From: Planctomycetaceae bacterium
GTDB lineage: Bacteria > Planctomycetota > Phycisphaerae > SM23-33
Assembly: GCA_039680605.1 (NCBI GenBank)
Contig: JBDKTA010000042.1
Coordinates: 1-55,358, forward strand
Direction: 5' to 3'
Length of the DNA: 55,358 nucleotides
Made by a program: the position numbers and the translations under genes. The notes beneath the pieces were generated by a model that was given only the letters and a program-made list of their open reading frames with translations, did no database searches and was not told the DNA's origin. The stretch's first letter is position 1. The number at the start of each line of letters is the position of its first letter. Shown here in pieces: positions 1-55,358 of the stretch.

Positions 1-122
1 ACCTGCCGTCGAGGATGAAGATCATGCCCCCGCCGCTGACTGCTTCGTAGCGATGTAGTGAAGACTTTCAGGGCGCTGCCCTTGATAATAAAGCACTTAC
101 GTCGCCAACTGCGGAAGTTGGG
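1..122. repeat. Left copy of 122-bp terminal inverted repeat
   Basis: These bases are the exact reverse complement of 55236-55357; identity stops at base 123 (c here, t in the other copy). Read inward, both copies hold the same open stretch from GTG at 58 to TAG at 124-126, starting V-K-T-F-R-A-L-P-L-I-I-K-H-L-R-R. A contig ending in a repeat shared by its own two ends is a usual assembly outcome, so the repeat may be a multicopy gene or element that continues outside the window. Confidence 0.9.
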
Positions 123-220
123 CTAGCCGATGCTGCTGCGGCTTGCGGCGTTCCGCGGCCAGCCGTATCATGCGTTCGTTGAGGCCGATGAGGGATAACC
201 TGCTGTCGGGGAGAGTAGCG

Positions 221-1480
221 ATGAACTGGGGTAGATACTCGAAGGCGCGTGCGGCCGCAGTGGCCATCGGGTGCCTCATGATCATCTGTGCCGGCTCCCG
301 CTCCGATGAGCCCGCCGCGCCGCCGCAAGGCGTACCCGCCTCGCGACTGGCCCGGCTGACGCGAGGGCTGAACCTGTCGATGTGGTTTGCCCAGCTCCCG
401 CCCGACGAGAAGCGATACAAGTCGCACGTGACGGCTGACGACTTGCGATTGATCCAGCAGATGGGGTTTCGGTACGTCCGCGTGCCGGTGGATCCCGAGG
501 CCCTGATCGTGGCGGGCAAGCCTGCTGAACTGAACGCAAAACACCTGGCGCTGCTGGACGAGGCGCTGGACAAGATAGCGGCCGCCGGCTTGGCGGTCAT
601 CGTGTGCCCGTATTTCAACGACGAGCCCAAGTTCCGACTCTTCACCGATCGCGCGTGGGCGGAGGGTTTTGTGCGGTTCAGCGAAACGTTCGCCGCCCAT
701 CTGGCCAGGCGAAGCCCCGAGACCGTCTTCATCCAGGTGCTCAATGAACCTTCGATCGACAATCAGCGTGCGTGGGACGTGCTTCAGGCGGTCGTGGCGG
801 CCCGTATCCGCAAGGCGGCGCCGCGGCACACGATTATCGCTTCGTCCAACATGCGGGCCGGGGGACGATGGAATCTGATCGCCGGGTTCGTCTCCGGTCA
901 GCCGCTCCAGGATCGCAACGTGGTTTACGATTTCCACTTCTACGACCCGGTTCAGTTCACGCACCAGAGCGCGAACTGGATGATGTGGCAGATTCACAAC
1001 TATAAGAACATCCCGTACCCTTCGTCGCCGGAGATCATGGCCCCGCTGCTGGCGTCGATTGCCGAGGGTGGCCCGCGGGCATACGCCCGGCTTTATGGGC
1101 TGGAGCGGTGGAACCGCCAGCGCCTGCAGCGGCAGATTCAGCCCGCGGTCGATTGGGCGCGGCGCCACAAGGTGGCGCTGCTGTGTGGCGAGTTCGGCTG
1201 CTTCGGGCGTTTTGCCCCGCCGGCAGACCGCAACCGGTACCTCAAAGACGTGCGGGAGATTCTGGAAAGCCAGGGTATCGGCTGGGCCATGTGGGACTAC
1301 TGCAGCGAGTTCGGCGTGCTGAACGAAAAAGACGGCAAGCGCCTGATCGACACGGAGACGGCCGCCGCACTGGGCGCCAGTGTCCCTAAAGGCGCCGCGG
1401 TGCTATCGCCAGCGGTGGCCGCCTCTCAGCCCGCCTCGGCCTCGTCGCCTGCCACGCAGCCTGCCCGCGGCGGGCAGTAG
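221..1480 (+). CDS. Secreted GH5-family glycoside hydrolase (endoglucanase-like)
   Basis: A retaining glycosidase of the GH5 TIM-barrel type, probably acting on beta-1,4 glucan or mannan outside the cytoplasm. The acid/base glutamate is in LNEPS at about residue 176 and the nucleophile in CGEFGC at about 324; the GLNLSMWF start of the barrel and the DFHFYDP strand also fit. The 419-residue product begins with a basic stretch and a hydrophobic segment (AAAVAIGCLMIICAG), read as a signal peptide or anchor. The tail is Pro/Ser/Ala-rich. I chose ATG 221 because GGGAGAG lies 6-7 bases upstream; a TTG at 143 and an ATG at 188 are also in frame. It stands alone, convergent to the efflux operon, close to the terminal repeat. 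Family is clear; substrate is not. Confidence 0.85.
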   Translation: MNWGRYSKARAAAVAIGCLMIICAGSRSDEPAAPPQGVPASRLARLTRGLNLSMWFAQLPPDEKRYKSHVTADDLRLIQQMGFRYVRVPVDPEALIVAGKPAELNAKHLALLDEALDKIAAAGLAVIVCPYFNDEPKFRLFTDRAWAEGFVRFSETFAAHLARRSPETVFIQVLNEPSIDNQRAWDVLQAVVAARIRKAAPRHTIIASSNMRAGGRWNLIAGFVSGQPLQDRNVVYDFHFYDPVQFTHQSANWMMWQIHNYKNIPYPSSPEIMAPLLASIAEGGPRAYARLYGLERWNRQRLQRQIQPAVDWARRHKVALLCGEFGCFGRFAPPADRNRYLKDVREILESQGIGWAMWDYCSEFGVLNEKDGKRLIDTETAAALGASVPKGAAVLSPAVAASQPASASSPATQPARGGQ

Positions 1481-1529
1481 CATTTCGTCCACTTCTTACA
1501 GCCTCAGCGTCTGCGGCGACCTCAGCGGC

Positions 1530-4500
1530 TTAATCCACCGGGTCTGTCAGCGGGGTCTTGTGCGCTTTGCGCTCGAAGATCGAGTAGATCACCGGCACGA
1601 AGACCAGGGTGATCAGAGCCGAGGTGGCCAGTCCGCCGACGACGGCGCGGGCCATCGGGGCCTGGGCCTCGCCGCCGTCGCCCAGTCCCAGCGCCAAAGG
1701 CAGCAGGCCCAGGATCGTCGTCAGGGCGGTCATGAGGATCGGTCGCAGGCGGCGCCGCCCCGCCTCCTCAATGGCCGCTCGCAGTTCCATGCCGTCGCGG
1801 CGCCGCAGCAGGTTGATGGTGTCGACGAGCAGGATGGCGTTGTTGACGACGATGCCGCCGAGCATGATGCAACCGATGTAGCTCTGCATATTGAACGTGG
1901 TGTGAGTCAGCAGCAGCGTCAGCACCACGCCGATGACGGCCAGGGGCACCGAGAACATCACCACGAACGGATCCCGCAGCGATTCGTATTGGCAGGCCAT
2001 CACCATGTAGACCAGCACCAGCGAGAGCACGATGGCCAGCAACAATTCGCCGAAGCTCTTCTGCTGCTCTTCGTAGTCGCCGCGATAGGCGATGGTGAAG
2101 TCGCGCGGGACCGGCACGGAGGCGAGCTTGGTCTGCACGTCGGCGATGACCGATCCCATGTCGCGCTGGCCGGTATTGGCCTGCACCGTCACCACGCGCT
2201 GGCGGTTGACGCGTTCGATCAGCACCGGTCCCAGGCGCGGGGCCGATTTCAGCACGTTGCGCAGCGCCACCGGCTGACCTTCGGCGTTAGTGATCGTCAG
2301 GTCGAGGATGTCCTGCAGGTCGCGTTTCTCGGCGTCTTTCAGGATGACGCGGATGTCGTATTCCTTGCCGGCGTCGCGGTAGTAGCCCGCCTGCGTGCCT
2401 GAGACCAGCGTCTGGAGCATCTCGGCGATCTGCTGGACCGTCAGCTTGAGATCGGCCGCCTTCGAGCGATCGATGACGATCAGTTCTTCGGGCGTTCCGG
2501 ACTCGCGGCTGATCTTGATGTCGGTGACGCCTTCGACCGAATCGACCAGCCCCGCGACCCGCGCCGCCAGCGCGTCGGCCGTCGGAATGTCGTGCCCGCG
2601 AACCTCGACCTCGAGTTTTTCGTCATTGCTGCCCATCAGGCGGCCCATGAGTCCCTGCCCGGTGCGAACGCGGACGTCCAGGCCGGGGATCTTCCGCACC
2701 AGGGCCTTTCGCAATTCCTCGGCGACCTGCTCGCTGGACCGCGTGCGCTGCGAGACGTTCACCAGTGAGACGCGCATTTCGCCGCGGCTGCTGCTGCCGC
2801 CGCGCCAGGAATCGGCGCCGACCGAGGCCACCACGCTCTGGGCGTCTTTGCCGACGACCGTGGCGACGATCGCTTCGAGTTTCTTGATCTGCTCGTTGAC
2901 GATGTCCAGGCGCGTCCCGACCTCCATCTCGGCGGTGATGCGCACCTCGGATTCATCGGTAGCGGGCATCAGTTCGCTGCCCACCAGAGGCACCAGCAGC
3001 ACGCTGGCGCCAATGGCCGCAACCGCCCCGATGATTACGATCAGGCGATGGGCGAGGCTGACGTGCAGCATGCCCTTGTACCCTTCCTCCAGCGAGATGA
3101 AGAATCGTTCGCTGGCGCGGTAGAGCCTGGCGATGAAGCCTTTCTGCATCTTCTGGAGCCTGAGGATCTTGACCGCCAGCATCGGCACCATGGTCAGCGA
3201 CGAGACCAGCGAGCACAGCAAGGCGCAACTGACCACCAACGCCATCTGCATGAACATGATGCCCGTCATGCCCTGCATGAAGACCACCGGCAGGAATACC
3301 GCCACCGTCGTCAGCGTGCTGGCGAAGACTGCCGCCGTGACCTCGTGCGTGCCCTCGATGGCCGCCTCCTCGATGGCCATGCCCTGCTCGTGCAGGCGAT
3401 AGATGTTTTCCAGCACGACGATCGAGTTGTCGACGAGCATGCCCACGCCCAGCGCCAACCCGCCCAGAGTCATGATGTTGACCGTCATGCCGCCGAAGTA
3501 CATCAGGCCGAACGTGGCGACGATGCTGATCGGGATCGACACGGCGATGATGATCGTCGAGCGGATGTTCCGCAAGAACAGCAGCAGCACCATCACCGCC
3601 AGCAAACCGCCGTAGACGGCGCTGGAACCGACGTTGGCGATAGCACGGCGGATGTAATCGGAGGAATCGATGATAGGCACCAGGTGGATCTGCGGAAAGT
3701 CGTGATTGATGCGGTCGATCTCCGCCCGCACGCCGTCGACGACGTCGACGGTGTTGGTTCCGCTCTGCTTGGTCACCGACATCATCACGCCGCTGCGCCC
3801 GTTGACGCGGACGTACTGGCGCACGCGCTGCGAAGTGTCCTGCACTACGGCCACGTCCCGCAGGCGCACCAGCGACGGACCGCGCGTCGCGATCACCTGG
3901 TTGTTCAGCTCCTCCACGTCGACATACTCGCCGGGCGTGCGGACGGTGACTTCATAGTTGCCCCGGTCGATGGTCCCGGCCGGCAGGTTCAGGTTGGCGC
4001 TCTTGATCCGGGCGATGACGCCGTCGAGGGGCAGGCCCAGGCCTTTTATCTTCTCGGGCAGGAGGCTGACGCGGATTTCGCGCATCAACCCGCCGCGGAT
4101 GTCCAGCGCCGCCACGCCGGGGACCTGCTCGATGCGGTCCTTGATCTGGTCCTCGATGATCATCCGCATGCGCACGGGGTCCAGGTCGCTCGAGGCGCCC
4201 AGGATCAGCACCGGGAAGCCCGCCAGGTCCGCCTTCCATAGGATGGGCGTTTCGGCCTCCTCCGGCAGGCGCGATCGCACGCGGTCCAAGCGGCTGCGGA
4301 CGTCGTTGGCGGCCTCGTCGATGTTGGCCGACCAGTTGAACGACACGCGGACGGAACTGTTGCCCTCGCTGGAGGTCGAGGTGACCTCCTCGACGCCGGG
4401 GGTGGCGCTGACGGCGTCTTCGATGGGGCGCGTGATGAGCTGCTCGATCTCCTCGGGGCTGGCGTTCTCATACGTGGTGCGGATGCTGATGCGCGGGCGC

Positions 4501-4622
4501 GTCACGTCGGGCATCAGGTCAACCGGCAGGCGCGACAGCGAGATCCCGCCCAGCAGAATCACCACCAGCGCCAGCATCGTCGTCATCACCGGGCGCTTCA
4601 CCGCGTGGTGGGCTATTTTCAT
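1530..4622 (-). CDS. RND-family efflux pump, inner-membrane transporter
   Basis: A proton-driven RND transporter of the AcrB/HAE1-like superfamily, 1030 residues, the usual full length. The start [19 protein letters not shown] is the first membrane helix, followed by the [10 protein letters not shown] motif. A helix near 385-405 has [16 protein letters not shown], with Asp398 in the proton-relay position. Large periplasmic loops lie at about 40-330 and 560-860, with a second helix bundle at the C-terminus. Its ATG overlaps the stop of the upstream membrane-fusion gene by 4 bases, so the two are translationally coupled. No outer-membrane TolC-like partner is encoded nearby. Substrate cannot be read from sequence. 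Confidence 0.93.
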
Positions 4623-5851
4623 GGACGAGCCCCCTTCTTGCGAGGAGCCGGGGACGACCCTTCGCCCGCCTGGCCCGGCAGGATCACGGCGGCGCCGTCG
4701 TTGAGCAGGTGCTGGCCGAGCACCGCGATCTGGCCGCCCAGGGCGGGCTGGAGAATCTCTACCTGCTGGCCTTCGACGATCCCCTCAGTCACCGGAACGA
4801 AGACGGCCTTGAGTTCCTTGGGATCGATCGTGAAGACCCCGCGGTGGTTGTTGCGCCGCACCAGGGCCGACAGCGGCGCCACCGTCGCCTGGCGATGCAC
4901 CGCAAAGACGATCCGGGCGCGGACGAACATGCCGGGCTTAAGAACGCGATCGTCGTTGGGCACGGCGATCTCGATCTGCGCCTGGCGCGACGTCTCTTTC
5001 ACCAGTGGGGCGATGCGCACGACCTTACCTGTGAACGTGCGCCCGGGGAAGGCGTCGGTGTCGATGATCGCCTCCTGGCCGATATGCAGCTTGGGATAAT
5101 CGCGCTCGATGACGGTGATGACGGCCTTGAGCGTGCTGATGTCAAGCACCGAGACGATGGGCTCGTTCGCCGAGAGCATGGCGCCCTTGTGAACGAATCG
5201 TTCGCCGATGACGCGGGGTTGGGTGGCCGCGCGGGTCGTGGCGGACTCCTCCGCCTGCCAGACGGCGTGGATCTTCGTGTACGCCAGGCGCACCTGGGCT
5301 TCCTTCAGGGCCGCCTCGCGCTGCGCCACGGCCGCCTGGGCGAGGCGGCACTTGGCCTGCTGGCTCTTGAAGGCCGCCTCGGCGGTGTCGAACTCAAGCT
5401 CCGAAGCAAGCTTCTTTTCGTACACCGTCTTGATGCGATTGTACTGCTTCGATGCCGCGTCGAGCTGGGTCTGGCAGTCTTCGACGGTGGCCTTGGCGAC
5501 GTCGAGTTCGGCGTTGGCGGACTCGACCTGGCGAACGTATTCCTCATCGTCCACGGCGGCGATGAGCTGCCCCGGCTGGACGCTGTCGCCGACGTCAACA
5601 GTGAGCTTGACGAGCAGTCCGCCGACGCGCGGGGCCATGATAAACTGGGCGTTGGGCAGGAGGGTTCCGCTGAAATCGCCAACGTCGCGGATGTCGGCCT
5701 TGACGACCGGCGCGACCTCGATGGGGACGGCCTGCGTGCCGCCGCGGCGCCCCTTGGGCGCGTCGGACGCTTGCTGCACTCGCTGGTAGATCAGCCAGCC
5801 CAGCCCCGCAAGTGCGGCCAGGGCGAGGACGATAGCGATGGCTTTTTTCAT
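4619..5851 (-). CDS. RND efflux periplasmic adaptor (HlyD/AcrA-like MFP)
   Basis: The membrane-fusion subunit that links the RND pump to the outer membrane. It is 410 residues, with one N-terminal membrane segment (AIVLALAALAGLGWLIYQ). It has a biotinyl-lipoyl-like half (GDSVQPGQLIAAVDDEEY), a long alpha-hairpin at about 105-190, then the second lipoyl half and beta-barrel (HIGQEAIIDTDAFPGRTFTGKV). The C-terminal tail is basic. It sits between a TetR regulator (9-bp gap) and the pump (4-bp overlap), in one minus-strand operon. An insertion near residues 200-210 (EESATTRAATQP) is unusual. Confidence 0.93.
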   Translation of the reverse strand: MKKAIAIVLALAALAGLGWLIYQRVQQASDAPKGRRGGTQAVPIEVAPVVKADIRDVGDFSGTLLPNAQFIMAPRVGGLLVKLTVDVGDSVQPGQLIAAVDDEEYVRQVESANAELDVAKATVEDCQTQLDAASKQYNRIKTVYEKKLASELEFDTAEAAFKSQQAKCRLAQAAVAQREAALKEAQVRLAYTKIHAVWQAEESATTRAATQPRVIGERFVHKGAMLSANEPIVSVLDISTLKAVITVIERDYPKLHIGQEAIIDTDAFPGRTFTGKVVRIAPLVKETSRQAQIEIAVPNDDRVLKPGMFVRARIVFAVHRQATVAPLSALVRRNNHRGVFTIDPKELKAVFVPVTEGIVEGQQVEILQPALGGQIAVLGQHLLNDGAAVILPGQAGEGSSPAPRKKGARP

Positions 5852-5860
5852 ACGAACTCC

Positions 5861-6523
5861 TTACGCCTCGGCGCCCCCTGGGGCAGCGGGCCGGTTGGGT
5901 GGTGAGGGTTTGCCCTGCCGCCGCGGGGCGCGCGGGCGCGGGTCGGCGGGTCGGACGGCGTTGCAGAATAACTCGACCGCGAGCTTGCGCGCGTGGGCGG
6001 GCTTGAACATGTCTTCGAGATCGCGGGCCTGCGTTCGAAGCATGCCCAGGAGGAAATGGGCCAGCGCCTCAGGCGCCACGTCGGGGCGGACGGACCCTTC
6101 GCTGACGCCGCCGGCGATGATGTCGGCCACCGCCGCCACGAGGCTGCGCCGGCTCTGGAGCCATCGATCGCGGATGGCGCCTTTGCACCAGTACATGCGG
6201 GCGTCTTCGGACTGCATCATGCGGAACAACTGGCGGCGTCGAAGGAAGAACTCGCTGATCTGCCCGCACGCGCCCAGGAGGCGGCGCGGGAAGGGGGCGT
6301 CTTTGGGCACGTTGCGGCGCAGCAGAGCGCACATCTGGTCGAACCCGCTGGTGGCGACCTGGAAGAACAGATCGTCCTTGTCCTTGAAATGCAGGTAGAC
6401 GGTGCCCTTGCCGACACGGGCCTCTTTGACCACGTCGTCGAGAGTGATCTCGTGCAGACGGCGGGTGGTGAACAGCTTCTCCGCCGCGTCCATGATTTCC
6501 TGTCGGCGGTCGCGCCGGGCCAT
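5861..6523 (-). CDS. TetR/AcrR-family repressor of the efflux operon
   Basis: A 220-residue regulator with a typical TetR N-terminal helix-turn-helix: an AAEKLFTTRRLHEITLDDVV helix set followed by GKGTVYLHFKDKDDLF. The C-terminal ligand domain is not assignable. A proline-rich basic tail (about 195-220) extends beyond the usual length. It is the first gene of the operon with the adaptor and pump, and a perfect palindrome lies just upstream of its start, so autoregulated repression released by a pump substrate is the likely scheme. Confidence 0.93.
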   Translation of the reverse strand: MARRDRRQEIMDAAEKLFTTRRLHEITLDDVVKEARVGKGTVYLHFKDKDDLFFQVATSGFDQMCALLRRNVPKDAPFPRRLLGACGQISEFFLRRRQLFRMMQSEDARMYWCKGAIRDRWLQSRRSLVAAVADIIAGGVSEGSVRPDVAPEALAHFLLGMLRTQARDLEDMFKPAHARKLAVELFCNAVRPADPRPRAPRRQGKPSPPNRPAAPGGAEA

Positions 6524-6540
6524 GGCATGCTCCAGTCAAA

Positions 6541-6554
6541 ACTGACCGGTCAGT
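6541..6554. promoter_or_regulatory. Probable TetR operator (ACTGACCGGTCAGT)
   Basis: A perfect 14-bp palindrome, 17 bases before the TetR start codon. It overlaps a second 10-bp palindrome (TCAGTACTGA, 6550-6559) and CAGTA/TACTG half-sites extending to 6565. On the minus strand the A/T-rich TTATATTCC lies just upstream and could hold the -10 element. Size, symmetry and position match TetR-family operators; binding is inferred. Confidence 0.75.
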
Positions 6555-6749
6555 ACTGAATACTGGAATATAACACGCCGGCCGCGAGGACGCATCGGCA
6601 AATATTCGCCCCGACTGCAGCCCGGAAAGAACAATCGGCGACGACCACCAGGGCAACAGTCGCCATGGCACCCAGAATGGCGCCGGGCGGCCCTGCGCTT
6701 GCCTGTCCGCCGCGCGCGGTCTATCATGGCCGCTGCTATGGAGAATCCC

Positions 6750-8648
6750 ATGATCATGCAGTATCCCGGTACGAAATCGTCCTGGCAGGGCTTCGACTGC
6801 TACAGCTTCCGCTGCAGCGGACACCAGTGCCTCATCGTCGCGCCGGACATCGAAGCCCCCGGGCGACCCTGGGTCTGGCGGGCGATCTTCTTCGGGCACG
6901 AGCCCCAGACCGACATCGCCCTGCTGCGGCGCGGATACCACATCGTCCACATGAGCGACATCGCGCCGCTGCACGGTAACGCCGCGGCCGTGCGGCACTG
7001 GAACGCGTTCTACAGGTTCCTGACCAGCGACTTGGGCTTTGCCGCCAAGGCCGTTCTGGAAGGCTTCAGCCGCGGGGGGCTCATCATCTATAACTGGGGC
7101 GCCCGAAACCCCGATAGGGTCGCCTGCATGTATGGCGACGCGCCGGTGTGCGACATCTGCAGTTGGCCTGGCGGCAAAGGCGCCGGTCGCGGGTCGCCGC
7201 CGGACTGGCGCCAGTGCAAACGCGCCCACCGTCTCAGCGAGGCGACGGCCGAAACGTTCAAGGGCAGCCCCGTCGACAACCTCGCCTCGCTGGCCAAAGC
7301 GCGCGTGCCGATCCTGCACGTCATCGGTGAGGCCGACACAGCCGTGCCCGTCGCCGAGAACTCTGACGTGGTCGAGAAGCGCTATCGCGAGCTGGGCGGG
7401 CCGATCACGGTCATCCGCAAACCCGGCTGCGAGCATCACCCGCACAGCCTCAAAGACCCCGCGCCCATCGTGAACTTCATCCTGCGACACACGCCGGGGA
7501 TGGCCGCCGTCGCGCTGGAGAGCATCCGCGGCAGGGTCTGGCACGACCTGCGCGGCGGGCTGGACAACTGCCGCGTTGTTATCGAAAAGAAGAATCGCGC
7601 CCGGGTGGCCTTCCTGGGCGGGTCGATTACCGAAAGCCCCAACGGCTGGCGCGACCTGACGTGCAAGAACCTTCAGGCACGCTTCCCGGACACGCAGTTC
7701 GACTTCGTCAACGCCGGGATCAGCTCCATCGACTCCACCGGCGACGCCTTGCGCACGCAGCGGGACGTGCTCGCGCGCGGGCCGGTCGACCTGCTGTTCA
7801 TCGATGCGGCCGTCAACGACCTGCACAACGAGCGCGACGCTCGCGCCCGCGTGCGGGCGATGGAGGGCATCATCCAGCAGGTCCGCCGGCACAGTCCGGC
7901 CGCCGATATCGTCATTCTCTGCTTCATTGATGCGCGGTACCTGCCGGTCCTGGCACGCAACGAGATGCCGCCCGTGATCGTCAGCCACCTCCGCGTGGCG
8001 CGGCACTACCGCCTGCCCTCGATCAACCTGGCCAAGGAAGTTCACGACCGCATCAGCGCCGGGCAGTTTGAATGGTCCGACTTTCGCGACTGCCACCCCT
8101 CGCCCTTCGGCCACGAGCTTTACGCGCGCTCGATTGAGCGGCTGTTCGACGACGCGTGGGCCAAACCGATCGAGACCGTCAAACCGCGCCCGCATGCCAT
8201 GCCCAGGCCGCTCGACAAACGCAGCTACGGCCGCGCGGGGCTGGTCGATATCAGTCGGGCAAAGCGCAGTGCCGGTTGGAAGATCGTCAAACGGTGGAAG
8301 CCTTCCGATGGCGTCGGCGGGCGAAAGGGCTTTTCAGATGTTCCAGCCCTGGTGACGACAACACCGTGGCAGGAATTATCGCTGCGATTCAGCGGGACAG
8401 CCGTTGGCCTGTTCGTGGCCGCCGGCCCGGACGCGGGCATCATCAACTACTGCATCGACGGCGGAGCGCGGCGGACGTTAGACCTGTATACAAAATGGAG
8501 CCAGTGGCTTCATATCCCCTGGGCGGCGATGCTCGACGACGATCTGCCGCCGGGCAGGCATGAACTATTTATGTGGATGGACGGCCAGTCGAACCCGGCC
8601 TCGAAAGGCGCCGCCTGCCGCATCATTCACTTCCTGGTGAACGCATGA
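6750..8648 (+). CDS. Two-domain esterase: alpha/beta hydrolase fused to SGNH hydrolase
   Basis: The 632-residue product joins two hydrolases. Residues 1-250 are an alpha/beta hydrolase: nucleophile elbow GFSRG with Ser107, acid Asp196 in GEADTAVP, and His229/230 in CEHHPH. Residues about 285-470 are an SGNH/GDSL-type hydrolase: block I FLGGSITE (Ser292), block III AAVND (Asn356), and block V DCHP with Asp447 and His449. The remaining 150 residues look like a beta-rich accessory domain. Both triads look intact. No signal peptide is visible, so it probably acts in the cytoplasm. ATG 6750 is chosen because GGAGA lies 6 bases upstream; a TTG at 6699 and ATGs at 6726 and 6738 are in frame. It overlaps the next gene by ATGA. 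A role in removing acetyl groups from imported sugars is inferred. Confidence 0.85.
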   Translation: MIMQYPGTKSSWQGFDCYSFRCSGHQCLIVAPDIEAPGRPWVWRAIFFGHEPQTDIALLRRGYHIVHMSDIAPLHGNAAAVRHWNAFYRFLTSDLGFAAKAVLEGFSRGGLIIYNWGARNPDRVACMYGDAPVCDICSWPGGKGAGRGSPPDWRQCKRAHRLSEATAETFKGSPVDNLASLAKARVPILHVIGEADTAVPVAENSDVVEKRYRELGGPITVIRKPGCEHHPHSLKDPAPIVNFILRHTPGMAAVALESIRGRVWHDLRGGLDNCRVVIEKKNRARVAFLGGSITESPNGWRDLTCKNLQARFPDTQFDFVNAGISSIDSTGDALRTQRDVLARGPVDLLFIDAAVNDLHNERDARARVRAMEGIIQQVRRHSPAADIVILCFIDARYLPVLARNEMPPVIVSHLRVARHYRLPSINLAKEVHDRISAGQFEWSDFRDCHPSPFGHELYARSIERLFDDAWAKPIETVKPRPHAMPRPLDKRSYGRAGLVDISRAKRSAGWKIVKRWKPSDGVGGRKGFSDVPALVTTTPWQELSLRFSGTAVGLFVAAGPDAGIINYCIDGGARRTLDLYTKWSQWLHIPWAAMLDDDLPPGRHELFMWMDGQSNPASKGAACRIIHFLVNA

Positions 8649-9613
8649 GCAACTTCTTTATCGGCATCGACGGCGGGGCCAGCAAGACGGCGGGCGTGGC
8701 CGTCGACGAGCAGGGGCAGGTGCTGGCGGCGGAGAAGACCGAAGGCTCGGCCATCTTTGCCGAACCGGCTCCGCAGCCGCTGCGCGTGCTCAAGGGGCTG
8801 GTCAAGTCGCTGCGGACCGCCGCGGGCGTCAAGAGCGAAGACCTGACGATCGGCCTGGGACTCAACGGCGTGGACTTCGACGACGAGATCCCCATGCAGC
8901 ACGCGGCCATCGCCGAGGCGCTGGGCGTCGACAAGAGCAGGCTGATCCTCGTCAACGACGGGATCGTCGCGCTGTGGGGGGCCAGCTCCGCCCGCGGTGC
9001 GGCCCTGTGGCAGCACGGCTCGTCGTTCACCTCGGCGTATCGCAGCGACTACGGCCACGAGACGCTGTTCGACAGCCTCGACGTGGGCAAGTGCTACGAC
9101 ATCCGCGTGCAGACGGTGGCGCTGGTAGCCCGCATGATCGACGGGCGCGCCAAGCCCAGCGCGCTGCGGGACACGATCCTCCAGCACCTGGGTCTGACGC
9201 CGCGCCAGTACGCCGCCGCCGTCTGGCGCCGCCACGCTGACGCTACGCGAATGTTTACGCTGGCCAAGGTGGTCTTCGACGCCTTCGAAGCCGGCGAACC
9301 CTCGGCCGCCAAGCTCGTCGCCGCGGCGATCGACGACTACGCCATCGCCGCCTCGGCGATGATCGCCCAGACCGGGCGCAATGACGCGGAGGTGGCCTTC
9401 GGCGGCGGCGTGATCGCCCAGGCGGGAGCGACCTTCTGGCAGCGCCTCACGCAGCGCGTACACCAGCACAAGCCCGCCGCGTCAGTCATCCGAGCCCAAC
9501 TGCCCCCAGAGTGCGGCGCCGCCGTGATGGCCGCCTTTGCGGCGGGGATTGATCCCAAAGCATTCTTTATGCACTTGCTCCAGTCGTGGAAAGACGCATC
9601 GGCACAGGTCTGA
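8645..9613 (+). CDS. N-acetylglucosamine kinase-like ATPase (BadF/BadG/BcrA/BcrD family)
   Basis: A 322-residue protein of the ASKHA fold. The phosphate-1 motif is IGIDGGASKT at residues 6-15; GLGLNGVD, VNDGIVALWG and FGGGVIAQAG are the later ATP-site strands. Family members phosphorylate GlcNAc or act as 2-hydroxyacyl-CoA dehydratase activators. The activator type carries a Cys cluster and none is seen here, which favours a sugar kinase. The usual GTGS loop in the second phosphate site is changed to QHGSSFTSA. The ATG overlaps the esterase stop, and a NagB-like gene and GH4 follow, supporting an amino-sugar pathway. Confidence 0.8.
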   Translation: MSNFFIGIDGGASKTAGVAVDEQGQVLAAEKTEGSAIFAEPAPQPLRVLKGLVKSLRTAAGVKSEDLTIGLGLNGVDFDDEIPMQHAAIAEALGVDKSRLILVNDGIVALWGASSARGAALWQHGSSFTSAYRSDYGHETLFDSLDVGKCYDIRVQTVALVARMIDGRAKPSALRDTILQHLGLTPRQYAAAVWRRHADATRMFTLAKVVFDAFEAGEPSAAKLVAAAIDDYAIAASAMIAQTGRNDAEVAFGGGVIAQAGATFWQRLTQRVHQHKPAASVIRAQLPPECGAAVMAAFAAGIDPKAFFMHLLQSWKDASAQV

Positions 9614-9633
9614 ACCAGAGAAAGGATCGCGTC

Positions 9634-10170
9634 ATGGGGAAGATATCTTGTCTTCAATGCGGAACGCGGAATGACGAGGAGGCCCAAGCCTGCAAGAAGT
9701 GCGGCAAGCCTATAGAGAGAATTGTGAAAGAGCCGGAGGAATTCGTCGCGTTCACACAACGAACACTGGAAGAATCCGGCGCTAACGAGCCGCGCAACGG
9801 AACAGGTATTATTCTTACGGTAATGATGGGCCCCAGCTTCCTCGCAGCTTTTTTCATGATCGCCTGGCTCCTGATCAGGTGGGAGAGCCCCAAGAATTCT
9901 TTTTGGTGGGTTCTGGGAGAGAATGCCTTCCTGGCGTTAACGTTTGTCGTCTTGGCGATAGTATCCAAGAGATACAGGGTCATAGCAGGAATTATTGGGC
10001 TGGTTCTGGTGGGACTGCTGGAAATGGGCACTGTATGGTTCATCATCATGAAAGACCTCTACACTTGGCCGTTCATTGGAGGAGCCATATTCAAGGCGGT
10101 CATTTTCCTGACGTTATTGGCCACGATGCCCGATGCGTTTCGCTTTGAAGAGAGCCTCAAGGCAAGGTAG
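9634..10170 (+). CDS. Zinc-ribbon membrane protein, function unknown
   Basis: A 178-residue protein. It starts with a zinc ribbon (CLQCG and CKKCG, about 12 residues apart) and then has four hydrophobic segments (about 65-85, 95-115, 118-137 and 145-165). The start ATG 9634 has GAGAAAGG upstream. Base composition is visibly less GC-rich than its neighbours, and it interrupts an otherwise consistent sugar-catabolic set, so it may be a later insertion. I do not recognise a specific family beyond zinc-ribbon membrane proteins. Confidence 0.75.
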   Translation: MGKISCLQCGTRNDEEAQACKKCGKPIERIVKEPEEFVAFTQRTLEESGANEPRNGTGIILTVMMGPSFLAAFFMIAWLLIRWESPKNSFWWVLGENAFLALTFVVLAIVSKRYRVIAGIIGLVLVGLLEMGTVWFIIMKDLYTWPFIGGAIFKAVIFLTLLATMPDAFRFEESLKAR

Positions 10171-10174
10171 AAGA

Positions 10175-11008
10175 ATGAGACGGTCGAACCTTGGACGAGC
10201 TGACTCAGTGGTGAACGTGGAGATCTTTCCGGATGCTCTGATCCTGGGGCAGTCGCTGGCGATGGAGATCCTCGCCGGCGTGACCGAGGGCGCTGCGGCG
10301 GGGCGGCGGTATCTGCTGGGCTGCCCCGGCGGGCGGAGCCTTAAGAGCACGTATGACGCGCTGGGCGAACTGGCTGCGGCGGCGCAGGCGGACCTTTCGG
10401 GCGTGGTCATCGTGATGATGGACAACTACGTCCTGCCCGACGGGCGGGGCGCCTTCACGCACTGCGACGACGAGGCACATTACAGTTGCCGGCGATTCGC
10501 GCTGCGGGAGATTCGCGACGTACTCAATGTCGGCCTGTCTGCCCAAAGGCAGGTGCCGTTGCAGAATGTGTGGCTGCCGGACCCGGCTGAACCGGCGGCG
10601 TACGATCGGCAAATCGCCCAGGCTGGCGGCGTGGACCTGTTCCTCACCGCCAGTGGCGCCAGCGACGGGCACGTGGCCTTCAACGCCCCGCCGGCGCCGG
10701 CCGACTCGCGCACGCGGATCATCACGCTGGCCGAAACGACGCGACGCGACAACCTCGGGACGTTCCCCGAGTTTGAGTCGCTCGACGAGGTGCCTCGCCA
10801 CGGCGTGTCGGTTGGCGTCGAGACGATCATCGAACTCTCGCGCCAGGTCGTGCTGGTGATTCACGGGGCGCACAAGGCCCCGGCCGTCGCCCGCCTCGCG
10901 GCCTGCAGCGACTACACCAGCGACTGGCCGGCGAGCCTGATCTTCCGCGCCATCGGCGGGCGGGTGCTGCTGGATGAATCCGCCGCTGTCGGATTGGGAA
11001 ACAACTGA
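10175..11008 (+). CDS. Glucosamine-6-phosphate deaminase/6-phosphogluconolactonase family protein (NagB-like)
   Basis: A 277-residue sugar-phosphate isomerase-fold protein. Family signs are LLGCPGGRSLKSTYDAL (phosphate loop), VVIVMMDNYVLPD (matching the MDEY of NagB), and GASDGHVAFN (matching G-x-G-x-DGHIAFNEP). The catalytic Asp of MDxY and the His of DGH are kept. NagB turns GlcN-6-P into fructose-6-P and ammonia. The gene lies 5 bases after the zinc-ribbon gene and before GH4, with the kinase upstream, so it fits amino-sugar use. A separate subfamily with another substrate is possible because several surrounding residues differ from classic NagB. Confidence 0.8.
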   Translation: MRRSNLGRADSVVNVEIFPDALILGQSLAMEILAGVTEGAAAGRRYLLGCPGGRSLKSTYDALGELAAAAQADLSGVVIVMMDNYVLPDGRGAFTHCDDEAHYSCRRFALREIRDVLNVGLSAQRQVPLQNVWLPDPAEPAAYDRQIAQAGGVDLFLTASGASDGHVAFNAPPAPADSRTRIITLAETTRRDNLGTFPEFESLDEVPRHGVSVGVETIIELSRQVVLVIHGAHKAPAVARLAACSDYTSDWPASLIFRAIGGRVLLDESAAVGLGNN

Positions 11009-11048
11009 CCAATGCCTCTGTGGTGAGTTTTGCGAGAACGGAACAACC

Positions 11049-12326
11049 ATGAAGAGCGGATTGAACGTTTGCATCGTTGGCGCGGGCAGCAGCTACACGC
11101 CTGAACTGATCGCCGGACTGATCGCGCAGTCGCGAGCCGGGCTGGCAGTGGGCGAGGTGCGGCTGGTGGATGTCGACGCGCGGCGGCTGGGGATCATGGC
11201 CGCCCTGTCGCAGCGCATGTTGAACCCGGCCGGCTGCAACGTCATGCTCCACAGCGGTCTGGAACTGGAGGCGATGCTTTCGGGGGCGGATTTCGTCATC
11301 ACGCAGATCCGCGTCGGCGGCATGAAGTCGCGGTACATTGACGAGTCGGTCCCGCTCAAGTACGGCCTCATCGGGCAGGAGACCACCGGCCCCGGCGGGA
11401 TGTTCAAGGCCCTGCGCACGATCGGGCCGATGCTCGACGTCGCCCGCTGCGTCGAGCGCGTCTGCCCGCAGGCGTTCATCCTCAACTACACCAACCCCAG
11501 CGGGATCATCACCGAAGCCGTCAGCCGCCACAGCGGCGCCCGCATCATCGGCCTGTGCAGCGGCATGCCCGGCATCCAGGAAGATATGGTCCGCCGTCTG
11601 GCCGGGACGTATCCGGATCTCAAAACCTACTGCGCAGGGCTCAACCACCTGGGGTTCGTGCATAAGTTCATCGCCGGTGGCCGCGATGTCTCCGCCGCAG
11701 CGATGGCCGAACTGATCGCCCAGATGCGAGCCGAGGGCAGCGAGAACAGTCTCGACTGGGCAAGCATGCTCGAGGCCCTGGGCGCCTGGCCCATCGCGTA
11801 CATCCACTATTTCCTGCACCGGCGGCGCATGGTCGAGCACGCCCAGGCCGCCCCGCGAACGCGGGCGCAGGATATCGAGGAGATCGAGCGGCAGGTCTTT
11901 GACCAGGCCGCCGATCCGAGTTGCAGCGACAAGCCCGACGCCCTCCAGCGCCGCGGCGGGGGCGGCTACGCCAATATCACCTTCGAGACCATGCGGGCCA
12001 TCGTCGACAACACCGGCGCCGAGTTGACCGTCAGCACGCCCAATCGCGGCGCCGTCGAGGGCATCGAGCCTGCCGCCGTGGTGGAAGTCACCTGCCGAGT
12101 GGACGCCGCCGGCGCCGCGCCCATCCCCGTTGGCCCGCTGCCCCTGGCGTGGCGCGGGCTCGTGCTGGCTGTCAAAGCATACGAAACGCTCACAGTCGAG
12201 GCCGCCGTCACACGCAGCCGTACGACCGCAATCCGGGCCCTGATGAACCACCCGCTGGTGGGCGATCTGGACGCGGCAACGAAAGTCGTGGACGAAATGC
12301 TCGCGGCCCATGGCTTGACCTATTGA
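11049..12326 (+). CDS. GH4-family NAD-dependent glycosidase (6-phospho-glycosidase or alpha-galactosidase type)
   Basis: GH4 enzymes cleave glycosides by a redox mechanism using NAD+ and a divalent metal, usually on phosphorylated disaccharides in the cytoplasm. This 425-residue protein has the Rossmann start CIVGAGSSYTPEL and LVDVD, the ITQIRVGG strand, and NYTNPSG. The metal ligands are Cys170 in GLCSGMPG and His200 in GLNHLG. It ends a run of genes with the kinase and NagB-like protein. With no PTS gene in view, the phosphorylated substrate would have to come from the kinase; this is inferred. Confidence 0.9.
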   Translation: MKSGLNVCIVGAGSSYTPELIAGLIAQSRAGLAVGEVRLVDVDARRLGIMAALSQRMLNPAGCNVMLHSGLELEAMLSGADFVITQIRVGGMKSRYIDESVPLKYGLIGQETTGPGGMFKALRTIGPMLDVARCVERVCPQAFILNYTNPSGIITEAVSRHSGARIIGLCSGMPGIQEDMVRRLAGTYPDLKTYCAGLNHLGFVHKFIAGGRDVSAAAMAELIAQMRAEGSENSLDWASMLEALGAWPIAYIHYFLHRRRMVEHAQAAPRTRAQDIEEIERQVFDQAADPSCSDKPDALQRRGGGGYANITFETMRAIVDNTGAELTVSTPNRGAVEGIEPAAVVEVTCRVDAAGAAPIPVGPLPLAWRGLVLAVKAYETLTVEAAVTRSRTTAIRALMNHPLVGDLDAATKVVDEMLAAHGLTY

Positions 12327-12507
12327 GTTCTCGACATAGAGACGCAGAGGGACAGAGGGGGGAAGAATGGAATAATGGAATGATGACGCGAGCGAACGGC
12401 CTTCATGGGCCTCGATGTTCATGCAGCCCGTCGAATAAGTCGATATGCTAAGATAGACGCTGCCGTGGCGGAGCTTTGCGCCGCGGCTGAGACTTGAGGT
12501 TGCCTCC

Positions 12508-12753
12508 ATGCCAAAACGCCCGATGTGCCTGGCGGGATTCGTCCTGATCGTTGTGCTGGTGCTGACGCCCCAGCCGGCGCAGGCGTATATCGACCCGGGC
12601 ACCGGCAGCTTGATCCTGCAGGTCGTCGCCGCGACGCTGCTGGGCGTGCTGCTGGGGGTCAAGCTGTTTCTGCGGCAGATCGTCGCGGCTGTGGCGGGAC
12701 TGTTCAGGGGCAAGAGCCGCCACGCTCAGCCGACGCAGGAGCGCCCTAAATGA
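12508..12753 (+). CDS. Small YIDPGTGS-type membrane protein
   Basis: An 81-residue protein with an N-terminal hydrophobic signal or helix (AGFVLIVVLVLTPQPAQA), the motif AYIDPGTGSLILQ at about 27-39, a second helix (AATLLGVLLGVKLFL) and a basic tail. The motif marks a widespread small family of unknown function found in many bacteria. Its TGA overlaps the ATG of the downstream methyltransferase, so the pair is coupled. The 180-bp space before it shows TAAGAT at about 12448 as a possible -10 and nothing else. Confidence 0.8.
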   Translation: MPKRPMCLAGFVLIVVLVLTPQPAQAYIDPGTGSLILQVVAATLLGVLLGVKLFLRQIVAAVAGLFRGKSRHAQPTQERPK

Positions 12754-14150
12754 GCGGTCCGCGACAGGCCGCCTCCTTTCGCGACCCCAGCGGATTCCTG
12801 TTCACTCGCGACGGTGTGCTGTATCGCCAGGTCAACCATCGCTACGCTCAGCACTATGACCTGCTGATGAAGTCCGGGCTGTGTGACGATCTGGTCGGGC
12901 GCGGGCTCATGCTCGCCCACGAGGAAGCTCCGGCCGATCTGGCCTGCGAGCCGCCGGCGTACAAGGTGCTGCAGCCGCAACCTGCAGACTTCATCTCCTA
13001 CCCCTACGAGTGGTGCTTCAGCCAACTCCAGGACGCCGCCCTGGCGACGCTGGAGATTCAGTCCCGCGCCGTTGAAAAGGGAATGACCCTCAAAGACGCC
13101 AGCGCGTACAACATCGCCTTCCATCGCGGGCGGCCGGTGCTGATCGACACGCTGAGCTTCGAGCCCATGCCCCAGCCGCGCCCCTGGGTGGCGTATCGCC
13201 AGTTCTGCCAGCACTTCCTGGCGCCGCTGGCCCTGGCGGCCCGGCGCGACATGCGCCTGACACAACTGCTGCGGGTGCATATCGACGGCGTGCCGCTGGA
13301 CTTGGCGTCGCGCTTGCTGGACTGGCCAAGCCGCCTGCGCCTGGGCTTGCAGATTCACCTCCACGCGCACGCCCGCTGCCAGCGCCGCCACCAGAACGAC
13401 GCCGCTGCCCCAGCTGCCGCCCTTCGCCCCATGAGCCGCCGCGCCCTGATGGGTCTGCTCGACAATCTGCGAGCGACGGTCGCGGGATTGAAGTGGCGGC
13501 CTTTCGCCAGCGCATGGTCCGGCTATTACGACGACACCAACTACACCCCCGCCGCGATGGCCGACAAGAAGCGCCTCGTGGACGAGATGATCGGCGAGGC
13601 CGCGCCGGCCACTGTCTGGGACCTCGGCGCCAACAGGGGGCTGTTCAGCCGCCTGGCGTCGCGGCACGGCATCTTCACAGCGGCCATGGACATGGACTTT
13701 GCGGCTGTCGAGAGCAACTATCGCCAGGCGCGCGACGAGAAAGACCCGCACCTTCTGCCGCTGGCGATGGACTTGACCAATCCGTCGGCGGCTATCGGAT
13801 GGGCGGGACAGGAGCGGATGAGCCTGGCCCAGCGCGGCCCGGCCGATCTGGTGCTGGCGTTGGCGCTGGTGCATCATCTGGCCATCGGCAACAACGTGCC
13901 GCTTGGTCAGGTGGCCCGGTACCTGGCGAGCCTGGGGCGGCGGCTCGTCATCGAGTTCGTCCCCAAGGCTGATTCCCAGGTGCAGCGCCTGCTGGCCAGC
14001 CGCGAGGATGTTTTCAGCGAATACTCGCAGGAAGCCTTCGAGAAGCACTTCGGGGAGTTCTTCAGCGTTACCCGGCGCCAGCCTATCGCGGACTCGCAGC
14101 GAACGCTCTACGCCATGACCGTAGCGGCTGGTCCGCAGTTACTGAAGTGA
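12750..14150 (+). CDS. Class I SAM-dependent methyltransferase with long N-terminal domain
   Basis: A 466-residue protein. Residues 1-230 form a domain with GVLYRQVNHRYAQHYDLLM and a DASAYNI/IDTLSFEP segment that looks kinase-like (Asn after DASAYN, then an acidic strand). The methyltransferase is C-terminal: motif I VWDLGANRGLFSRLA at about 289, an acidic loop MDMD, and VLALALVHHL near 373. The target is unknown; comparable proteins occur with the YIDPGTGS protein, as here, with a 4-bp overlap. A role in modifying a surface or lipid-linked molecule is a guess. Confidence 0.8.
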   Translation: MSGPRQAASFRDPSGFLFTRDGVLYRQVNHRYAQHYDLLMKSGLCDDLVGRGLMLAHEEAPADLACEPPAYKVLQPQPADFISYPYEWCFSQLQDAALATLEIQSRAVEKGMTLKDASAYNIAFHRGRPVLIDTLSFEPMPQPRPWVAYRQFCQHFLAPLALAARRDMRLTQLLRVHIDGVPLDLASRLLDWPSRLRLGLQIHLHAHARCQRRHQNDAAAPAAALRPMSRRALMGLLDNLRATVAGLKWRPFASAWSGYYDDTNYTPAAMADKKRLVDEMIGEAAPATVWDLGANRGLFSRLASRHGIFTAAMDMDFAAVESNYRQARDEKDPHLLPLAMDLTNPSAAIGWAGQERMSLAQRGPADLVLALALVHHLAIGNNVPLGQVARYLASLGRRLVIEFVPKADSQVQRLLASREDVFSEYSQEAFEKHFGEFFSVTRRQPIADSQRTLYAMTVAAGPQLLK

Positions 14151-14167
14151 CCCGATTCCGCAGATGG

Positions 14168-14191
14168 AGCCCCTAGACTGAAACAGGGGCT
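14168..14191 (+). terminator. Possible hairpin terminator
   Basis: AGCCCC and GGGGCT pair across a 12-base loop just after the methyltransferase stop. There is no T-run, so the call is weak. Confidence 0.3.
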
Positions 14192-14229
14192 GCCCAGAGG
14201 GCCAGTTCCACTTTAGAGGGGGAGGAGCC

Positions 14230-14592
14230 ATGAATACCCGATATGTCTGGACGCTTGCGGTTGCGACCGTTCTGGCCTGGGGCGCCTTCGCAGCAGTGCT
14301 GGCGCAGTATCCGCCTGTTCCTCCCGGACAGGTGAATCAGACGAACGCGTCGCCCACGCCGGTCCCGCCTCCCGAGGACGCCACGGTAGGGGCGGTCGCT
14401 CCGCCGGTGGCAGAAGTTTACCGCTGCGAGGAACTGACGCGCCGGTTGCGGCAGATACTGGATCAGGCCAAGGCCGCCTCGGACGCCCAGGATTCGCGGG
14501 CGGCGTCGGGGCACATCGCCCGGGCCATCGAACTGCTGGCTGAACAGGGTCCTAAGCAATGGCAGCGTCGCGAGCAGGCGGACGTGCCGTAG
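14230..14592 (+). CDS. Small secreted protein, function unknown
   Basis: A 120-residue protein with a signal peptide (WTLAVATVLAWGAFAAVLA), a Pro-rich linker (about 27-55) and a C-terminal helix pair (about 65-105) with RCEELTRRLRQIL. A strong ribosome site (GAGGGGGAGGAG) precedes the ATG. The HD-GYP gene follows after about 100 bases. I do not recognise a family. Confidence 0.65.
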   Translation: MNTRYVWTLAVATVLAWGAFAAVLAQYPPVPPGQVNQTNASPTPVPPPEDATVGAVAPPVAEVYRCEELTRRLRQILDQAKAASDAQDSRAASGHIARAIELLAEQGPKQWQRREQADVP

Positions 14593-14689
14593 CGGCGAGG
14601 CTGTGCCAGATTTCTACATTTTTCCGCGCCTGACGGGGATTTCAGATTGTAGATTTCCGCTGAGGTCGGAGAAGGGCGCGGAAAAGGAA

Positions 14690-15535
14690 ATGCTGGACAT
14701 CACTCGACTGAAAATTCTGTCCGAGACGTCCGAGATGCTGCGTGCAGCCTGCGTTTCGGTAGTGGCGATGATCGCCGCCTCGGCGGCGATGGCACTGGCG
14801 GGCACGCCGGACGGCAAGGCGCTGGCGGCGGCTGCGATGGCGCTGATCGCGGGGGCCTTGGTGGTGCAGGTCTACTGGGCGGTGCGGCAGTCGCGACGCT
14901 CGGACGAGCGCCGCCGCCAGGCGGCATCCGACGCCGAGGAACATTACGCCCAGGTGCTGTATCGGATTATGAACTTCGTCGAAGCCCGCGACCAATACTG
15001 GAGCGGGCACAGCGAGCGCGTGGCCAAGTTGACCGAGCACCTGGCCCGGCGCATGGGGCTGGATGAGGCGATGTGCCGCAAGCTTCACATGGCCGGGCGG
15101 TTGCATGACATCGGCATGATTGCCATGCCCGAGGACCTGATCAAGCGCAACGCCTTGCTGGGCGTGGACGACTACCGCCGCCTCATGCCGCACAGCCAGA
15201 TCTCGTACGACGTGCTCAAACCGATGACGCTGCTGACCGACGTGCTGGGGGCGGTCAAGCATCATCACGAGCGCATGAACGGCACGGGATATCCTGACGG
15301 GCTGGCCGGGGCGGAAATCCCCCTGTCGGCGCGCATCCTGGCGGCGGCCGACGCCTACGATGCGATGACGCACGACCGCCCGCAGCGCCGGGCGATGACG
15401 GCAGGGGGGGCCATCGCGGAGCTGCGCCGCTGCTCGCCGGCGGGGTACGACCGGGCGGTGGTCGACGCCCTGGCGGATATCATCAACGTGACAATGCTGG
15501 AAAACCGCCCCGCCCCGGTGGCGGTCGAGGACTGA
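14690..15535 (+). CDS. Membrane-anchored HD-GYP domain phosphodiesterase
   Basis: HD-GYP proteins hydrolyse cyclic di-GMP. This 281-residue protein has two N-terminal membrane helices (about 17-40 and 44-64), a short linker and the domain. Conserved residues are HSERV (first His), LHDIG, HHHERMNGTGYP and ADAYDAMT, so the metal site and the HHExxxGxGYP signature are present. The ATG at 14690 begins a plausible anchor; GTG 14603 and ATG 14735 are in-frame alternatives. There is no receiver domain, so input is probably through the membrane segment. Confidence 0.88.
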   Translation: MLDITRLKILSETSEMLRAACVSVVAMIAASAAMALAGTPDGKALAAAAMALIAGALVVQVYWAVRQSRRSDERRRQAASDAEEHYAQVLYRIMNFVEARDQYWSGHSERVAKLTEHLARRMGLDEAMCRKLHMAGRLHDIGMIAMPEDLIKRNALLGVDDYRRLMPHSQISYDVLKPMTLLTDVLGAVKHHHERMNGTGYPDGLAGAEIPLSARILAAADAYDAMTHDRPQRRAMTAGGAIAELRRCSPAGYDRAVVDALADIINVTMLENRPAPVAVED

Positions 15536-15572
15536 TTTGCGTTACAGGTCGGAGTACTTGTCTGGGCGGCAG

Positions 15573-15598
15573 GGCCGGCGTTGAACCCGACGCCGGCC
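15573..15598. terminator. Hairpin between HD-GYP gene and csrA
   Basis: GGCCGGCGT and ACGCCGGCC form a 9-bp perfect stem between convergent genes, serving either strand. On the plus strand it is followed by TTGCTGTTT. Confidence 0.6.
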
Positions 15599-15632
15599 TT
15601 GCTGTTTCCAGCGAAAAAGCCGCGAGACTCGA

Positions 15633-15884
15633 TCATTCGTTGCCGGTGTTGTTTCCGGAAGGGGACTCCTCGGGTCGGCCCTGCTTGCGTCCGGCGAGCG
15701 ACTCGACGTGTCCGGGGCCTTGCTGGCCTTTCATGGCTTCGTAGATTTCCTCGCGGTGGACGGGGATATGCGCCGGGGCCTCAATGCCCAGGCGCACCTT
15801 GTCGCCGCGGATGTCCACGACGGTGATCTTGATGTCATCGCCGATCTTAATGGATTGATCGCGTTGTCGAGACAGCACCAGCAT
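15633..15884 (-). CDS. csrA: Carbon storage regulator CsrA
   Basis: A dimeric RNA-binding protein that blocks or alters translation at GGA-containing leaders. The N-terminal 60 residues match the family (MLVLSRQRDQSIKIGDDI, VRLGIEAPAHIPVHREEIY), with Arg44-equivalent basic residues kept. The C-terminal extension of about 22 residues is polar and variable; length is 83. AAGGAG sits 8 bases before the ATG. It is not beside flagellar genes here. Confidence 0.97.
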   Translation of the reverse strand: MLVLSRQRDQSIKIGDDIKITVVDIRGDKVRLGIEAPAHIPVHREEIYEAMKGQQGPGHVESLAGRKQGRPEESPSGNNTGNE

Positions 15885-16054
15885 CCGAGGCTCCTTCCAC
15901 GGATCGCCCGCGCGGCAGCATATCGGCCCACATACGTGGGGTCCGCTCAGCGTTCCTGAAACCTGGCCACGGATTTTATCGGCCAGACGGACCGCCGACG
16001 TGAGAACCTTTCCGAGAATCTGAAAAATGCCGGGAAAAGAAGATCCTCGATCCC

Positions 16055-16103
16055 AGGTCCTCGATCCTAGGGTTCCCGCCCGAGGATCTAGGATCGAGGA
16101 CCT
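16055..16103. repeat. 16-bp perfect inverted repeat with CTCGATCC repeats
   Basis: Bases 16055-16070 (AGGTCCTCGATCCTAG) are the exact reverse complement of 16088-16103. More copies of TCCTCGATCC flank the left arm. It lies in the csrA-mtnA intergenic space, about 170 bp from csrA and 66 bp before mtnA. It may be a repeat element or an RNA hairpin. Confidence 0.75.
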
Positions 16104-16168
16104 TAGGATCGTTTCATGCCCGCGATATTTTGATTTTCCATGATGGCATCTTGCGTTACGTTGTGGGC

Positions 16169-17245
16169 ATGAATGCCATTGAAAATCTCAAACCGCCGGT
16201 CAAAGTCGTGGAGTGGGTCGGCGACGCCGTCCGCGGGCACTTGCGGATGCTCGACCAGACCCGCCTGCCCAACGAAACCCTCTTCATCGACTGCAAGGAC
16301 GCCCAGGCCGTCTGGGACGCCATCAAGCGTCTTGCCGTCCGCGGCGCGCCGGCCATCGGGGTGGCCGCCGGGTACGGTATGGTCGTGGCGTCCCAGTGGG
16401 TGCCCGACGGCAACGATTTTCAGACGGGTATGGAGGCGGCGGGGGAATATCTCAAGAGCTCGCGCCCAACGGCAGTGAATCTCGAATGGGCGGTACACCG
16501 CGTGCTGGCGCGCTGCCAGCGGGTGCTCAGCCAGGACTTCAACGAATATCGCAAGGCGATGCTGGAAGAGGCCCAGGCCATTCACGCCGAGGACGAGGCG
16601 ATGTGCCTGGCGATCGCCCGCAACGCCGCCCCGCTGGTGCAGCGCTGCAGCGGCGTGATGACGCACTGCAACGCCGGCGCGCTGGCGACGGCCGGAATCG
16701 GCACCGCCACCGCCGGCATGTACGCCGCTCACTCGGCCGGTCACGCCTTCACGGTCTACTGCGACGAGACTCGCCCGCTGCTGCAGGGCAGCCGATTGAC
16801 CGCCTGGGAGCTGGCGGCCGCGGGCATCGATGCGGTGGTCATCACCGACAACATGTCCGCCCAGGTCATGCGCGAGGGGCGGGTGCAGATGGTCGTCGTC
16901 GGGGCCGACCGCATCGCCGCCAACGGCGACGCGGCCAATAAGATCGGCACGTACGGTCTGGCGATCGTGGCCAAGCGCCACAACGTGCCCTTCTACGTGG
17001 CGGCTCCGTACAGCACGTTCGACCTGAACCTGCCTTCCGGCGAGGGCATCCCGATCGAGCAGCGCGGCAGCGACGAGATCACCGAAGGCTTCGGCCGCCG
17101 CACCGCTCCGCAGAACATCCGCACGTATTCCCCCGCCTTCGACGTCACGCCCGCCGAGTTGATCACCGGCATCATCACCGACCGCGGGATCATCAGTCCG
17201 GTGACGACGGAGAATGTCAGAAAAGTTGTGAGTGGTGAGTTGTGA
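16169..17245 (+). CDS. mtnA: S-methyl-5-thioribose-1-phosphate isomerase
   Basis: MtnA converts methylthioribose-1-phosphate to methylthioribulose-1-phosphate in the methionine salvage pathway. The 358-residue protein matches the eIF2B-alpha-like family: VEWV and MLDQTRLP at the start, RGAPAIGVAAGYG at about 55-68, MTHCNAGALATAG with the catalytic Cys, and VVVGADRIAANGDAANKIGTY with the catalytic Asp. ATG 16169 gives the usual N-terminus; an ATG-less extension to 16130 has no support. No other salvage gene lies nearby. Confidence 0.95.
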   Translation: MNAIENLKPPVKVVEWVGDAVRGHLRMLDQTRLPNETLFIDCKDAQAVWDAIKRLAVRGAPAIGVAAGYGMVVASQWVPDGNDFQTGMEAAGEYLKSSRPTAVNLEWAVHRVLARCQRVLSQDFNEYRKAMLEEAQAIHAEDEAMCLAIARNAAPLVQRCSGVMTHCNAGALATAGIGTATAGMYAAHSAGHAFTVYCDETRPLLQGSRLTAWELAAAGIDAVVITDNMSAQVMREGRVQMVVVGADRIAANGDAANKIGTYGLAIVAKRHNVPFYVAAPYSTFDLNLPSGEGIPIEQRGSDEITEGFGRRTAPQNIRTYSPAFDVTPAELITGIITDRGIISPVTTENVRKVVSGEL

Positions 17246-17287
17246 GTGGGGGTGCGGGCAGCGGCGATAGAAAAACGCGGGGTGGCA

Positions 17288-17312
17288 TGGCGACAGGCGT
17301 AGCGGGTCGCCG
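17288..17312. repeat. Short hairpin repeat (TGGCGACa...GTCGCC family)
   Basis: An imperfect palindrome pairing TGGCGAC with GTCGCCG. A near copy is at 43301-43325. Both are in the gap after a gene. Confidence 0.6.
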
Positions 17313-17402
17313 TGGGCAGGCGAAGTCAAGGTGTCGCCGTGGCCAATTTCTTGTACTTCTGCGATCTCCGCATTCTCGGCGGTGGATATCCGGGATAGAC
17401 AG

Positions 17403-18155
17403 TCATCTTCCGGCAACGGAAGATTGCGTGATCTGGGCCATCAGGCGGCGGCAGGCGGCTTGGAGGTCTTTCATTGCGCCGGCGGAAGCGTCTTTGGCCA
17501 GTTCATCTCTGCGCTGTTGCTCGTAGGCGGCGGGATATTCCTTTTTCAGGAGGCAGTCGCCGGTAGCCGTGCCGAGGATGGCGCCGGTGCGGCAGTCCAG
17601 CAGGACGGCCTGGGCGACCGTCTTGTACTCGCTGACGTTGCCCGGCACGGTCCACAGGCCGATGATCGTGCAGTACAGGATCGCCGCGTCGGTGGTGTTG
17701 GAAACCTCGCTGTCGGCTTGCAGATACACCAGCAGCAGTTCGCAGCCCATTGCCGCGGCAGACTGTCGCAGCGAGTGCAGCGTGGGCCTCTCGCTGTGGT
17801 GGACCAGCGGCGTGATCGGGCGGATGCCGTGGATGATCTTGCGGTCGGGGCAGATGGCTTCCCATGCGTTGAGTTCCGCCGCGTCGATCGGCGTCAGGTA
17901 AGGCTGAAAACCCGAGCAGTGGCTCTTCAGCGGCGCCAGGGCGATCGAGGCCGGCAGCTTGGCCGATATCTTCGCGTCCAGCCTGCGGGCGATGTCGGCG
18001 TCGGTCAGCGACTCCTCGATCTGGCTGACATGGCGCGGTTCGCTGACCACACCGGCGCGGACCATGTCGGCCACCGGAGGTTCCATGGCGTTGTGCGAGG
18101 CGCATCCGGTCATGACGGCGGAGAGCAATCCCCAGAGGCACAATGCAGTTTTCAT
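17403..18155 (-). CDS. Lipoprotein, function unknown
   Basis: A 250-residue protein with a lipoprotein signal (LLSAVMTGC, lipobox Cys at 18). The mature part has SEYKTVAQAVLLDCRTGAILGTATGDCL at about 180-205, a pattern seen in uncharacterised planctomycete lipoproteins that resemble outer-membrane-linked assembly proteins. It is divergent from the ECF sigma gene with a 152-bp gap that probably holds both promoters. No function is assigned. Confidence 0.75.
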   Translation of the reverse strand: MKTALCLWGLLSAVMTGCASHNAMEPPVADMVRAGVVSEPRHVSQIEESLTDADIARRLDAKISAKLPASIALAPLKSHCSGFQPYLTPIDAAELNAWEAICPDRKIIHGIRPITPLVHHSERPTLHSLRQSAAAMGCELLLVYLQADSEVSNTTDAAILYCTIIGLWTVPGNVSEYKTVAQAVLLDCRTGAILGTATGDCLLKKEYPAAYEQQRRDELAKDASAGAMKDLQAACRRLMAQITQSSVAGR

Positions 18156-18307
18156 TCGAGAGTCCTTTCGGCCGCTTGAGGGTGCGGCATTGCATGTCTG
18201 TATTCGCCCGGGGTGTGCGGTGCGCAGGAATTCCCAAAGGTTTCGCCACGCATTTCGCGATTGCCACTGCCGGTGCGGGCGTCTATGCTAATGCTTTCGA
18301 AGCTGTT

Positions 18308-18898
18308 ATGAACGATGACCGAGACGCCAGCATGTCGGAACTTAGTCACGAGAATCGCGATCTGATCGACCGCTGTCGCCAGGGCGACCAGCAGGCGTTC
18401 AACGCGTTGTACGCACGGCACGCGCCGCGCGTGGCGGCGTTTCTGCTGCGCAGCGGGTTCGTCCAGGCCGACGCTGAGGACCTGACGCAGGAGACGTTCC
18501 TGCGGGCGTACCGCGGGCTGGATACATACGACGCCGACCGCGGGGGCTTTGGCGGCTGGTTGGCTGCCATCGCCCGCAATGTCGCGCGGCGGCACTGGGC
18601 GCGGCGCGTGACGCCCGAGCATTTCGATCCGGACCTGGCGGACGACATTTTCGAGTCCGACGTCGACGCGGCGCCGCAGCAGGCGATGACGGCAGAGCAG
18701 TACGAGGCGGTTCGTCTTTGCCGCAGCGCCCTGCCTCGGGAGCTGCAGCGGCTGATCCATCTTCGCTACGTCGAGGGTCGCAGCACGCGCGGCGTTTCGC
18801 AGGCGACGGACCTGCCCGAGGCGACCGTTCGCCTGCGCCTCAACGGGGCGTACGGGATGCTGCGGCGGTGCCTGCGCGAGAAGGGGTTCGCGGTCTGA
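18308..18898 (+). CDS. ECF-type RNA polymerase sigma factor
   Basis: A 196-residue group 4 sigma factor. Region 2 is AFNALYARHAPRVAAFLL followed by DAEDLTQETFLRAYRGL; region 4 is LPRELQRLIHLRYVEGRST followed by LPEATVRLRLNGAYGMLRR. ATG 18308 or ATG 18332 could be the start; both leave region 2 whole. The next gene encodes a membrane coiled-coil protein 47 bases downstream, in the place usually taken by an anti-sigma factor. Confidence 0.92.
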   Translation: MNDDRDASMSELSHENRDLIDRCRQGDQQAFNALYARHAPRVAAFLLRSGFVQADAEDLTQETFLRAYRGLDTYDADRGGFGGWLAAIARNVARRHWARRVTPEHFDPDLADDIFESDVDAAPQQAMTAEQYEAVRLCRSALPRELQRLIHLRYVEGRSTRGVSQATDLPEATVRLRLNGAYGMLRRCLREKGFAV

Positions 18899-18945
18899 AT
18901 TATGCGCTCGATCACGGCGGCGGGATATAGACGATAGAGGACGAT

Positions 18946-20082
18946 ATGAGCGAAGCCCAGCAACAACCTCAAGACGCTCTGGAACGACTGCTGCGCAAGA
19001 GCGGCGCTGAACAAGCCGTTCTGCAGGCCCGCGCGGGGCAGGCGCCCGCTTTGAACCAGGAGATCGCTGATATGACGCACGCCCAGGAACCGCCCGCCGC
19101 CGGGGCGGTCACGCCGCCGCCGCCGCCGGAGACGGAAGAACCCATCCCCGCCGACCTGCCCCGAAAGTTCGGCGCCAACATCTGGCTCAGCCGCCTGATC
19201 CCGCTGTCGGTGGCCGCGGCGCTGCTGGCCGTGGTGGGCATCTTCCTGTACAACTCCTCCAGCGCCGGGACCGGCAAAGAGAAAACCATCGCGAGCCTCC
19301 GGCAGGAGCTCTCGGGCGCCGAGGCTGCCGCCGCCGAGGCCAAGACCAGGGCCATCGACCTGGAGAACCGGATCGCGCGGCTGGAAAGCGCCAAGGCGCA
19401 GGCCCAGCAGGACCTCATCAAGCTCAGGACGGAACTGCAGAACGCCAACCTGCTGACGGCGTCGGTCGAGAGCCGCGCCGCCCACGCCGCAGAGCAGGCG
19501 GCCCGGTTGCAGAAAGAACTCGATCAGTCGCAGAAGATCAACGTTCAGCGCCAGGCGCAGGCCGAAGATCTCAGTGCCAACATGGCCAAGCTTGTGCGCG
19601 AGGTCGACGCCAAGAAGGACAAGAACGAACAGATCCGCGCCGAACTCGAACGCACGCTGGCACAATATCGCCAGGGCATCGCCCAGCAGAACACTGCCGT
19701 CGCCCAGTACCAGGCGCTGCGCCTGCAGTACGCGGCACTCTTTGAAAGTGCCCAGCAGGCCTACCTGGGCGCCAAGGCCGGGCAGGACGACAACCTCGAC
19801 GCCAGGCAGGCGGCTTTGAAGCGGTCTAACCTGCTCAAGCGCCTCGCCCCGCTGCGACAGCAGCCGATGACCGAGGCCAGCCGCAAGGCGCTGGAGACCA
19901 GCGAAGTGCTGCTGACGCGTCTGGGGATGGTCAATCCCGCGGCGCCGGGCGAGGTGCATGGGTTCATGTCGCTGCTCAAACGCAGCGGCGTGAGCGAACA
20001 GATCGATGCCGTGCTGGCAGGCGCCGTCGAGAGCGAAGCCCTTCGCGGCTGGCTGTTCGAAGCGAAGATGATCCTGGGCTGA
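18946..20082 (+). CDS. Single-pass membrane coiled-coil protein, possible anti-sigma partner
   Basis: A 378-residue protein: an N-terminal cytoplasmic part of about 80 residues, one membrane helix (LIPLSVAAALLAVVGIFLY, about 85-103), a periplasmic coiled coil (about 115-260) and a globular C-terminal part. It has no zinc-binding HxxxCxxC anti-sigma motif. The opening ALERLLRKSGAEQAVLQAR could be the sigma-binding helix. The order sigma factor, membrane protein, TPR lipoprotein suggests a cell-envelope sensing unit; the anti-sigma role is inferred only from order and topology. Confidence 0.7.
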   Translation: MSEAQQQPQDALERLLRKSGAEQAVLQARAGQAPALNQEIADMTHAQEPPAAGAVTPPPPPETEEPIPADLPRKFGANIWLSRLIPLSVAAALLAVVGIFLYNSSSAGTGKEKTIASLRQELSGAEAAAAEAKTRAIDLENRIARLESAKAQAQQDLIKLRTELQNANLLTASVESRAAHAAEQAARLQKELDQSQKINVQRQAQAEDLSANMAKLVREVDAKKDKNEQIRAELERTLAQYRQGIAQQNTAVAQYQALRLQYAALFESAQQAYLGAKAGQDDNLDARQAALKRSNLLKRLAPLRQQPMTEASRKALETSEVLLTRLGMVNPAAPGEVHGFMSLLKRSGVSEQIDAVLAGAVESEALRGWLFEAKMILG

Positions 20083-20094
20083 CGAGGACCCACC

Positions 20095-20616
20095 ATGCCA
20101 ATGAAACTACAGCCTTGTGTGATCGTTGTTGCCGCCGCCATGATGGGCTGTGCGTCGATGGAAATGCCAAAATTTCCCGTGATGCAGATGCCCTGGCAGA
20201 AGAAGGCCCCGTCAACCCAACCCGCCGCGCCTCCCGTCACCAGCATCAAGCCCACCGAGGCGATGGCGACCTTCCACGAAGGGCTCTCGCTTCTGGCGGA
20301 ACTGCAGTATGCCCAGGCCGCCTTGAAATTCCAGGCGGTCGTCAACCCGCTCGATGAAGCCGGTGATCGCAAGCACGCCAGCGAAGCGTTCTTCTGGTTG
20401 GCGTTCTGCTGCGAGAAGCAGGGCATGATCGACAAAGCCAAACCCCTCTATCAACAGTTGATCAAGGTCTACGGCGACACGCCGGCCGCCGACTTGGCAC
20501 GCCAACACCTGGCCGATCTCGGCGGCAGCGCCGCCTCGCCGCCCGCCCCCGTCCCGCCGGTGCAGACGCCGGTGGACCTGGAAACGAAAGCCCCGCCCCC
20601 GCCCCGGTCCTTCTGA
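20095..20616 (+). CDS. TPR-containing lipoprotein
   Basis: A 173-residue protein with a lipoprotein signal (VAAAMMGCAS), a Pro-rich linker and a tetratricopeptide-like region (about 55-145) containing KHASEAFFWLAFCCEKQGMIDKAKPLYQQL, reminiscent of YbgF/BamD-type repeats. A Pro-rich tail follows. It starts 12 bases after the coiled-coil gene, with GAGGA upstream, so it is in one operon with the sigma factor. Confidence 0.75.
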   Translation: MPMKLQPCVIVVAAAMMGCASMEMPKFPVMQMPWQKKAPSTQPAAPPVTSIKPTEAMATFHEGLSLLAELQYAQAALKFQAVVNPLDEAGDRKHASEAFFWLAFCCEKQGMIDKAKPLYQQLIKVYGDTPAADLARQHLADLGGSAASPPAPVPPVQTPVDLETKAPPPPRSF

Positions 20617-20720
20617 CGGAACTGGATGAGAATCTTCGCAGCTCAGGGAATCGTCGAATTTCTGCGCGAGCAGGCCGACCGCAATCGTTTCCTCCCGCAT
20701 GTTTCACCGCCGGCTGGACG

Positions 20721-20726
20721 TATAAT
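20721..20726 (+). promoter_or_regulatory. Consensus -10 element (TATAAT)
   Basis: A perfect TATAAT lies 18 bases before the ATG of the 49-residue gene. No good -35 is seen, and the short leader still holds the ribosome site CGGGAGGGA. Confidence 0.45.
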
Positions 20727-20744
20727 TCTGCGGGAGGGACGATC

Positions 20745-20894
20745 ATGATCCGCAAGCTCAAGAGTGGCAAGTACCGGCTGTATTCCCGCAGCCCTAATCC
20801 CAAGACGGGCAAGCGTCGCAACCTCGGCACGTTCGACACGCGCCAAGGGGCCGAAAAGCACGAGCGCGAGGTTCAGTACTTCAAACGGCATTGA
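20745..20894 (+). CDS. 49-residue basic protein, conserved small ORF
   Basis: A very short protein, opening MIRKLKSGKYRLYSRS and ending EREVQYFKRH; about a third of residues are Lys/Arg/His. The layout (S-G-K-Y-R-L-Y, then KRRNLGTFDTRQGAEKHE) recalls the arm-type DNA-binding domain at the start of tyrosine recombinases (strand, strand, G-x-F, A-x-x-x-E helix), here free-standing. CGGGAGGGA is 6 bases before the ATG. It lies 78 bases before the adenine methylase. DNA binding is inferred from composition and resemblance. Confidence 0.75.
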   Translation: MIRKLKSGKYRLYSRSPNPKTGKRRNLGTFDTRQGAEKHEREVQYFKRH

Positions 20895-20972
20895 AATGCG
20901 AGCGTGTCATTCGTGTTCTCTCCGGATATCGAGCGTTGTTGACGGACTACTCCACGTCTGCATAATGGCGGC

Positions 20973-22262
20973 ATGAGCGGCGTCACCGTTGTCACAGCCG
21001 ACCGCATTCATCAGCCGCGGGCGCATGCCGCCGTGCGGACGGGGGAATACGTCTTCTCGCAGCTTATCCCGTACATCGGCAACAAGCGCAAGCTCCTGCA
21101 CGTGATCGATGCGGCCGTGCGGCACAGCGGCTGTCGCGGCGGGCTGTTCGTGGACCTCTTCACCGGCAGTACGGTCGTGGCGCGGTGGGCCAAGAAACAA
21201 GGCTTTGCGGTGCTGGCCAACGATTGGGAGCCATACGCCTGCCAGATCGCCCGCGGCACCGTGGCGCTCAACGCCGTGCCGGCCTTCAAGGCCTTGGGCG
21301 GCGCCGCGGCCGTGTTTGATAAACTCAACGCCCTGCGGCCGCTCGATGGGTACGTCAGCACGCACCTGTGCCCGTTCGACGATGCCGCTGCTGATCCTCT
21401 GACCGAACGGATGTTCTTCACGCGCGCCAACGGGATGCGCATTGACGCCATACGAGAGCAACTCGCGCAGTGGCACGCCCAAGGCAAGATCGACGACGAC
21501 GAACTGGCGTACGTGCTGGCGGCGCTGATCTACGCCGTCAGCTACGCCAGCAACACCAGCGGCGTGTTCAAGGGCTACCATCACGGCTGGGGCGGACGCA
21601 CGGGCACGGCGCTTTACCGGATCCTCGCGCCGCTGACGCTGAGCCCGCCGCTCTTGCACGACAACGACCGGACGAACCTGGCGACACAGGCTGACGCGCA
21701 GGCGCTGGCAGGCCGATTGACCGAAACGCTCGGCAGAACGCCCGACATCGTTTACATCGACCCACCCTATAACCAGCACCCCTACGGCAGCAACTACCAC
21801 GTGCTCAACACCGTGGCGCTGTGGGACAAGCCGGCCTTGGGCGCAGTGACCCAAGCGCGCGGCAACAAGGCGGCGATCCGCACCGACTGGCGCACCAGCC
21901 GCCGCAGCGCGTACAATCATGCTTCTCAGGCCGCCGCGGCGTTTGCCGATCTGATCGCGACCGTTCAAGCCCGCCACATTCTCGTCAGTTACAGCACCGA
22001 CGGCACGATCCCCCTGGCGGAAGTTCTCGCGCCCCTGGCCGCCCGCGGCGCGCTGCACGTCTTCACGCAGGCCTACAAACGCTATCGCGTCAGCACGCCG
22101 CGGATGAGCGCCAAGTCGCACACGGTCGAGTTCGTGGCCGCCTGCGATACAGCAGGCACGCCACAGCGGCGCAAAGACGTGGAACGAATGTCGGAGAACA
22201 TACTACAACAGGAGCAGCGGGGACGGGGGAGAGCGGGATTACGCGGATTCAAGGGAAGATAA
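20973..22262 (+). CDS. D12-class DNA N6-adenine methyltransferase
   Basis: A 429-residue Dam-like enzyme. PYIGNKRKLL at about 33 is the AdoMet-binding motif of the class, VDLFTGSTVVA is motif I, and VYIDPPYNQH at about 260 is the DPPY catalytic motif. Dam-family enzymes methylate adenine within short sites. No restriction endonuclease or repair gene is beside it, so it looks solitary; the 49-residue basic protein upstream is its only close neighbour. The tail after about residue 395 is low-complexity and runs into the 22227-22349 repeat. Confidence 0.9.
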   Translation: MSGVTVVTADRIHQPRAHAAVRTGEYVFSQLIPYIGNKRKLLHVIDAAVRHSGCRGGLFVDLFTGSTVVARWAKKQGFAVLANDWEPYACQIARGTVALNAVPAFKALGGAAAVFDKLNALRPLDGYVSTHLCPFDDAAADPLTERMFFTRANGMRIDAIREQLAQWHAQGKIDDDELAYVLAALIYAVSYASNTSGVFKGYHHGWGGRTGTALYRILAPLTLSPPLLHDNDRTNLATQADAQALAGRLTETLGRTPDIVYIDPPYNQHPYGSNYHVLNTVALWDKPALGAVTQARGNKAAIRTDWRTSRRSAYNHASQAAAAFADLIATVQARHILVSYSTDGTIPLAEVLAPLAARGALHVFTQAYKRYRVSTPRMSAKSHTVEFVAACDTAGTPQRRKDVERMSENILQQEQRGRGRAGLRGFKGR

Positions 22263-22349
22263 AACCAGAATTAGAGACCGATCGCTCGATCTTTCCTGGT
22301 CCGTTCGTATCCTCTTAATCCGGTTTTAATCTTGTAATCCCGCTCTCCC
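22227..22349. repeat. Large imperfect inverted repeat after the methylase gene
   Basis: GGGAGAGCGGGATTAC (22227-22242) is the exact reverse complement of 22334-22349. The inner parts AAGATAAAACC and GGTTTTAATCTT also pair imperfectly. The left arm encodes the last residues of the methylase, so the element has been inserted at the gene end and supplies its stop. Confidence 0.7.
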
Positions 22350-22431
22350 CATCCCCGAACAAATGCGCGGGGCAAGCCTCGCTTTGCAAGCTTACTACCA
22401 CAACCGCGGGCGCGGCGTTAAAATCGACTCC

Positions 22432-23838
22432 ATGGACATTGCATTATCGTTTCTTGGCGCGGCGCAGAACGTTACCGGTTCGCGGCATCTGCTGGAGATG
22501 GATGGGCGGAAGATCCTCGTCGATTGCGGGCTCTATCAGGAACGCCGGTTCCAGAGCCGCAACTGGGACCCGTTCCCGATCAAACCCTCGAAGCTCGACG
22601 CGGTCCTGCTGACCCACGCGCACCTCGATCACTGCGGGCTGCTGCCCAAGCTCGTCAAGGAGGGCTTCAACGGCCGCATCTACTGCACCGGCGCCACCGC
22701 CGAGATCGCGCAGTTCATCCTGCTCGATTCGGCCCACATTCAGGAAGAAGACGTGGCCTTCAAGCGCAAGCGCCACGCCAAGCAGAACCGCGTCAGCCCG
22801 TTTGGCTACCAGCCGCTGTACACCACGGAAGACGCCCAGAAATGCGAGGCCCTGTTCGCGCCCGTGGCGTACAACACGCCGATTGAAGTCGCCAAAGGAA
22901 TCACGGCCGTCTTCCACGAGGCCGGACACGTCTTTGGATCGAGCACGATCAGCGTCAGCGCTCAGACCAACGGGATGGCCCGGACGGTCTTGTTCTCGGG
23001 CGACGTGGGGCGATGGAACAATCCCATCATCGCCGACCCGGACCTGGCGGGGCAGGCGGACTACGTGCTGGTCGAGTCGACCTACGGCGACCGCCTGCAC
23101 GACCAGGACGCCGACATCAACGACCGCCTGGCCGACGTGATCAACCGCGCGGTCGCAGCCGGCGGCAACATCATCATTCCCAGCTTCGCCCTGGAGCGAT
23201 CGCAGGAGCTGCTCTACCGCCTCAACCAACTGCACGACGCCAAACGCATCCCGCACCTGCCGGTGTTCCTGGACAGCCCGATGGCCATCCGCATCACGCG
23301 CGTGATGAAAGAACACCCCGAGTGCTTCAATTCGAACATGGCCGAGCAGATCCGCAATCATGGAACCCCGCTGGATTTTCCGGGGCTGATGATGACCGAG
23401 ACGACCGATCATTCCAAGGCCATCAACGCCGTCAAGGGCTCGTGCATCGTGATCGCCGGGTCGGGTATGTGTACCGGCGGGCGCATCAAGCACCACCTGG
23501 CGCATAACATCTCCAACCCGCGCAGCACGATTCTGTTCGTGGGCTACCAGGCTGTTGACACCCTGGGACGCATCCTGCTCGACGGCGCGGGCCAGGTGCG
23601 CATCCTCGGCCAGGAGTACCAGGTCAAGGCCTCTATCGCCCGGATCAACGGCTTTTCCGCCCATGCCGACCGCGACGAGCTGATGTGCTGGCTGGCGGGT
23701 CTGGCCCGGCCGCCGCGGCAAGTGTTCGTCATTCACGGCGAAGCCCAGACGGCGGTGAAGTTCGCCCAGTACCTCACCGAAAAGACCGGTTGGTCGGCGA
23801 TCGCCCCGAACTACCAGGACCGCGTGGTGCTGAGCTGA
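22432..23838 (+). CDS. Metallo-beta-lactamase/beta-CASP ribonuclease-like protein
   Basis: A 468-residue protein of the CPSF-73/YSH1-like bacterial family, RNA endo- or exonucleases using two zinc ions. THAHLDHCG (His62, His64, Asp66, His67) is motif II, GHVFGS and FSGDVGRWNNPI are motifs III and IV, and VESTYGDR starts the beta-CASP part. PSFALERSQELLY, GSGMCTGGRIKHHL and NGFSAHADRDEL are the beta-CASP and C-terminal metal motifs. All metal ligands look intact. ATG 22432 begins directly with the beta-lactamase strand; the upstream extension to 22363 has no support. Confidence 0.92.
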   Translation: MDIALSFLGAAQNVTGSRHLLEMDGRKILVDCGLYQERRFQSRNWDPFPIKPSKLDAVLLTHAHLDHCGLLPKLVKEGFNGRIYCTGATAEIAQFILLDSAHIQEEDVAFKRKRHAKQNRVSPFGYQPLYTTEDAQKCEALFAPVAYNTPIEVAKGITAVFHEAGHVFGSSTISVSAQTNGMARTVLFSGDVGRWNNPIIADPDLAGQADYVLVESTYGDRLHDQDADINDRLADVINRAVAAGGNIIIPSFALERSQELLYRLNQLHDAKRIPHLPVFLDSPMAIRITRVMKEHPECFNSNMAEQIRNHGTPLDFPGLMMTETTDHSKAINAVKGSCIVIAGSGMCTGGRIKHHLAHNISNPRSTILFVGYQAVDTLGRILLDGAGQVRILGQEYQVKASIARINGFSAHADRDELMCWLAGLARPPRQVFVIHGEAQTAVKFAQYLTEKTGWSAIAPNYQDRVVLS

Positions 23839-23840
23839 TA

Positions 23841-24046
23841 TGGAGTGCGGTAGCCTTAGCTGCCGCTTTGCCAGTTTTTGGCATGAGCAGGACCATCTGC
23901 TGAGTTGAAGTGCTGGCAGGACCTCAACGTAGACCTCCTGCGAGGATTCAGCTGACCTAGAGTGAGCGGGAACGCTGAGCCTGATCGCGGAGGCTTTCCA
24001 GCGGCTTGAAAACTGCCAAAGCGGCAGCTAAGGCTGCCGCACTCCA
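23841..24046. repeat. 206-bp REPIN-like element with 39-bp inverted arms
   Basis: The left arm (23841-23879) and right arm (24008-24046) are reverse complements with about two mismatches, beginning TGGAGTGCGG on each outer edge. Each arm is itself a hairpin (GCGGCAGC/GCTGCCGC around CTTA in the right arm). A single degenerate arm lies at 37476-37516. The element fills the gap between the nuclease and the nucleotide-sugar dehydrogenase. Confidence 0.85.
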
Positions 24047-24140
24047 CACAATTTGATTTTGACGCCGTCGTATCATAGGATATCCCCGTAGCCCCGCGCG
24101 GGGCTGGTCACCTTTTCGCACTCAGATGAGGACAACGACT

Positions 24141-25832
24141 ATGGCGCAGTATTCCGTCAGCCCCAGCGGCGAAAAATACAAGATCCCCGAGCAGGACGAT
24201 TATGTCGCCGAAATGAAGCGGTTGACCGGCCTGGCTGCCGCAGCCCGAAAGAACGGCCAGGAGGTCGTTGTCGTCATGGGCGTCGGGTTCGTGGGTGCCG
24301 TTATGGCGGCCGTGGTCGCCGACACCGTCGACAAGAAGACCAAAAAGCCCAGCAAGTTCGTTATCGGCTGTCAGAGACCCAGCGCGAGGAGCTACTGGAA
24401 GATCCCCATGCTCAACGAGGGCGTTTCGCCGGTCAAGGCCGAGGACCCGGAAGTCGACCCGATGATCGCGCGGTGCGTGCTGGAGAAGAAGACGCTGACG
24501 GCCACCTTCAACCCCGACTGCCTGACGCTGGCCGACTGCGTCGTCGTCGACGTGCAGTGCGACTATTCCAAGCGCGACCTGGGCAAGATGAAGACCGGCG
24601 AGACGGACATGGCCGCCCTCGAGGCCACCATGCGCACCATCGGCGAGAAGATCCCGCCGCAGTGCCTGGTGCTGATCGAGACGACGGTGGCCCCGGGCAC
24701 GACGGAGTTCGTGGCCTGGCCGATCCTGAAGAAGGCCTTCGCCACGCGGGGCATCGAGGAGACGCCGCTGCTGTCGCACAGCTTCGAGCGCGTCATGCCG
24801 GGCAAGGAATATGTCGCCAGCATTCGCGACTTCTGGCGCGTCTGCAGCGGTTGTGAGCCCCAGGCCCGCGCTCGCGTCGAGAAGTTCCTGCGCGAGGTGC
24901 TCAACTGCGAGAAGTTCCCGCTGACGGTGATGGACCGCCCCATCGAGTCCGAGACCACCAAGATCGTCGAGAACTCCTACCGCGCGACGACGCTGGCGTT
25001 CCTGCACGAGTGGAGCCTGTTCTCCGAGCGCAACGGCGTCGACCTGATCAAGGTCATCAACGCCATCAAGATGCGCCCCACGCACAGCAACATGATCTTT
25101 CCTGGACCGGGCATCGGCGGGTACTGCCTGCCCAAGGACGGCGGCTTGGGCTACTGGGCGTACAAGCACATCCTGGGCTTTGAGGACGGCGACGACATCT
25201 TCAAGATCAGCCCGACCGCCATCGACATCAACGACACGCGCGGGCTGCACGTGGCCACGCTCGTGCGAGACGCCCTGCGCAACATGGGGCGCTACATCGC
25301 CGGGGCCGACGTGCTGATCTGCGGCGCGTCGTACCGCCAGGATGTCGGCGACACTCGCTACAGCGGTTCGGAAATGGTCGTCCGCCGCCTGACCGAGATG
25401 GGCGCCGAGATGCGAGTGCATGACCCGTACGTCGAGCACTGGTACGAGTTGGAAAGCCAGGACACCTACCCCGCCCCCGGGCATTCGTGGGCGAGGTTCT
25501 TCCGCAACCAGGAGCACCTCAAGGACCTGCGCATCGAACAGGATCTGGCCAAGGCCCTCTCCGGCGCCGAGGCGGTCATCCTGGCCGTGCCCCACGCGCC
25601 GTACCTCAAGCTGACGGCCGACGAGGTGGTTAAGATGGCCGGGGCGCCGCTGGCAGTGATCGACTGCTTCGGCATTTTGAGCGACGATCAGATCCGCCGC
25701 TACTTCGAACTCGGCTGCGAGGTCAAGGCCTTGGGGCGCGGGCACATCCAGCGCATCAAAGAAGAAATGCGCCGCCCGAAGAAGCCCGGCAAAGGCAAAG
25801 CCGCCGGCGACGAACCCTACGCCAGCGCGTAA
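24141..25832 (+). CDS. UDP-glucose/GDP-mannose dehydrogenase family protein
   Basis: A 563-residue NAD-dependent nucleotide-sugar dehydrogenase. It has a Rossmann-like VVVVMGVGFVGAVMAAVVA at about 42-60, the IETTVAPGTT segment, the ENSYRATTLAFLHE helix, and the catalytic Cys329 in PGIGGYCLPKDG. A second domain has GASYRQDVGDTRYSG and VRRLTEMGAEMRVHDPY. Usual length is about 430; the extra residues are an N-terminal 40-residue leader, an insertion around VDKKTKKP and a basic tail. ATG 24141 has GAGGA at 8 bases; ATG 24126 is in frame. The product would be a uronic acid precursor for exopolysaccharide. Confidence 0.88.
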   Translation: MAQYSVSPSGEKYKIPEQDDYVAEMKRLTGLAAAARKNGQEVVVVMGVGFVGAVMAAVVADTVDKKTKKPSKFVIGCQRPSARSYWKIPMLNEGVSPVKAEDPEVDPMIARCVLEKKTLTATFNPDCLTLADCVVVDVQCDYSKRDLGKMKTGETDMAALEATMRTIGEKIPPQCLVLIETTVAPGTTEFVAWPILKKAFATRGIEETPLLSHSFERVMPGKEYVASIRDFWRVCSGCEPQARARVEKFLREVLNCEKFPLTVMDRPIESETTKIVENSYRATTLAFLHEWSLFSERNGVDLIKVINAIKMRPTHSNMIFPGPGIGGYCLPKDGGLGYWAYKHILGFEDGDDIFKISPTAIDINDTRGLHVATLVRDALRNMGRYIAGADVLICGASYRQDVGDTRYSGSEMVVRRLTEMGAEMRVHDPYVEHWYELESQDTYPAPGHSWARFFRNQEHLKDLRIEQDLAKALSGAEAVILAVPHAPYLKLTADEVVKMAGAPLAVIDCFGILSDDQIRRYFELGCEVKALGRGHIQRIKEEMRRPKKPGKGKAAGDEPYASA

Positions 25833-25860
25833 CCGGCACACGATCCCCGACTGACGCACA

Positions 25861-25898
25861 AAAGGGCCGCAAGCGATACCCCTCGCCTGCGGCCCTTT
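25861..25898 (+). terminator. Rho-independent-like terminator
   Basis: AAAGGGCCGC and GCGGCCCTTT are a perfect 10-bp stem 29 bases after the dehydrogenase stop, with a TTTGTCTTGG end. Confidence 0.75.
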
Positions 25899-25974
25899 GT
25901 CTTGGCGGGATTCAGTCTGGGTTACCTAACCCCGCTCGTGCAGGGCCAGAGCCGCGTTGATCGCCCAGCGGATC

Positions 25975-26025
25975 TTGCTTTTGTTTCGGCTGTGGGTTAT
26001 ACTTATGGTAGTACTATCAGTATAA
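25975..26025 (+). promoter_or_regulatory. Promoter and likely operator of the MazEF-type pair
   Basis: TTGCTT (25975-25980), a 17-base spacer and TATACT (25998-26003) make a sigma-70-like promoter. TTATACT (25997-26003) is repeated in inverse at 26019-26025, and TAGTACTA (26009-26016) is a perfect palindrome between them, so an operator overlaps the -10. This fits autorepression by the antitoxin. Confidence 0.7.
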
Positions 26026-26036
26026 GGATTCGCACC

Positions 26037-26294
26037 ATGGCCACAGTCAAAACCGCCATATCGCTGGATGAGAAATTGTTCCGCCGGGCGAATCAGACAG
26101 CAAGGAAGATGAAGATTTCCCGCAGCCGCCTGATCGGCTTGGCGCTGCGGGAACTGTTGGAGCACCAGCGTTCTCGGGAGATCATCGCCAGACTCAATGA
26201 AGTCTACGGGGAGGGCCTTGGCGAGGATGAGGGCGCCTTTCTCGATGCCGCTTCGCGGCACATGGCTGAATTGACCAGAGATGAGAAATGGTGA
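26037..26294 (+). CDS. Ribbon-helix-helix antitoxin (MazE/CopG-like)
   Basis: An 85-residue protein. Its first 50 residues match the ribbon-helix-helix DNA-binding fold (VKTAISLDEKLFRRANQTAR, then SRSRLIGLALRELLEH). The acidic C-terminal half would bind the toxin. It overlaps the toxin start by 7 bases, the standard coupling of type II pairs, and the inverted repeat upstream is its probable site. Confidence 0.88.
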   Translation: MATVKTAISLDEKLFRRANQTARKMKISRSRLIGLALRELLEHQRSREIIARLNEVYGEGLGEDEGAFLDAASRHMAELTRDEKW

Positions 26295-26638
26295 TTCGCC
26301 AGGGTGACATCTTCTGGCTCGATCTTCCCTCTCCATCAGGCAGCGAACCGGGATTCCGGCGGCCGGTGCTTGTGGTGCAGAATGATGACTTCAACGCCAG
26401 CAAGATTGCCACGGCTGTCGTCTGCATGCTGACCTCGAATCTCGCGCTGGGTCGCGCCCCGGGCAATGTGGCTCTGGCCAAAGGCGAAGCGAGCCTCTCC
26501 AAGCGCAGCGTCGTGAACGTTTCACAGGTTTTGACTGTTGATCGATCCCGCCTGCTGAAGAAGATAGGAACCCTCTCTCCTTCGCGCGTCGAGGAAGTGC
26601 TGATGGGGCTGACGATGCTGTTGCGGCCCAGTAAATGA
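26288..26638 (+). CDS. MazF/PemK-family endoribonuclease toxin
   Basis: A 116-residue toxin of the MazF fold. RQGDIFWLDLPSPSGSEPGFRRPVLVVQND carries the conserved active-site loop with GSEPG-RRPVLVVQ. The conserved Thr/Ser strand is SKIATAVVCMLTSNL, and later parts are SVVNVSQVLTVDRSRL. MazF toxins cleave mRNA at short sites to stop growth when the antitoxin is lost. Length is typical. Confidence 0.9.
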   Translation: MVIRQGDIFWLDLPSPSGSEPGFRRPVLVVQNDDFNASKIATAVVCMLTSNLALGRAPGNVALAKGEASLSKRSVVNVSQVLTVDRSRLLKKIGTLSPSRVEEVLMGLTMLLRPSK

Positions 26639-26741
26639 CGGCCTGATTCATGCAGCCCCTGCGGCCGCTGGGCGGGTTTCATGGTTGTCATCACGGCGGC
26701 GGTCTGACAGAATGAATCTTCTTACCAGGCAGGAATCCATC

Positions 26742-28247
26742 ATGACAGCCAGACTCTGGGCTCTTTGCGTGACATGGGCATTATTCCTGGCGGCCTCGCC
26801 GGCGTGGGCGGCCTTGCCGCCGGGGTGCGTCGAGTGGGCCGACAATCCCAACTTCGTCCACCCGCCGCTGGCGTGCATGGAACCGTACAAGCGGTTCGTC
26901 GAGTACCCCATCAGCGCCTGGTGCTTCCACGGGATGGAAGACGACAAGAGCCCCTACGCCGAAAAGTTCGTTCGCGACTTCAAGGCCATCGGCTTCAACG
27001 TGCTCATTGACGACGAGCGGATTTTGCCCTTCGCCGAAAAAGTCGGCGGCGTGAAGGTGCAGCTTTGCGGCGCGCGGAGCAGCGCCAAGAGCAAGGCCAC
27101 CTTCTATCAGCCCGCCGAGGTGCTTGACGCGAACTTCTTCAAGAACCCCGCCATCGGCGACCATCCGATGCTGCAGGGCATCATCGTCGGCGACAACGGC
27201 GGCGGCTTCGACCCGCGAGAGGTCAACACGGCCGAGTGGCTCAAGAAGGAGCACCCGCACGTCGTGCCCATTATGTCGCTGTATTCCTACAGCCCGCAGC
27301 AGGGCAATACGCCGCTGCGCATCCTGCACATGCAGAGCTATCCGTACATGCCCGGACGCCGCGGCTACAGCACCGGCCGGGCGGCGCGGCGCTACTGCGA
27401 GCAGCTCGAGCGCGACCGGCAGTTCTGTAACGCCAATGACATGGCCCTGTTCGAATGCTACGCCGGCGACACGACCTTCACCTGCGTGCGATTCCAGATG
27501 ATGTGCGCGATGGCCTACGGCGCCCAGGGGATCTCGAACTTCTGCTACTCGCCTCATCGCATGCCCGCCTACAAGCCCGACAACCCGCTGGTGCCGCAGT
27601 GGTACAAGCTGCACCGATACACCATCGACGTGCTCGGCCGGCACCTCTGGGGCACGCGCAGCATCGAGGTTCTCGGCGGTGAGCACGCCTCCGCCAAGAC
27701 CTTCGGCCCGGACCAACTCGTCGTCGCAGCCTCCGAAAACCTGATGGCCGGGCTGCTGACGCCCGAGGTCCGCTTCAAGGCCAAGGACACCGCTGTCCCT
27801 GAGTACATCCTCGTCGTCGACAAGCGGGTCAACTTCAAGCCATACGAGCCGGACAAGGATCCGCCGGCCCAGGAATCGTCCGTGATGCTGGCGGCGAAGA
27901 TTCCCGCTGTCGAGGTGCTCGACGCCGAGGCCACGAAGGACGCCAAGATCCGCAAGATCGTACCGGGTTTCAAAGTGCGTTTCACCGCCAGCGGCGGCGA
28001 GGCGGTGCTGTTGCGCGCCGCGCCGGACCTGGAGAAACTGCTGGGCGGCAAGGACGCCCTGGCGCTGTATACTCAGATCAACACCGCCCTGGCCGCGGCG
28101 ATGCAGAAGCCCGATGAGATCGCCAAGGCCGTCGCGGCCGCCAAGGCCGACGCGGCGAAGCTCAGGGGCCTCATGAAAGACGTTGACGCCGCCCAGGCGG
28201 CAGACACGCTTAAGCGGCTCGATGCCGCCATCGACGCGGCGAAGTAG
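26742..28247 (+). CDS. Secreted tandem paralogue 1, TIM-barrel-like, function unknown
   Basis: A 501-residue exported protein, first of three tandem relatives. The signal peptide is MTARLWALCVTWALFLAA; AGGA 7 bases upstream supports ATG 26742 over 26712. Landmarks shared by all three are NFVHPPL, AWCFHG, GFNVLIDD, HPMLQGIIVGDN, FECYAGDTTFTCVRFQM and AYGAQGISNFCYSPHR. The central part resembles uncharacterised TIM-barrel glycosidase-like proteins whose HPxLxGYxLxDEP motif is here HPMLQGIIVGDN, with the Glu missing. A beta-rich domain (about 310-430) and two C-terminal helices follow. No family is recognised with confidence. Confidence 0.75.
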   Translation: MTARLWALCVTWALFLAASPAWAALPPGCVEWADNPNFVHPPLACMEPYKRFVEYPISAWCFHGMEDDKSPYAEKFVRDFKAIGFNVLIDDERILPFAEKVGGVKVQLCGARSSAKSKATFYQPAEVLDANFFKNPAIGDHPMLQGIIVGDNGGGFDPREVNTAEWLKKEHPHVVPIMSLYSYSPQQGNTPLRILHMQSYPYMPGRRGYSTGRAARRYCEQLERDRQFCNANDMALFECYAGDTTFTCVRFQMMCAMAYGAQGISNFCYSPHRMPAYKPDNPLVPQWYKLHRYTIDVLGRHLWGTRSIEVLGGEHASAKTFGPDQLVVAASENLMAGLLTPEVRFKAKDTAVPEYILVVDKRVNFKPYEPDKDPPAQESSVMLAAKIPAVEVLDAEATKDAKIRKIVPGFKVRFTASGGEAVLLRAAPDLEKLLGGKDALALYTQINTALAAAMQKPDEIAKAVAAAKADAAKLRGLMKDVDAAQAADTLKRLDAAIDAAK

Positions 28248-28370
28248 CACGGGCGTCTCGCCCGTGCCGTTGAAGAAAAAGCGCAAGCTGACCCGATGGG
28301 TGCCACGCACAACTCCGTTGTGCGTGTCCCCGGTCTCTGGCATCAGAGAGCATGGGCGAGACGCCCGTGC
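28247..28370. repeat. Composite palindromic repeat between paralogues 1 and 2
   Basis: GCACGGGCGTCTCGCCCGTGC (28247-28267, overlapping the paralogue 1 stop) and its inverse-oriented relative at 28350-28370 bracket a GGGTGCC hairpin unit (28298-28330). The same order appears at 30050-30175. Confidence 0.8.
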
Positions 28371-28393
28371 CACACAGCAAAGACGAGGTAGTC

Positions 28394-30046
28394 ATGAACA
28401 GTTTTCGAACCCTCAGTGCGATTCTTCTCATGCTTTCCTGCGGCCGCGCCTTGGCCGACGACAAGGTTCCCGATGAACCGCCTCCGCCAATGAAGCAATG
28501 GCCTGCCGGCTCGGGCGTCAAGGAGTGGAAAGACACCGACTTCGTCCACCCGCCGATCAAGGCCCACGAACTGTATAAGCGGATGCATGAGTTCCCCATC
28601 AGCGCCTGGTGCTTCCACGGCCAGAAGGGCCAGTCGCCCTATGCGGAGAAGTACGTGCGCGACTTCAAGGCCGTCGGGTTCAACGTCATGATCGACGACC
28701 CGAAGATCATCCCCTTCGCCGAGAAGGTCGGCGGCGTGTGGGTGCAGATCGGCGAGACGCGGACAATCTTCGGCAAGAGCCCGCAGTACCTGGAAGACTA
28801 TGTCTTCAAGGGCGCCATCGGCGATCACCCGCTGCTGCAGGGCATCATCCTGGGCGACAACGGGCGCGGCTTCGGCGGCAACGAGCGGCGCGTGGCCTCC
28901 TGGCTCAAGAAAGACCATCCGCACGTGGCGCCGATCATGTCGATCTATCCCTGCCGCGTGCCGGCAGACACCGACCTGCGCATCCTCCACATGCAGAACT
29001 ACCCGTACCTGCGCGGCGCCCGCGGCGAAAAGGCCGCCAATGCCTACCTCGGCCAGTGCAACAGCGATCGCAACGTCGCCAACAATAACAAGATGGCCAT
29101 GTGGGAATGCTACGGCGGCGACGCGCCGTTCAGTTGCGTGCAGTTCCAGATGATCGGCGCCATGGCCTACGGGGCGCAGGGTCTGTCGAACTTCTGCTAC
29201 TCGCCCCATCGCATGAAAGATTACAAGCCCGACAGCCCGATGATCCCGCAGTGGCATAAGATGCATCAGTACATCATCCACGTGCTCGGCCGCCACGTCT
29301 GGGGGCTGCGGTCGATGGACGTGCTGCACTCGGTCTGCGGCGGGGCGCACAAAGGCGCCGGCGTCTACGATGCGGGGCAACTGGTCCTGCGCGGCAGCGA
29401 GTTCACCATGGTCGGCCTGCTGACCCCCGAGGCGAAGTTCTACTCCGACAACGCCGCCGACCGTGAGATTCCCGAGTACTTCATGCTCGTCGACAAACGC
29501 ACCGGCGGCAACATCCCCGAGGCTCGACCGGCGAGCATCATGCTCTCGCCGAAAGTCTCCGCCGTCGAACTCATCGACGCCAATGCGACCAAAGACGCCA
29601 AGATCCGCCAGATCGTGCCGGCTTTCAAGGTGCGACTGACCATGGAAGGCAGCTACGGCGTGCTGCTGCGCGTGGCGCCGGACATCGAGACGCTCCTGGG
29701 CGGACCCGACGGCGCCAAGCTCTACGCGAAGATCAACACGGCGATGGCCGCCCTGCAAGCCAAAGCCACCCCGCCCGCCCCGGCCGGTCAGACCCGATTG
29801 GGCGCCGAAGGCCCGGCCGCCAAGCCCGAAGGCGACCTGCCTCTGGTCAAGGTCAACGCCGCCGAAGTCGACAAGACCATCGCGGCCGTCAAGACCGATA
29901 TGGCTGAGCTGGCCAAAGCCCTCGACGCCGCCGTCGCCGCAGGCAAGATCAGCAAAGACCAGGCCGTCGATACGCTCAAGCGCCTGGGTGAAGCTATCGA
30001 CGCCACAGCCGCCGAGGCCAAGGACCCCAAGCCCAGCGCCGCGTGA
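28394..30046 (+). CDS. Secreted tandem paralogue 2, TIM-barrel-like, function unknown
   Basis: A 550-residue exported protein; the signal peptide is MNSFRTLSAILLMLSCGRALA. It shares the landmarks of its neighbours: DFVHPPI, AWCFHG, GFNVMIDD, HPLLQGIILGDN, WECYGGDAPFSCVQFQM and AYGAQGLSNFCYSPHR. GRHVWGLRSMDVLHS and a beta-rich domain follow. The C-terminus is longer than in paralogue 1, with an Ala/Pro linker and helices ending in DTLKRLGEAIDATAA. Ribosome site GAGGT is 6 bases upstream. Strong similarity to the two neighbours indicates recent duplication within this locus. Confidence 0.75.
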   Translation: MNSFRTLSAILLMLSCGRALADDKVPDEPPPPMKQWPAGSGVKEWKDTDFVHPPIKAHELYKRMHEFPISAWCFHGQKGQSPYAEKYVRDFKAVGFNVMIDDPKIIPFAEKVGGVWVQIGETRTIFGKSPQYLEDYVFKGAIGDHPLLQGIILGDNGRGFGGNERRVASWLKKDHPHVAPIMSIYPCRVPADTDLRILHMQNYPYLRGARGEKAANAYLGQCNSDRNVANNNKMAMWECYGGDAPFSCVQFQMIGAMAYGAQGLSNFCYSPHRMKDYKPDSPMIPQWHKMHQYIIHVLGRHVWGLRSMDVLHSVCGGAHKGAGVYDAGQLVLRGSEFTMVGLLTPEAKFYSDNAADREIPEYFMLVDKRTGGNIPEARPASIMLSPKVSAVELIDANATKDAKIRQIVPAFKVRLTMEGSYGVLLRVAPDIETLLGGPDGAKLYAKINTAMAALQAKATPPAPAGQTRLGAEGPAAKPEGDLPLVKVNAAEVDKTIAAVKTDMAELAKALDAAVAAGKISKDQAVDTLKRLGEAIDATAAEAKDPKPSAA

Positions 30047-30049
30047 GTA

Positions 30050-30208
30050 GCATGGGCGTCTCGCCCATGAGGCGAAGAAGAGACGAAAGCTTGGATCAGA
30101 CGGGTGCCACGCACAACTCCGTTGCGCGTGTCCCTGACCGTGAAGAGCCAGAGAGCATGGGCGAGACGCCCATGCCACACGGCGAGAGCATGGGCGAGAC
30201 GCCCATGC
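30050..30208. repeat. Composite palindromic repeat between paralogues 2 and 3
   Basis: GCATGGGCGTCTCGCCCATG (30050-30069) is followed by a GGGTGCC hairpin unit (30102-30134) and then by two tandem copies of GCATGGGCGAGACGCCCATGC (30155-30175 and 30188-30208). The second copy ends 14 bases before the paralogue 3 start. Confidence 0.8.
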
Positions 30209-30222
30209 CACGAGGAGTCATG

Positions 30223-31815
30223 ATGCAGCATCGCGTAATCGTTATCGGGCTGGTTCTTGCCGCTGCTGTGCAGGCCGCCCCGGCCGGCGACCAGCTGCCT
30301 CCCGGCTGCAAGGAATGGAAAGACACCGACTTCGTCCACCCGCCGCTGAAGGTGATGGAGCCGTACAAGCGGATCGACGAGTACCCGGTGGTCGCATGGT
30401 GCTTCCATGGGCAGGGGGCCAAGCGCGTGCCCTACGACGAGACGTACGCCCGCAACGCCAAGGCCGCCGGGTTCAACATGCTCATCGACGGCGCGTCGAT
30501 GCTCGAACCGTGCCGGAAGGTCGGCGGGCTGAAGGTCGTCGTGCCAGCATTCCACCACGGCCCTGACCGGCTTAAGGCCGGCATCTTCGGCCCCCACGGC
30601 GACCACCCGTGCCTGGTCGGCATCGTCACCGACGACAACAACCCGCGGATCTATCCCAACGTCATCGAAAACGCCAAGTGGATCACGCAGACCTATCCGC
30701 ACATCATGCCCTGGGACAGCGAGAACCCCGACCCGCGCACCCAGAGCAAGACCACCATGCGCGTCCTGGGCACGCAGAACTACCCGTTCATGCGCGGCTC
30801 GCGGAACCCCGTCGGCGACTACTGCTTCAACTGCTGGGTCGACCGCGACTGGGGCGTCAAGGCCGACATGAGCGTCTGGGAAATCTACTCCGGCGCCAAT
30901 GCCTTCAACCAGCAAAGCTTCCAGATGCTGGCCGGCCTGGCCTACGGCTCGCAGGGACTGGTGAACTTCGCCTACACGCCGCACCGCGACACGCCTTATC
31001 ACGGCAAGATGTACCAGCCCGACAGCCCGCTGATCCCGCAGTTCAAGAAACTCCACGACTATATCCGCCTGGTCGTCGGCCGCCACCTCTGGGGCACGCG
31101 CTGCATCAACGTGATCCACTCCATCCACGGCGGCGACCACAGCAAGGAGCGCTGGAAGATCCAGGCCCCGACCTTTGCCGCCGACCAGCTCGTCGTCCGC
31201 GGCAGCGAGTGGATGATGGTCGGCCTGCTGACGCCCGAGAAGCGATTCCTCGCCAAGGACACGGAAGTTCCCGAGTACTTCCTGGTCATCGACAAGCGCA
31301 CCAGCGGCGGCGGCGCCCCAGAGCGGCGGGCGGCCTACGTCATGTTCTCCGACCGCACGCCGGTCTTCGAGATGCTCGACGAGACTGCGGTGAAGGACGC
31401 CCCCATCCGCAAGCTCGTCCCCGGCTGGAAGTTCCGCATGAACTCCCAGGGCGGTGAGGGCGTCCTGCTGCGCGTCGCGCCGGACCTCGAGCAACTCCTC
31501 GGCGGCAAGAAAGGCCTCGCGCTGTACGCGGCGATCAACAAGACGATGGGCCAGTTGCAGTGGAAAGTCTCGCCCCCCTGCCCGGCCGGGCAGAAGATCG
31601 AAGAAGACAAGCTCACCCACGTGGCCATTGAGGGCAAGGTGATCGACGCCGCCGTCGCCCAGGCCCGCAAGGACCGCGACGCCCTGGCCAAGCTGCTCGA
31701 TGCCGCCGTATCGGCCGGAAAGCTCACCAAGGCCCAGACCGACGACACGCTCAAGCGGCTTGACGAGTCCATCGCCGCCACCGCCGCCCAAGCCAAAACC
31801 CCGCCAGCCCCGTAG
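30223..31815 (+). CDS. Secreted tandem paralogue 3, TIM-barrel-like, function unknown
   Basis: A 530-residue exported protein, signal peptide MQHRVIVIGLVLAAAVQAAPA; GAGGAG is 5 bases before ATG 30223, with ATG 30220 as the alternative. It keeps DFVHPPL, VAWCFHG, GFNMLIDG and the domain boundaries, but the middle is more diverged: HPCLVGIVTDDNN, WEIYSGANAFNQQSFQM and AYGSQGLVNFAYTPHR. The FCYSP Cys of the other two is Ala here. It has the same beta-rich domain and C-terminal helices (DTLKRLDESIAATAAQ). It is the most divergent of the three, so possibly different in substrate. Confidence 0.75.
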   Translation: MQHRVIVIGLVLAAAVQAAPAGDQLPPGCKEWKDTDFVHPPLKVMEPYKRIDEYPVVAWCFHGQGAKRVPYDETYARNAKAAGFNMLIDGASMLEPCRKVGGLKVVVPAFHHGPDRLKAGIFGPHGDHPCLVGIVTDDNNPRIYPNVIENAKWITQTYPHIMPWDSENPDPRTQSKTTMRVLGTQNYPFMRGSRNPVGDYCFNCWVDRDWGVKADMSVWEIYSGANAFNQQSFQMLAGLAYGSQGLVNFAYTPHRDTPYHGKMYQPDSPLIPQFKKLHDYIRLVVGRHLWGTRCINVIHSIHGGDHSKERWKIQAPTFAADQLVVRGSEWMMVGLLTPEKRFLAKDTEVPEYFLVIDKRTSGGGAPERRAAYVMFSDRTPVFEMLDETAVKDAPIRKLVPGWKFRMNSQGGEGVLLRVAPDLEQLLGGKKGLALYAAINKTMGQLQWKVSPPCPAGQKIEEDKLTHVAIEGKVIDAAVAQARKDRDALAKLLDAAVSAGKLTKAQTDDTLKRLDESIAATAAQAKTPPAP

Positions 31816-31836
31816 CACGGGCATCTTGCCCGTGGC
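31815..31836. repeat. Single copy of GCACGGGC hairpin repeat
   Basis: GCACGGGCATCTTGCCCGTGGC directly follows the paralogue 3 stop and overlaps it, matching the repeats after paralogues 1 and 2. A single degenerate arm of the TGGAGTGCGG family lies further on at 31958-32000. Confidence 0.65.
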
Positions 31837-32082
31837 CTAACAGCGGAACCGCCGGAGAAAAACCTTGTCATAAAGATCCCTTCGCCGCCTCGCTTCGCTC
31901 AGCCGCAACCAAAGCGCCTTCTCGCCGCCCGAGCCCAATTCAGTCCCGCCGGCCCCATCGCCACAAGGCGACCCTGGAGTGCGGCTCCGCCAACGGCGCG
32001 GACCCGTGAAACAATCTTTGAATTTTCCCAAATGAAATCCGCCCCCGCTGCGTCTCTAATAGGGGAGGCTTGGAGCGGGTAC

Positions 32083-32697
32083 ATGCGGAAGCGATGGAAA
32101 CACATCCTGATTGTTGTGGGCGTCACGGTGGCCGCGGCTGGGGCTGGCACGTGGATGTATGTGTGGTATTACCACCCGTCACCAGGAACGCTTCCGAAGG
32201 TTGAGATCGCCGTGCCTGCAGGATTTGACATGGACCTCTCGCATCTTCTGGACTTCGATCTCTACACGCTGTCCCGCGCGCCGGGACAGGCCCACCACAG
32301 CAGTCTGGTGATCTTCGTGGGGCAACATCCCCAGACGTTCAGGCCCAGCGCCGGATGGCGCGAAAAGCGAGGCCTTGTGTGCGGCCGCTCCGCTACGTGG
32401 TACGCATGGCAGGACTCGCGCGGAATGCTGCGGCAGGAAGCGCACCTGTCCCTGGCGCGCCCCCTGGGCGGGCACCGTATCCACGCGATTATCTCGGCCG
32501 ATGACCCATCCGAAGTCGAACTTCTTGAGAAGACCGTGCAAGCCGCACGGCTTTCCCCAGGCCCTGTTCCGACGAGGGCCCGTGCAGCGAGCGTATCATG
32601 CGCAACATCGGCGACTTCTCCGGCCTCCGCTCCCGCTACGACGCAAGCCTCTCCTCCAGTCGTCACATCCGATGGCACCATTGAGGAGGGAGGTTGA
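32083..32697 (+). CDS. Single-pass membrane protein, function unknown
   Basis: A 204-residue protein with an N-terminal basic stretch (MRKRWKH) and one membrane helix (ILIVVGVTVAAAGAGTWMYVWYY), then a soluble domain of about 110 residues and a Ser/Thr/Ala/Pro-rich tail. GGAGCGGG precedes ATG 32083; ATG 32032 is in frame. Its TGA overlaps the next ATG, so the two are coupled. No family is recognised. Confidence 0.6.
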   Translation: MRKRWKHILIVVGVTVAAAGAGTWMYVWYYHPSPGTLPKVEIAVPAGFDMDLSHLLDFDLYTLSRAPGQAHHSSLVIFVGQHPQTFRPSAGWREKRGLVCGRSATWYAWQDSRGMLRQEAHLSLARPLGGHRIHAIISADDPSEVELLEKTVQAARLSPGPVPTRARAASVSCATSATSPASAPATTQASPPVVTSDGTIEEGG

Positions 32698-33224
32698 TGA
32701 TGCGGCAGTATGGCATCCACATTCTGGTTCTGCTGGCGGCGGGAATGGCGCCCGGCGGGTGCAGTGCGGTCGCGGATGGGACCTTTCCGTCCGTTGATCT
32801 TCTCAAGGCAAAATTGACGCAAGAAGGATATGCGGCCGACGTGAACGAGACGCGCAGTGAGATCGTGGAGTGGCGATCTGTGCGGGTTGTCCGACTAGAG
32901 CCCGATGCCGAGATCTACTGCAGCCCTCAGGACCCTGCAAAAGTGGTCGGATTCAAACTGCGGTTCAGGTCGACCGACTCTAAAACTAAAGATGGATTGT
33001 CCAAGAGCTACAACTTCGCTCGCGGGCTTGTCCGCGAGACCACGGGCACGGATATCCGCGAGATTCCGCGAAGCGAGTTCGGCCTGCCCCCGCTCTTTGG
33101 ATTCGTCGGGCGCAACTACCGCGCGTCAGCGGCCACCGACTCGCATGTGGTCACCTGCCTGTTTTACGAAAGGATCGACTACATGTCCTGGGCGGAAGTG
33201 ACGGTTCTTCAGAAGAAATGGTGA
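32697..33224 (+). CDS. Small lipoprotein, function unknown
   Basis: A 175-residue protein with a lipoprotein signal (ILVLLAAGMAPGGC). The mature part has no membrane segment; WRSVRVVRLEPDAEIYC and TGTDIREIPRSEFGLPPLFGFVGRN stand out but match nothing I know. GAGGGAGG precedes the double ATG (32697, 32700). It is followed after 14 bases by a membrane gene, so these small genes look like one unit. Confidence 0.6.
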   Translation: MMRQYGIHILVLLAAGMAPGGCSAVADGTFPSVDLLKAKLTQEGYAADVNETRSEIVEWRSVRVVRLEPDAEIYCSPQDPAKVVGFKLRFRSTDSKTKDGLSKSYNFARGLVRETTGTDIREIPRSEFGLPPLFGFVGRNYRASAATDSHVVTCLFYERIDYMSWAEVTVLQKKW

Positions 33225-33238
33225 TAGGGGCCTGAGCC

Positions 33239-33994
33239 ATGACTCAAGAACAAAGCAAATCGCGATGGACGGTGGTGACGCCGCGGCTGGCGGGGCACAT
33301 GGCGCTGTGGTTGGGAATCGCCGCCTGTGCGGCACTCTTGGTGCGTGATGGGGTGGGGATTTCATTCATTCTATCAGTGGCAGGAATCGTCACGGGCGCG
33401 GCCTCCCTGATCAGCTCGCGCCGCAGTGGAGCGAAAGTGCGGCTGCGGGTGATTGGAATGCTCATCAGTGCCGTGCCGCTGGGCGTGATAGTCGCGCTCA
33501 TCATAATGCGGCCGCCAGAGCGGGGACATAGACACGTATACTGTCAGATAAATCTGAAGAACATAGGAGGGGCACTGCGGGAATACGAACGGATGCGAGA
33601 GGGCATGCCCGGAAAGATTGACGACCTGATCGGCTCGGGCCTGTTGCCGCCAGGCGCCTTCAGTTGCCCTTTCGACAGCGATTGGAGAAATGGGCAGAGC
33701 AGTTACTTCTTCTTTCTGAGCGACAAGAACAATCCAGACTCGCTGATCGGTTGCGACCTGAAGACTCACTCCGGCGGAAGGAATGTCCTCACGGCCCCGC
33801 ACAACGTGTTCTTTCTGAAGCACGAGGAGTTCAATCAGCGTCTGGCCCAGCCGGAAAACGCCGCCTTCGCCGCCGCGCTGCGGGCGTTTGAGGCCAGCGG
33901 CGCGAAGCACTTCCCGCTCGACCGGCCGCTGGCGGCATCGAGGCCGTGTGGCGACACTGCGCCGATGGCCGATCGTACGAGCGATAAAGAATAG
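33239..33994 (+). CDS. Multi-helix membrane protein with pseudopilin-like globular domain (copy 1)
   Basis: A 251-residue protein with three N-terminal membrane helices (about 20-95), resembling the small DUF4190-like helix arrangement. A globular part follows with CQINLKNIGGALREYERMR, LLPPGAFSCPFDSD and SSYFFFLS, patterns shared with planctomycete pseudopilin-type proteins (C-x-x-NLKxIGxAL, then F-x-CP). There is no prepilin cleavage motif. A paralogue follows 10 bases downstream; the last 30 codons of the two are nearly identical at the DNA level. Confidence 0.65.
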   Translation: MTQEQSKSRWTVVTPRLAGHMALWLGIAACAALLVRDGVGISFILSVAGIVTGAASLISSRRSGAKVRLRVIGMLISAVPLGVIVALIIMRPPERGHRHVYCQINLKNIGGALREYERMREGMPGKIDDLIGSGLLPPGAFSCPFDSDWRNGQSSYFFFLSDKNNPDSLIGCDLKTHSGGRNVLTAPHNVFFLKHEEFNQRLAQPENAAFAAALRAFEASGAKHFPLDRPLAASRPCGDTAPMADRTSDKE

Positions 33995-34004
33995 AGAGGC
34001 AGCT

Positions 34005-34718
34005 ATGCAGGAAGCGGGCATGAGTATCAAGAATCGCGCGGGGGCACTTGCGGTCACCGCTCTGGTGGTGGCTGGCATCGGAGTCTTAACGTCGGTCTTC
34101 CTGATCGGCATGGTCCTGTCAGCGGTGGCTTTGGTTCTTGGCATCATCGCCATACGCCGAAATGCACGGGCGGGCCGCGCAACGCGGATTCCGTGGGCTG
34201 CCGCAACTCTCTCAGCAGCGGGGCTGGTGCTTGGCGCTGTGACCATTGTCCTGGTCGTTATCCCGGCTATCCACGAAGCCCACCATTCGGCCTGCCAGGT
34301 CAATTTCAAGGCAATGGGTGCGGGCATCTGGAACTACCAGCGGAGTCGCGGGCATCTTCCCCAGCGTATGTCAGACGTGGTGGAAGGAGGATTTCTCGAA
34401 CCCCGCGTGTTCGCCTGCATGGAAGACGATTCCTGGCGCGAGGGGTACAGCAGCTATTTCCATTATCTCGACCCTGACCGGCAGGAGCATCCGCCTCAGG
34501 CCCTGTTTGCCTGTGACTCTCGTCCTCGCCATAAGAAGGGGCGTAATATCCTTACCATTTGCGGCAATCTCGGTTTCACCGAGGAAGAGGAATTTCAGCA
34601 GCTTCTGGCTCGGCCGGAAAACGCCGCCTTCGCCGCGGCGCTGCGGGAGTTTGAGGCCAGCGGGGCCACGCACTTTCCGCTTGATCGGCCGCTGGCGGCT
34701 ACGAGGCCGGCGCCATGA
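34005..34718 (+). CDS. Multi-helix membrane protein with pseudopilin-like globular domain (copy 2)
   Basis: A 237-residue paralogue of the preceding gene. N-terminal helices are at about 12-45 and 65-90, then CQVNFKAMGAGIWNYQRSRG, GGFLEPRVFACMEDDSW, GYSSYFHYLDPD and the shared C-terminus LLARPENAAFAAALREFEASG. AGAGAGG precedes ATG 34005. The pair probably arose by tandem duplication with later homogenisation of the 3' ends. Confidence 0.65.
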   Translation: MQEAGMSIKNRAGALAVTALVVAGIGVLTSVFLIGMVLSAVALVLGIIAIRRNARAGRATRIPWAAATLSAAGLVLGAVTIVLVVIPAIHEAHHSACQVNFKAMGAGIWNYQRSRGHLPQRMSDVVEGGFLEPRVFACMEDDSWREGYSSYFHYLDPDRQEHPPQALFACDSRPRHKKGRNILTICGNLGFTEEEEFQQLLARPENAAFAAALREFEASGATHFPLDRPLAATRPAP

Positions 34719-34769
34719 CTGACCCGCAACCGATCGGGGTGCGTCCGGTGATACGCCAGATGAGGCCAA

Positions 34770-34946
34770 GGGTGCCACGCACAACTCCGTTGTGCATGTC
34801 CCCGACCCGTTGGCAGCAGGGGCGGCGAAGATCTCTTCTGCACCCACTCAACGGTTACTATGGCACAAGGCACATTGGCACGCACAACGGAGTTGTGCGT
34901 GGCACCCCGGCAGAGTGCTGCTCTGTTTTGCCCAGGCCACCCGCCA
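34770..34946. repeat. REPIN-like element, copy A (GGGTGCC family)
   Basis: The ends are 29-bp inverted repeats starting GGGTGCCACGCACAAC on each outer edge, and each end is itself a hairpin (CACGCACAAC/GTTGTGCGTG). The interior plus a right flank is almost identical to 35777-35949, with about one substitution and one indel over the first 140 bases. It lies just before the PIN toxin. Confidence 0.88.
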
Positions 34947-34989
34947 GTGGAACTTTGCAGGATCGGCCACATTGACGTAAGATATAAGT

Positions 34990-35460
34990 ATGGCGCGAGT
35001 GTATGTTGAGACGACCATCATGAGCTATCTGGCAGCCCGGCCTAGCAGGGACTTGGTGCGCGCGGCCCGTCAGGAAATCACCCGCGAATGGTGGGACAAT
35101 AGACGCGGACAGTTCGATCTGTATATCTCTCAGTTTGTTCTTGATGAGGCTGGCGACGGAGACGAAACGGCAGCAGCAAGACGGCTTACATTGCTCGATG
35201 GAATCTCGCTTCTACCGCTGTCGGATGAGGTCCTTGATACTGCAAGGAGCCTGATCAGTGGCGGAGTGTTGCCGGATAATGCGCAGGGGGACGCAGTCCA
35301 TATTGCCGCTGCAACTGTGCATGAGATGGATGTGCTTCTGACCTGGAACTGCCGCCATTTGGCCAATGCGGTTATCCTTGGCAACGTCGGCAGGCACCTG
35401 CGCAATCTTGGTTACGAAGCCCCGATCATCTGTACGCCGGACGAGCTGTTGGGAGAATGA
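34990..35460 (+). CDS. PIN-domain (VapC-like) toxin
   Basis: A 156-residue PIN-fold nuclease. The start MARVYVETTIMSYLAARPSRD places Glu in the usual first acidic position, as in a known VapC-like branch. LYISQFVLDEA gives the second acid, and LPDNAQGDAVHIAAATVHEMDVLLTWNCRHLAN the third and fourth positions. PIN toxins cut tRNA, rRNA or mRNA. A 53-residue gene follows 2 bases after the stop and is the probable antitoxin, so the order is toxin first. TAAGAT just before the ATG might mean a leaderless transcript. Confidence 0.85.
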   Translation: MARVYVETTIMSYLAARPSRDLVRAARQEITREWWDNRRGQFDLYISQFVLDEAGDGDETAAARRLTLLDGISLLPLSDEVLDTARSLISGGVLPDNAQGDAVHIAAATVHEMDVLLTWNCRHLANAVILGNVGRHLRNLGYEAPIICTPDELLGE

Positions 35461-35462
35461 TC

Positions 35463-35624
35463 ATGACGCAAGACCCGATCGTAGATGAAGTCCGCAAGCA
35501 TCGCCAGGCACGTGCGGCGCGATTCAAGTATGATCTCCGGGCGATGGTGGAAGATGCCCGGAAGCGCGAGGCCAGCGGCGGCCGCCGGATCGTCACGCCA
35601 CCCAAGCGACAGAAAGCCCGCTAG
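35463..35624 (+). CDS. Probable antitoxin partner of the PIN toxin (53 residues)
   Basis: A short basic, helical protein, opening MTQDPIVDEVRKHRQARAAR and ending PPKRQKAR. Residues FKYDLRAMVEDARKREASGGRR form a helix with a basic patch. Comparable small proteins with the D-P-I-V-x-E-V-R start follow PIN genes of this branch in other bacteria. No DNA-binding domain is evident, so autoregulation may depend on something else. Confidence 0.7.
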   Translation: MTQDPIVDEVRKHRQARAARFKYDLRAMVEDARKREASGGRRIVTPPKRQKAR

Positions 35625-35664
35625 CCCGCAACTCAAAGCGCTCTCATGCGGCGCCGCGCCTCTT

Positions 35665-35697
35665 TTGAGTGCGGGGCGCAGCCACCGCTTTGGATGC
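35665..35697. repeat. Degenerate single arm of the TGGAGTGCGG repeat family
   Basis: TTGAGTGCGG...CCGCTTTGGATG matches one arm of the element at 38335-38547. It is followed by the GGGTGCC element; the gap up to the sulfatase (36048) holds repeats and a CCGGGCC/GGCCC hairpin at about 35970, and no gene. Confidence 0.5.
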
Positions 35698-35776
35698 TGT
35701 CTTCTTTATCTCTTTAGCACGCTTCAGCGCGCGTGCCAACGAAAGGATTCCTGGCCTCCGTTTCACCTCTTTGGAT

Positions 35777-35949
35777 GGGTGCCACGCACAACTCCGTTGT
35801 GCGTGTCCCCGACCCGTTGGCAGCAGGGGCGGCGAAGATCTCTTCTGCACCCACTCAACGGTTACTATGGCACAAGGCACATGGCACGCACAACGGAGTT
35901 GTGCGTGGCACCCGGGCAGAGTGCTCTGTTCTACCCAGGCACCCGCCCA
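35777..35949. repeat. REPIN-like element, copy B (GGGTGCC family)
   Basis: A direct repeat of 34770-34946 in the same orientation, on the other side of the PIN toxin pair. The two copies could recombine and delete the pair. Confidence 0.88.
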
Positions 35950-36048
35950 CGACAGGTTGCAGTCGTGGCTCTCCGGGCCTTCGGCCCTGCGCGCCACGGC
36001 ACCCTCGATTCCGGCTGCCCGGTTCCTGACTCCCGGCTCCCGGTTCCC

Positions 36049-37464
36049 TTATCCCTTCTTCGCATTCCGGCGGGCGGGGCGGTTCTGTTTGGGGTTGGGC
36101 AGGATGGGGTACTTCTCGACCTGCGTCAAGACGCACCACTGGGCCAGCAGCTTGCGGTGGCGGTCGATCTCGGCGGCCGTGTTCGCCTCGGCGGCGATGT
36201 TCTTCATCTCGCCCGGGTCGGCCTGCATGTCGAAGAACATCTCGGCCTTGGGCCCCTCGTGAAAAACCATGTACTTGTACCTGCCGGTGCGGATCATGAA
36301 GCTGCGCGCCTGGCCCACCGCCATCTCGGAGGCGACGTACGCCTGCCCGGGCGCCTTGGGGTCGTCGATCACGCCGCGCAGGCTGCGGCCGCGCGACGCC
36401 GGCGGGGCGTCCACGCCGGCGTAGTCGCACAACGTCGGCAGCACGTCCAGGGCGGAAACGAGATGGTTCCTGTCGGTGCGGCCGGCGGGGATCACGCCCT
36501 TCCAGCTCATCAGCAGGGGGACGGCGGCCGCGTCATCATAGAAATGCAGCTTGCCCGTCCAGCCGTGGCAGCCCAGCCCCTCGCCGTGATCGCTGGTGAA
36601 AACGATCAGCGTGTCCTCTTCCCGCCCGGACTGGCGCAGGGCTTGCAAGAGGCGGCCGATCTGGCGGTCGACATCCTCCATCATTCGATAGTACGCGTAG
36701 CGATACCGCCGCCAGCGATGGGCGACCCAGTCGCCATGGCGGGCGCGCCGTGCCTGGGACTGCGGCGTGCCCTGGCTGAGGGCGTGGTTGTCCGGCAGCG
36801 GCGGAAGATCGGCCCCGTCCTGGGGCCCGTAGCGAGCCCACAGTTCGTCGGTCAGGTTGTTGGTATTGGCCAGCAGGCAGATGTCGTGCGGGTTGATGAA
36901 CGACGCCGTCAGCAGGAAAGGCTTGTCCCGCCGGCGGCGCAGGAAACCGATAGCCGCCTGCAGCGTCGACTCGTCGACGACGCGGGCGAGCTTGCCCATG
37001 CGCGTGCTCGTGTTGAGCACGTCATAGCCGGCGATGCCGCCCTCGGGATACGGATTGGGCAGGTGCCATTTGCCCGCATACCCGGTGTCGTAGCCGGCGG
37101 CGCGGAAAATCTGCCCCGAGATCGGGATCGTGCGGTCGATGGACATGCTGTTGTGGTCGACCAGCAGTTCGTGCGGCGCGCGGGCGGTGTGCAGGGCCGC
37201 ACGCGACGGGCTGCACAGCGGATACGGGCAGTACGACTGCATGAACGACACGCCGCCGGCCGCCAGGGAGTCCATCGCCGGCGTCTTGACCCAGCGGTTG
37301 CCCGAGGCGCTGGTGGCGTCGATGCGCTGCTGGTCGGTGGTGATGATGAGGATGTTCGGCCGCCGCCGCTGCGGTGCCGCGACGGCAAACTGACCCACCG
37401 CCAGCGCCGCCGCCCCGGCCGCCGAGGCCCGAATGAACTGCCGCCTGCTGATCTGTTCTTGCAT
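36049..37464 (-). CDS. Exported type I sulfatase
   Basis: A 471-residue formylglycine-dependent sulfatase. The Tat-type signal is SRRQFIRASAAGAAALAV. The modified Cys84 lies in CSPSR, upstream of AALHTAR; the metal site residues are ITTDQQR at the start and VFTSDHGEGLGCHG near 300. GKWHLPNPY is the conserved lysine/histidine strand. The TDQQR form is typical of one sulfatase branch. Substrate is probably a sulfated polysaccharide fragment. No sulfatase-maturing enzyme is in the window. Confidence 0.92.
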   Translation of the reverse strand: MQEQISRRQFIRASAAGAAALAVGQFAVAAPQRRRPNILIITTDQQRIDATSASGNRWVKTPAMDSLAAGGVSFMQSYCPYPLCSPSRAALHTARAPHELLVDHNSMSIDRTIPISGQIFRAAGYDTGYAGKWHLPNPYPEGGIAGYDVLNTSTRMGKLARVVDESTLQAAIGFLRRRRDKPFLLTASFINPHDICLLANTNNLTDELWARYGPQDGADLPPLPDNHALSQGTPQSQARRARHGDWVAHRWRRYRYAYYRMMEDVDRQIGRLLQALRQSGREEDTLIVFTSDHGEGLGCHGWTGKLHFYDDAAAVPLLMSWKGVIPAGRTDRNHLVSALDVLPTLCDYAGVDAPPASRGRSLRGVIDDPKAPGQAYVASEMAVGQARSFMIRTGRYKYMVFHEGPKAEMFFDMQADPGEMKNIAAEANTAAEIDRHRKLLAQWCVLTQVEKYPILPNPKQNRPARRNAKKG

Positions 37465-37475
37465 AGCGACCTCTA

Positions 37476-37516
37476 TGGAGTGCGCCGGCCTCAGCCGCCG
37501 CTTTGGCAGTTTTCAG
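37476..37516. repeat. Single degenerate arm of the TGGAGTGCGG/TTTGGCAGTTTTC family
   Basis: TGGAGTGCGCCGGCCTCAGC then CGCCGCTTTGGCAGTTTTC matches the arms of the 23841-24046 element, just upstream of the sulfatase start. Confidence 0.6.
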
Positions 37517-37644
37517 CATGCGACAGCGGCTCGATAAAAGCAAGGTGCCTTTGTTCTGCTGCCATCCCGAGCCGATCATTGACATCCGATCGTGCGGGTG
37601 CGATATTTCGATGTGGTTGCAGATCAGCCTGATGGGAGAACGCG

Positions 37645-37941
37645 ATGAATGACTCGTCCGAACAGATCGTGCGGTTGTTGACGGAGATCCGGGACGATCA
37701 GAAGGCTCTGCTGGAAATCAACGCTCAGGGTCTGGCCATGCAGAAGGAGCAGCGGGCGCTAAATAAAGAGATTCAGGAGAAGACGCTGCAGAGCATGAAG
37801 GCATCCGAGTCGCTGCAGTCGCAGACGCAGAAAGCGCTGAAGTTCACCAGGCGAGCGGGGCCCATCGCTTTAGTCATCATGCTGGCGTGCCTGGCCTTCA
37901 TTATCTTTCTGATCGTTCGATCCTTCTTTCTCCGCTTCTAG
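37645..37941 (+). CDS. Small single-pass membrane coiled-coil protein
   Basis: A 98-residue protein with a long N-terminal helix (about 5-65, Gln/Glu/Lys-rich, likely coiled coil) and a C-terminal membrane anchor (AGPIALVIMLACLAFIIFLIV). GGGAGAA precedes the ATG. It ends 19 bases before a small cytoplasmic gene. Function unknown. Confidence 0.6.
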   Translation: MNDSSEQIVRLLTEIRDDQKALLEINAQGLAMQKEQRALNKEIQEKTLQSMKASESLQSQTQKALKFTRRAGPIALVIMLACLAFIIFLIVRSFFLRF

Positions 37942-37960
37942 AAAGGCAAGAGGAGACCAC

Positions 37961-38278
37961 ATGATCCAGCCCGTCGATCCCGATCACGAGCAGAAGTTGC
38001 CGTACCCCACGCGGCCGCTCAAAGTGGGCCAGGATGTCGTCGAAGAGTTCATCATTCCGCCGGACGACAAGCAGGCCGTGCTCGAGCAGCTCTACCTCTT
38101 CACGCCTGTGCCCTCATTGGATGAGATGATGTTCGACCTTCACGAGGGCAAGCTCTTCCGCGTCGGGGATTTTCGCGTTACGTGGGAGAACGGGCAGAAC
38201 TGGCTGGTCAGCCCGTACTACCCCACCAGCGGCGGGACGGTCATCGACTGGATGCCTCCCGATTCCGCCGAGGAATAA
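37961..38278 (+). CDS. Small protein, function unknown
   Basis: A 105-residue acidic protein with no signal or membrane helix. It has a VVEEFIIPPDDKQAVLEQLYLF segment and a beta-rich C-terminal half (FRVGDFRVTWENGQNWLVSPYYPTSGG). GAGGAG-like AAGAGGAGA sites precede the ATG. I do not recognise it; it probably belongs with the preceding gene. Confidence 0.6.
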   Translation: MIQPVDPDHEQKLPYPTRPLKVGQDVVEEFIIPPDDKQAVLEQLYLFTPVPSLDEMMFDLHEGKLFRVGDFRVTWENGQNWLVSPYYPTSGGTVIDWMPPDSAEE

Positions 38279-38334
38279 ACCCGAAAGCTTTACATTCGAT
38301 ACATTCGTGCCATTCGTGGACGAATGCTCCCCCC

Positions 38335-38547
38335 CGTCGCCGCAAGGCGACCCTGGAGTGCGGCGGCGCCGACGCCGCCTTGGATGTTGTTCAATACAGG
38401 TTCACCGCAGAAGCTCGCAAACGCTTGAAACCTCCGGGCAGATCAGATGCGGAACGGGCACTTGCATCGCCTCGGGTCTTGCGTTGCCCGAAAAACATCC
38501 AGGGCGGCGTCGCTGCCGCCGCACTCCAGGGTCGCCTTGCGGCGACG
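38335..38547. repeat. 213-bp REPIN-like element with 54-bp inverted arms
   Basis: The left arm 38335-38388 and right arm 38494-38547 are reverse complements with 3-4 mismatches, with CGTCGCCGCAAGGCGACCC at the outer end. Each arm has internal GCGGCGGC/GCCGCC hairpins. Two GCAYGGGC hairpins follow at 38578-38620. The 38279-38617 gap holds only these repeats. Confidence 0.85.
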
Positions 38548-38617
38548 AGAACAGTAGCCCGCTCTTTCATCATCTTGCACGGGCGGGACGCCCATGCTAC
38601 GGGGGACGCCCGTGCTA

Positions 38618-40252
38618 CTACGCGTCGTCGGGTTCGGTTTTGCTTGATCCTTTCCAGATATCCACCGGCACGTCGTTGCTTTGGGGTCGGCCGGGCGTGG
38701 AGCGGCCGGCGTCTACCAGGCGCTGCAGCAGAGCTGAGAGGGTCTCGACCACGTCGGCGCGCTCGGCATGGAGGTTGGTGCGTTCTCCGGGGTCGGCTTG
38801 CATGTCGTAGAGCTGGATCGAGGGCAGGCCCAGTTTGGCGGCCTCGGCGTCGTTGGGCGAGGCCCATCCGCCCGAACCGCCGCAGAGCACGAGCTTCCAC
38901 TTGCCGCTTCGGATGGCGAACTTGCCGGTGATCGAATGATGCACCACGTGCTCGCGCACGGGGCGGTCTTGCCCTTGCAGCAGCGGCAGGAGGCTGACGC
39001 TGTCTTCGCCGGCGGTGTCGGGCAGCGGCTGGGCGGTGATCTGCGAGCAGGTGGCCATCAGGTCGCTCAGGCAGACCGTCTGATCGCACGTCCGCCCGGG
39101 CTTGACCACGCCCGGCCAACGCGCAATGAACGGGATGCGATGGCCGCCGTCCCAGGCGTCGGCTTTGTACCCGCGATACTGTGCGCTGGGAAAATGCCCC
39201 TTGGCTTCCATCTCGGGCACGCCGATGTAGGGCGCGCAGCCGTTGTCGCTGGCGAACATCACGATGGTATTGTCGGCCGCACCGGATTGCTCCAGGGCGT
39301 CCAGGACGCGCCCGACGATGGCGTCGGTCTCCATGACGAAGTCGGCGTAGAGGTTGAGGCCGCTCTTGCCTTTCCATTCGTCGTTGACGGCCAGGGGCGT
39401 ATGCGGCGAGGTCAGCGGCATGTAGAGGAAGAACGGGTTGGGCTGGCGGGCCTGGCGGCGGATGTAGTCGCCGGCCCGCTGGGCGTAGGTGGGCAGGAGC
39501 TGCTCGAAGTTCCAGCCCGCCAGGGCCGGCCCGGGAATGCTGCCCTGATTGTTGCCGATCAGGCGCGCGGGTAGAAACTCCGTCGGGATCCCGACGGTGC
39601 GGTCGTTCTCGATGTAGCAGTACGGCGGCCAGTTGGGCACGTCGGTGCCGAAGTAGTAATCGAACCCTCGCGTGGTCGGCCCGCCGGTGGTCGGCTTGGA
39701 AAACGCCTCTCGCCACAGGGCCTGCTGCTGCGGGGTCGCCGGCGTGGCGCCCTTGGAACGATCGGGCACGAAATCGATCGTGGGCTCGAACGCCCAGCCC
39801 TGCCCCAGGTGCCACTTGCCGATGCAGGCGGTGGCGTATCCGCTCTGCTTGAGCAGCCCGGCGACGGTCAGGCGGTCCGGGGCGATCAGCGGGTCGCCAT
39901 AGACGCCGACGATCCCGCTCTGCAGCCGCGTTCGCCAGTTGTATCGCCCGGTCAGGACGCCGTATCGCGACGGGCTGCAGACCGCCGACGTCGCATGGGC
40001 GTCGGTGAACCGCATGCCCCCGGCGGCGAGGCGGTCGAGATGGGGCGTGGGGATTTTCCCCTGGGGGTTGAAGCACGACACGTCGCCATAGCCCAAGTCG
40101 TCAGCCAGAATGTAAATGATGTTCGGTCGGTTATTCGGTTGGCGGTTCATGGCGTTCCTCTCGGTGGCGCAGGAAGGCAGCAGCACACAACCCGCGCCCG
40201 CGGCCGCGGCTTTGAGAATGTCGCGTCGGGAAAGAGACATTTCACGGTTCAT
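38618..40252 (-). CDS. Exported arylsulfatase-type sulfatase (lipoprotein)
   Basis: A 544-residue sulfatase. The start carries a twin-Arg motif (SRRDILKAAAAGAG) and a Cys suited to lipidation (VLLPSC). Metal residues are ILADDLGYGD, the formylglycine Cys92 is in VCSPSRYG, and GKWHLGQGW, FFLYMPLTSPHTPL and MFASDNGC are the other hallmarks. It is unlike its neighbour at 36049 beyond the family, so the two probably attack different sulfate esters. ATG 40240 is an alternative start. The 40253-40620 gap upstream shows only a near-palindrome CCTATACGTGTAGG. Confidence 0.92.
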   Translation of the reverse strand: MNREMSLSRRDILKAAAAGAGCVLLPSCATERNAMNRQPNNRPNIIYILADDLGYGDVSCFNPQGKIPTPHLDRLAAGGMRFTDAHATSAVCSPSRYGVLTGRYNWRTRLQSGIVGVYGDPLIAPDRLTVAGLLKQSGYATACIGKWHLGQGWAFEPTIDFVPDRSKGATPATPQQQALWREAFSKPTTGGPTTRGFDYYFGTDVPNWPPYCYIENDRTVGIPTEFLPARLIGNNQGSIPGPALAGWNFEQLLPTYAQRAGDYIRRQARQPNPFFLYMPLTSPHTPLAVNDEWKGKSGLNLYADFVMETDAIVGRVLDALEQSGAADNTIVMFASDNGCAPYIGVPEMEAKGHFPSAQYRGYKADAWDGGHRIPFIARWPGVVKPGRTCDQTVCLSDLMATCSQITAQPLPDTAGEDSVSLLPLLQGQDRPVREHVVHHSITGKFAIRSGKWKLVLCGGSGGWASPNDAEAAKLGLPSIQLYDMQADPGERTNLHAERADVVETLSALLQRLVDAGRSTPGRPQSNDVPVDIWKGSSKTEPDDA

Positions 40253-40620
40253 GTCGTGAGGTCCGGTTGTATGACGGTAAGGATACATCCGCGCGGCGAC
40301 AGATGAAACCATCTCAATTCGGGGTCGCCATGGCATGTCGCACGGCGTGCCGCCACGAGTGGCATTGTCCTGTCGAAACTTACCCATGGCTGGTCGAAAT
40401 TCCGGCGGTTCAGGGGCCTTGCCGTATACGCTCAGGCGGCGGCGCGAGGGAGGTTGGGGCCGCAAGCCCAGCGGAGGGCGACACTTGAGGAATAGATTTT
40501 TCTATGACGGTCTCGGCGGTAAACCGTCCCAGGCAAAATAGGTCATTTTCCCTATACGTGTAGGCTGATGTTGCTGCGTATTAATATAGTTGCCGAGGCC
40601 GTCATTGCCGAGGACTCATT

Positions 40621-40863
40621 ATGGTCGAGTTTGAAGCCATCCTTACCGAAGATCTCGACGGGACATTCGTCGCCCGCTGCCCGTCTCTGCCCACCTGCCG
40701 CGGGGCCGGCGAAACGCCCGACGACGCCATTGAGGGTCTACGCATGGCGATTCATGACTACCTCGCGCCAGTCATGAGAATCTGCCCCGAGTTGATGTCC
40801 CTCAACGTGAAGGATCGCACCGCCCGGACTTTCATCCCCAGCCGAGTCGCTCTGGCGGGTTGA
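40621..40863 (+). CDS. HicB-like antitoxin (no HicA partner seen)
   Basis: An 80-residue HicB-fold protein: FEAILTEDLDGTFVARCPSLPTCRGAGETPDDAIEGLRMAIHDYL is the partial RNase H-like fold, but the C-terminal DNA-binding domain of full HicB is replaced by a short tail. No HicA-like gene (double-stranded RNA-binding, about 60 residues) is within reach on either side, so it stands alone. Confidence 0.75.
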   Translation: MVEFEAILTEDLDGTFVARCPSLPTCRGAGETPDDAIEGLRMAIHDYLAPVMRICPELMSLNVKDRTARTFIPSRVALAG

Positions 40864-40865
40864 GC

Positions 40866-40934
40866 AATTTCCAATGTGCAATTTCCGATTCTCAATTTTC
40901 CCTTCCCTCAATTGGAAATTGCAAATTGGAAATT
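40866..40934. repeat. A/T-rich inverted repeat
   Basis: AATTTCCAATGTGCAATTTCC (40866-40886) pairs with 40914-40934 over 21 bases with one mismatch. It lies between convergent genes and could end transcription from both. Similar AATTTCC runs are at 46121-46155. Confidence 0.7.
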
Positions 40935-40949
40935 GGGAATTAGAGAGCA

Positions 40950-41861
40950 TCAGCGCTTGCGCCGCCGGCCGACAGGGTTCGCCGCCGCGGGCTTGATCTT
41001 TGCGGGGTCCTTCAGCACGGCCAGCACCGCCTGCGGATCGGGACGGTTTCGGAAATCAGGATCGACGGCTGCATATTGCACCACGCCGTCGGCGGCGATG
41101 ACGTAGACAGCCGTCATGGGCATCTCGCCTGACTTGTCGCCGTTGCATTTGGCCAGGTCCACGCGGCCCTTGAGCATGTCCATCATCTCGTCGTTGAGAG
41201 CGTAGAGCAGCCCCCACTTGCGAGCGCCCAGGTTGCCCGGGTCGCTGAGTAGTTCGTAGTCCAGGCCCAGGTGGTCGGCCGTCTTGCGGTTGTATTCGAC
41301 CGTCTGGGGGCTGACCGCCACGATGGCGGCGCCGGTCTTTTCGACCTCGCTGAGAATCTGCTGCATTGCGGACAGTTGGATGCTGCAGAACCGGCACCAT
41401 CCGCCGCGGAACCAGACCAGCACCACCGGTCCGTCCTTGAGCAGGGTCTCCAGGGTCAGTTCTTTGCCATTGGTGGCCAGAGCGTCGAAGTCCGGCGCCT
41501 TGGCGGCGAGTTTGACAGCCCCGGCCGTCAGCGGCGCCAGGGCCGCTACCTGGGCGTCGGCGGCTTTGGCCTGCTCGGGCGTGGCCAGAGCGGCCCACTT
41601 GGCCCGCGCCTCGGCCAGGGCCTGCGCCATGGGCAGGTTCGACCGCTCGGGCGGCACAAAGGCCGTCGCCTCGGCGACCGGGGCGCCCGCGGCGCGCGGC
41701 GCGACGGGCGGTGGCGTTGCCGCGGCCGGCGATGCGGGTTGAGACGCCGCCGGCGATGACGGCGCGGGCTTCGTGTCGCGGCAGCCCAGCGGCCCAAGAA
41801 GAATCGCCGCCGCCAGCAGAACCGTGCCCCACCGTCCAGCGACATGGTTTGTCCGCATCAT
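40950..41861 (-). CDS. Peroxiredoxin/AhpC-like lipoprotein
   Basis: A 303-residue lipoprotein (lipobox LGPLGC) with a long Pro/Ala linker and a C-terminal thioredoxin fold (about 120-285). The active site is FRGGWCRFCSIQ, and AAIVAVSPQTVEYNRKTADHLGLDYELLSD is the matching core strand set. Such proteins reduce peroxides or organic hydroperoxides outside the cytoplasm. The tail is basic (GRRRKR). Confidence 0.85.
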   Translation of the reverse strand: MMRTNHVAGRWGTVLLAAAILLGPLGCRDTKPAPSSPAASQPASPAAATPPPVAPRAAGAPVAEATAFVPPERSNLPMAQALAEARAKWAALATPEQAKAADAQVAALAPLTAGAVKLAAKAPDFDALATNGKELTLETLLKDGPVVLVWFRGGWCRFCSIQLSAMQQILSEVEKTGAAIVAVSPQTVEYNRKTADHLGLDYELLSDPGNLGARKWGLLYALNDEMMDMLKGRVDLAKCNGDKSGEMPMTAVYVIAADGVVQYAAVDPDFRNRPDPQAVLAVLKDPAKIKPAAANPVGRRRKR

Positions 41862-41925
41862 GTCAGGCTCCAGAGTTTTAGCCCGCCCTTTTGAACGTAA
41901 GTGTAATATATATCGAGTATCATCG

Positions 41926-41943
41926 TTAGTCCAAAAGGACTAA
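41926..41943. promoter_or_regulatory. Palindrome TTAGTCC-AAAA-GGACTAA in a divergent intergenic region
   Basis: A perfect 7-bp inverted repeat with a 4-base centre, 65 bases before the peroxiredoxin start (minus) and 12 before the GTG of the coiled-coil gene. On the minus strand it overlaps TTGGAC, a -35-like box 16 bases from TATATA. Operator or hairpin role is inferred. Confidence 0.45.
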
Positions 41944-41954
41944 GGGCCTGGGCT

Positions 41955-43277
41955 GTGCCCGCGGCCGGGAGTTGTCTATTGTCTTCCATCATCATGTGTG
42001 TCTGCCTGTCACTGGCGGCTGGGACAGCCGATTCCGTCACGCTCTCGCACGGGGGGGTGCTGATGGGGCAGGTGCAATCGGTCACGCTCGAGATCGCCTC
42101 GCGGCCGCGCCAGATCTCGCGATCGGACATCCGCTCGCTGGCGATGGGCGTGCCGGGCGGCGACAGCACGGTGGTCGTGGGCGAGGAGGAACTCAGCGGA
42201 AAACTCCTCCGCATTGAGATCAAGACCGCCACCGCGACGACCACCGTCGAACGCGACATGATCCGCACCGTCGCCCTGGGCGACGTCGGCGGCACACCCT
42301 CGCGGGGCGTCGCCAAACGTCCCGCCCAAAAAAACGCCGCCGATCTTCTTCACCCCTTCAGCGACCGGATCACCCTCAAGAGCGAACACGTGCTGCACGC
42401 GGTGGTGGCCGCCGTGCAGTTCGACGACAAGACGTTCCTCCGCGGCGACATCGAGTCGCTCACCATCGGCGGGCGCAGCGATACGCTCAGGGCCGCCGGC
42501 GGCCAGAGACACCGCGGGCAACTCAAGAGCCTTCGCGTGCGCCTGGCCGTGGGGATCGTCGACCTCGACCGCTCGGAGTTCACCAGCGTGAAGCTGGCCA
42601 AGGCCTCAGCGGACAACCCCCCGCCCCCGCCGCAGTCGTCCGAACAGCCCACCGCCGAGCAGGCCAGTGCCCTGGCCGGTAACAGTGCCGCCAAAGACGC
42701 CTGCGCCGGAAAGGTCGGCGCCCTCAAGAGCGAGGCCTTGAGCAAGATCGCCGCCAAGTACGGTCAAGCGATGACGCAATTTGACGTCGACATCCGCATG
42801 GCCGAAACCGACGCCGCCCGGGCTCAGGAACGCGTCCAGGCCCAGCGGAACACCATCGAGAGCCTTCGCAAGGAGATGGACCGAACCCACTTCAGCCGCC
42901 GCGCCTCCTTCGAAAGCCGCATCAGGGAAGCCAATGCCAACATCAGAGCCGCCACCGACGTCTACCGCAAGGCTGCAGAGAAATACAGCAAGACCAAGGC
43001 CCAGAAGGAAAAACTCCAGGCCGCCCGAAAAGCTGACGAACAGGCTGTCGTGAGATGGGCCGACGGGTCGCTCACCGCCCTGGCCCAGATGCAAGCCAAG
43101 AACGGCTATCTCATCATGGCCGGCGTACCGCTGGATGCCTCCTCGCTCAAGTCCGGATACGAATCGCTGGTGACCGGGCCGCCGGCGATACAGGATGACG
43201 GCAAGCCCGACGCCGACGACGGAAAGCGACCCGTCAAGACGGATGCCGCACCTGCAGGCAAGAAATCCTCGAAGTAG
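41955..43277 (+). CDS. Exported coiled-coil protein, function unknown
   Basis: A 440-residue protein. After a signal-like N-terminus (SSIIMCVCLSLAAGTADS) there are two weakly similar beta repeats (about 25-110 and 120-215) with an SRSDIRSLAMG / LRGDIESLTIGG pattern, then a charged coiled coil (about 260-385) and a Lys-rich tail. GTG 41955, TTG 41979 or ATG 41994 could be the start. No family is recognised; the repeats resemble those seen in other planctomycete envelope proteins. Confidence 0.6.
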   Translation: MPAAGSCLLSSIIMCVCLSLAAGTADSVTLSHGGVLMGQVQSVTLEIASRPRQISRSDIRSLAMGVPGGDSTVVVGEEELSGKLLRIEIKTATATTTVERDMIRTVALGDVGGTPSRGVAKRPAQKNAADLLHPFSDRITLKSEHVLHAVVAAVQFDDKTFLRGDIESLTIGGRSDTLRAAGGQRHRGQLKSLRVRLAVGIVDLDRSEFTSVKLAKASADNPPPPPQSSEQPTAEQASALAGNSAAKDACAGKVGALKSEALSKIAAKYGQAMTQFDVDIRMAETDAARAQERVQAQRNTIESLRKEMDRTHFSRRASFESRIREANANIRAATDVYRKAAEKYSKTKAQKEKLQAARKADEQAVVRWADGSLTALAQMQAKNGYLIMAGVPLDASSLKSGYESLVTGPPAIQDDGKPDADDGKRPVKTDAAPAGKKSSK

Positions 43278-43300
43278 TCCACCAGAGCGCCCCGGTGGCA

Positions 43301-43325
43301 TGGCGACACGCGCAGCGGGTCGCCA
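43301..43325. repeat. Short hairpin repeat (TGGCGAC...GTCGCCA)
   Basis: TGGCGACACGCGCAGCGGGTCGCCA pairs its ends; a near copy is at 17288-17312. Confidence 0.6.
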
Positions 43326-43353
43326 TGGGTGTGCGATGAGCCCGATAGATCAA

Positions 43354-43435
43354 GCCGCTGAGGTCGCTGAGGACGCTGAGGATGTGAAAAGACAAAACAA
43401 CTTCTTACCTCTGCGACCTCAGCGACCTCAGCGGC
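43354..43435. repeat. 19-bp perfect inverted repeat of the CTGAGG type
   Basis: GCCGCTGAGGTCGCTGAGG (43354-43372) is the exact reverse complement of 43417-43435, across 44 bases. A single degenerate arm is at about 1500-1532, between convergent genes. Again the arms hold an internal direct repeat (CGCTGAGG). Confidence 0.7.
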
Positions 43436-43487
43436 TAATTTTGATCCCAGGATCAACGTCCGTCATCTCGGCGGGGAAAGACGCGTG

Positions 43488-43685
43488 CTAGGACACGATC
43501 TCCAGCAGGCGCTGGATCAATTCGATGTGGCGGTGTTTGTCGTCGCGGATGGATTCCAACTGGCTCTTGACCTGGGCGTCTGCGGTCTGCTCGGCCATGG
43601 CGGCGTAGGCGCCGGCGGCCTGCTGTTCCTGCACGAGAAGGTCCTGGAACTGCTCGGTCAACTGCTGATGCTGGAGATCAAGCAT
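43488..43685 (-). CDS. Small ferritin-like helical protein
   Basis: A 65-residue protein opening MLDLQHQQLTEQFQDLLVQE; two helices end in SIRDDKHRHIELIQRLLEIVS. It resembles half of a ferritin or rubrerythrin bundle (Glu in helix 1, H-R-H and Glu in helix 2). The start overlaps the upstream stop by 8 bases, so translation is coupled. Possibly di-iron and oligomeric; metal binding is inferred. Confidence 0.65.
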   Translation of the reverse strand: MLDLQHQQLTEQFQDLLVQEQQAAGAYAAMAEQTADAQVKSQLESIRDDKHRHIELIQRLLEIVS

Positions 43686-43911
43686 TGCCCCGCCCCCCGT
43701 CACTGACGTAGCGTCCGACCATCTGTCGGTGGCGTCGCGTGTCGGACTTGATGATTTCCAGGATGGTGTAGACTTCGGCCCGCTCTTCGCTTTCGAGGCA
43801 TTCGCTATGGGCGATCTCGCGGCTGGTCGAGTCCAGCAGCGACACCAGCGCCGCTTCCTGGCGGTCGAGCCCGAGGCTGTCCACGTCACCCAAGATATCG
43901 GAACCATCCAT
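43678..43911 (-). CDS. Small ferritin-like helical protein, paired with the downstream gene
   Basis: A 77-residue protein; the helix SEERAEVYTILEIIKSDTRRHRQMV carries the same L-x-x-I-x-x-D-x-x-R-H pattern as the next gene, so the two are probably diverged copies. ATG 43911 has GGAGA 8 bases upstream; ATG 43959 is in frame and would add 16 residues. It is the first of two coupled genes, transcribed toward the coiled-coil gene. Role unknown. Confidence 0.6.
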   Translation of the reverse strand: MDGSDILGDVDSLGLDRQEAALVSLLDSTSREIAHSECLESEERAEVYTILEIIKSDTRRHRQMVGRYVSDGGRGNA

Positions 43912-44098
43912 GCGGAAATCTCCGTCGCCTGGCGCGCACGTGAGTTGGTTTTTACACATAGTAATTATCGGCGATTTGCCCGAAAAAGGCAACTGAAAAT
44001 GCGCCCGGCGCACCGCAAAAAATCCCCGCCGAACCCTTGCGCGATGCGGAAACCGGCGGCGCGGGGAGAGAGTTTTGGCCCTGCAATCGGTGCGGCCG

Positions 44099-44126
44099 CC
44101 AGACGCGCCGCCCGCGGCGCGTCTGG
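44099..44126. terminator. Strong GC hairpin after tRNA-Leu
   Basis: CCAGACGCGCCGC and GCGGCGCGTCTGG form a perfect 13-bp stem with a 2-base centre, 15 bases past the tRNA 3' end. There is no U-run. Confidence 0.55.
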
Positions 44127-44140
44127 AACGGCCTAACCAA

Positions 44141-44226
44141 TGCCCGGGACTGGATTTGAACCAGCATGGGCAATTAAGCCCACCAGGCCCTCAACCTGGC
44201 GCGTCTGCCAATTCCGCCACCCGGGC
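44141..44226 (-). tRNA. tRNA-Leu (anticodon GAG)
   Basis: The minus strand folds as an 86-base class II tRNA. The acceptor stem is GCCCGGG/CCCGGGC, the D-arm GGCGGAATTGGCAGACGCGC, the anticodon stem CCAGG/CCTGG with loop TTGAGGG (anticodon GAG), then a long variable arm and the T-arm TTCAAATCC. CCA is not encoded. It reads CUC and CUU leucine codons. Confidence 0.95.
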
Positions 44227-44359
44227 GTCGACGCTGAACGTACAATAGTATGACCCCAGCGGTCGCGTGTCAAGAGAACCACCGGGCCAGGGCGGGAAAA
44301 TGCACCCGAGGATCCTCGGGTGCGGATATGATGGTGTGCGGGTATTTTTCTTACGCCCG

Positions 44360-44387
44360 TTGACTTGTGTTTGGACATATTTATACA
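44360..44387 (+). promoter_or_regulatory. Sigma-70-type promoter of rpoD
   Basis: TTGACT (44360-44365), a 16-base spacer and TATACA (44382-44387) lie 55 bases before the rpoD ATG. The ribosome site CGGAGA is at 44432-44437. Confidence 0.7.
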
Positions 44388-44442
44388 ATGACTGATCTTT
44401 TGACCTTTGAACGATCAGTCCGCGACGTGATCGGAGATATGA

Positions 44443-46113
<1,671 letters not shown>

Positions 46114-46120
46114 AGCATTG

Positions 46121-46155
46121 GGAATTTCCAATTTGGAATTTCCAATTTCAAATTG
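46121..46155. repeat. A/T-rich AATTTCC repeat
   Basis: GGAATTTCCAATTTGGAATTTCC... repeats palindromic AATTTCC/GGAAATT units directly after rpoD, similar to 40866-40934. Confidence 0.5.
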
Positions 46156-46166
46156 AACAACAAAAC

Positions 46167-46193
46167 AGCGGGCGTTCCTCGGGACGCCCGCTT
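46167..46193 (+). terminator. Rho-independent-like terminator of rpoD
   Basis: AGCGGGCGTTCC pairs with GGGACGCCCGCTT around TC; a CTTGTG end follows. It lies 54 bases after rpoD. Confidence 0.75.
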
Positions 46194-46257
46194 GTGTTAA
46201 ATGATGCTATTGAAGAACCGCTTGCGGTGCAGCGTTCGTTCTGAAAGGAAATCCAAC

Positions 46258-46986
46258 ATGCGACTGATCATCACACTCGGTCTCGCCTGCATCCTCACTG
46301 TCTCTTTCGCCGCAATCGCGCAAGACGCCACCACCAAACCCGCCACCGATCAACCCCCCTTCCCCGCCGCTGCGGCGGGCAAGACCATCAAGATCGCCGT
46401 CATCGGCGACGGGGCCGCTCGATTCTGGGAGCCACTGGGCAAGCTGCTGGGCAAGGGTTATGAGATCAAAAGCTTCTGCACCAACGACCACAGCGTCCTG
46501 CGCACGCAACTGCGGTCGGTCTGGAAGCGATATGAGTCCGTCAAGGCCCAGGCCTACCAGCCCGACGTCTTCATCCTGATGTTCGAGCACGCCGCCAGCC
46601 GCCCCAACACCTGGAACGCCGACAAGGGCCGATTCCCCGGCGACTACAAAGATTTCATCGCCCGCCTGAAGGGCAAGGCCCCCAACGCCCAGGTCTACAT
46701 CTGCCTGCCCCCGCCGCTCAAACCCGACTGCAACTACGGTGTCAATGCCGAGAAGCTGACAAGCGGGGTCATCCCCGCCATCCGCAAGATGGCCGCCGAC
46801 CTGAAGCTGCCCCTGATCGACACGTACACCCCGCTAAAAGCCAACCTCGACGCCTACGTCGGCGGTGACGGCGTCTTCCCGACGCCCGAGGGCGCCGCCT
46901 TCGCAGCCGCCATCATCTACAAATCCCTAACCGGCAAAGACGCCCCCACGGCCGCCAGCCAACCCGCCCCCGCGCCGCTCAAGTAA
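46258..46986 (+). CDS. Exported SGNH-fold protein without catalytic residues
   Basis: A 242-residue protein: signal peptide (LIITLGLACILTVSFAAIAQ), then a fold matching planctomycete SGNH hydrolases block by block. The catalytic Ser of block I is lost (IGDGAARFW), GTND of block III is FEHA, and DGVHP of block V is DGVFP with the His replaced by Phe. The core IYTPLKANL and SRPNTWN segments remain. It probably binds, rather than cleaves, a ligand. GAAAGGA precedes ATG 46258. Confidence 0.75.
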   Translation: MRLIITLGLACILTVSFAAIAQDATTKPATDQPPFPAAAAGKTIKIAVIGDGAARFWEPLGKLLGKGYEIKSFCTNDHSVLRTQLRSVWKRYESVKAQAYQPDVFILMFEHAASRPNTWNADKGRFPGDYKDFIARLKGKAPNAQVYICLPPPLKPDCNYGVNAEKLTSGVIPAIRKMAADLKLPLIDTYTPLKANLDAYVGGDGVFPTPEGAAFAAAIIYKSLTGKDAPTAASQPAPAPLK

Positions 46987-47012
46987 CGGGCGTCTCCCGG
47001 CGAGGAAGGTCA

Positions 47013-47045
47013 GGGACACGCACAACGGAGTTGTGCGTGGCACCC
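47013..47045. repeat. Single GGGTGCC hairpin arm
   Basis: GGGACACGCACAACGGAGTT... ending GGCACCC is one inverse-oriented arm of the 34770/35777 elements, alone here. Confidence 0.75.
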
Positions 47046-47185
47046 GAACGGTATTGGGCGCAGTTCGACGCACACTCAGCGCATCATCGCTTGCGGATCT
47101 TCACGAGCGTTGGCGACGAGGGCCCGATTTTCTGGTCATGCGCATCGGCGTCCCATACAATGAGCAGCCGACGTAAGAGACGACG

Positions 47186-48379
47186 ATGCTGCCGATTAAA
47201 ACTGACTACCGGATGCGCAGGCGACCGTGGGTGAACTACGCGCTGATCCTGATCAACGTCGGCGTGTTCCTGGCCGGGTTCCACTTCGAGGGGCATCAGC
47301 GAGACTCCTATCGCCTGCTGCTGTATCCCCAGGCCCCGGAGCTGTACCAGTTCTTCACGTCGATCTTCCTCCACGCCGGATGGGGGCACCTGCTGGGCAA
47401 CATGGTCTTCCTGTGGGTCTTCGGCAATGGCATCAACGACCGCCTGGGGCACCTGGGATACGCGGCGTTCTATATCGCCGGCGGCATCGTGGCCAGCCTG
47501 GGCTACCTGGCTCTGAGCGGGCAGGCGCCGGTGCTGGGGGCCTCGGGCGCCATCTCGGCGGTCACCGGGGCGTACCTGGTGCTGCTGCCCAGAACGCACG
47601 TGATGGTGCTGCTGGTGTTGCCGCTGATCATCCCCTTTGAAATCTCCAGCCTGTACTTCGTGCTGTTCTACTTTATCGAGAACCTGATCATGACCCTGGG
47701 CATGCTCGGGGCTGGCAGCGCCTCGACCGGCGGCGGGGTGGCCTATGCGGCGCACCTGGCCGGGGCGGTGTTCGGGATCGTGATGACGGCAGGGCTCCTG
47801 GCGGCGCGCCTGCTGCCGCGCGACGCCTACGACCTGCTGAGCCTGATCCGCCACGGGCGCCAGCGCGGGCGGTATCGCTCCATGGTCGCTGGCGGATACA
47901 ACCCCTTCAGCCCCCCGGTCTCAGACGCCATCCGGCGACCGGCCGATGTCACCGGCGCACGCACCGAGAGCGGACAGGGCCCCGCCGCCCAGGAACTCGA
48001 ACTGCGACGCCAGATCTCCCAGGCCTGCCTGAGCGGGCAGATCGAGCAGGCCGCCGCGGGATACCTCAAACTGGTGCAGATCGCCGACGACGCCGTCCTG
48101 CCCCAGCAGCAGCAACTCGACGTGGCCAACTGGCTGATGTCTACCAACGCCTACCCCGCAGCCGCCGACGCCTACGAACGCTTCGCCCGCCATCACGCCA
48201 GCTATGGCGACATGGGCGACATCTACCTGTTGCTGGGGCTGCTGTATGGCCGATATCTGCAGCAATACGACCGCGCGGAAGACTCGCTCAACCGGGCGGC
48301 TGCACTGCTGCGCGACCCCGGAAAAACGGAGATGGCCCGGACCGAACTCGATGCCCTCCGCCGTATGAAACGCCGTTGA
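47186..48379 (+). CDS. Rhomboid-family intramembrane serine protease with C-terminal helical domain
   Basis: A 397-residue protein. Six membrane helices span about 14-220: the HAGWGHLLGNM loop, GASG with nucleophile Ser120, and His190 in AAHLAGAVFG, the catalytic dyad. Rhomboids cut single-pass membrane proteins inside the bilayer. The C-terminal 150 residues (about 250-397) contain repeating helices (YLKLVQIADDAVLPQQQQLD, YERFARHH, DRAEDSLNRAAAL) like a TPR domain, which may select substrates. A membrane gene follows 11 bases downstream. Confidence 0.9.
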   Translation: MLPIKTDYRMRRRPWVNYALILINVGVFLAGFHFEGHQRDSYRLLLYPQAPELYQFFTSIFLHAGWGHLLGNMVFLWVFGNGINDRLGHLGYAAFYIAGGIVASLGYLALSGQAPVLGASGAISAVTGAYLVLLPRTHVMVLLVLPLIIPFEISSLYFVLFYFIENLIMTLGMLGAGSASTGGGVAYAAHLAGAVFGIVMTAGLLAARLLPRDAYDLLSLIRHGRQRGRYRSMVAGGYNPFSPPVSDAIRRPADVTGARTESGQGPAAQELELRRQISQACLSGQIEQAAAGYLKLVQIADDAVLPQQQQLDVANWLMSTNAYPAAADAYERFARHHASYGDMGDIYLLLGLLYGRYLQQYDRAEDSLNRAAALLRDPGKTEMARTELDALRRMKRR

Positions 48380-48390
48380 GAGCCCCGACC

Positions 48391-49122
48391 ATGCATGTGA
48401 TTTCACTGCCTCCCGCTCCGATGCCCGAGATGATCATCCCCTGGCAGGGATGGAGCCTGGTGGTCGTCACCGTCGTCGTCGGCGTGTCGTTCCTGATCTG
48501 GGGCCTGCGCCTGCACCGGCTGCCTGCCTTGGTCGCCGGCGTGGCCGGCGGGTTCATCCTGGCCCCGCTCATGCAGCAATTGATCGGCTGGAACCCCCTG
48601 GCCGTCCAGATCGTCACCGTGGCGGTGGTGGCCGCCCTGGCGGTGCTGGTCACCCGCGTGAGCTGGGCGCTGTTCGCCACGGCGGTGGCTGGCGGAATCG
48701 CCTGGATTGTGCTGGCGATCAACCTTGGCGAATATACCGTGAACCCCGCCGAGGGCGACCTGCTCTCCTGGTTCGCCTACGTCTGGACGGGCCTCTTCGA
48801 CCGCCAGCTCGTCGAGTCCACCTGGGCGACGCACCAGTCCATGCTGATCATCACGGTCGGACCGGCTGCCCTGGTCGCCCTCTTCGCCGGGCTGATCTTC
48901 CCGCGCCTGATCATCGCCATCCTCGCCAGCTTCATGGGCGCCGTGATGACGGTCGCAGCGTGCATCCTGGGGCTGTGGCTCATCCGCCCTGAAATGTGGC
49001 CCGACAGCATCAACGCCTGGCTGGTGATCGCCGCCGCGGTCGTCGTCGCCACGGTCGCCGGAACCATCTTCCAGTTCGCCCGCGCCGCCCGCGCCTCGGC
49101 CGCCGCAGCCGCCGAAAGCTAG
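48391..49122 (+). CDS. Polytopic membrane protein, function unknown
   Basis: A 243-residue protein with about seven hydrophobic segments between residues 18 and 235 (WSLVVVTVVVGVSFLIWGL, LALVAGLIFPRLIIAILASF and WLVIAAAVVVATVAGTIF among them). It is Ala/Val-rich without recognisable motifs. It starts 11 bases after the rhomboid stop, so it is probably cotranscribed. Confidence 0.65.
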   Translation: MHVISLPPAPMPEMIIPWQGWSLVVVTVVVGVSFLIWGLRLHRLPALVAGVAGGFILAPLMQQLIGWNPLAVQIVTVAVVAALAVLVTRVSWALFATAVAGGIAWIVLAINLGEYTVNPAEGDLLSWFAYVWTGLFDRQLVESTWATHQSMLIITVGPAALVALFAGLIFPRLIIAILASFMGAVMTVAACILGLWLIRPEMWPDSINAWLVIAAAVVVATVAGTIFQFARAARASAAAAAES

Positions 49123-49204
49123 TGCTCTGCCGTCTGCCCGCTCTTGTGGCCGGGCGGCAATGCTGCGATAACATAGTCGTCTTTGCCCCATGGAAGGTTC
49201 TAAC

Positions 49205-49708
49205 ATGAACTGCGACCCGGCAGTGCTGGCGAAACTGGACGAACTGATGGAGGCCATTCGCGGGTTTGACGATCCGCGGCGGGCGGGCGATCAGTGGAAG
49301 CAGGTCTTCAAACTTCTGCAGCAGACCGACCTGCCCAAGCCGCGCGTCACGCACGTGGTGGGGATGCGCGACGTGACCGGCGCCGCGGCGCTGATCGATC
49401 AGCTCCGAGCGCCCGCCGGCCCCGGCGGCGAAGCGCCCGCGGCTGGCGACGGCGGCGAACCGCCGGACCCCGAGACCTGCCGCCGGGCCATCAAGGCCTT
49501 CAAGAAGCGCGTCTCGCTGACGATGCTCGACGAGGAATCGAAGCTCGGCCACAGCCCGCTGACCAAGGGCGTCGACAGCCGCACGTCGCACGCGATCGCC
49601 CCGCCGACGGAGTTTCCCGCCGAGGTCTGGCGGGAGCTCGTGCGGCAGGGAAGGCTCAAGTACATCGGGCACGGGCTCTACGAGCTGGTGAAAGAGGATC
49701 ATGACTGA
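49205..49708 (+). CDS. Hypothetical protein with helical N-terminus
   Basis: A 167-residue protein with a helical N-terminal part (LAKLDELMEAIRGFDDPRRAGDQWKQVFKLLQ), a Gly/Pro/Ala linker, and a C-terminal compact domain (RRAIKAFKKRVSLTMLDEESKLG... GHGLYELVKED). GGAAGG 7 bases before ATG 49205 decides the start over ATG 49190. The stop overlaps the next gene by 8 bases, so it probably works with the methyltransferase. Function unknown. Confidence 0.6.
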   Translation: MNCDPAVLAKLDELMEAIRGFDDPRRAGDQWKQVFKLLQQTDLPKPRVTHVVGMRDVTGAAALIDQLRAPAGPGGEAPAAGDGGEPPDPETCRRAIKAFKKRVSLTMLDEESKLGHSPLTKGVDSRTSHAIAPPTEFPAEVWRELVRQGRLKYIGHGLYELVKEDHD

Positions 49709-50879
49709 GCGACACGACCTATCACGCCTGCCGGTGGTGCGGCTGAAATACGCTGAATACGGCCCCTTCCTCTTCCGCAATATGGTCGGCTTCGTCGACA
49801 ACCGCACCAAGGACGGCGACCTGGTGGCCGTCATGGACAAGAACGGAAAGCCCTTCGGCTTTGGGTTCTACAACTCGCGTTCGCAGATCGCCCTGCGGAT
49901 GGTGAGTTTCGGCCCCGAGGGCGTCGACGAGTCGGTCGTGCCGCGGCGGATTTCGCGGGCGGTGGCGCTGCGGCGCGAGCTGCTGGGCCTGGATGAAACG
50001 ACCGACGCCTATCGCCTGGTGCATTCCGAGGGCGACGGCCTGAGCGGCCTGGTGGCTGACCGGTTCGGCAAGTACGTCGCGATCGAGTTGTTCAGCAAGG
50101 CGATGTTCCGCCGCCTGGAGCCGATCCAGGCCGCCATCGCCGCGGCGTGCCCGGGCGTCGAGGAGTTCGTCGTCCGCGCCGACGACGAGATCTGCCGCCT
50201 GGAAGGCTTCCGCCTGCCGCCGCCGGCCGAAGGGCGCGTCACGACGATCACCGAAAACGGCGTCAAGTTCGAGGTGGATCTTTCCGGCGGGCACAAGACC
50301 GGATTCTTCTGCGACCAGCGCGACAACCGCCTGGCGCTGACCGACTTCACCGCCGGCAAGAGCGTGCTGGACTGCTGCTGCTACAGTGCGGGGTTCTCAT
50401 GCTACGCCGCAGGCGTCGGCAAAGCCGCCAGCGTGACCGCTGTCGATATCGACGAGGGCGCTCTTGCGACAGCGAAGCGTAACATGAAGCACAACCGCCT
50501 GAAGTTCGACCTCAAGCAGTCCGACGCCTTCGAGTTCCTGCGCCTGGCGCAGCGCGACAAGCGACAGTGGGACGTGGTGGTGCTCGACCCGTCCAAGTTC
50601 GTGCCCTCGCGCGAGGAGATGGAACGCGGCCTGCGGAAATACCGCGACCTGAACTCGCTGGCGGCCGGCGTCGTCGCACCCGGCGGGGTGCTGCTGACGT
50701 GTTCGTGCAGCGGGCTGGTGGGCCTCGATCAATTCATCGAGGTCGTCGCCCGGGCCTCGCACATGGCCCGGCGCGGCGTGCAGATCTTCCGGAGCAGCGG
50801 CGCGGGGGCAGATCACCCGGTGATGGCCGACGCTCCGCAGAGTTCGTACCTCAAGGCCATCTGGGCGCGGGTGGAATGA
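49701..50879 (+). CDS. RlmI/RlmK-like class I SAM-dependent rRNA methyltransferase
   Basis: A 392-residue protein. The N-terminal PUA-like domain (about 10-75) is followed by a bridging domain and a methyltransferase fold: KSVLDCCCYSAGFSCYAA is motif I (the usual G-x-G replaced by C-C-Y-S-A-G), AVDIDEGAL the acidic loop, VVVLDPSKF motif IV (DPP to DPS) and LLTCSCSG the Cys of the C5-methyltransferase loop. RlmI makes 5-methylcytosine in 23S rRNA. Site and partner here are inferred. Confidence 0.85.
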   Translation: MTERHDLSRLPVVRLKYAEYGPFLFRNMVGFVDNRTKDGDLVAVMDKNGKPFGFGFYNSRSQIALRMVSFGPEGVDESVVPRRISRAVALRRELLGLDETTDAYRLVHSEGDGLSGLVADRFGKYVAIELFSKAMFRRLEPIQAAIAAACPGVEEFVVRADDEICRLEGFRLPPPAEGRVTTITENGVKFEVDLSGGHKTGFFCDQRDNRLALTDFTAGKSVLDCCCYSAGFSCYAAGVGKAASVTAVDIDEGALATAKRNMKHNRLKFDLKQSDAFEFLRLAQRDKRQWDVVVLDPSKFVPSREEMERGLRKYRDLNSLAAGVVAPGGVLLTCSCSGLVGLDQFIEVVARASHMARRGVQIFRSSGAGADHPVMADAPQSSYLKAIWARVE

Positions 50880-50882
50880 TTC

Positions 50883-50972
50883 TGATTTCGGATTTGCGAT
50901 TGCGGATTTCGGATTAGGAATATCGAATTGTTCTTTAATCCGCAATCCGAAATCCCCAATCCGCAATCCCCA
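50883..50972. repeat. A/T-rich ATTTCGGATT inverted repeat between convergent genes
   Basis: GGATTTCGGATT and AATCCGAAATCC units alternate and pair across about 88 bases; it can end transcription from both sides. Related to the A/T-rich repeats at 40866 and 46121 in type only. Confidence 0.55.
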
Positions 50973-53150
50973 CTATGCATCCTGCGTCGTGCGGATGATG
51001 ATGTCGTCTTGTTGCGTGCGGTCGAGGGACGTGAACTTCGCGCAGAACCCGCCCACGCGAACCACCAGGTTTTCATGTGCGGTGGGGTCCTGCTGGGCGG
51101 CCAGCAGCGTCTCGCGCCCGACGACGTTGACTTGGAGTTGCTGCCCGCCCAGGCGGAAGTACGTGGCGAACAAGTCGGCGACCTTACGATAGCCTTCCTC
51201 GCCGCGGCCATGGTCGAAGATCGACGGGCTGAGCTTGACGTTGAGGCACATCGCGCTGGTCCCAAGATTCTGCGGCAGACGTGCCACCGATCGCAGCAGC
51301 GAGGTGGGCCCCGACACATCGGCGCCCTGTGCCGCCCCGATCGAGTCGGCCACAGGCTTGCCCGTGTGGCGTCCGTCGGCTGTCGCGCCCAGACCCTGCC
51401 CATACCCGATGGCGCGGTTGAAGACGATCACGCCGCCGCTGTACGACCCGCCACGCCACGTGCCGATGCGCCGCAGGCAGCGGAAGTAGCACTCCAGCGC
51501 CCAGGCGGCGCAGGCGTCTACGCTCTCGATGTCGTTGCCGAACTTGCCCACGCGACGGGCGGCTTCCTGTCGCAGCGGCTCGTGGTCGGACCAGTCGCGA
51601 TCCAGCACGGCGACCAGTTCCGCCAGCGTCAGGTGCCGCCGCTTGAAGACCAGTTCATCGATGGCGGCCAGTGAATCGCCCGTGTTGGCGATGCCCTGGG
51701 TGAGGAACTGTCCGTGATTGTAGAGCGGCCCGCCGCGTTTGATGTCGCGCCCCCGCTCGATGCACGGCTCGATGAACAGCGAGCGGAAGAGGTGCGGGCC
51801 GGTCCGCGCGTGCGTCTGCTGAAAGAGGTTGGCGTGGCGCGTGAGGATTCCCGTCACATGCTCGATCTGCCGCGCGAGCTGGGTCTGGAGAGTCGCCATG
51901 TCCGCGATCTGGTCGGCCGGCAGCGTTTCGGCGCCGACGAGTTTGCCCGTGACGGCGCTGCGCCCGGCGTGCAGGGCAAGCTCCAGGCATTTGGCCAGGT
52001 TCAACTCGCCGTCTTCGAGGCCCATGTGGCTCAGGCCCTGGATGTCGACCTGCGCGCAGCCGTTCATGGCGTAGTTGCGGGCGTGTTCGAGCGGGATGCC
52101 CAACTCGCACAGCGCCGGCACGAGCACCTCGTCGTTATAAAGAGCCGGCATGCCCGAGCCGCCGGCGATGACCTTCACGCAGCGCGCCATCAGCGCCGGA
52201 TCGCTGCCGGAGAACAACCGCACCGAAAGGTTCGGCGCCTCGCGGCCGTGCTGGGCCTGAAGGTCCAGAAAGAGGTACGTCAACTCGTTGGCCGCGTCGC
52301 GCCCGTCGGGAGTCTGGCCGCCCAGGCACACGTTCCAGCTTCGGCAGGCGATGAACTTCTTCCACAGCGCGTCGAGGATCGGCCACGCCAGCCGCTGCCG
52401 CACGGCGGGGCTGTCAGCCAGCCTCATGTAATACGGATGCAGGAACTGGTCGATGCGACCGGGCGAGTCCGTGCCGTCGAGGGCATGGATCATCCAGAAC
52501 AGTTGGACCGCCTCGAAAAAGTCGCGAGGCCGCTCGCTGCTGATGTGGCGGCAGGCGTCGGCGATGCGCTGCAGACCGAGCTTCTCCGCGGCTGCGGCGT
52601 GATGGGCGATATACGCCGAGATGCCGTCGCATATGTGAAGCAGCGCCGCATACCAGTCGGCGCTGACGGCCGCGGCGCGCGAGGCGTGGGCGGCGATCCA
52701 GGCCTTGAGGCCGCTGATCCCGTCGCGCAGGACGCGGTCGTAGCCGAGAATCGCGTGCCCGCCCCAGACGCCGCCCCAGCCCAGCGACGGCTCGGAGAGC
52801 GTCTGCAGCTCTGCGGGGGTGAACTGCTCCAGGCGAACCTGGTTGAACACGGCCCCGGTGGTGCGCGGGTTCCATAGCGCGATGGTCTCGCGGGCCTCGT
52901 TCTCCCACTCGCTGCCACGCAATTCCTGAGGCACTTCCCACGCGCAGCCCAACCCGCCTATGCTCAGCGACACCAGTGACCGTGAGTGCGGCATGGCCGC
53001 CAGCACATCGTCGCCGGCGACGATCGGCTGGCGCGCGGCAAACTCGGCGCCCAGCGCGCGGCCGAGGGCTTCATCGGGCCCAGCGCAGTCGAGCAGCGCG
53101 CGTGCGTGCTCTCGCGAGAAGGCAAAGTATTCCAGAGGATTGATGCTCAT
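50973..53150 (-). CDS. Glycyl radical enzyme (pyruvate formate-lyase-like)
   Basis: A 725-residue glycyl radical enzyme. The radical Gly701 is in RVGGFCA (family R-V-x-G-[YFW]), the catalytic Cys365 in AMNGCAQVD. Only one active-site Cys is present, as in the dehydratase/lyase branches rather than the C-C pair of pyruvate formate-lyase. YGQGLGATADGRHTGKPVADS is the conserved C-terminal strand. AAGGA 6 bases upstream supports ATG 53150. It needs a radical-SAM activase, which is not in the window. It is divergent from GH51, so sugar-derived substrate is possible. Identity of the reaction is open. Confidence 0.88.
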   Translation of the reverse strand: MSINPLEYFAFSREHARALLDCAGPDEALGRALGAEFAARQPIVAGDDVLAAMPHSRSLVSLSIGGLGCAWEVPQELRGSEWENEARETIALWNPRTTGAVFNQVRLEQFTPAELQTLSEPSLGWGGVWGGHAILGYDRVLRDGISGLKAWIAAHASRAAAVSADWYAALLHICDGISAYIAHHAAAAEKLGLQRIADACRHISSERPRDFFEAVQLFWMIHALDGTDSPGRIDQFLHPYYMRLADSPAVRQRLAWPILDALWKKFIACRSWNVCLGGQTPDGRDAANELTYLFLDLQAQHGREAPNLSVRLFSGSDPALMARCVKVIAGGSGMPALYNDEVLVPALCELGIPLEHARNYAMNGCAQVDIQGLSHMGLEDGELNLAKCLELALHAGRSAVTGKLVGAETLPADQIADMATLQTQLARQIEHVTGILTRHANLFQQTHARTGPHLFRSLFIEPCIERGRDIKRGGPLYNHGQFLTQGIANTGDSLAAIDELVFKRRHLTLAELVAVLDRDWSDHEPLRQEAARRVGKFGNDIESVDACAAWALECYFRCLRRIGTWRGGSYSGGVIVFNRAIGYGQGLGATADGRHTGKPVADSIGAAQGADVSGPTSLLRSVARLPQNLGTSAMCLNVKLSPSIFDHGRGEEGYRKVADLFATYFRLGGQQLQVNVVGRETLLAAQQDPTAHENLVVRVGGFCAKFTSLDRTQQDDIIIRTTQDA

Positions 53151-53187
53151 GGGTCCTTTTCCAGTCCGCCGCCGGATGCGGTGGCAC

Positions 53188-53193
53188 ATTATA
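53188..53193 (-). promoter_or_regulatory. Consensus -10 (TATAAT) of the glycyl radical enzyme gene
   Basis: On the minus strand TATAAT lies 38 bases before the start codon; no clear -35. The 82-bp divergent gap also holds AGGAGGG before GH51. Confidence 0.5.
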
Positions 53194-53232
53194 CCCGACG
53201 TTGCGTTGGTTGTCGGCAGGAGGGTGTGTATT

Positions 53233-54759
53233 ATGAGCCCCATGACCAGCGTCATTATCAATCCGCGGCGACGAATCGGCCGGGTGCATCCGCACATTTT
53301 CGGCAGCTTCATCGAGAACCTCAACACGTGCATCTACGGCGGCGTGTACGACCCGTCGAGCCCGGCGGCAGACGCCGACGGGTTCCGCACCGACGTGATC
53401 GCGGCGGCGCGGGCCATGGGCATCTCGATCGTGCGGTTTCCCGGCGGGTGCTTCGCGCCGTTTTACCACTGGAAAGACGGCGTGGGGCCGCGGGCTCAGC
53501 GGCCAAGGACGCTTTACCGCAAAGAGGAATGGCCGGCCAATAACGAGTTCGGCACGGATGAGTTCGTCCTGTGGTGCCGCAAGGTCGGCGCCGAACCGTT
53601 CATCTGCGTCAACATGGGCTCGGGCACGCCCGAGGAGGCCCGCGACTGGGTCGAGTACTGCAACGTGCCATCGGGCAGCCGCTGGGCGGACCTGCGCCGC
53701 GCCAACGGGCATGACCAGCCGCACAACGTCAAGTACTGGGCCCTGGGCAACGAAATCAGCGGCAACTGGGAGTTTGGCCACGCCGAGACCCCCGAGGATT
53801 ACATCCGCCGCACCCGCGAGTATTGCCGGGCGATCAAGCACATCGACCCGTCGGTCAAGCTCGTGCTGGCTGGGTCGCACTTCCCGCTGAACCACGCCCA
53901 CGCCGACTGGAACCGCAAGGTCGTCGAGGAGCTCTGGGGCATGGGCGACTACATCAGCATGCACCACTACATCGGGCTGATGGGACGCAGCGGCTTCGGG
54001 GCTGGGCCGAGCTGGAAGGACCTGGGCCCGGTCAAGACGCACCTGCGCCTGAGCGAGTACATGATGGAGGTCGAGGAAGCCTTTGGTGTCATGCGGTCGG
54101 CCATCCGCCTGGTGCAGCACCGCAAGGGCTCCCTCGAGCGGCAATTTGGCGCGGCGCTGACGGAGTACAACCCTTGGTACCGCTGCTGGGGCGGCGATCC
54201 GGCGGCCGCGCTGGCCAAGCCGTACACCCTCTCCGACGCCCTGCTGGTAGCGGCGTACTTCAACGCGTTCATCCGCAATGCCGACGTGGCCACGCTGGCC
54301 AACATGGCACAACTCGTCAACGTGCTGCCTGCCCTGATGGCCAGGCCCGGCACGGCCGACTTCTTCCGCCAGACCATCTCGTACGCGCAGGAGATGTTCC
54401 TGCCCAACCGCGGCCGCTGGTCCGTCGACGCCTGGGCCGACGCACCGACGTACAAGGGCGAGTTCTTCCCGGAAGTGCCTTATCTCGATGTGTCCGCCAG
54501 CGTCAGCGAAGACGGCAAGACGCTCGTGCTCAACGTCGCCAATCGCGACGTGACCAACGCTCACGAACTGACAACCGACGTGCTTGGCTGTCGTATCGGC
54601 CCGATGCGCGGGCGGCTGTTGACGCACTGCGACATCGACGCCCAGAACAGTTTTGAGAATCCGACGGCCGTTGTGCCCCAGCCGTTCGACATCGCCCCGG
54701 GCGGCAAGATTGGTCTGCCTCCCACCTCGCTGGTTGTGCTGGAAGGCGACTTGTCGTAA
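53233..54759 (+). CDS. GH51-type alpha-L-arabinofuranosidase
   Basis: A 508-residue protein of the GH51 family, removing alpha-L-arabinose side chains from arabinoxylan, arabinan or arabinogalactan. The start IGRVHPHIFGSFIENLN and RFPGGCFAPFYHWKDGVGP match the family; the acid/base Glu174 is in ALGNEISG, the nucleophile Glu311 in LTEYNPWY. A C-terminal beta-sandwich (about 395-508) follows. No signal peptide is seen, so it is probably cytoplasmic and acts on imported oligosaccharides. AGGAGGG is 8 bases before ATG 53233. Confidence 0.93.
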   Translation: MSPMTSVIINPRRRIGRVHPHIFGSFIENLNTCIYGGVYDPSSPAADADGFRTDVIAAARAMGISIVRFPGGCFAPFYHWKDGVGPRAQRPRTLYRKEEWPANNEFGTDEFVLWCRKVGAEPFICVNMGSGTPEEARDWVEYCNVPSGSRWADLRRANGHDQPHNVKYWALGNEISGNWEFGHAETPEDYIRRTREYCRAIKHIDPSVKLVLAGSHFPLNHAHADWNRKVVEELWGMGDYISMHHYIGLMGRSGFGAGPSWKDLGPVKTHLRLSEYMMEVEEAFGVMRSAIRLVQHRKGSLERQFGAALTEYNPWYRCWGGDPAAALAKPYTLSDALLVAAYFNAFIRNADVATLANMAQLVNVLPALMARPGTADFFRQTISYAQEMFLPNRGRWSVDAWADAPTYKGEFFPEVPYLDVSASVSEDGKTLVLNVANRDVTNAHELTTDVLGCRIGPMRGRLLTHCDIDAQNSFENPTAVVPQPFDIAPGGKIGLPPTSLVVLEGDLS

Positions 54760-54767
54760 GTGGGCAA

Positions 54768-55229
54768 TCAAAATTCCCAGGAGATGTCTTCAGCGACGAC
54801 GCGAGCCGGATTGCCGGCCGCAACGGTGCGGGCAGGGACATCCTTCGTGACAACGGCGCCGGCGCCGATGACCGCCCCGTCTCCGATGGTGACGCCTTTG
54901 AGGATCTTGGCATGGGCTCCGATCCACACATGCGCGCCGATCTTTATCGGAAGGCTGCGAGGCCTGCCTGTAATGCCATGAATATCCGAGTCGGTTATCT
55001 GTACAAGCCACGAGATAGCACAATTTGGGCCGATCGCGACGTGAGTGGAACAAAGTATCATCGTTCCTGGATTCAAGAAAGTATTATCACCGATAGTCAA
55101 CTCGCCGCCACAGTGAATGATTAAGCCCTTGCTCAACCGCACATTTTCTCCAAACCGGCACTGAGCCGTCTTTCCCAGTTTAAGTTCCACGGCCGGATTT
55201 CCTGCAAGCCCCAAGTGGTTGCTGAACAA
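54768..55229 (-). CDS. Hexapeptide-repeat acyltransferase, 5' end disrupted at the terminal repeat
   Basis: A 153-residue left-handed beta-helix O-acetyltransferase, probably acting on cell-surface or exopolysaccharide sugars. Many I-G-D/V-I-G hexads run from GELTIGDNTFL to VPARTVAAGNPAR, with the ISWLVQITDSDIHGI segment holding the catalytic His. The only start in frame is TTG 55229. The repeat just upstream encodes VKTFRALPLIIKHLRR in the next frame, a likely native N-terminus; a missing base in the G-run at about 55236 would restore it. So the gene may be frameshifted, or the start is truly TTG. Confidence 0.8.
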   Translation of the reverse strand: MFSNHLGLAGNPAVELKLGKTAQCRFGENVRLSKGLIIHCGGELTIGDNTFLNPGTMILCSTHVAIGPNCAISWLVQITDSDIHGITGRPRSLPIKIGAHVWIGAHAKILKGVTIGDGAVIGAGAVVTKDVPARTVAAGNPARVVAEDISWEF

Positions 55230-55235
55230 GCCTAA

Positions 55236-55357
55236 CCCAACTTCCGCAGTTGGCGACGTAAGTGCTTTATTATCAAGGGCAGCGCCCTGAAAGTCTTCAC
55301 TACATCGCTACGAAGCAGTCAGCGGCGGGGGCATGATCTTCATCCTCGACGGCAGGT
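55236..55357. repeat. Right copy of 122-bp terminal inverted repeat
   Basis: The exact reverse complement of 1-122. One extra base (t) follows. Its inward edge is 7 bases before the acyltransferase TTG start. Confidence 0.9.
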
Positions 55358-55358
55358 T

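Follow-up and report, generated by a model that had tools for sequence, protein, structure and literature searches.

Tandem paralogues of a putatively secreted, probably non-hydrolytic GH42-like barrel family in a Planctomycetaceae bacterium

To which family do three adjacent genes for apparently secreted proteins in a Planctomycetaceae bacterium belong, and would their products still cleave glycans? The genes lie in tandem on a 55,358-nucleotide stretch of DNA (the window; Table 1). The original prediction, made from the letters alone, described three exported, TIM-barrel-like paralogues of an unrecognised family that lack the usual catalytic acid, and took the repeats between them as a sign of growth by duplication. 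We followed this up by searches for paralogues and relatives, structure prediction, phylogeny and a comparison of catalytic positions with characterised glycosidases.

The tandem trio and its genomic setting

The three reading frames are intact at the predicted coordinates and encode proteins of 501-550 residues. Their N-termini, read by eye, show a Lys/Arg-containing n-region followed by a hydrophobic stretch, and such signal-peptide-like starts suggest that these proteins and their paralogues are exported. The long motifs said to unite the trio (AWCFHG, HPxLxGI...DN and AYG[AS]QGxxNFxYxPHR) could be found in 3/3 copies, and across about 380 aligned residues the proteins resemble one another far more than chance would allow (E about 1e-136 to 1e-151). 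No match for P0001-P0003 was obtained by sequence in Pfam, NCBIfam or the PDB, which agrees with the description of the family as unrecognised. Matches of window proteins to DUF2586, DUF2680, DUF1707 and others were at chance level, mostly in tail regions, and were discarded.

Table 1. Coordinates of the features discussed in the text.
Feature	Position	Strand	Basis or remark
Paralogue 1 (P0001)	26742..28247	+	ORF and translation; 501 aa, putatively exported barrel protein; beta4 motif HPMLQGIIVGDNGG
Paralogue 2 (P0002)	28394..30046	+	ORF, translation and AlphaFold2 model; 550 aa
Paralogue 3 (P0003)	30220..31815	+	ORF and translation; about 531 aa; beta4 motif HPCLVGIVTDDNNP
D155-N156 codons of P0002 (end of beta4)	28856..28861	+	column comparison; coordinates computed from ORF start
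Composite GTAG-REP-like repeat, copies 1/2	28243..28378	.	part enters in-frame upstream extension of ORF 2
Composite GTAG-REP-like repeat, copies 2/3	30046..30216	.	
Single GTAG-tagged palindrome, end of copy 3	31811..31834	.	overlaps stop codon
Sulfatase (PF00884)	36052-37398	-	downstream of trio
Sulfatase (PF00884)	38621-40186	-	downstream of trio
P0004	contig C33		
P0005	contig C15, L005:631-2844	-	738 aa
P0006	contig C27		
P0007	contig C25		
P0008	contig C36		
BD-FAE/alpha-beta hydrolase (esterase-like)	L081:7976-9244	-	directly adjoins P0006
Sub-threshold GH29 match	L082:5022-6536	-	near P0007
Sub-threshold GH29 match	L082:13452-14342	-	near P0007
DEP family example	L044:1288-2526	+	
DEP family example	L014:1120-2436	+	
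DEP family example	L017:1261-2622	+	

The genome (5.23 Mb, 72 contigs) encodes five further paralogues on other contigs. All eight reading frames are intact (430-738 codons), their GC and GC3 are like those of neighbouring genes, and 22 columns of the eight-paralogue alignment are invariant. P0005 has an additional CHB_HEX_C_1 domain at its C-terminal end (4.8e-12), and also a weak galactose-binding-like match; both are in keeping with a carbohydrate setting. In the phylogenetic tree, the eight paralogues formed a single clade (support 100/100) on a long stem branch. Within it the window trio grouped together (100/99), copy 3 branching next to the pair of copies 1 and 2 (likewise 100/99); identity to P0002 is 56% for P0001 and 47% for P0003, bearing out the proposed graded divergence with the third copy furthest removed.

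Clade members appear to be confined to this genome. A single-sequence search of 150 relatives returned none, and a profile search of class and phylum genomes (overlapping sets of 298, 392 and 397) gave none above 70 bits, where the clade's own members score 510-870 bits and distant relatives at most 70 bits. Scanning 84,980 species genomes and viral contigs with sequence patterns likewise yielded no clade member, the short patterns reaching near relatives only.

Upstream of the trio lie genes for a UDP-sugar dehydrogenase, a beta-CASP nuclease and a D12 methyltransferase, and downstream a PIN protein followed, several kilobases off and on the opposite strand, by two sulfatases. The neighbours of the other paralogues are unrelated, except those beside P0006 and P0007. 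P0006 is directly adjoined by an esterase-like gene, while two genes near P0007 give sub-threshold matches to alpha-L-fucosidases (GH29) and perhaps represent another diverged glycosidase-like family. A polysaccharide-utilisation locus was considered and rejected after the main neighbours of the copies had been checked, as these form no consistent set; no glycan-degradation gene set was found among them.

The composite palindromic repeats reported between the copies were located in both spacers, where GTAG-tagged palindromes in opposite orientation flank a second palindrome. GTAG-REPs are defined by a GTAG tag, a short palindrome, high copy number and an extragenic position (PMC3733652), and the window repeats have all four properties. 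Like GTAG-REPs, they start with GTAG and a GC-rich palindrome, GTAGCACGGGCGTCTCGCCCGTG, and occur as opposite-orientation pairs in high copy; unlike them, they are embedded in a longer composite unit that has a second palindrome, around GCCACGCACAACTCCGTTGTGCGTG, and our assignment is to the GTAG class as a whole with no numbered GTAG family. The 15-mer core of the repeat is present in 179 copies in the genome compared with 0 for a reversed control, and in 18 of 40 genomes searched, the own genome counted. Copies of the composite are scattered across many contigs. Being genome-wide, the repeats are hardly informative on the growth of the cluster, and a repeat-driven duplication was ruled out on the same ground. 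The predicted growth by duplication thus stands because the tandem copies are one another's nearest relatives in the tree, while the repeats fail as its sign. The repeats also extend ORFs 2 and 3 in frame (MGETPMPHG-type starts), so that automatic start calls may be wrong; for P0003, the first plausible starts are the ATG codons at 30220/30223.

Predicted fold and kinship with a GH42-like family

An AlphaFold2 model of P0002 (pLDDT 81.9, pTM 0.85) showed eight barrel strands in order, so that the suspected TIM-barrel-like fold is a predicted (beta/alpha)8 barrel. In this model, the barrel (residues 69-302) is followed by a beta-sandwich (305-426) and a helical tail (431-543), the last of which is present in five of the eight paralogues. 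Matches of the model to GH2, GH5, GH35, GH27, PdxJ and aldolase structures (Foldseek/VIA) were taken as general barrel similarity and not as membership.

An orphan family without relatives could be ruled out, since the paralogue profile reaches a family of proteins with an Asp-Glu-Pro motif on beta4, here called the DEP family. Its members have about 410-560 residues, some more, and show HPAxxGYxLxDEP, then SYDHY, then AYGAKGxxYFTYW. Alignment of the eight paralogues with 22 DEP relatives (hhalign) gave a probability of 99.95% and an E value of 1.1e-37 over 351 columns; the two groups are homologous over their full length, with the same fold order. Besides the examples in Table 1, about 40 other members were seen, and roughly one in ten related genomes contains the family.

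The DEP family in turn resembles characterised glycosidases. Ten DEP relatives were scanned against Pfam and gave no barrel match above cut-off, the best being GH42 at 19.8 versus 21 bits. Searched against the PDB, the family profile finds GH42 beta-galactosidases (3tts, E 1.6e-8). The predicted structure of one relative (m4db6046de272, pLDDT 91.9) aligned over 351 residues with GH42 5E9A (Z 28.7, 3.2 A), and its alignment with GH164 had a Z of about 26.5. This fold match is direct for the DEP relative, the P0002 model itself finding only general GH clan A-like barrels. Similarly, hhalign of the eight paralogues directly against GH42 sequences gave no significant match, so the link to GH42 runs via the DEP family, and the GH42 profile PF02449 did not match P0001-P0003 up to E 10 or P0004-P0008 up to E 1.

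Like the clan GH-A families GH42 (5E9A, 3TTS) and GH164 (Bs164, 6T5O), the window proteins combine a barrel with a C-terminal beta-sandwich, and their DEP relatives align with these structures over the whole model (Z 24-29). GH42 and DEP proteins have common landmarks on beta4 (HPxxxGY...(N/D)E), beta6 (D-x-Y) and beta8 (xGAxGxxxF). Compared with GH42 enzymes, the window proteins have neither catalytic Glu, and the same presumably holds with respect to GH164; they are also shorter than the enzymes of both families (about 500-550 compared with about 650-700 residues). The alpha/beta trimerisation domain of GH42 is absent from the P0002 model, where the sandwich starts at 305 and the last barrel helix ends at 302. 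By sequence profile and model, the window clade is a diverged branch of an unnamed GH42/GH164-like barrel family that is common in the phylum.

Residues lost and gained

In clan GH-A, the catalytic Glu residues are located on strands 4 and 7; in GH42 5E9A these are the acid/base Glu-157 and the nucleophile Glu-314, and the catalytic residues of the GH164 beta-mannosidase Bs164 (Glu-160 and Glu-297) superpose on them (PMC7105311). In our profile alignment, the DEP Glu falls on Glu-157 and a hydrophobic residue on Glu-314, the 5E9A numbering having been checked by counting along the printed alignment. The DEP family thus retains the acid/base without a conserved nucleophile. An Asp-Glu pair on beta4 without a beta7 nucleophile is the layout of substrate-assisted enzymes. 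DEP relatives seem to share this arrangement with GH123/DUF4091-type beta-N-acetylgalactosaminidases, which have a DE motif (PMC11087588), and possibly represent a new family of substrate-assisted glycosidases; no GH123/DUF4091 Pfam match was found for P0001-P0003 or the ten scanned DEP relatives.

The beta4 Asp-Glu pair was found in each of the 33 aligned relatives, and likewise in 9 others and in the genome's own DEP copy (contig C66). This is no selection effect, as the profile used to collect the relatives has no Glu there itself. In contrast to the relatives, and also to GH123-type proteins, none of the eight paralogues has Glu at this position: Asn replaces it in P0001, P0002, P0003, P0005 and P0006, Asp in P0004 and Lys in P0007 and P0008. 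The missing acid (DEP to DNG/DNN) was thereby confirmed for the tandem copies. The preceding Asp155 is retained in six paralogues and lost in P0007 and P0008. Further, the beta5 Asn and the beta6 Asp, each present in 31/33 relatives, are found in 0/8 paralogues, which carry Ser/Ala and Gln/Met/Glu instead. At the GH42 nucleophile position (240 of P0002), the paralogues have Y/I/F/L, and the DEP family is hydrophobic there as well. The only strand 7 Glu is Glu238 of copies 1-3, off the aligned position; in P0002 it lies on beta7 two residues ahead, and the other five paralogues have Pro. Given the superposition of Bs164 and 5E9A, the GH164 catalytic pair is presumably absent too.

These losses are accompanied by gains. 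At position 101, where beta2 ends, 8/8 paralogues have Asp or Glu compared with 0/33 relatives. His75, after beta1, is conserved in 8/8 paralogues in the family alignment and in 7/8 in a wider one, the relatives having no conserved His, and Tyr83 is invariant in all eight. A sandwich insert with an invariant Glu (E346) further sets the clade apart from the DEP family, as does the helical tail of five members. The gained polar residues could form a new site. Together, the eight paralogues appear, from comparisons of sequence, to be a new, genome-restricted clade of putatively exported GH42-like barrel proteins without the catalytic constellation of their relatives.

A probable loss of hydrolysis

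Our preferred reading, to which we assign a probability of roughly 0.55, is that these proteins are a non-hydrolytic, pseudo-glycosidase-like secreted family, expanded in a single lineage and probably glycan-binding. The origin would have been a (beta/alpha)8-barrel family of the Asp-Glu (DEP) type, akin to GH42 and GH164, in which the catalytic acid and surrounding active-site residues were lost before amplification by duplication, including the three copies in tandem. Glycoside hydrolysis by the clan GH-A route was most likely abandoned by the paralogues, and the barrel pocket and C-terminal beta-sandwich may have been retained as a secreted, probably glycan-binding module. Judged from their residues, the proteins probably serve sugar binding or sensing, or some new chemistry, rather than the usual cutting. 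Simple decay into functionless glycosidase relics would account for the lost active-site residues, the fast divergence and, for many pairs, similar pN and pS (pN being at or above pS in several distant ones), but is very improbable given eight intact frames, signal-peptide-like starts that were kept and the 22 invariant columns. In the closest two pairs, pN is well below pS (0.26 vs 0.44-0.45), to be read in light of the fact that dN/dS among the paralogues is uninformative because synonymous sites are near saturation.

Two readings would preserve catalysis. The paralogues may be active enzymes with a moved site, where His75 and the acid at position 101 on adjacent strands, perhaps joined by Asp155, would make up a new site for catalysis or a metal. 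Conserved new polar residues, among them Tyr83, are unexpected in a drifting protein, and so we entertain this alternative tentatively as the main rival, although P0007 and P0008 do not have Asp155. That they constitute a new enzyme family whose active site shifted from strands 4-6 to strands 1-2 (His75, Asp/Glu101) on a GH42-like barrel strikes us as somewhat less likely again. We consider it improbable that they are still glycoside hydrolases in which Asp155, or Glu238 in copies 1-3, replaces the missing Glu. Asp155 does occur in six of eight members and Glu238 lies on beta7, the clan GH-A nucleophile strand; however, neither is kept throughout the clade, and the relatives' flanking Asn and Asp are gone too. 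In addition, GH123-type enzymes almost lost their activity when the Asp of their DE motif was changed, and had reduced activity when the Glu was changed (PMC11087588).

Secreted glycosidase scaffolds that have lost their acid and multiplied, as the preferred pseudo-enzyme reading holds for this clade, are easily misannotated as enzymes. Here, one genome contains an ancestor-like DEP copy together with eight acid-free copies, and many intact relatives exist in sister genomes. With both kinds of copies present, the transition of an enzyme into a pseudo-enzyme, or into a new enzyme, can be tested directly. Should the moved-site reading prove true, the clade would represent new chemistry on a glycosidase scaffold that evolved within one bacterial lineage.
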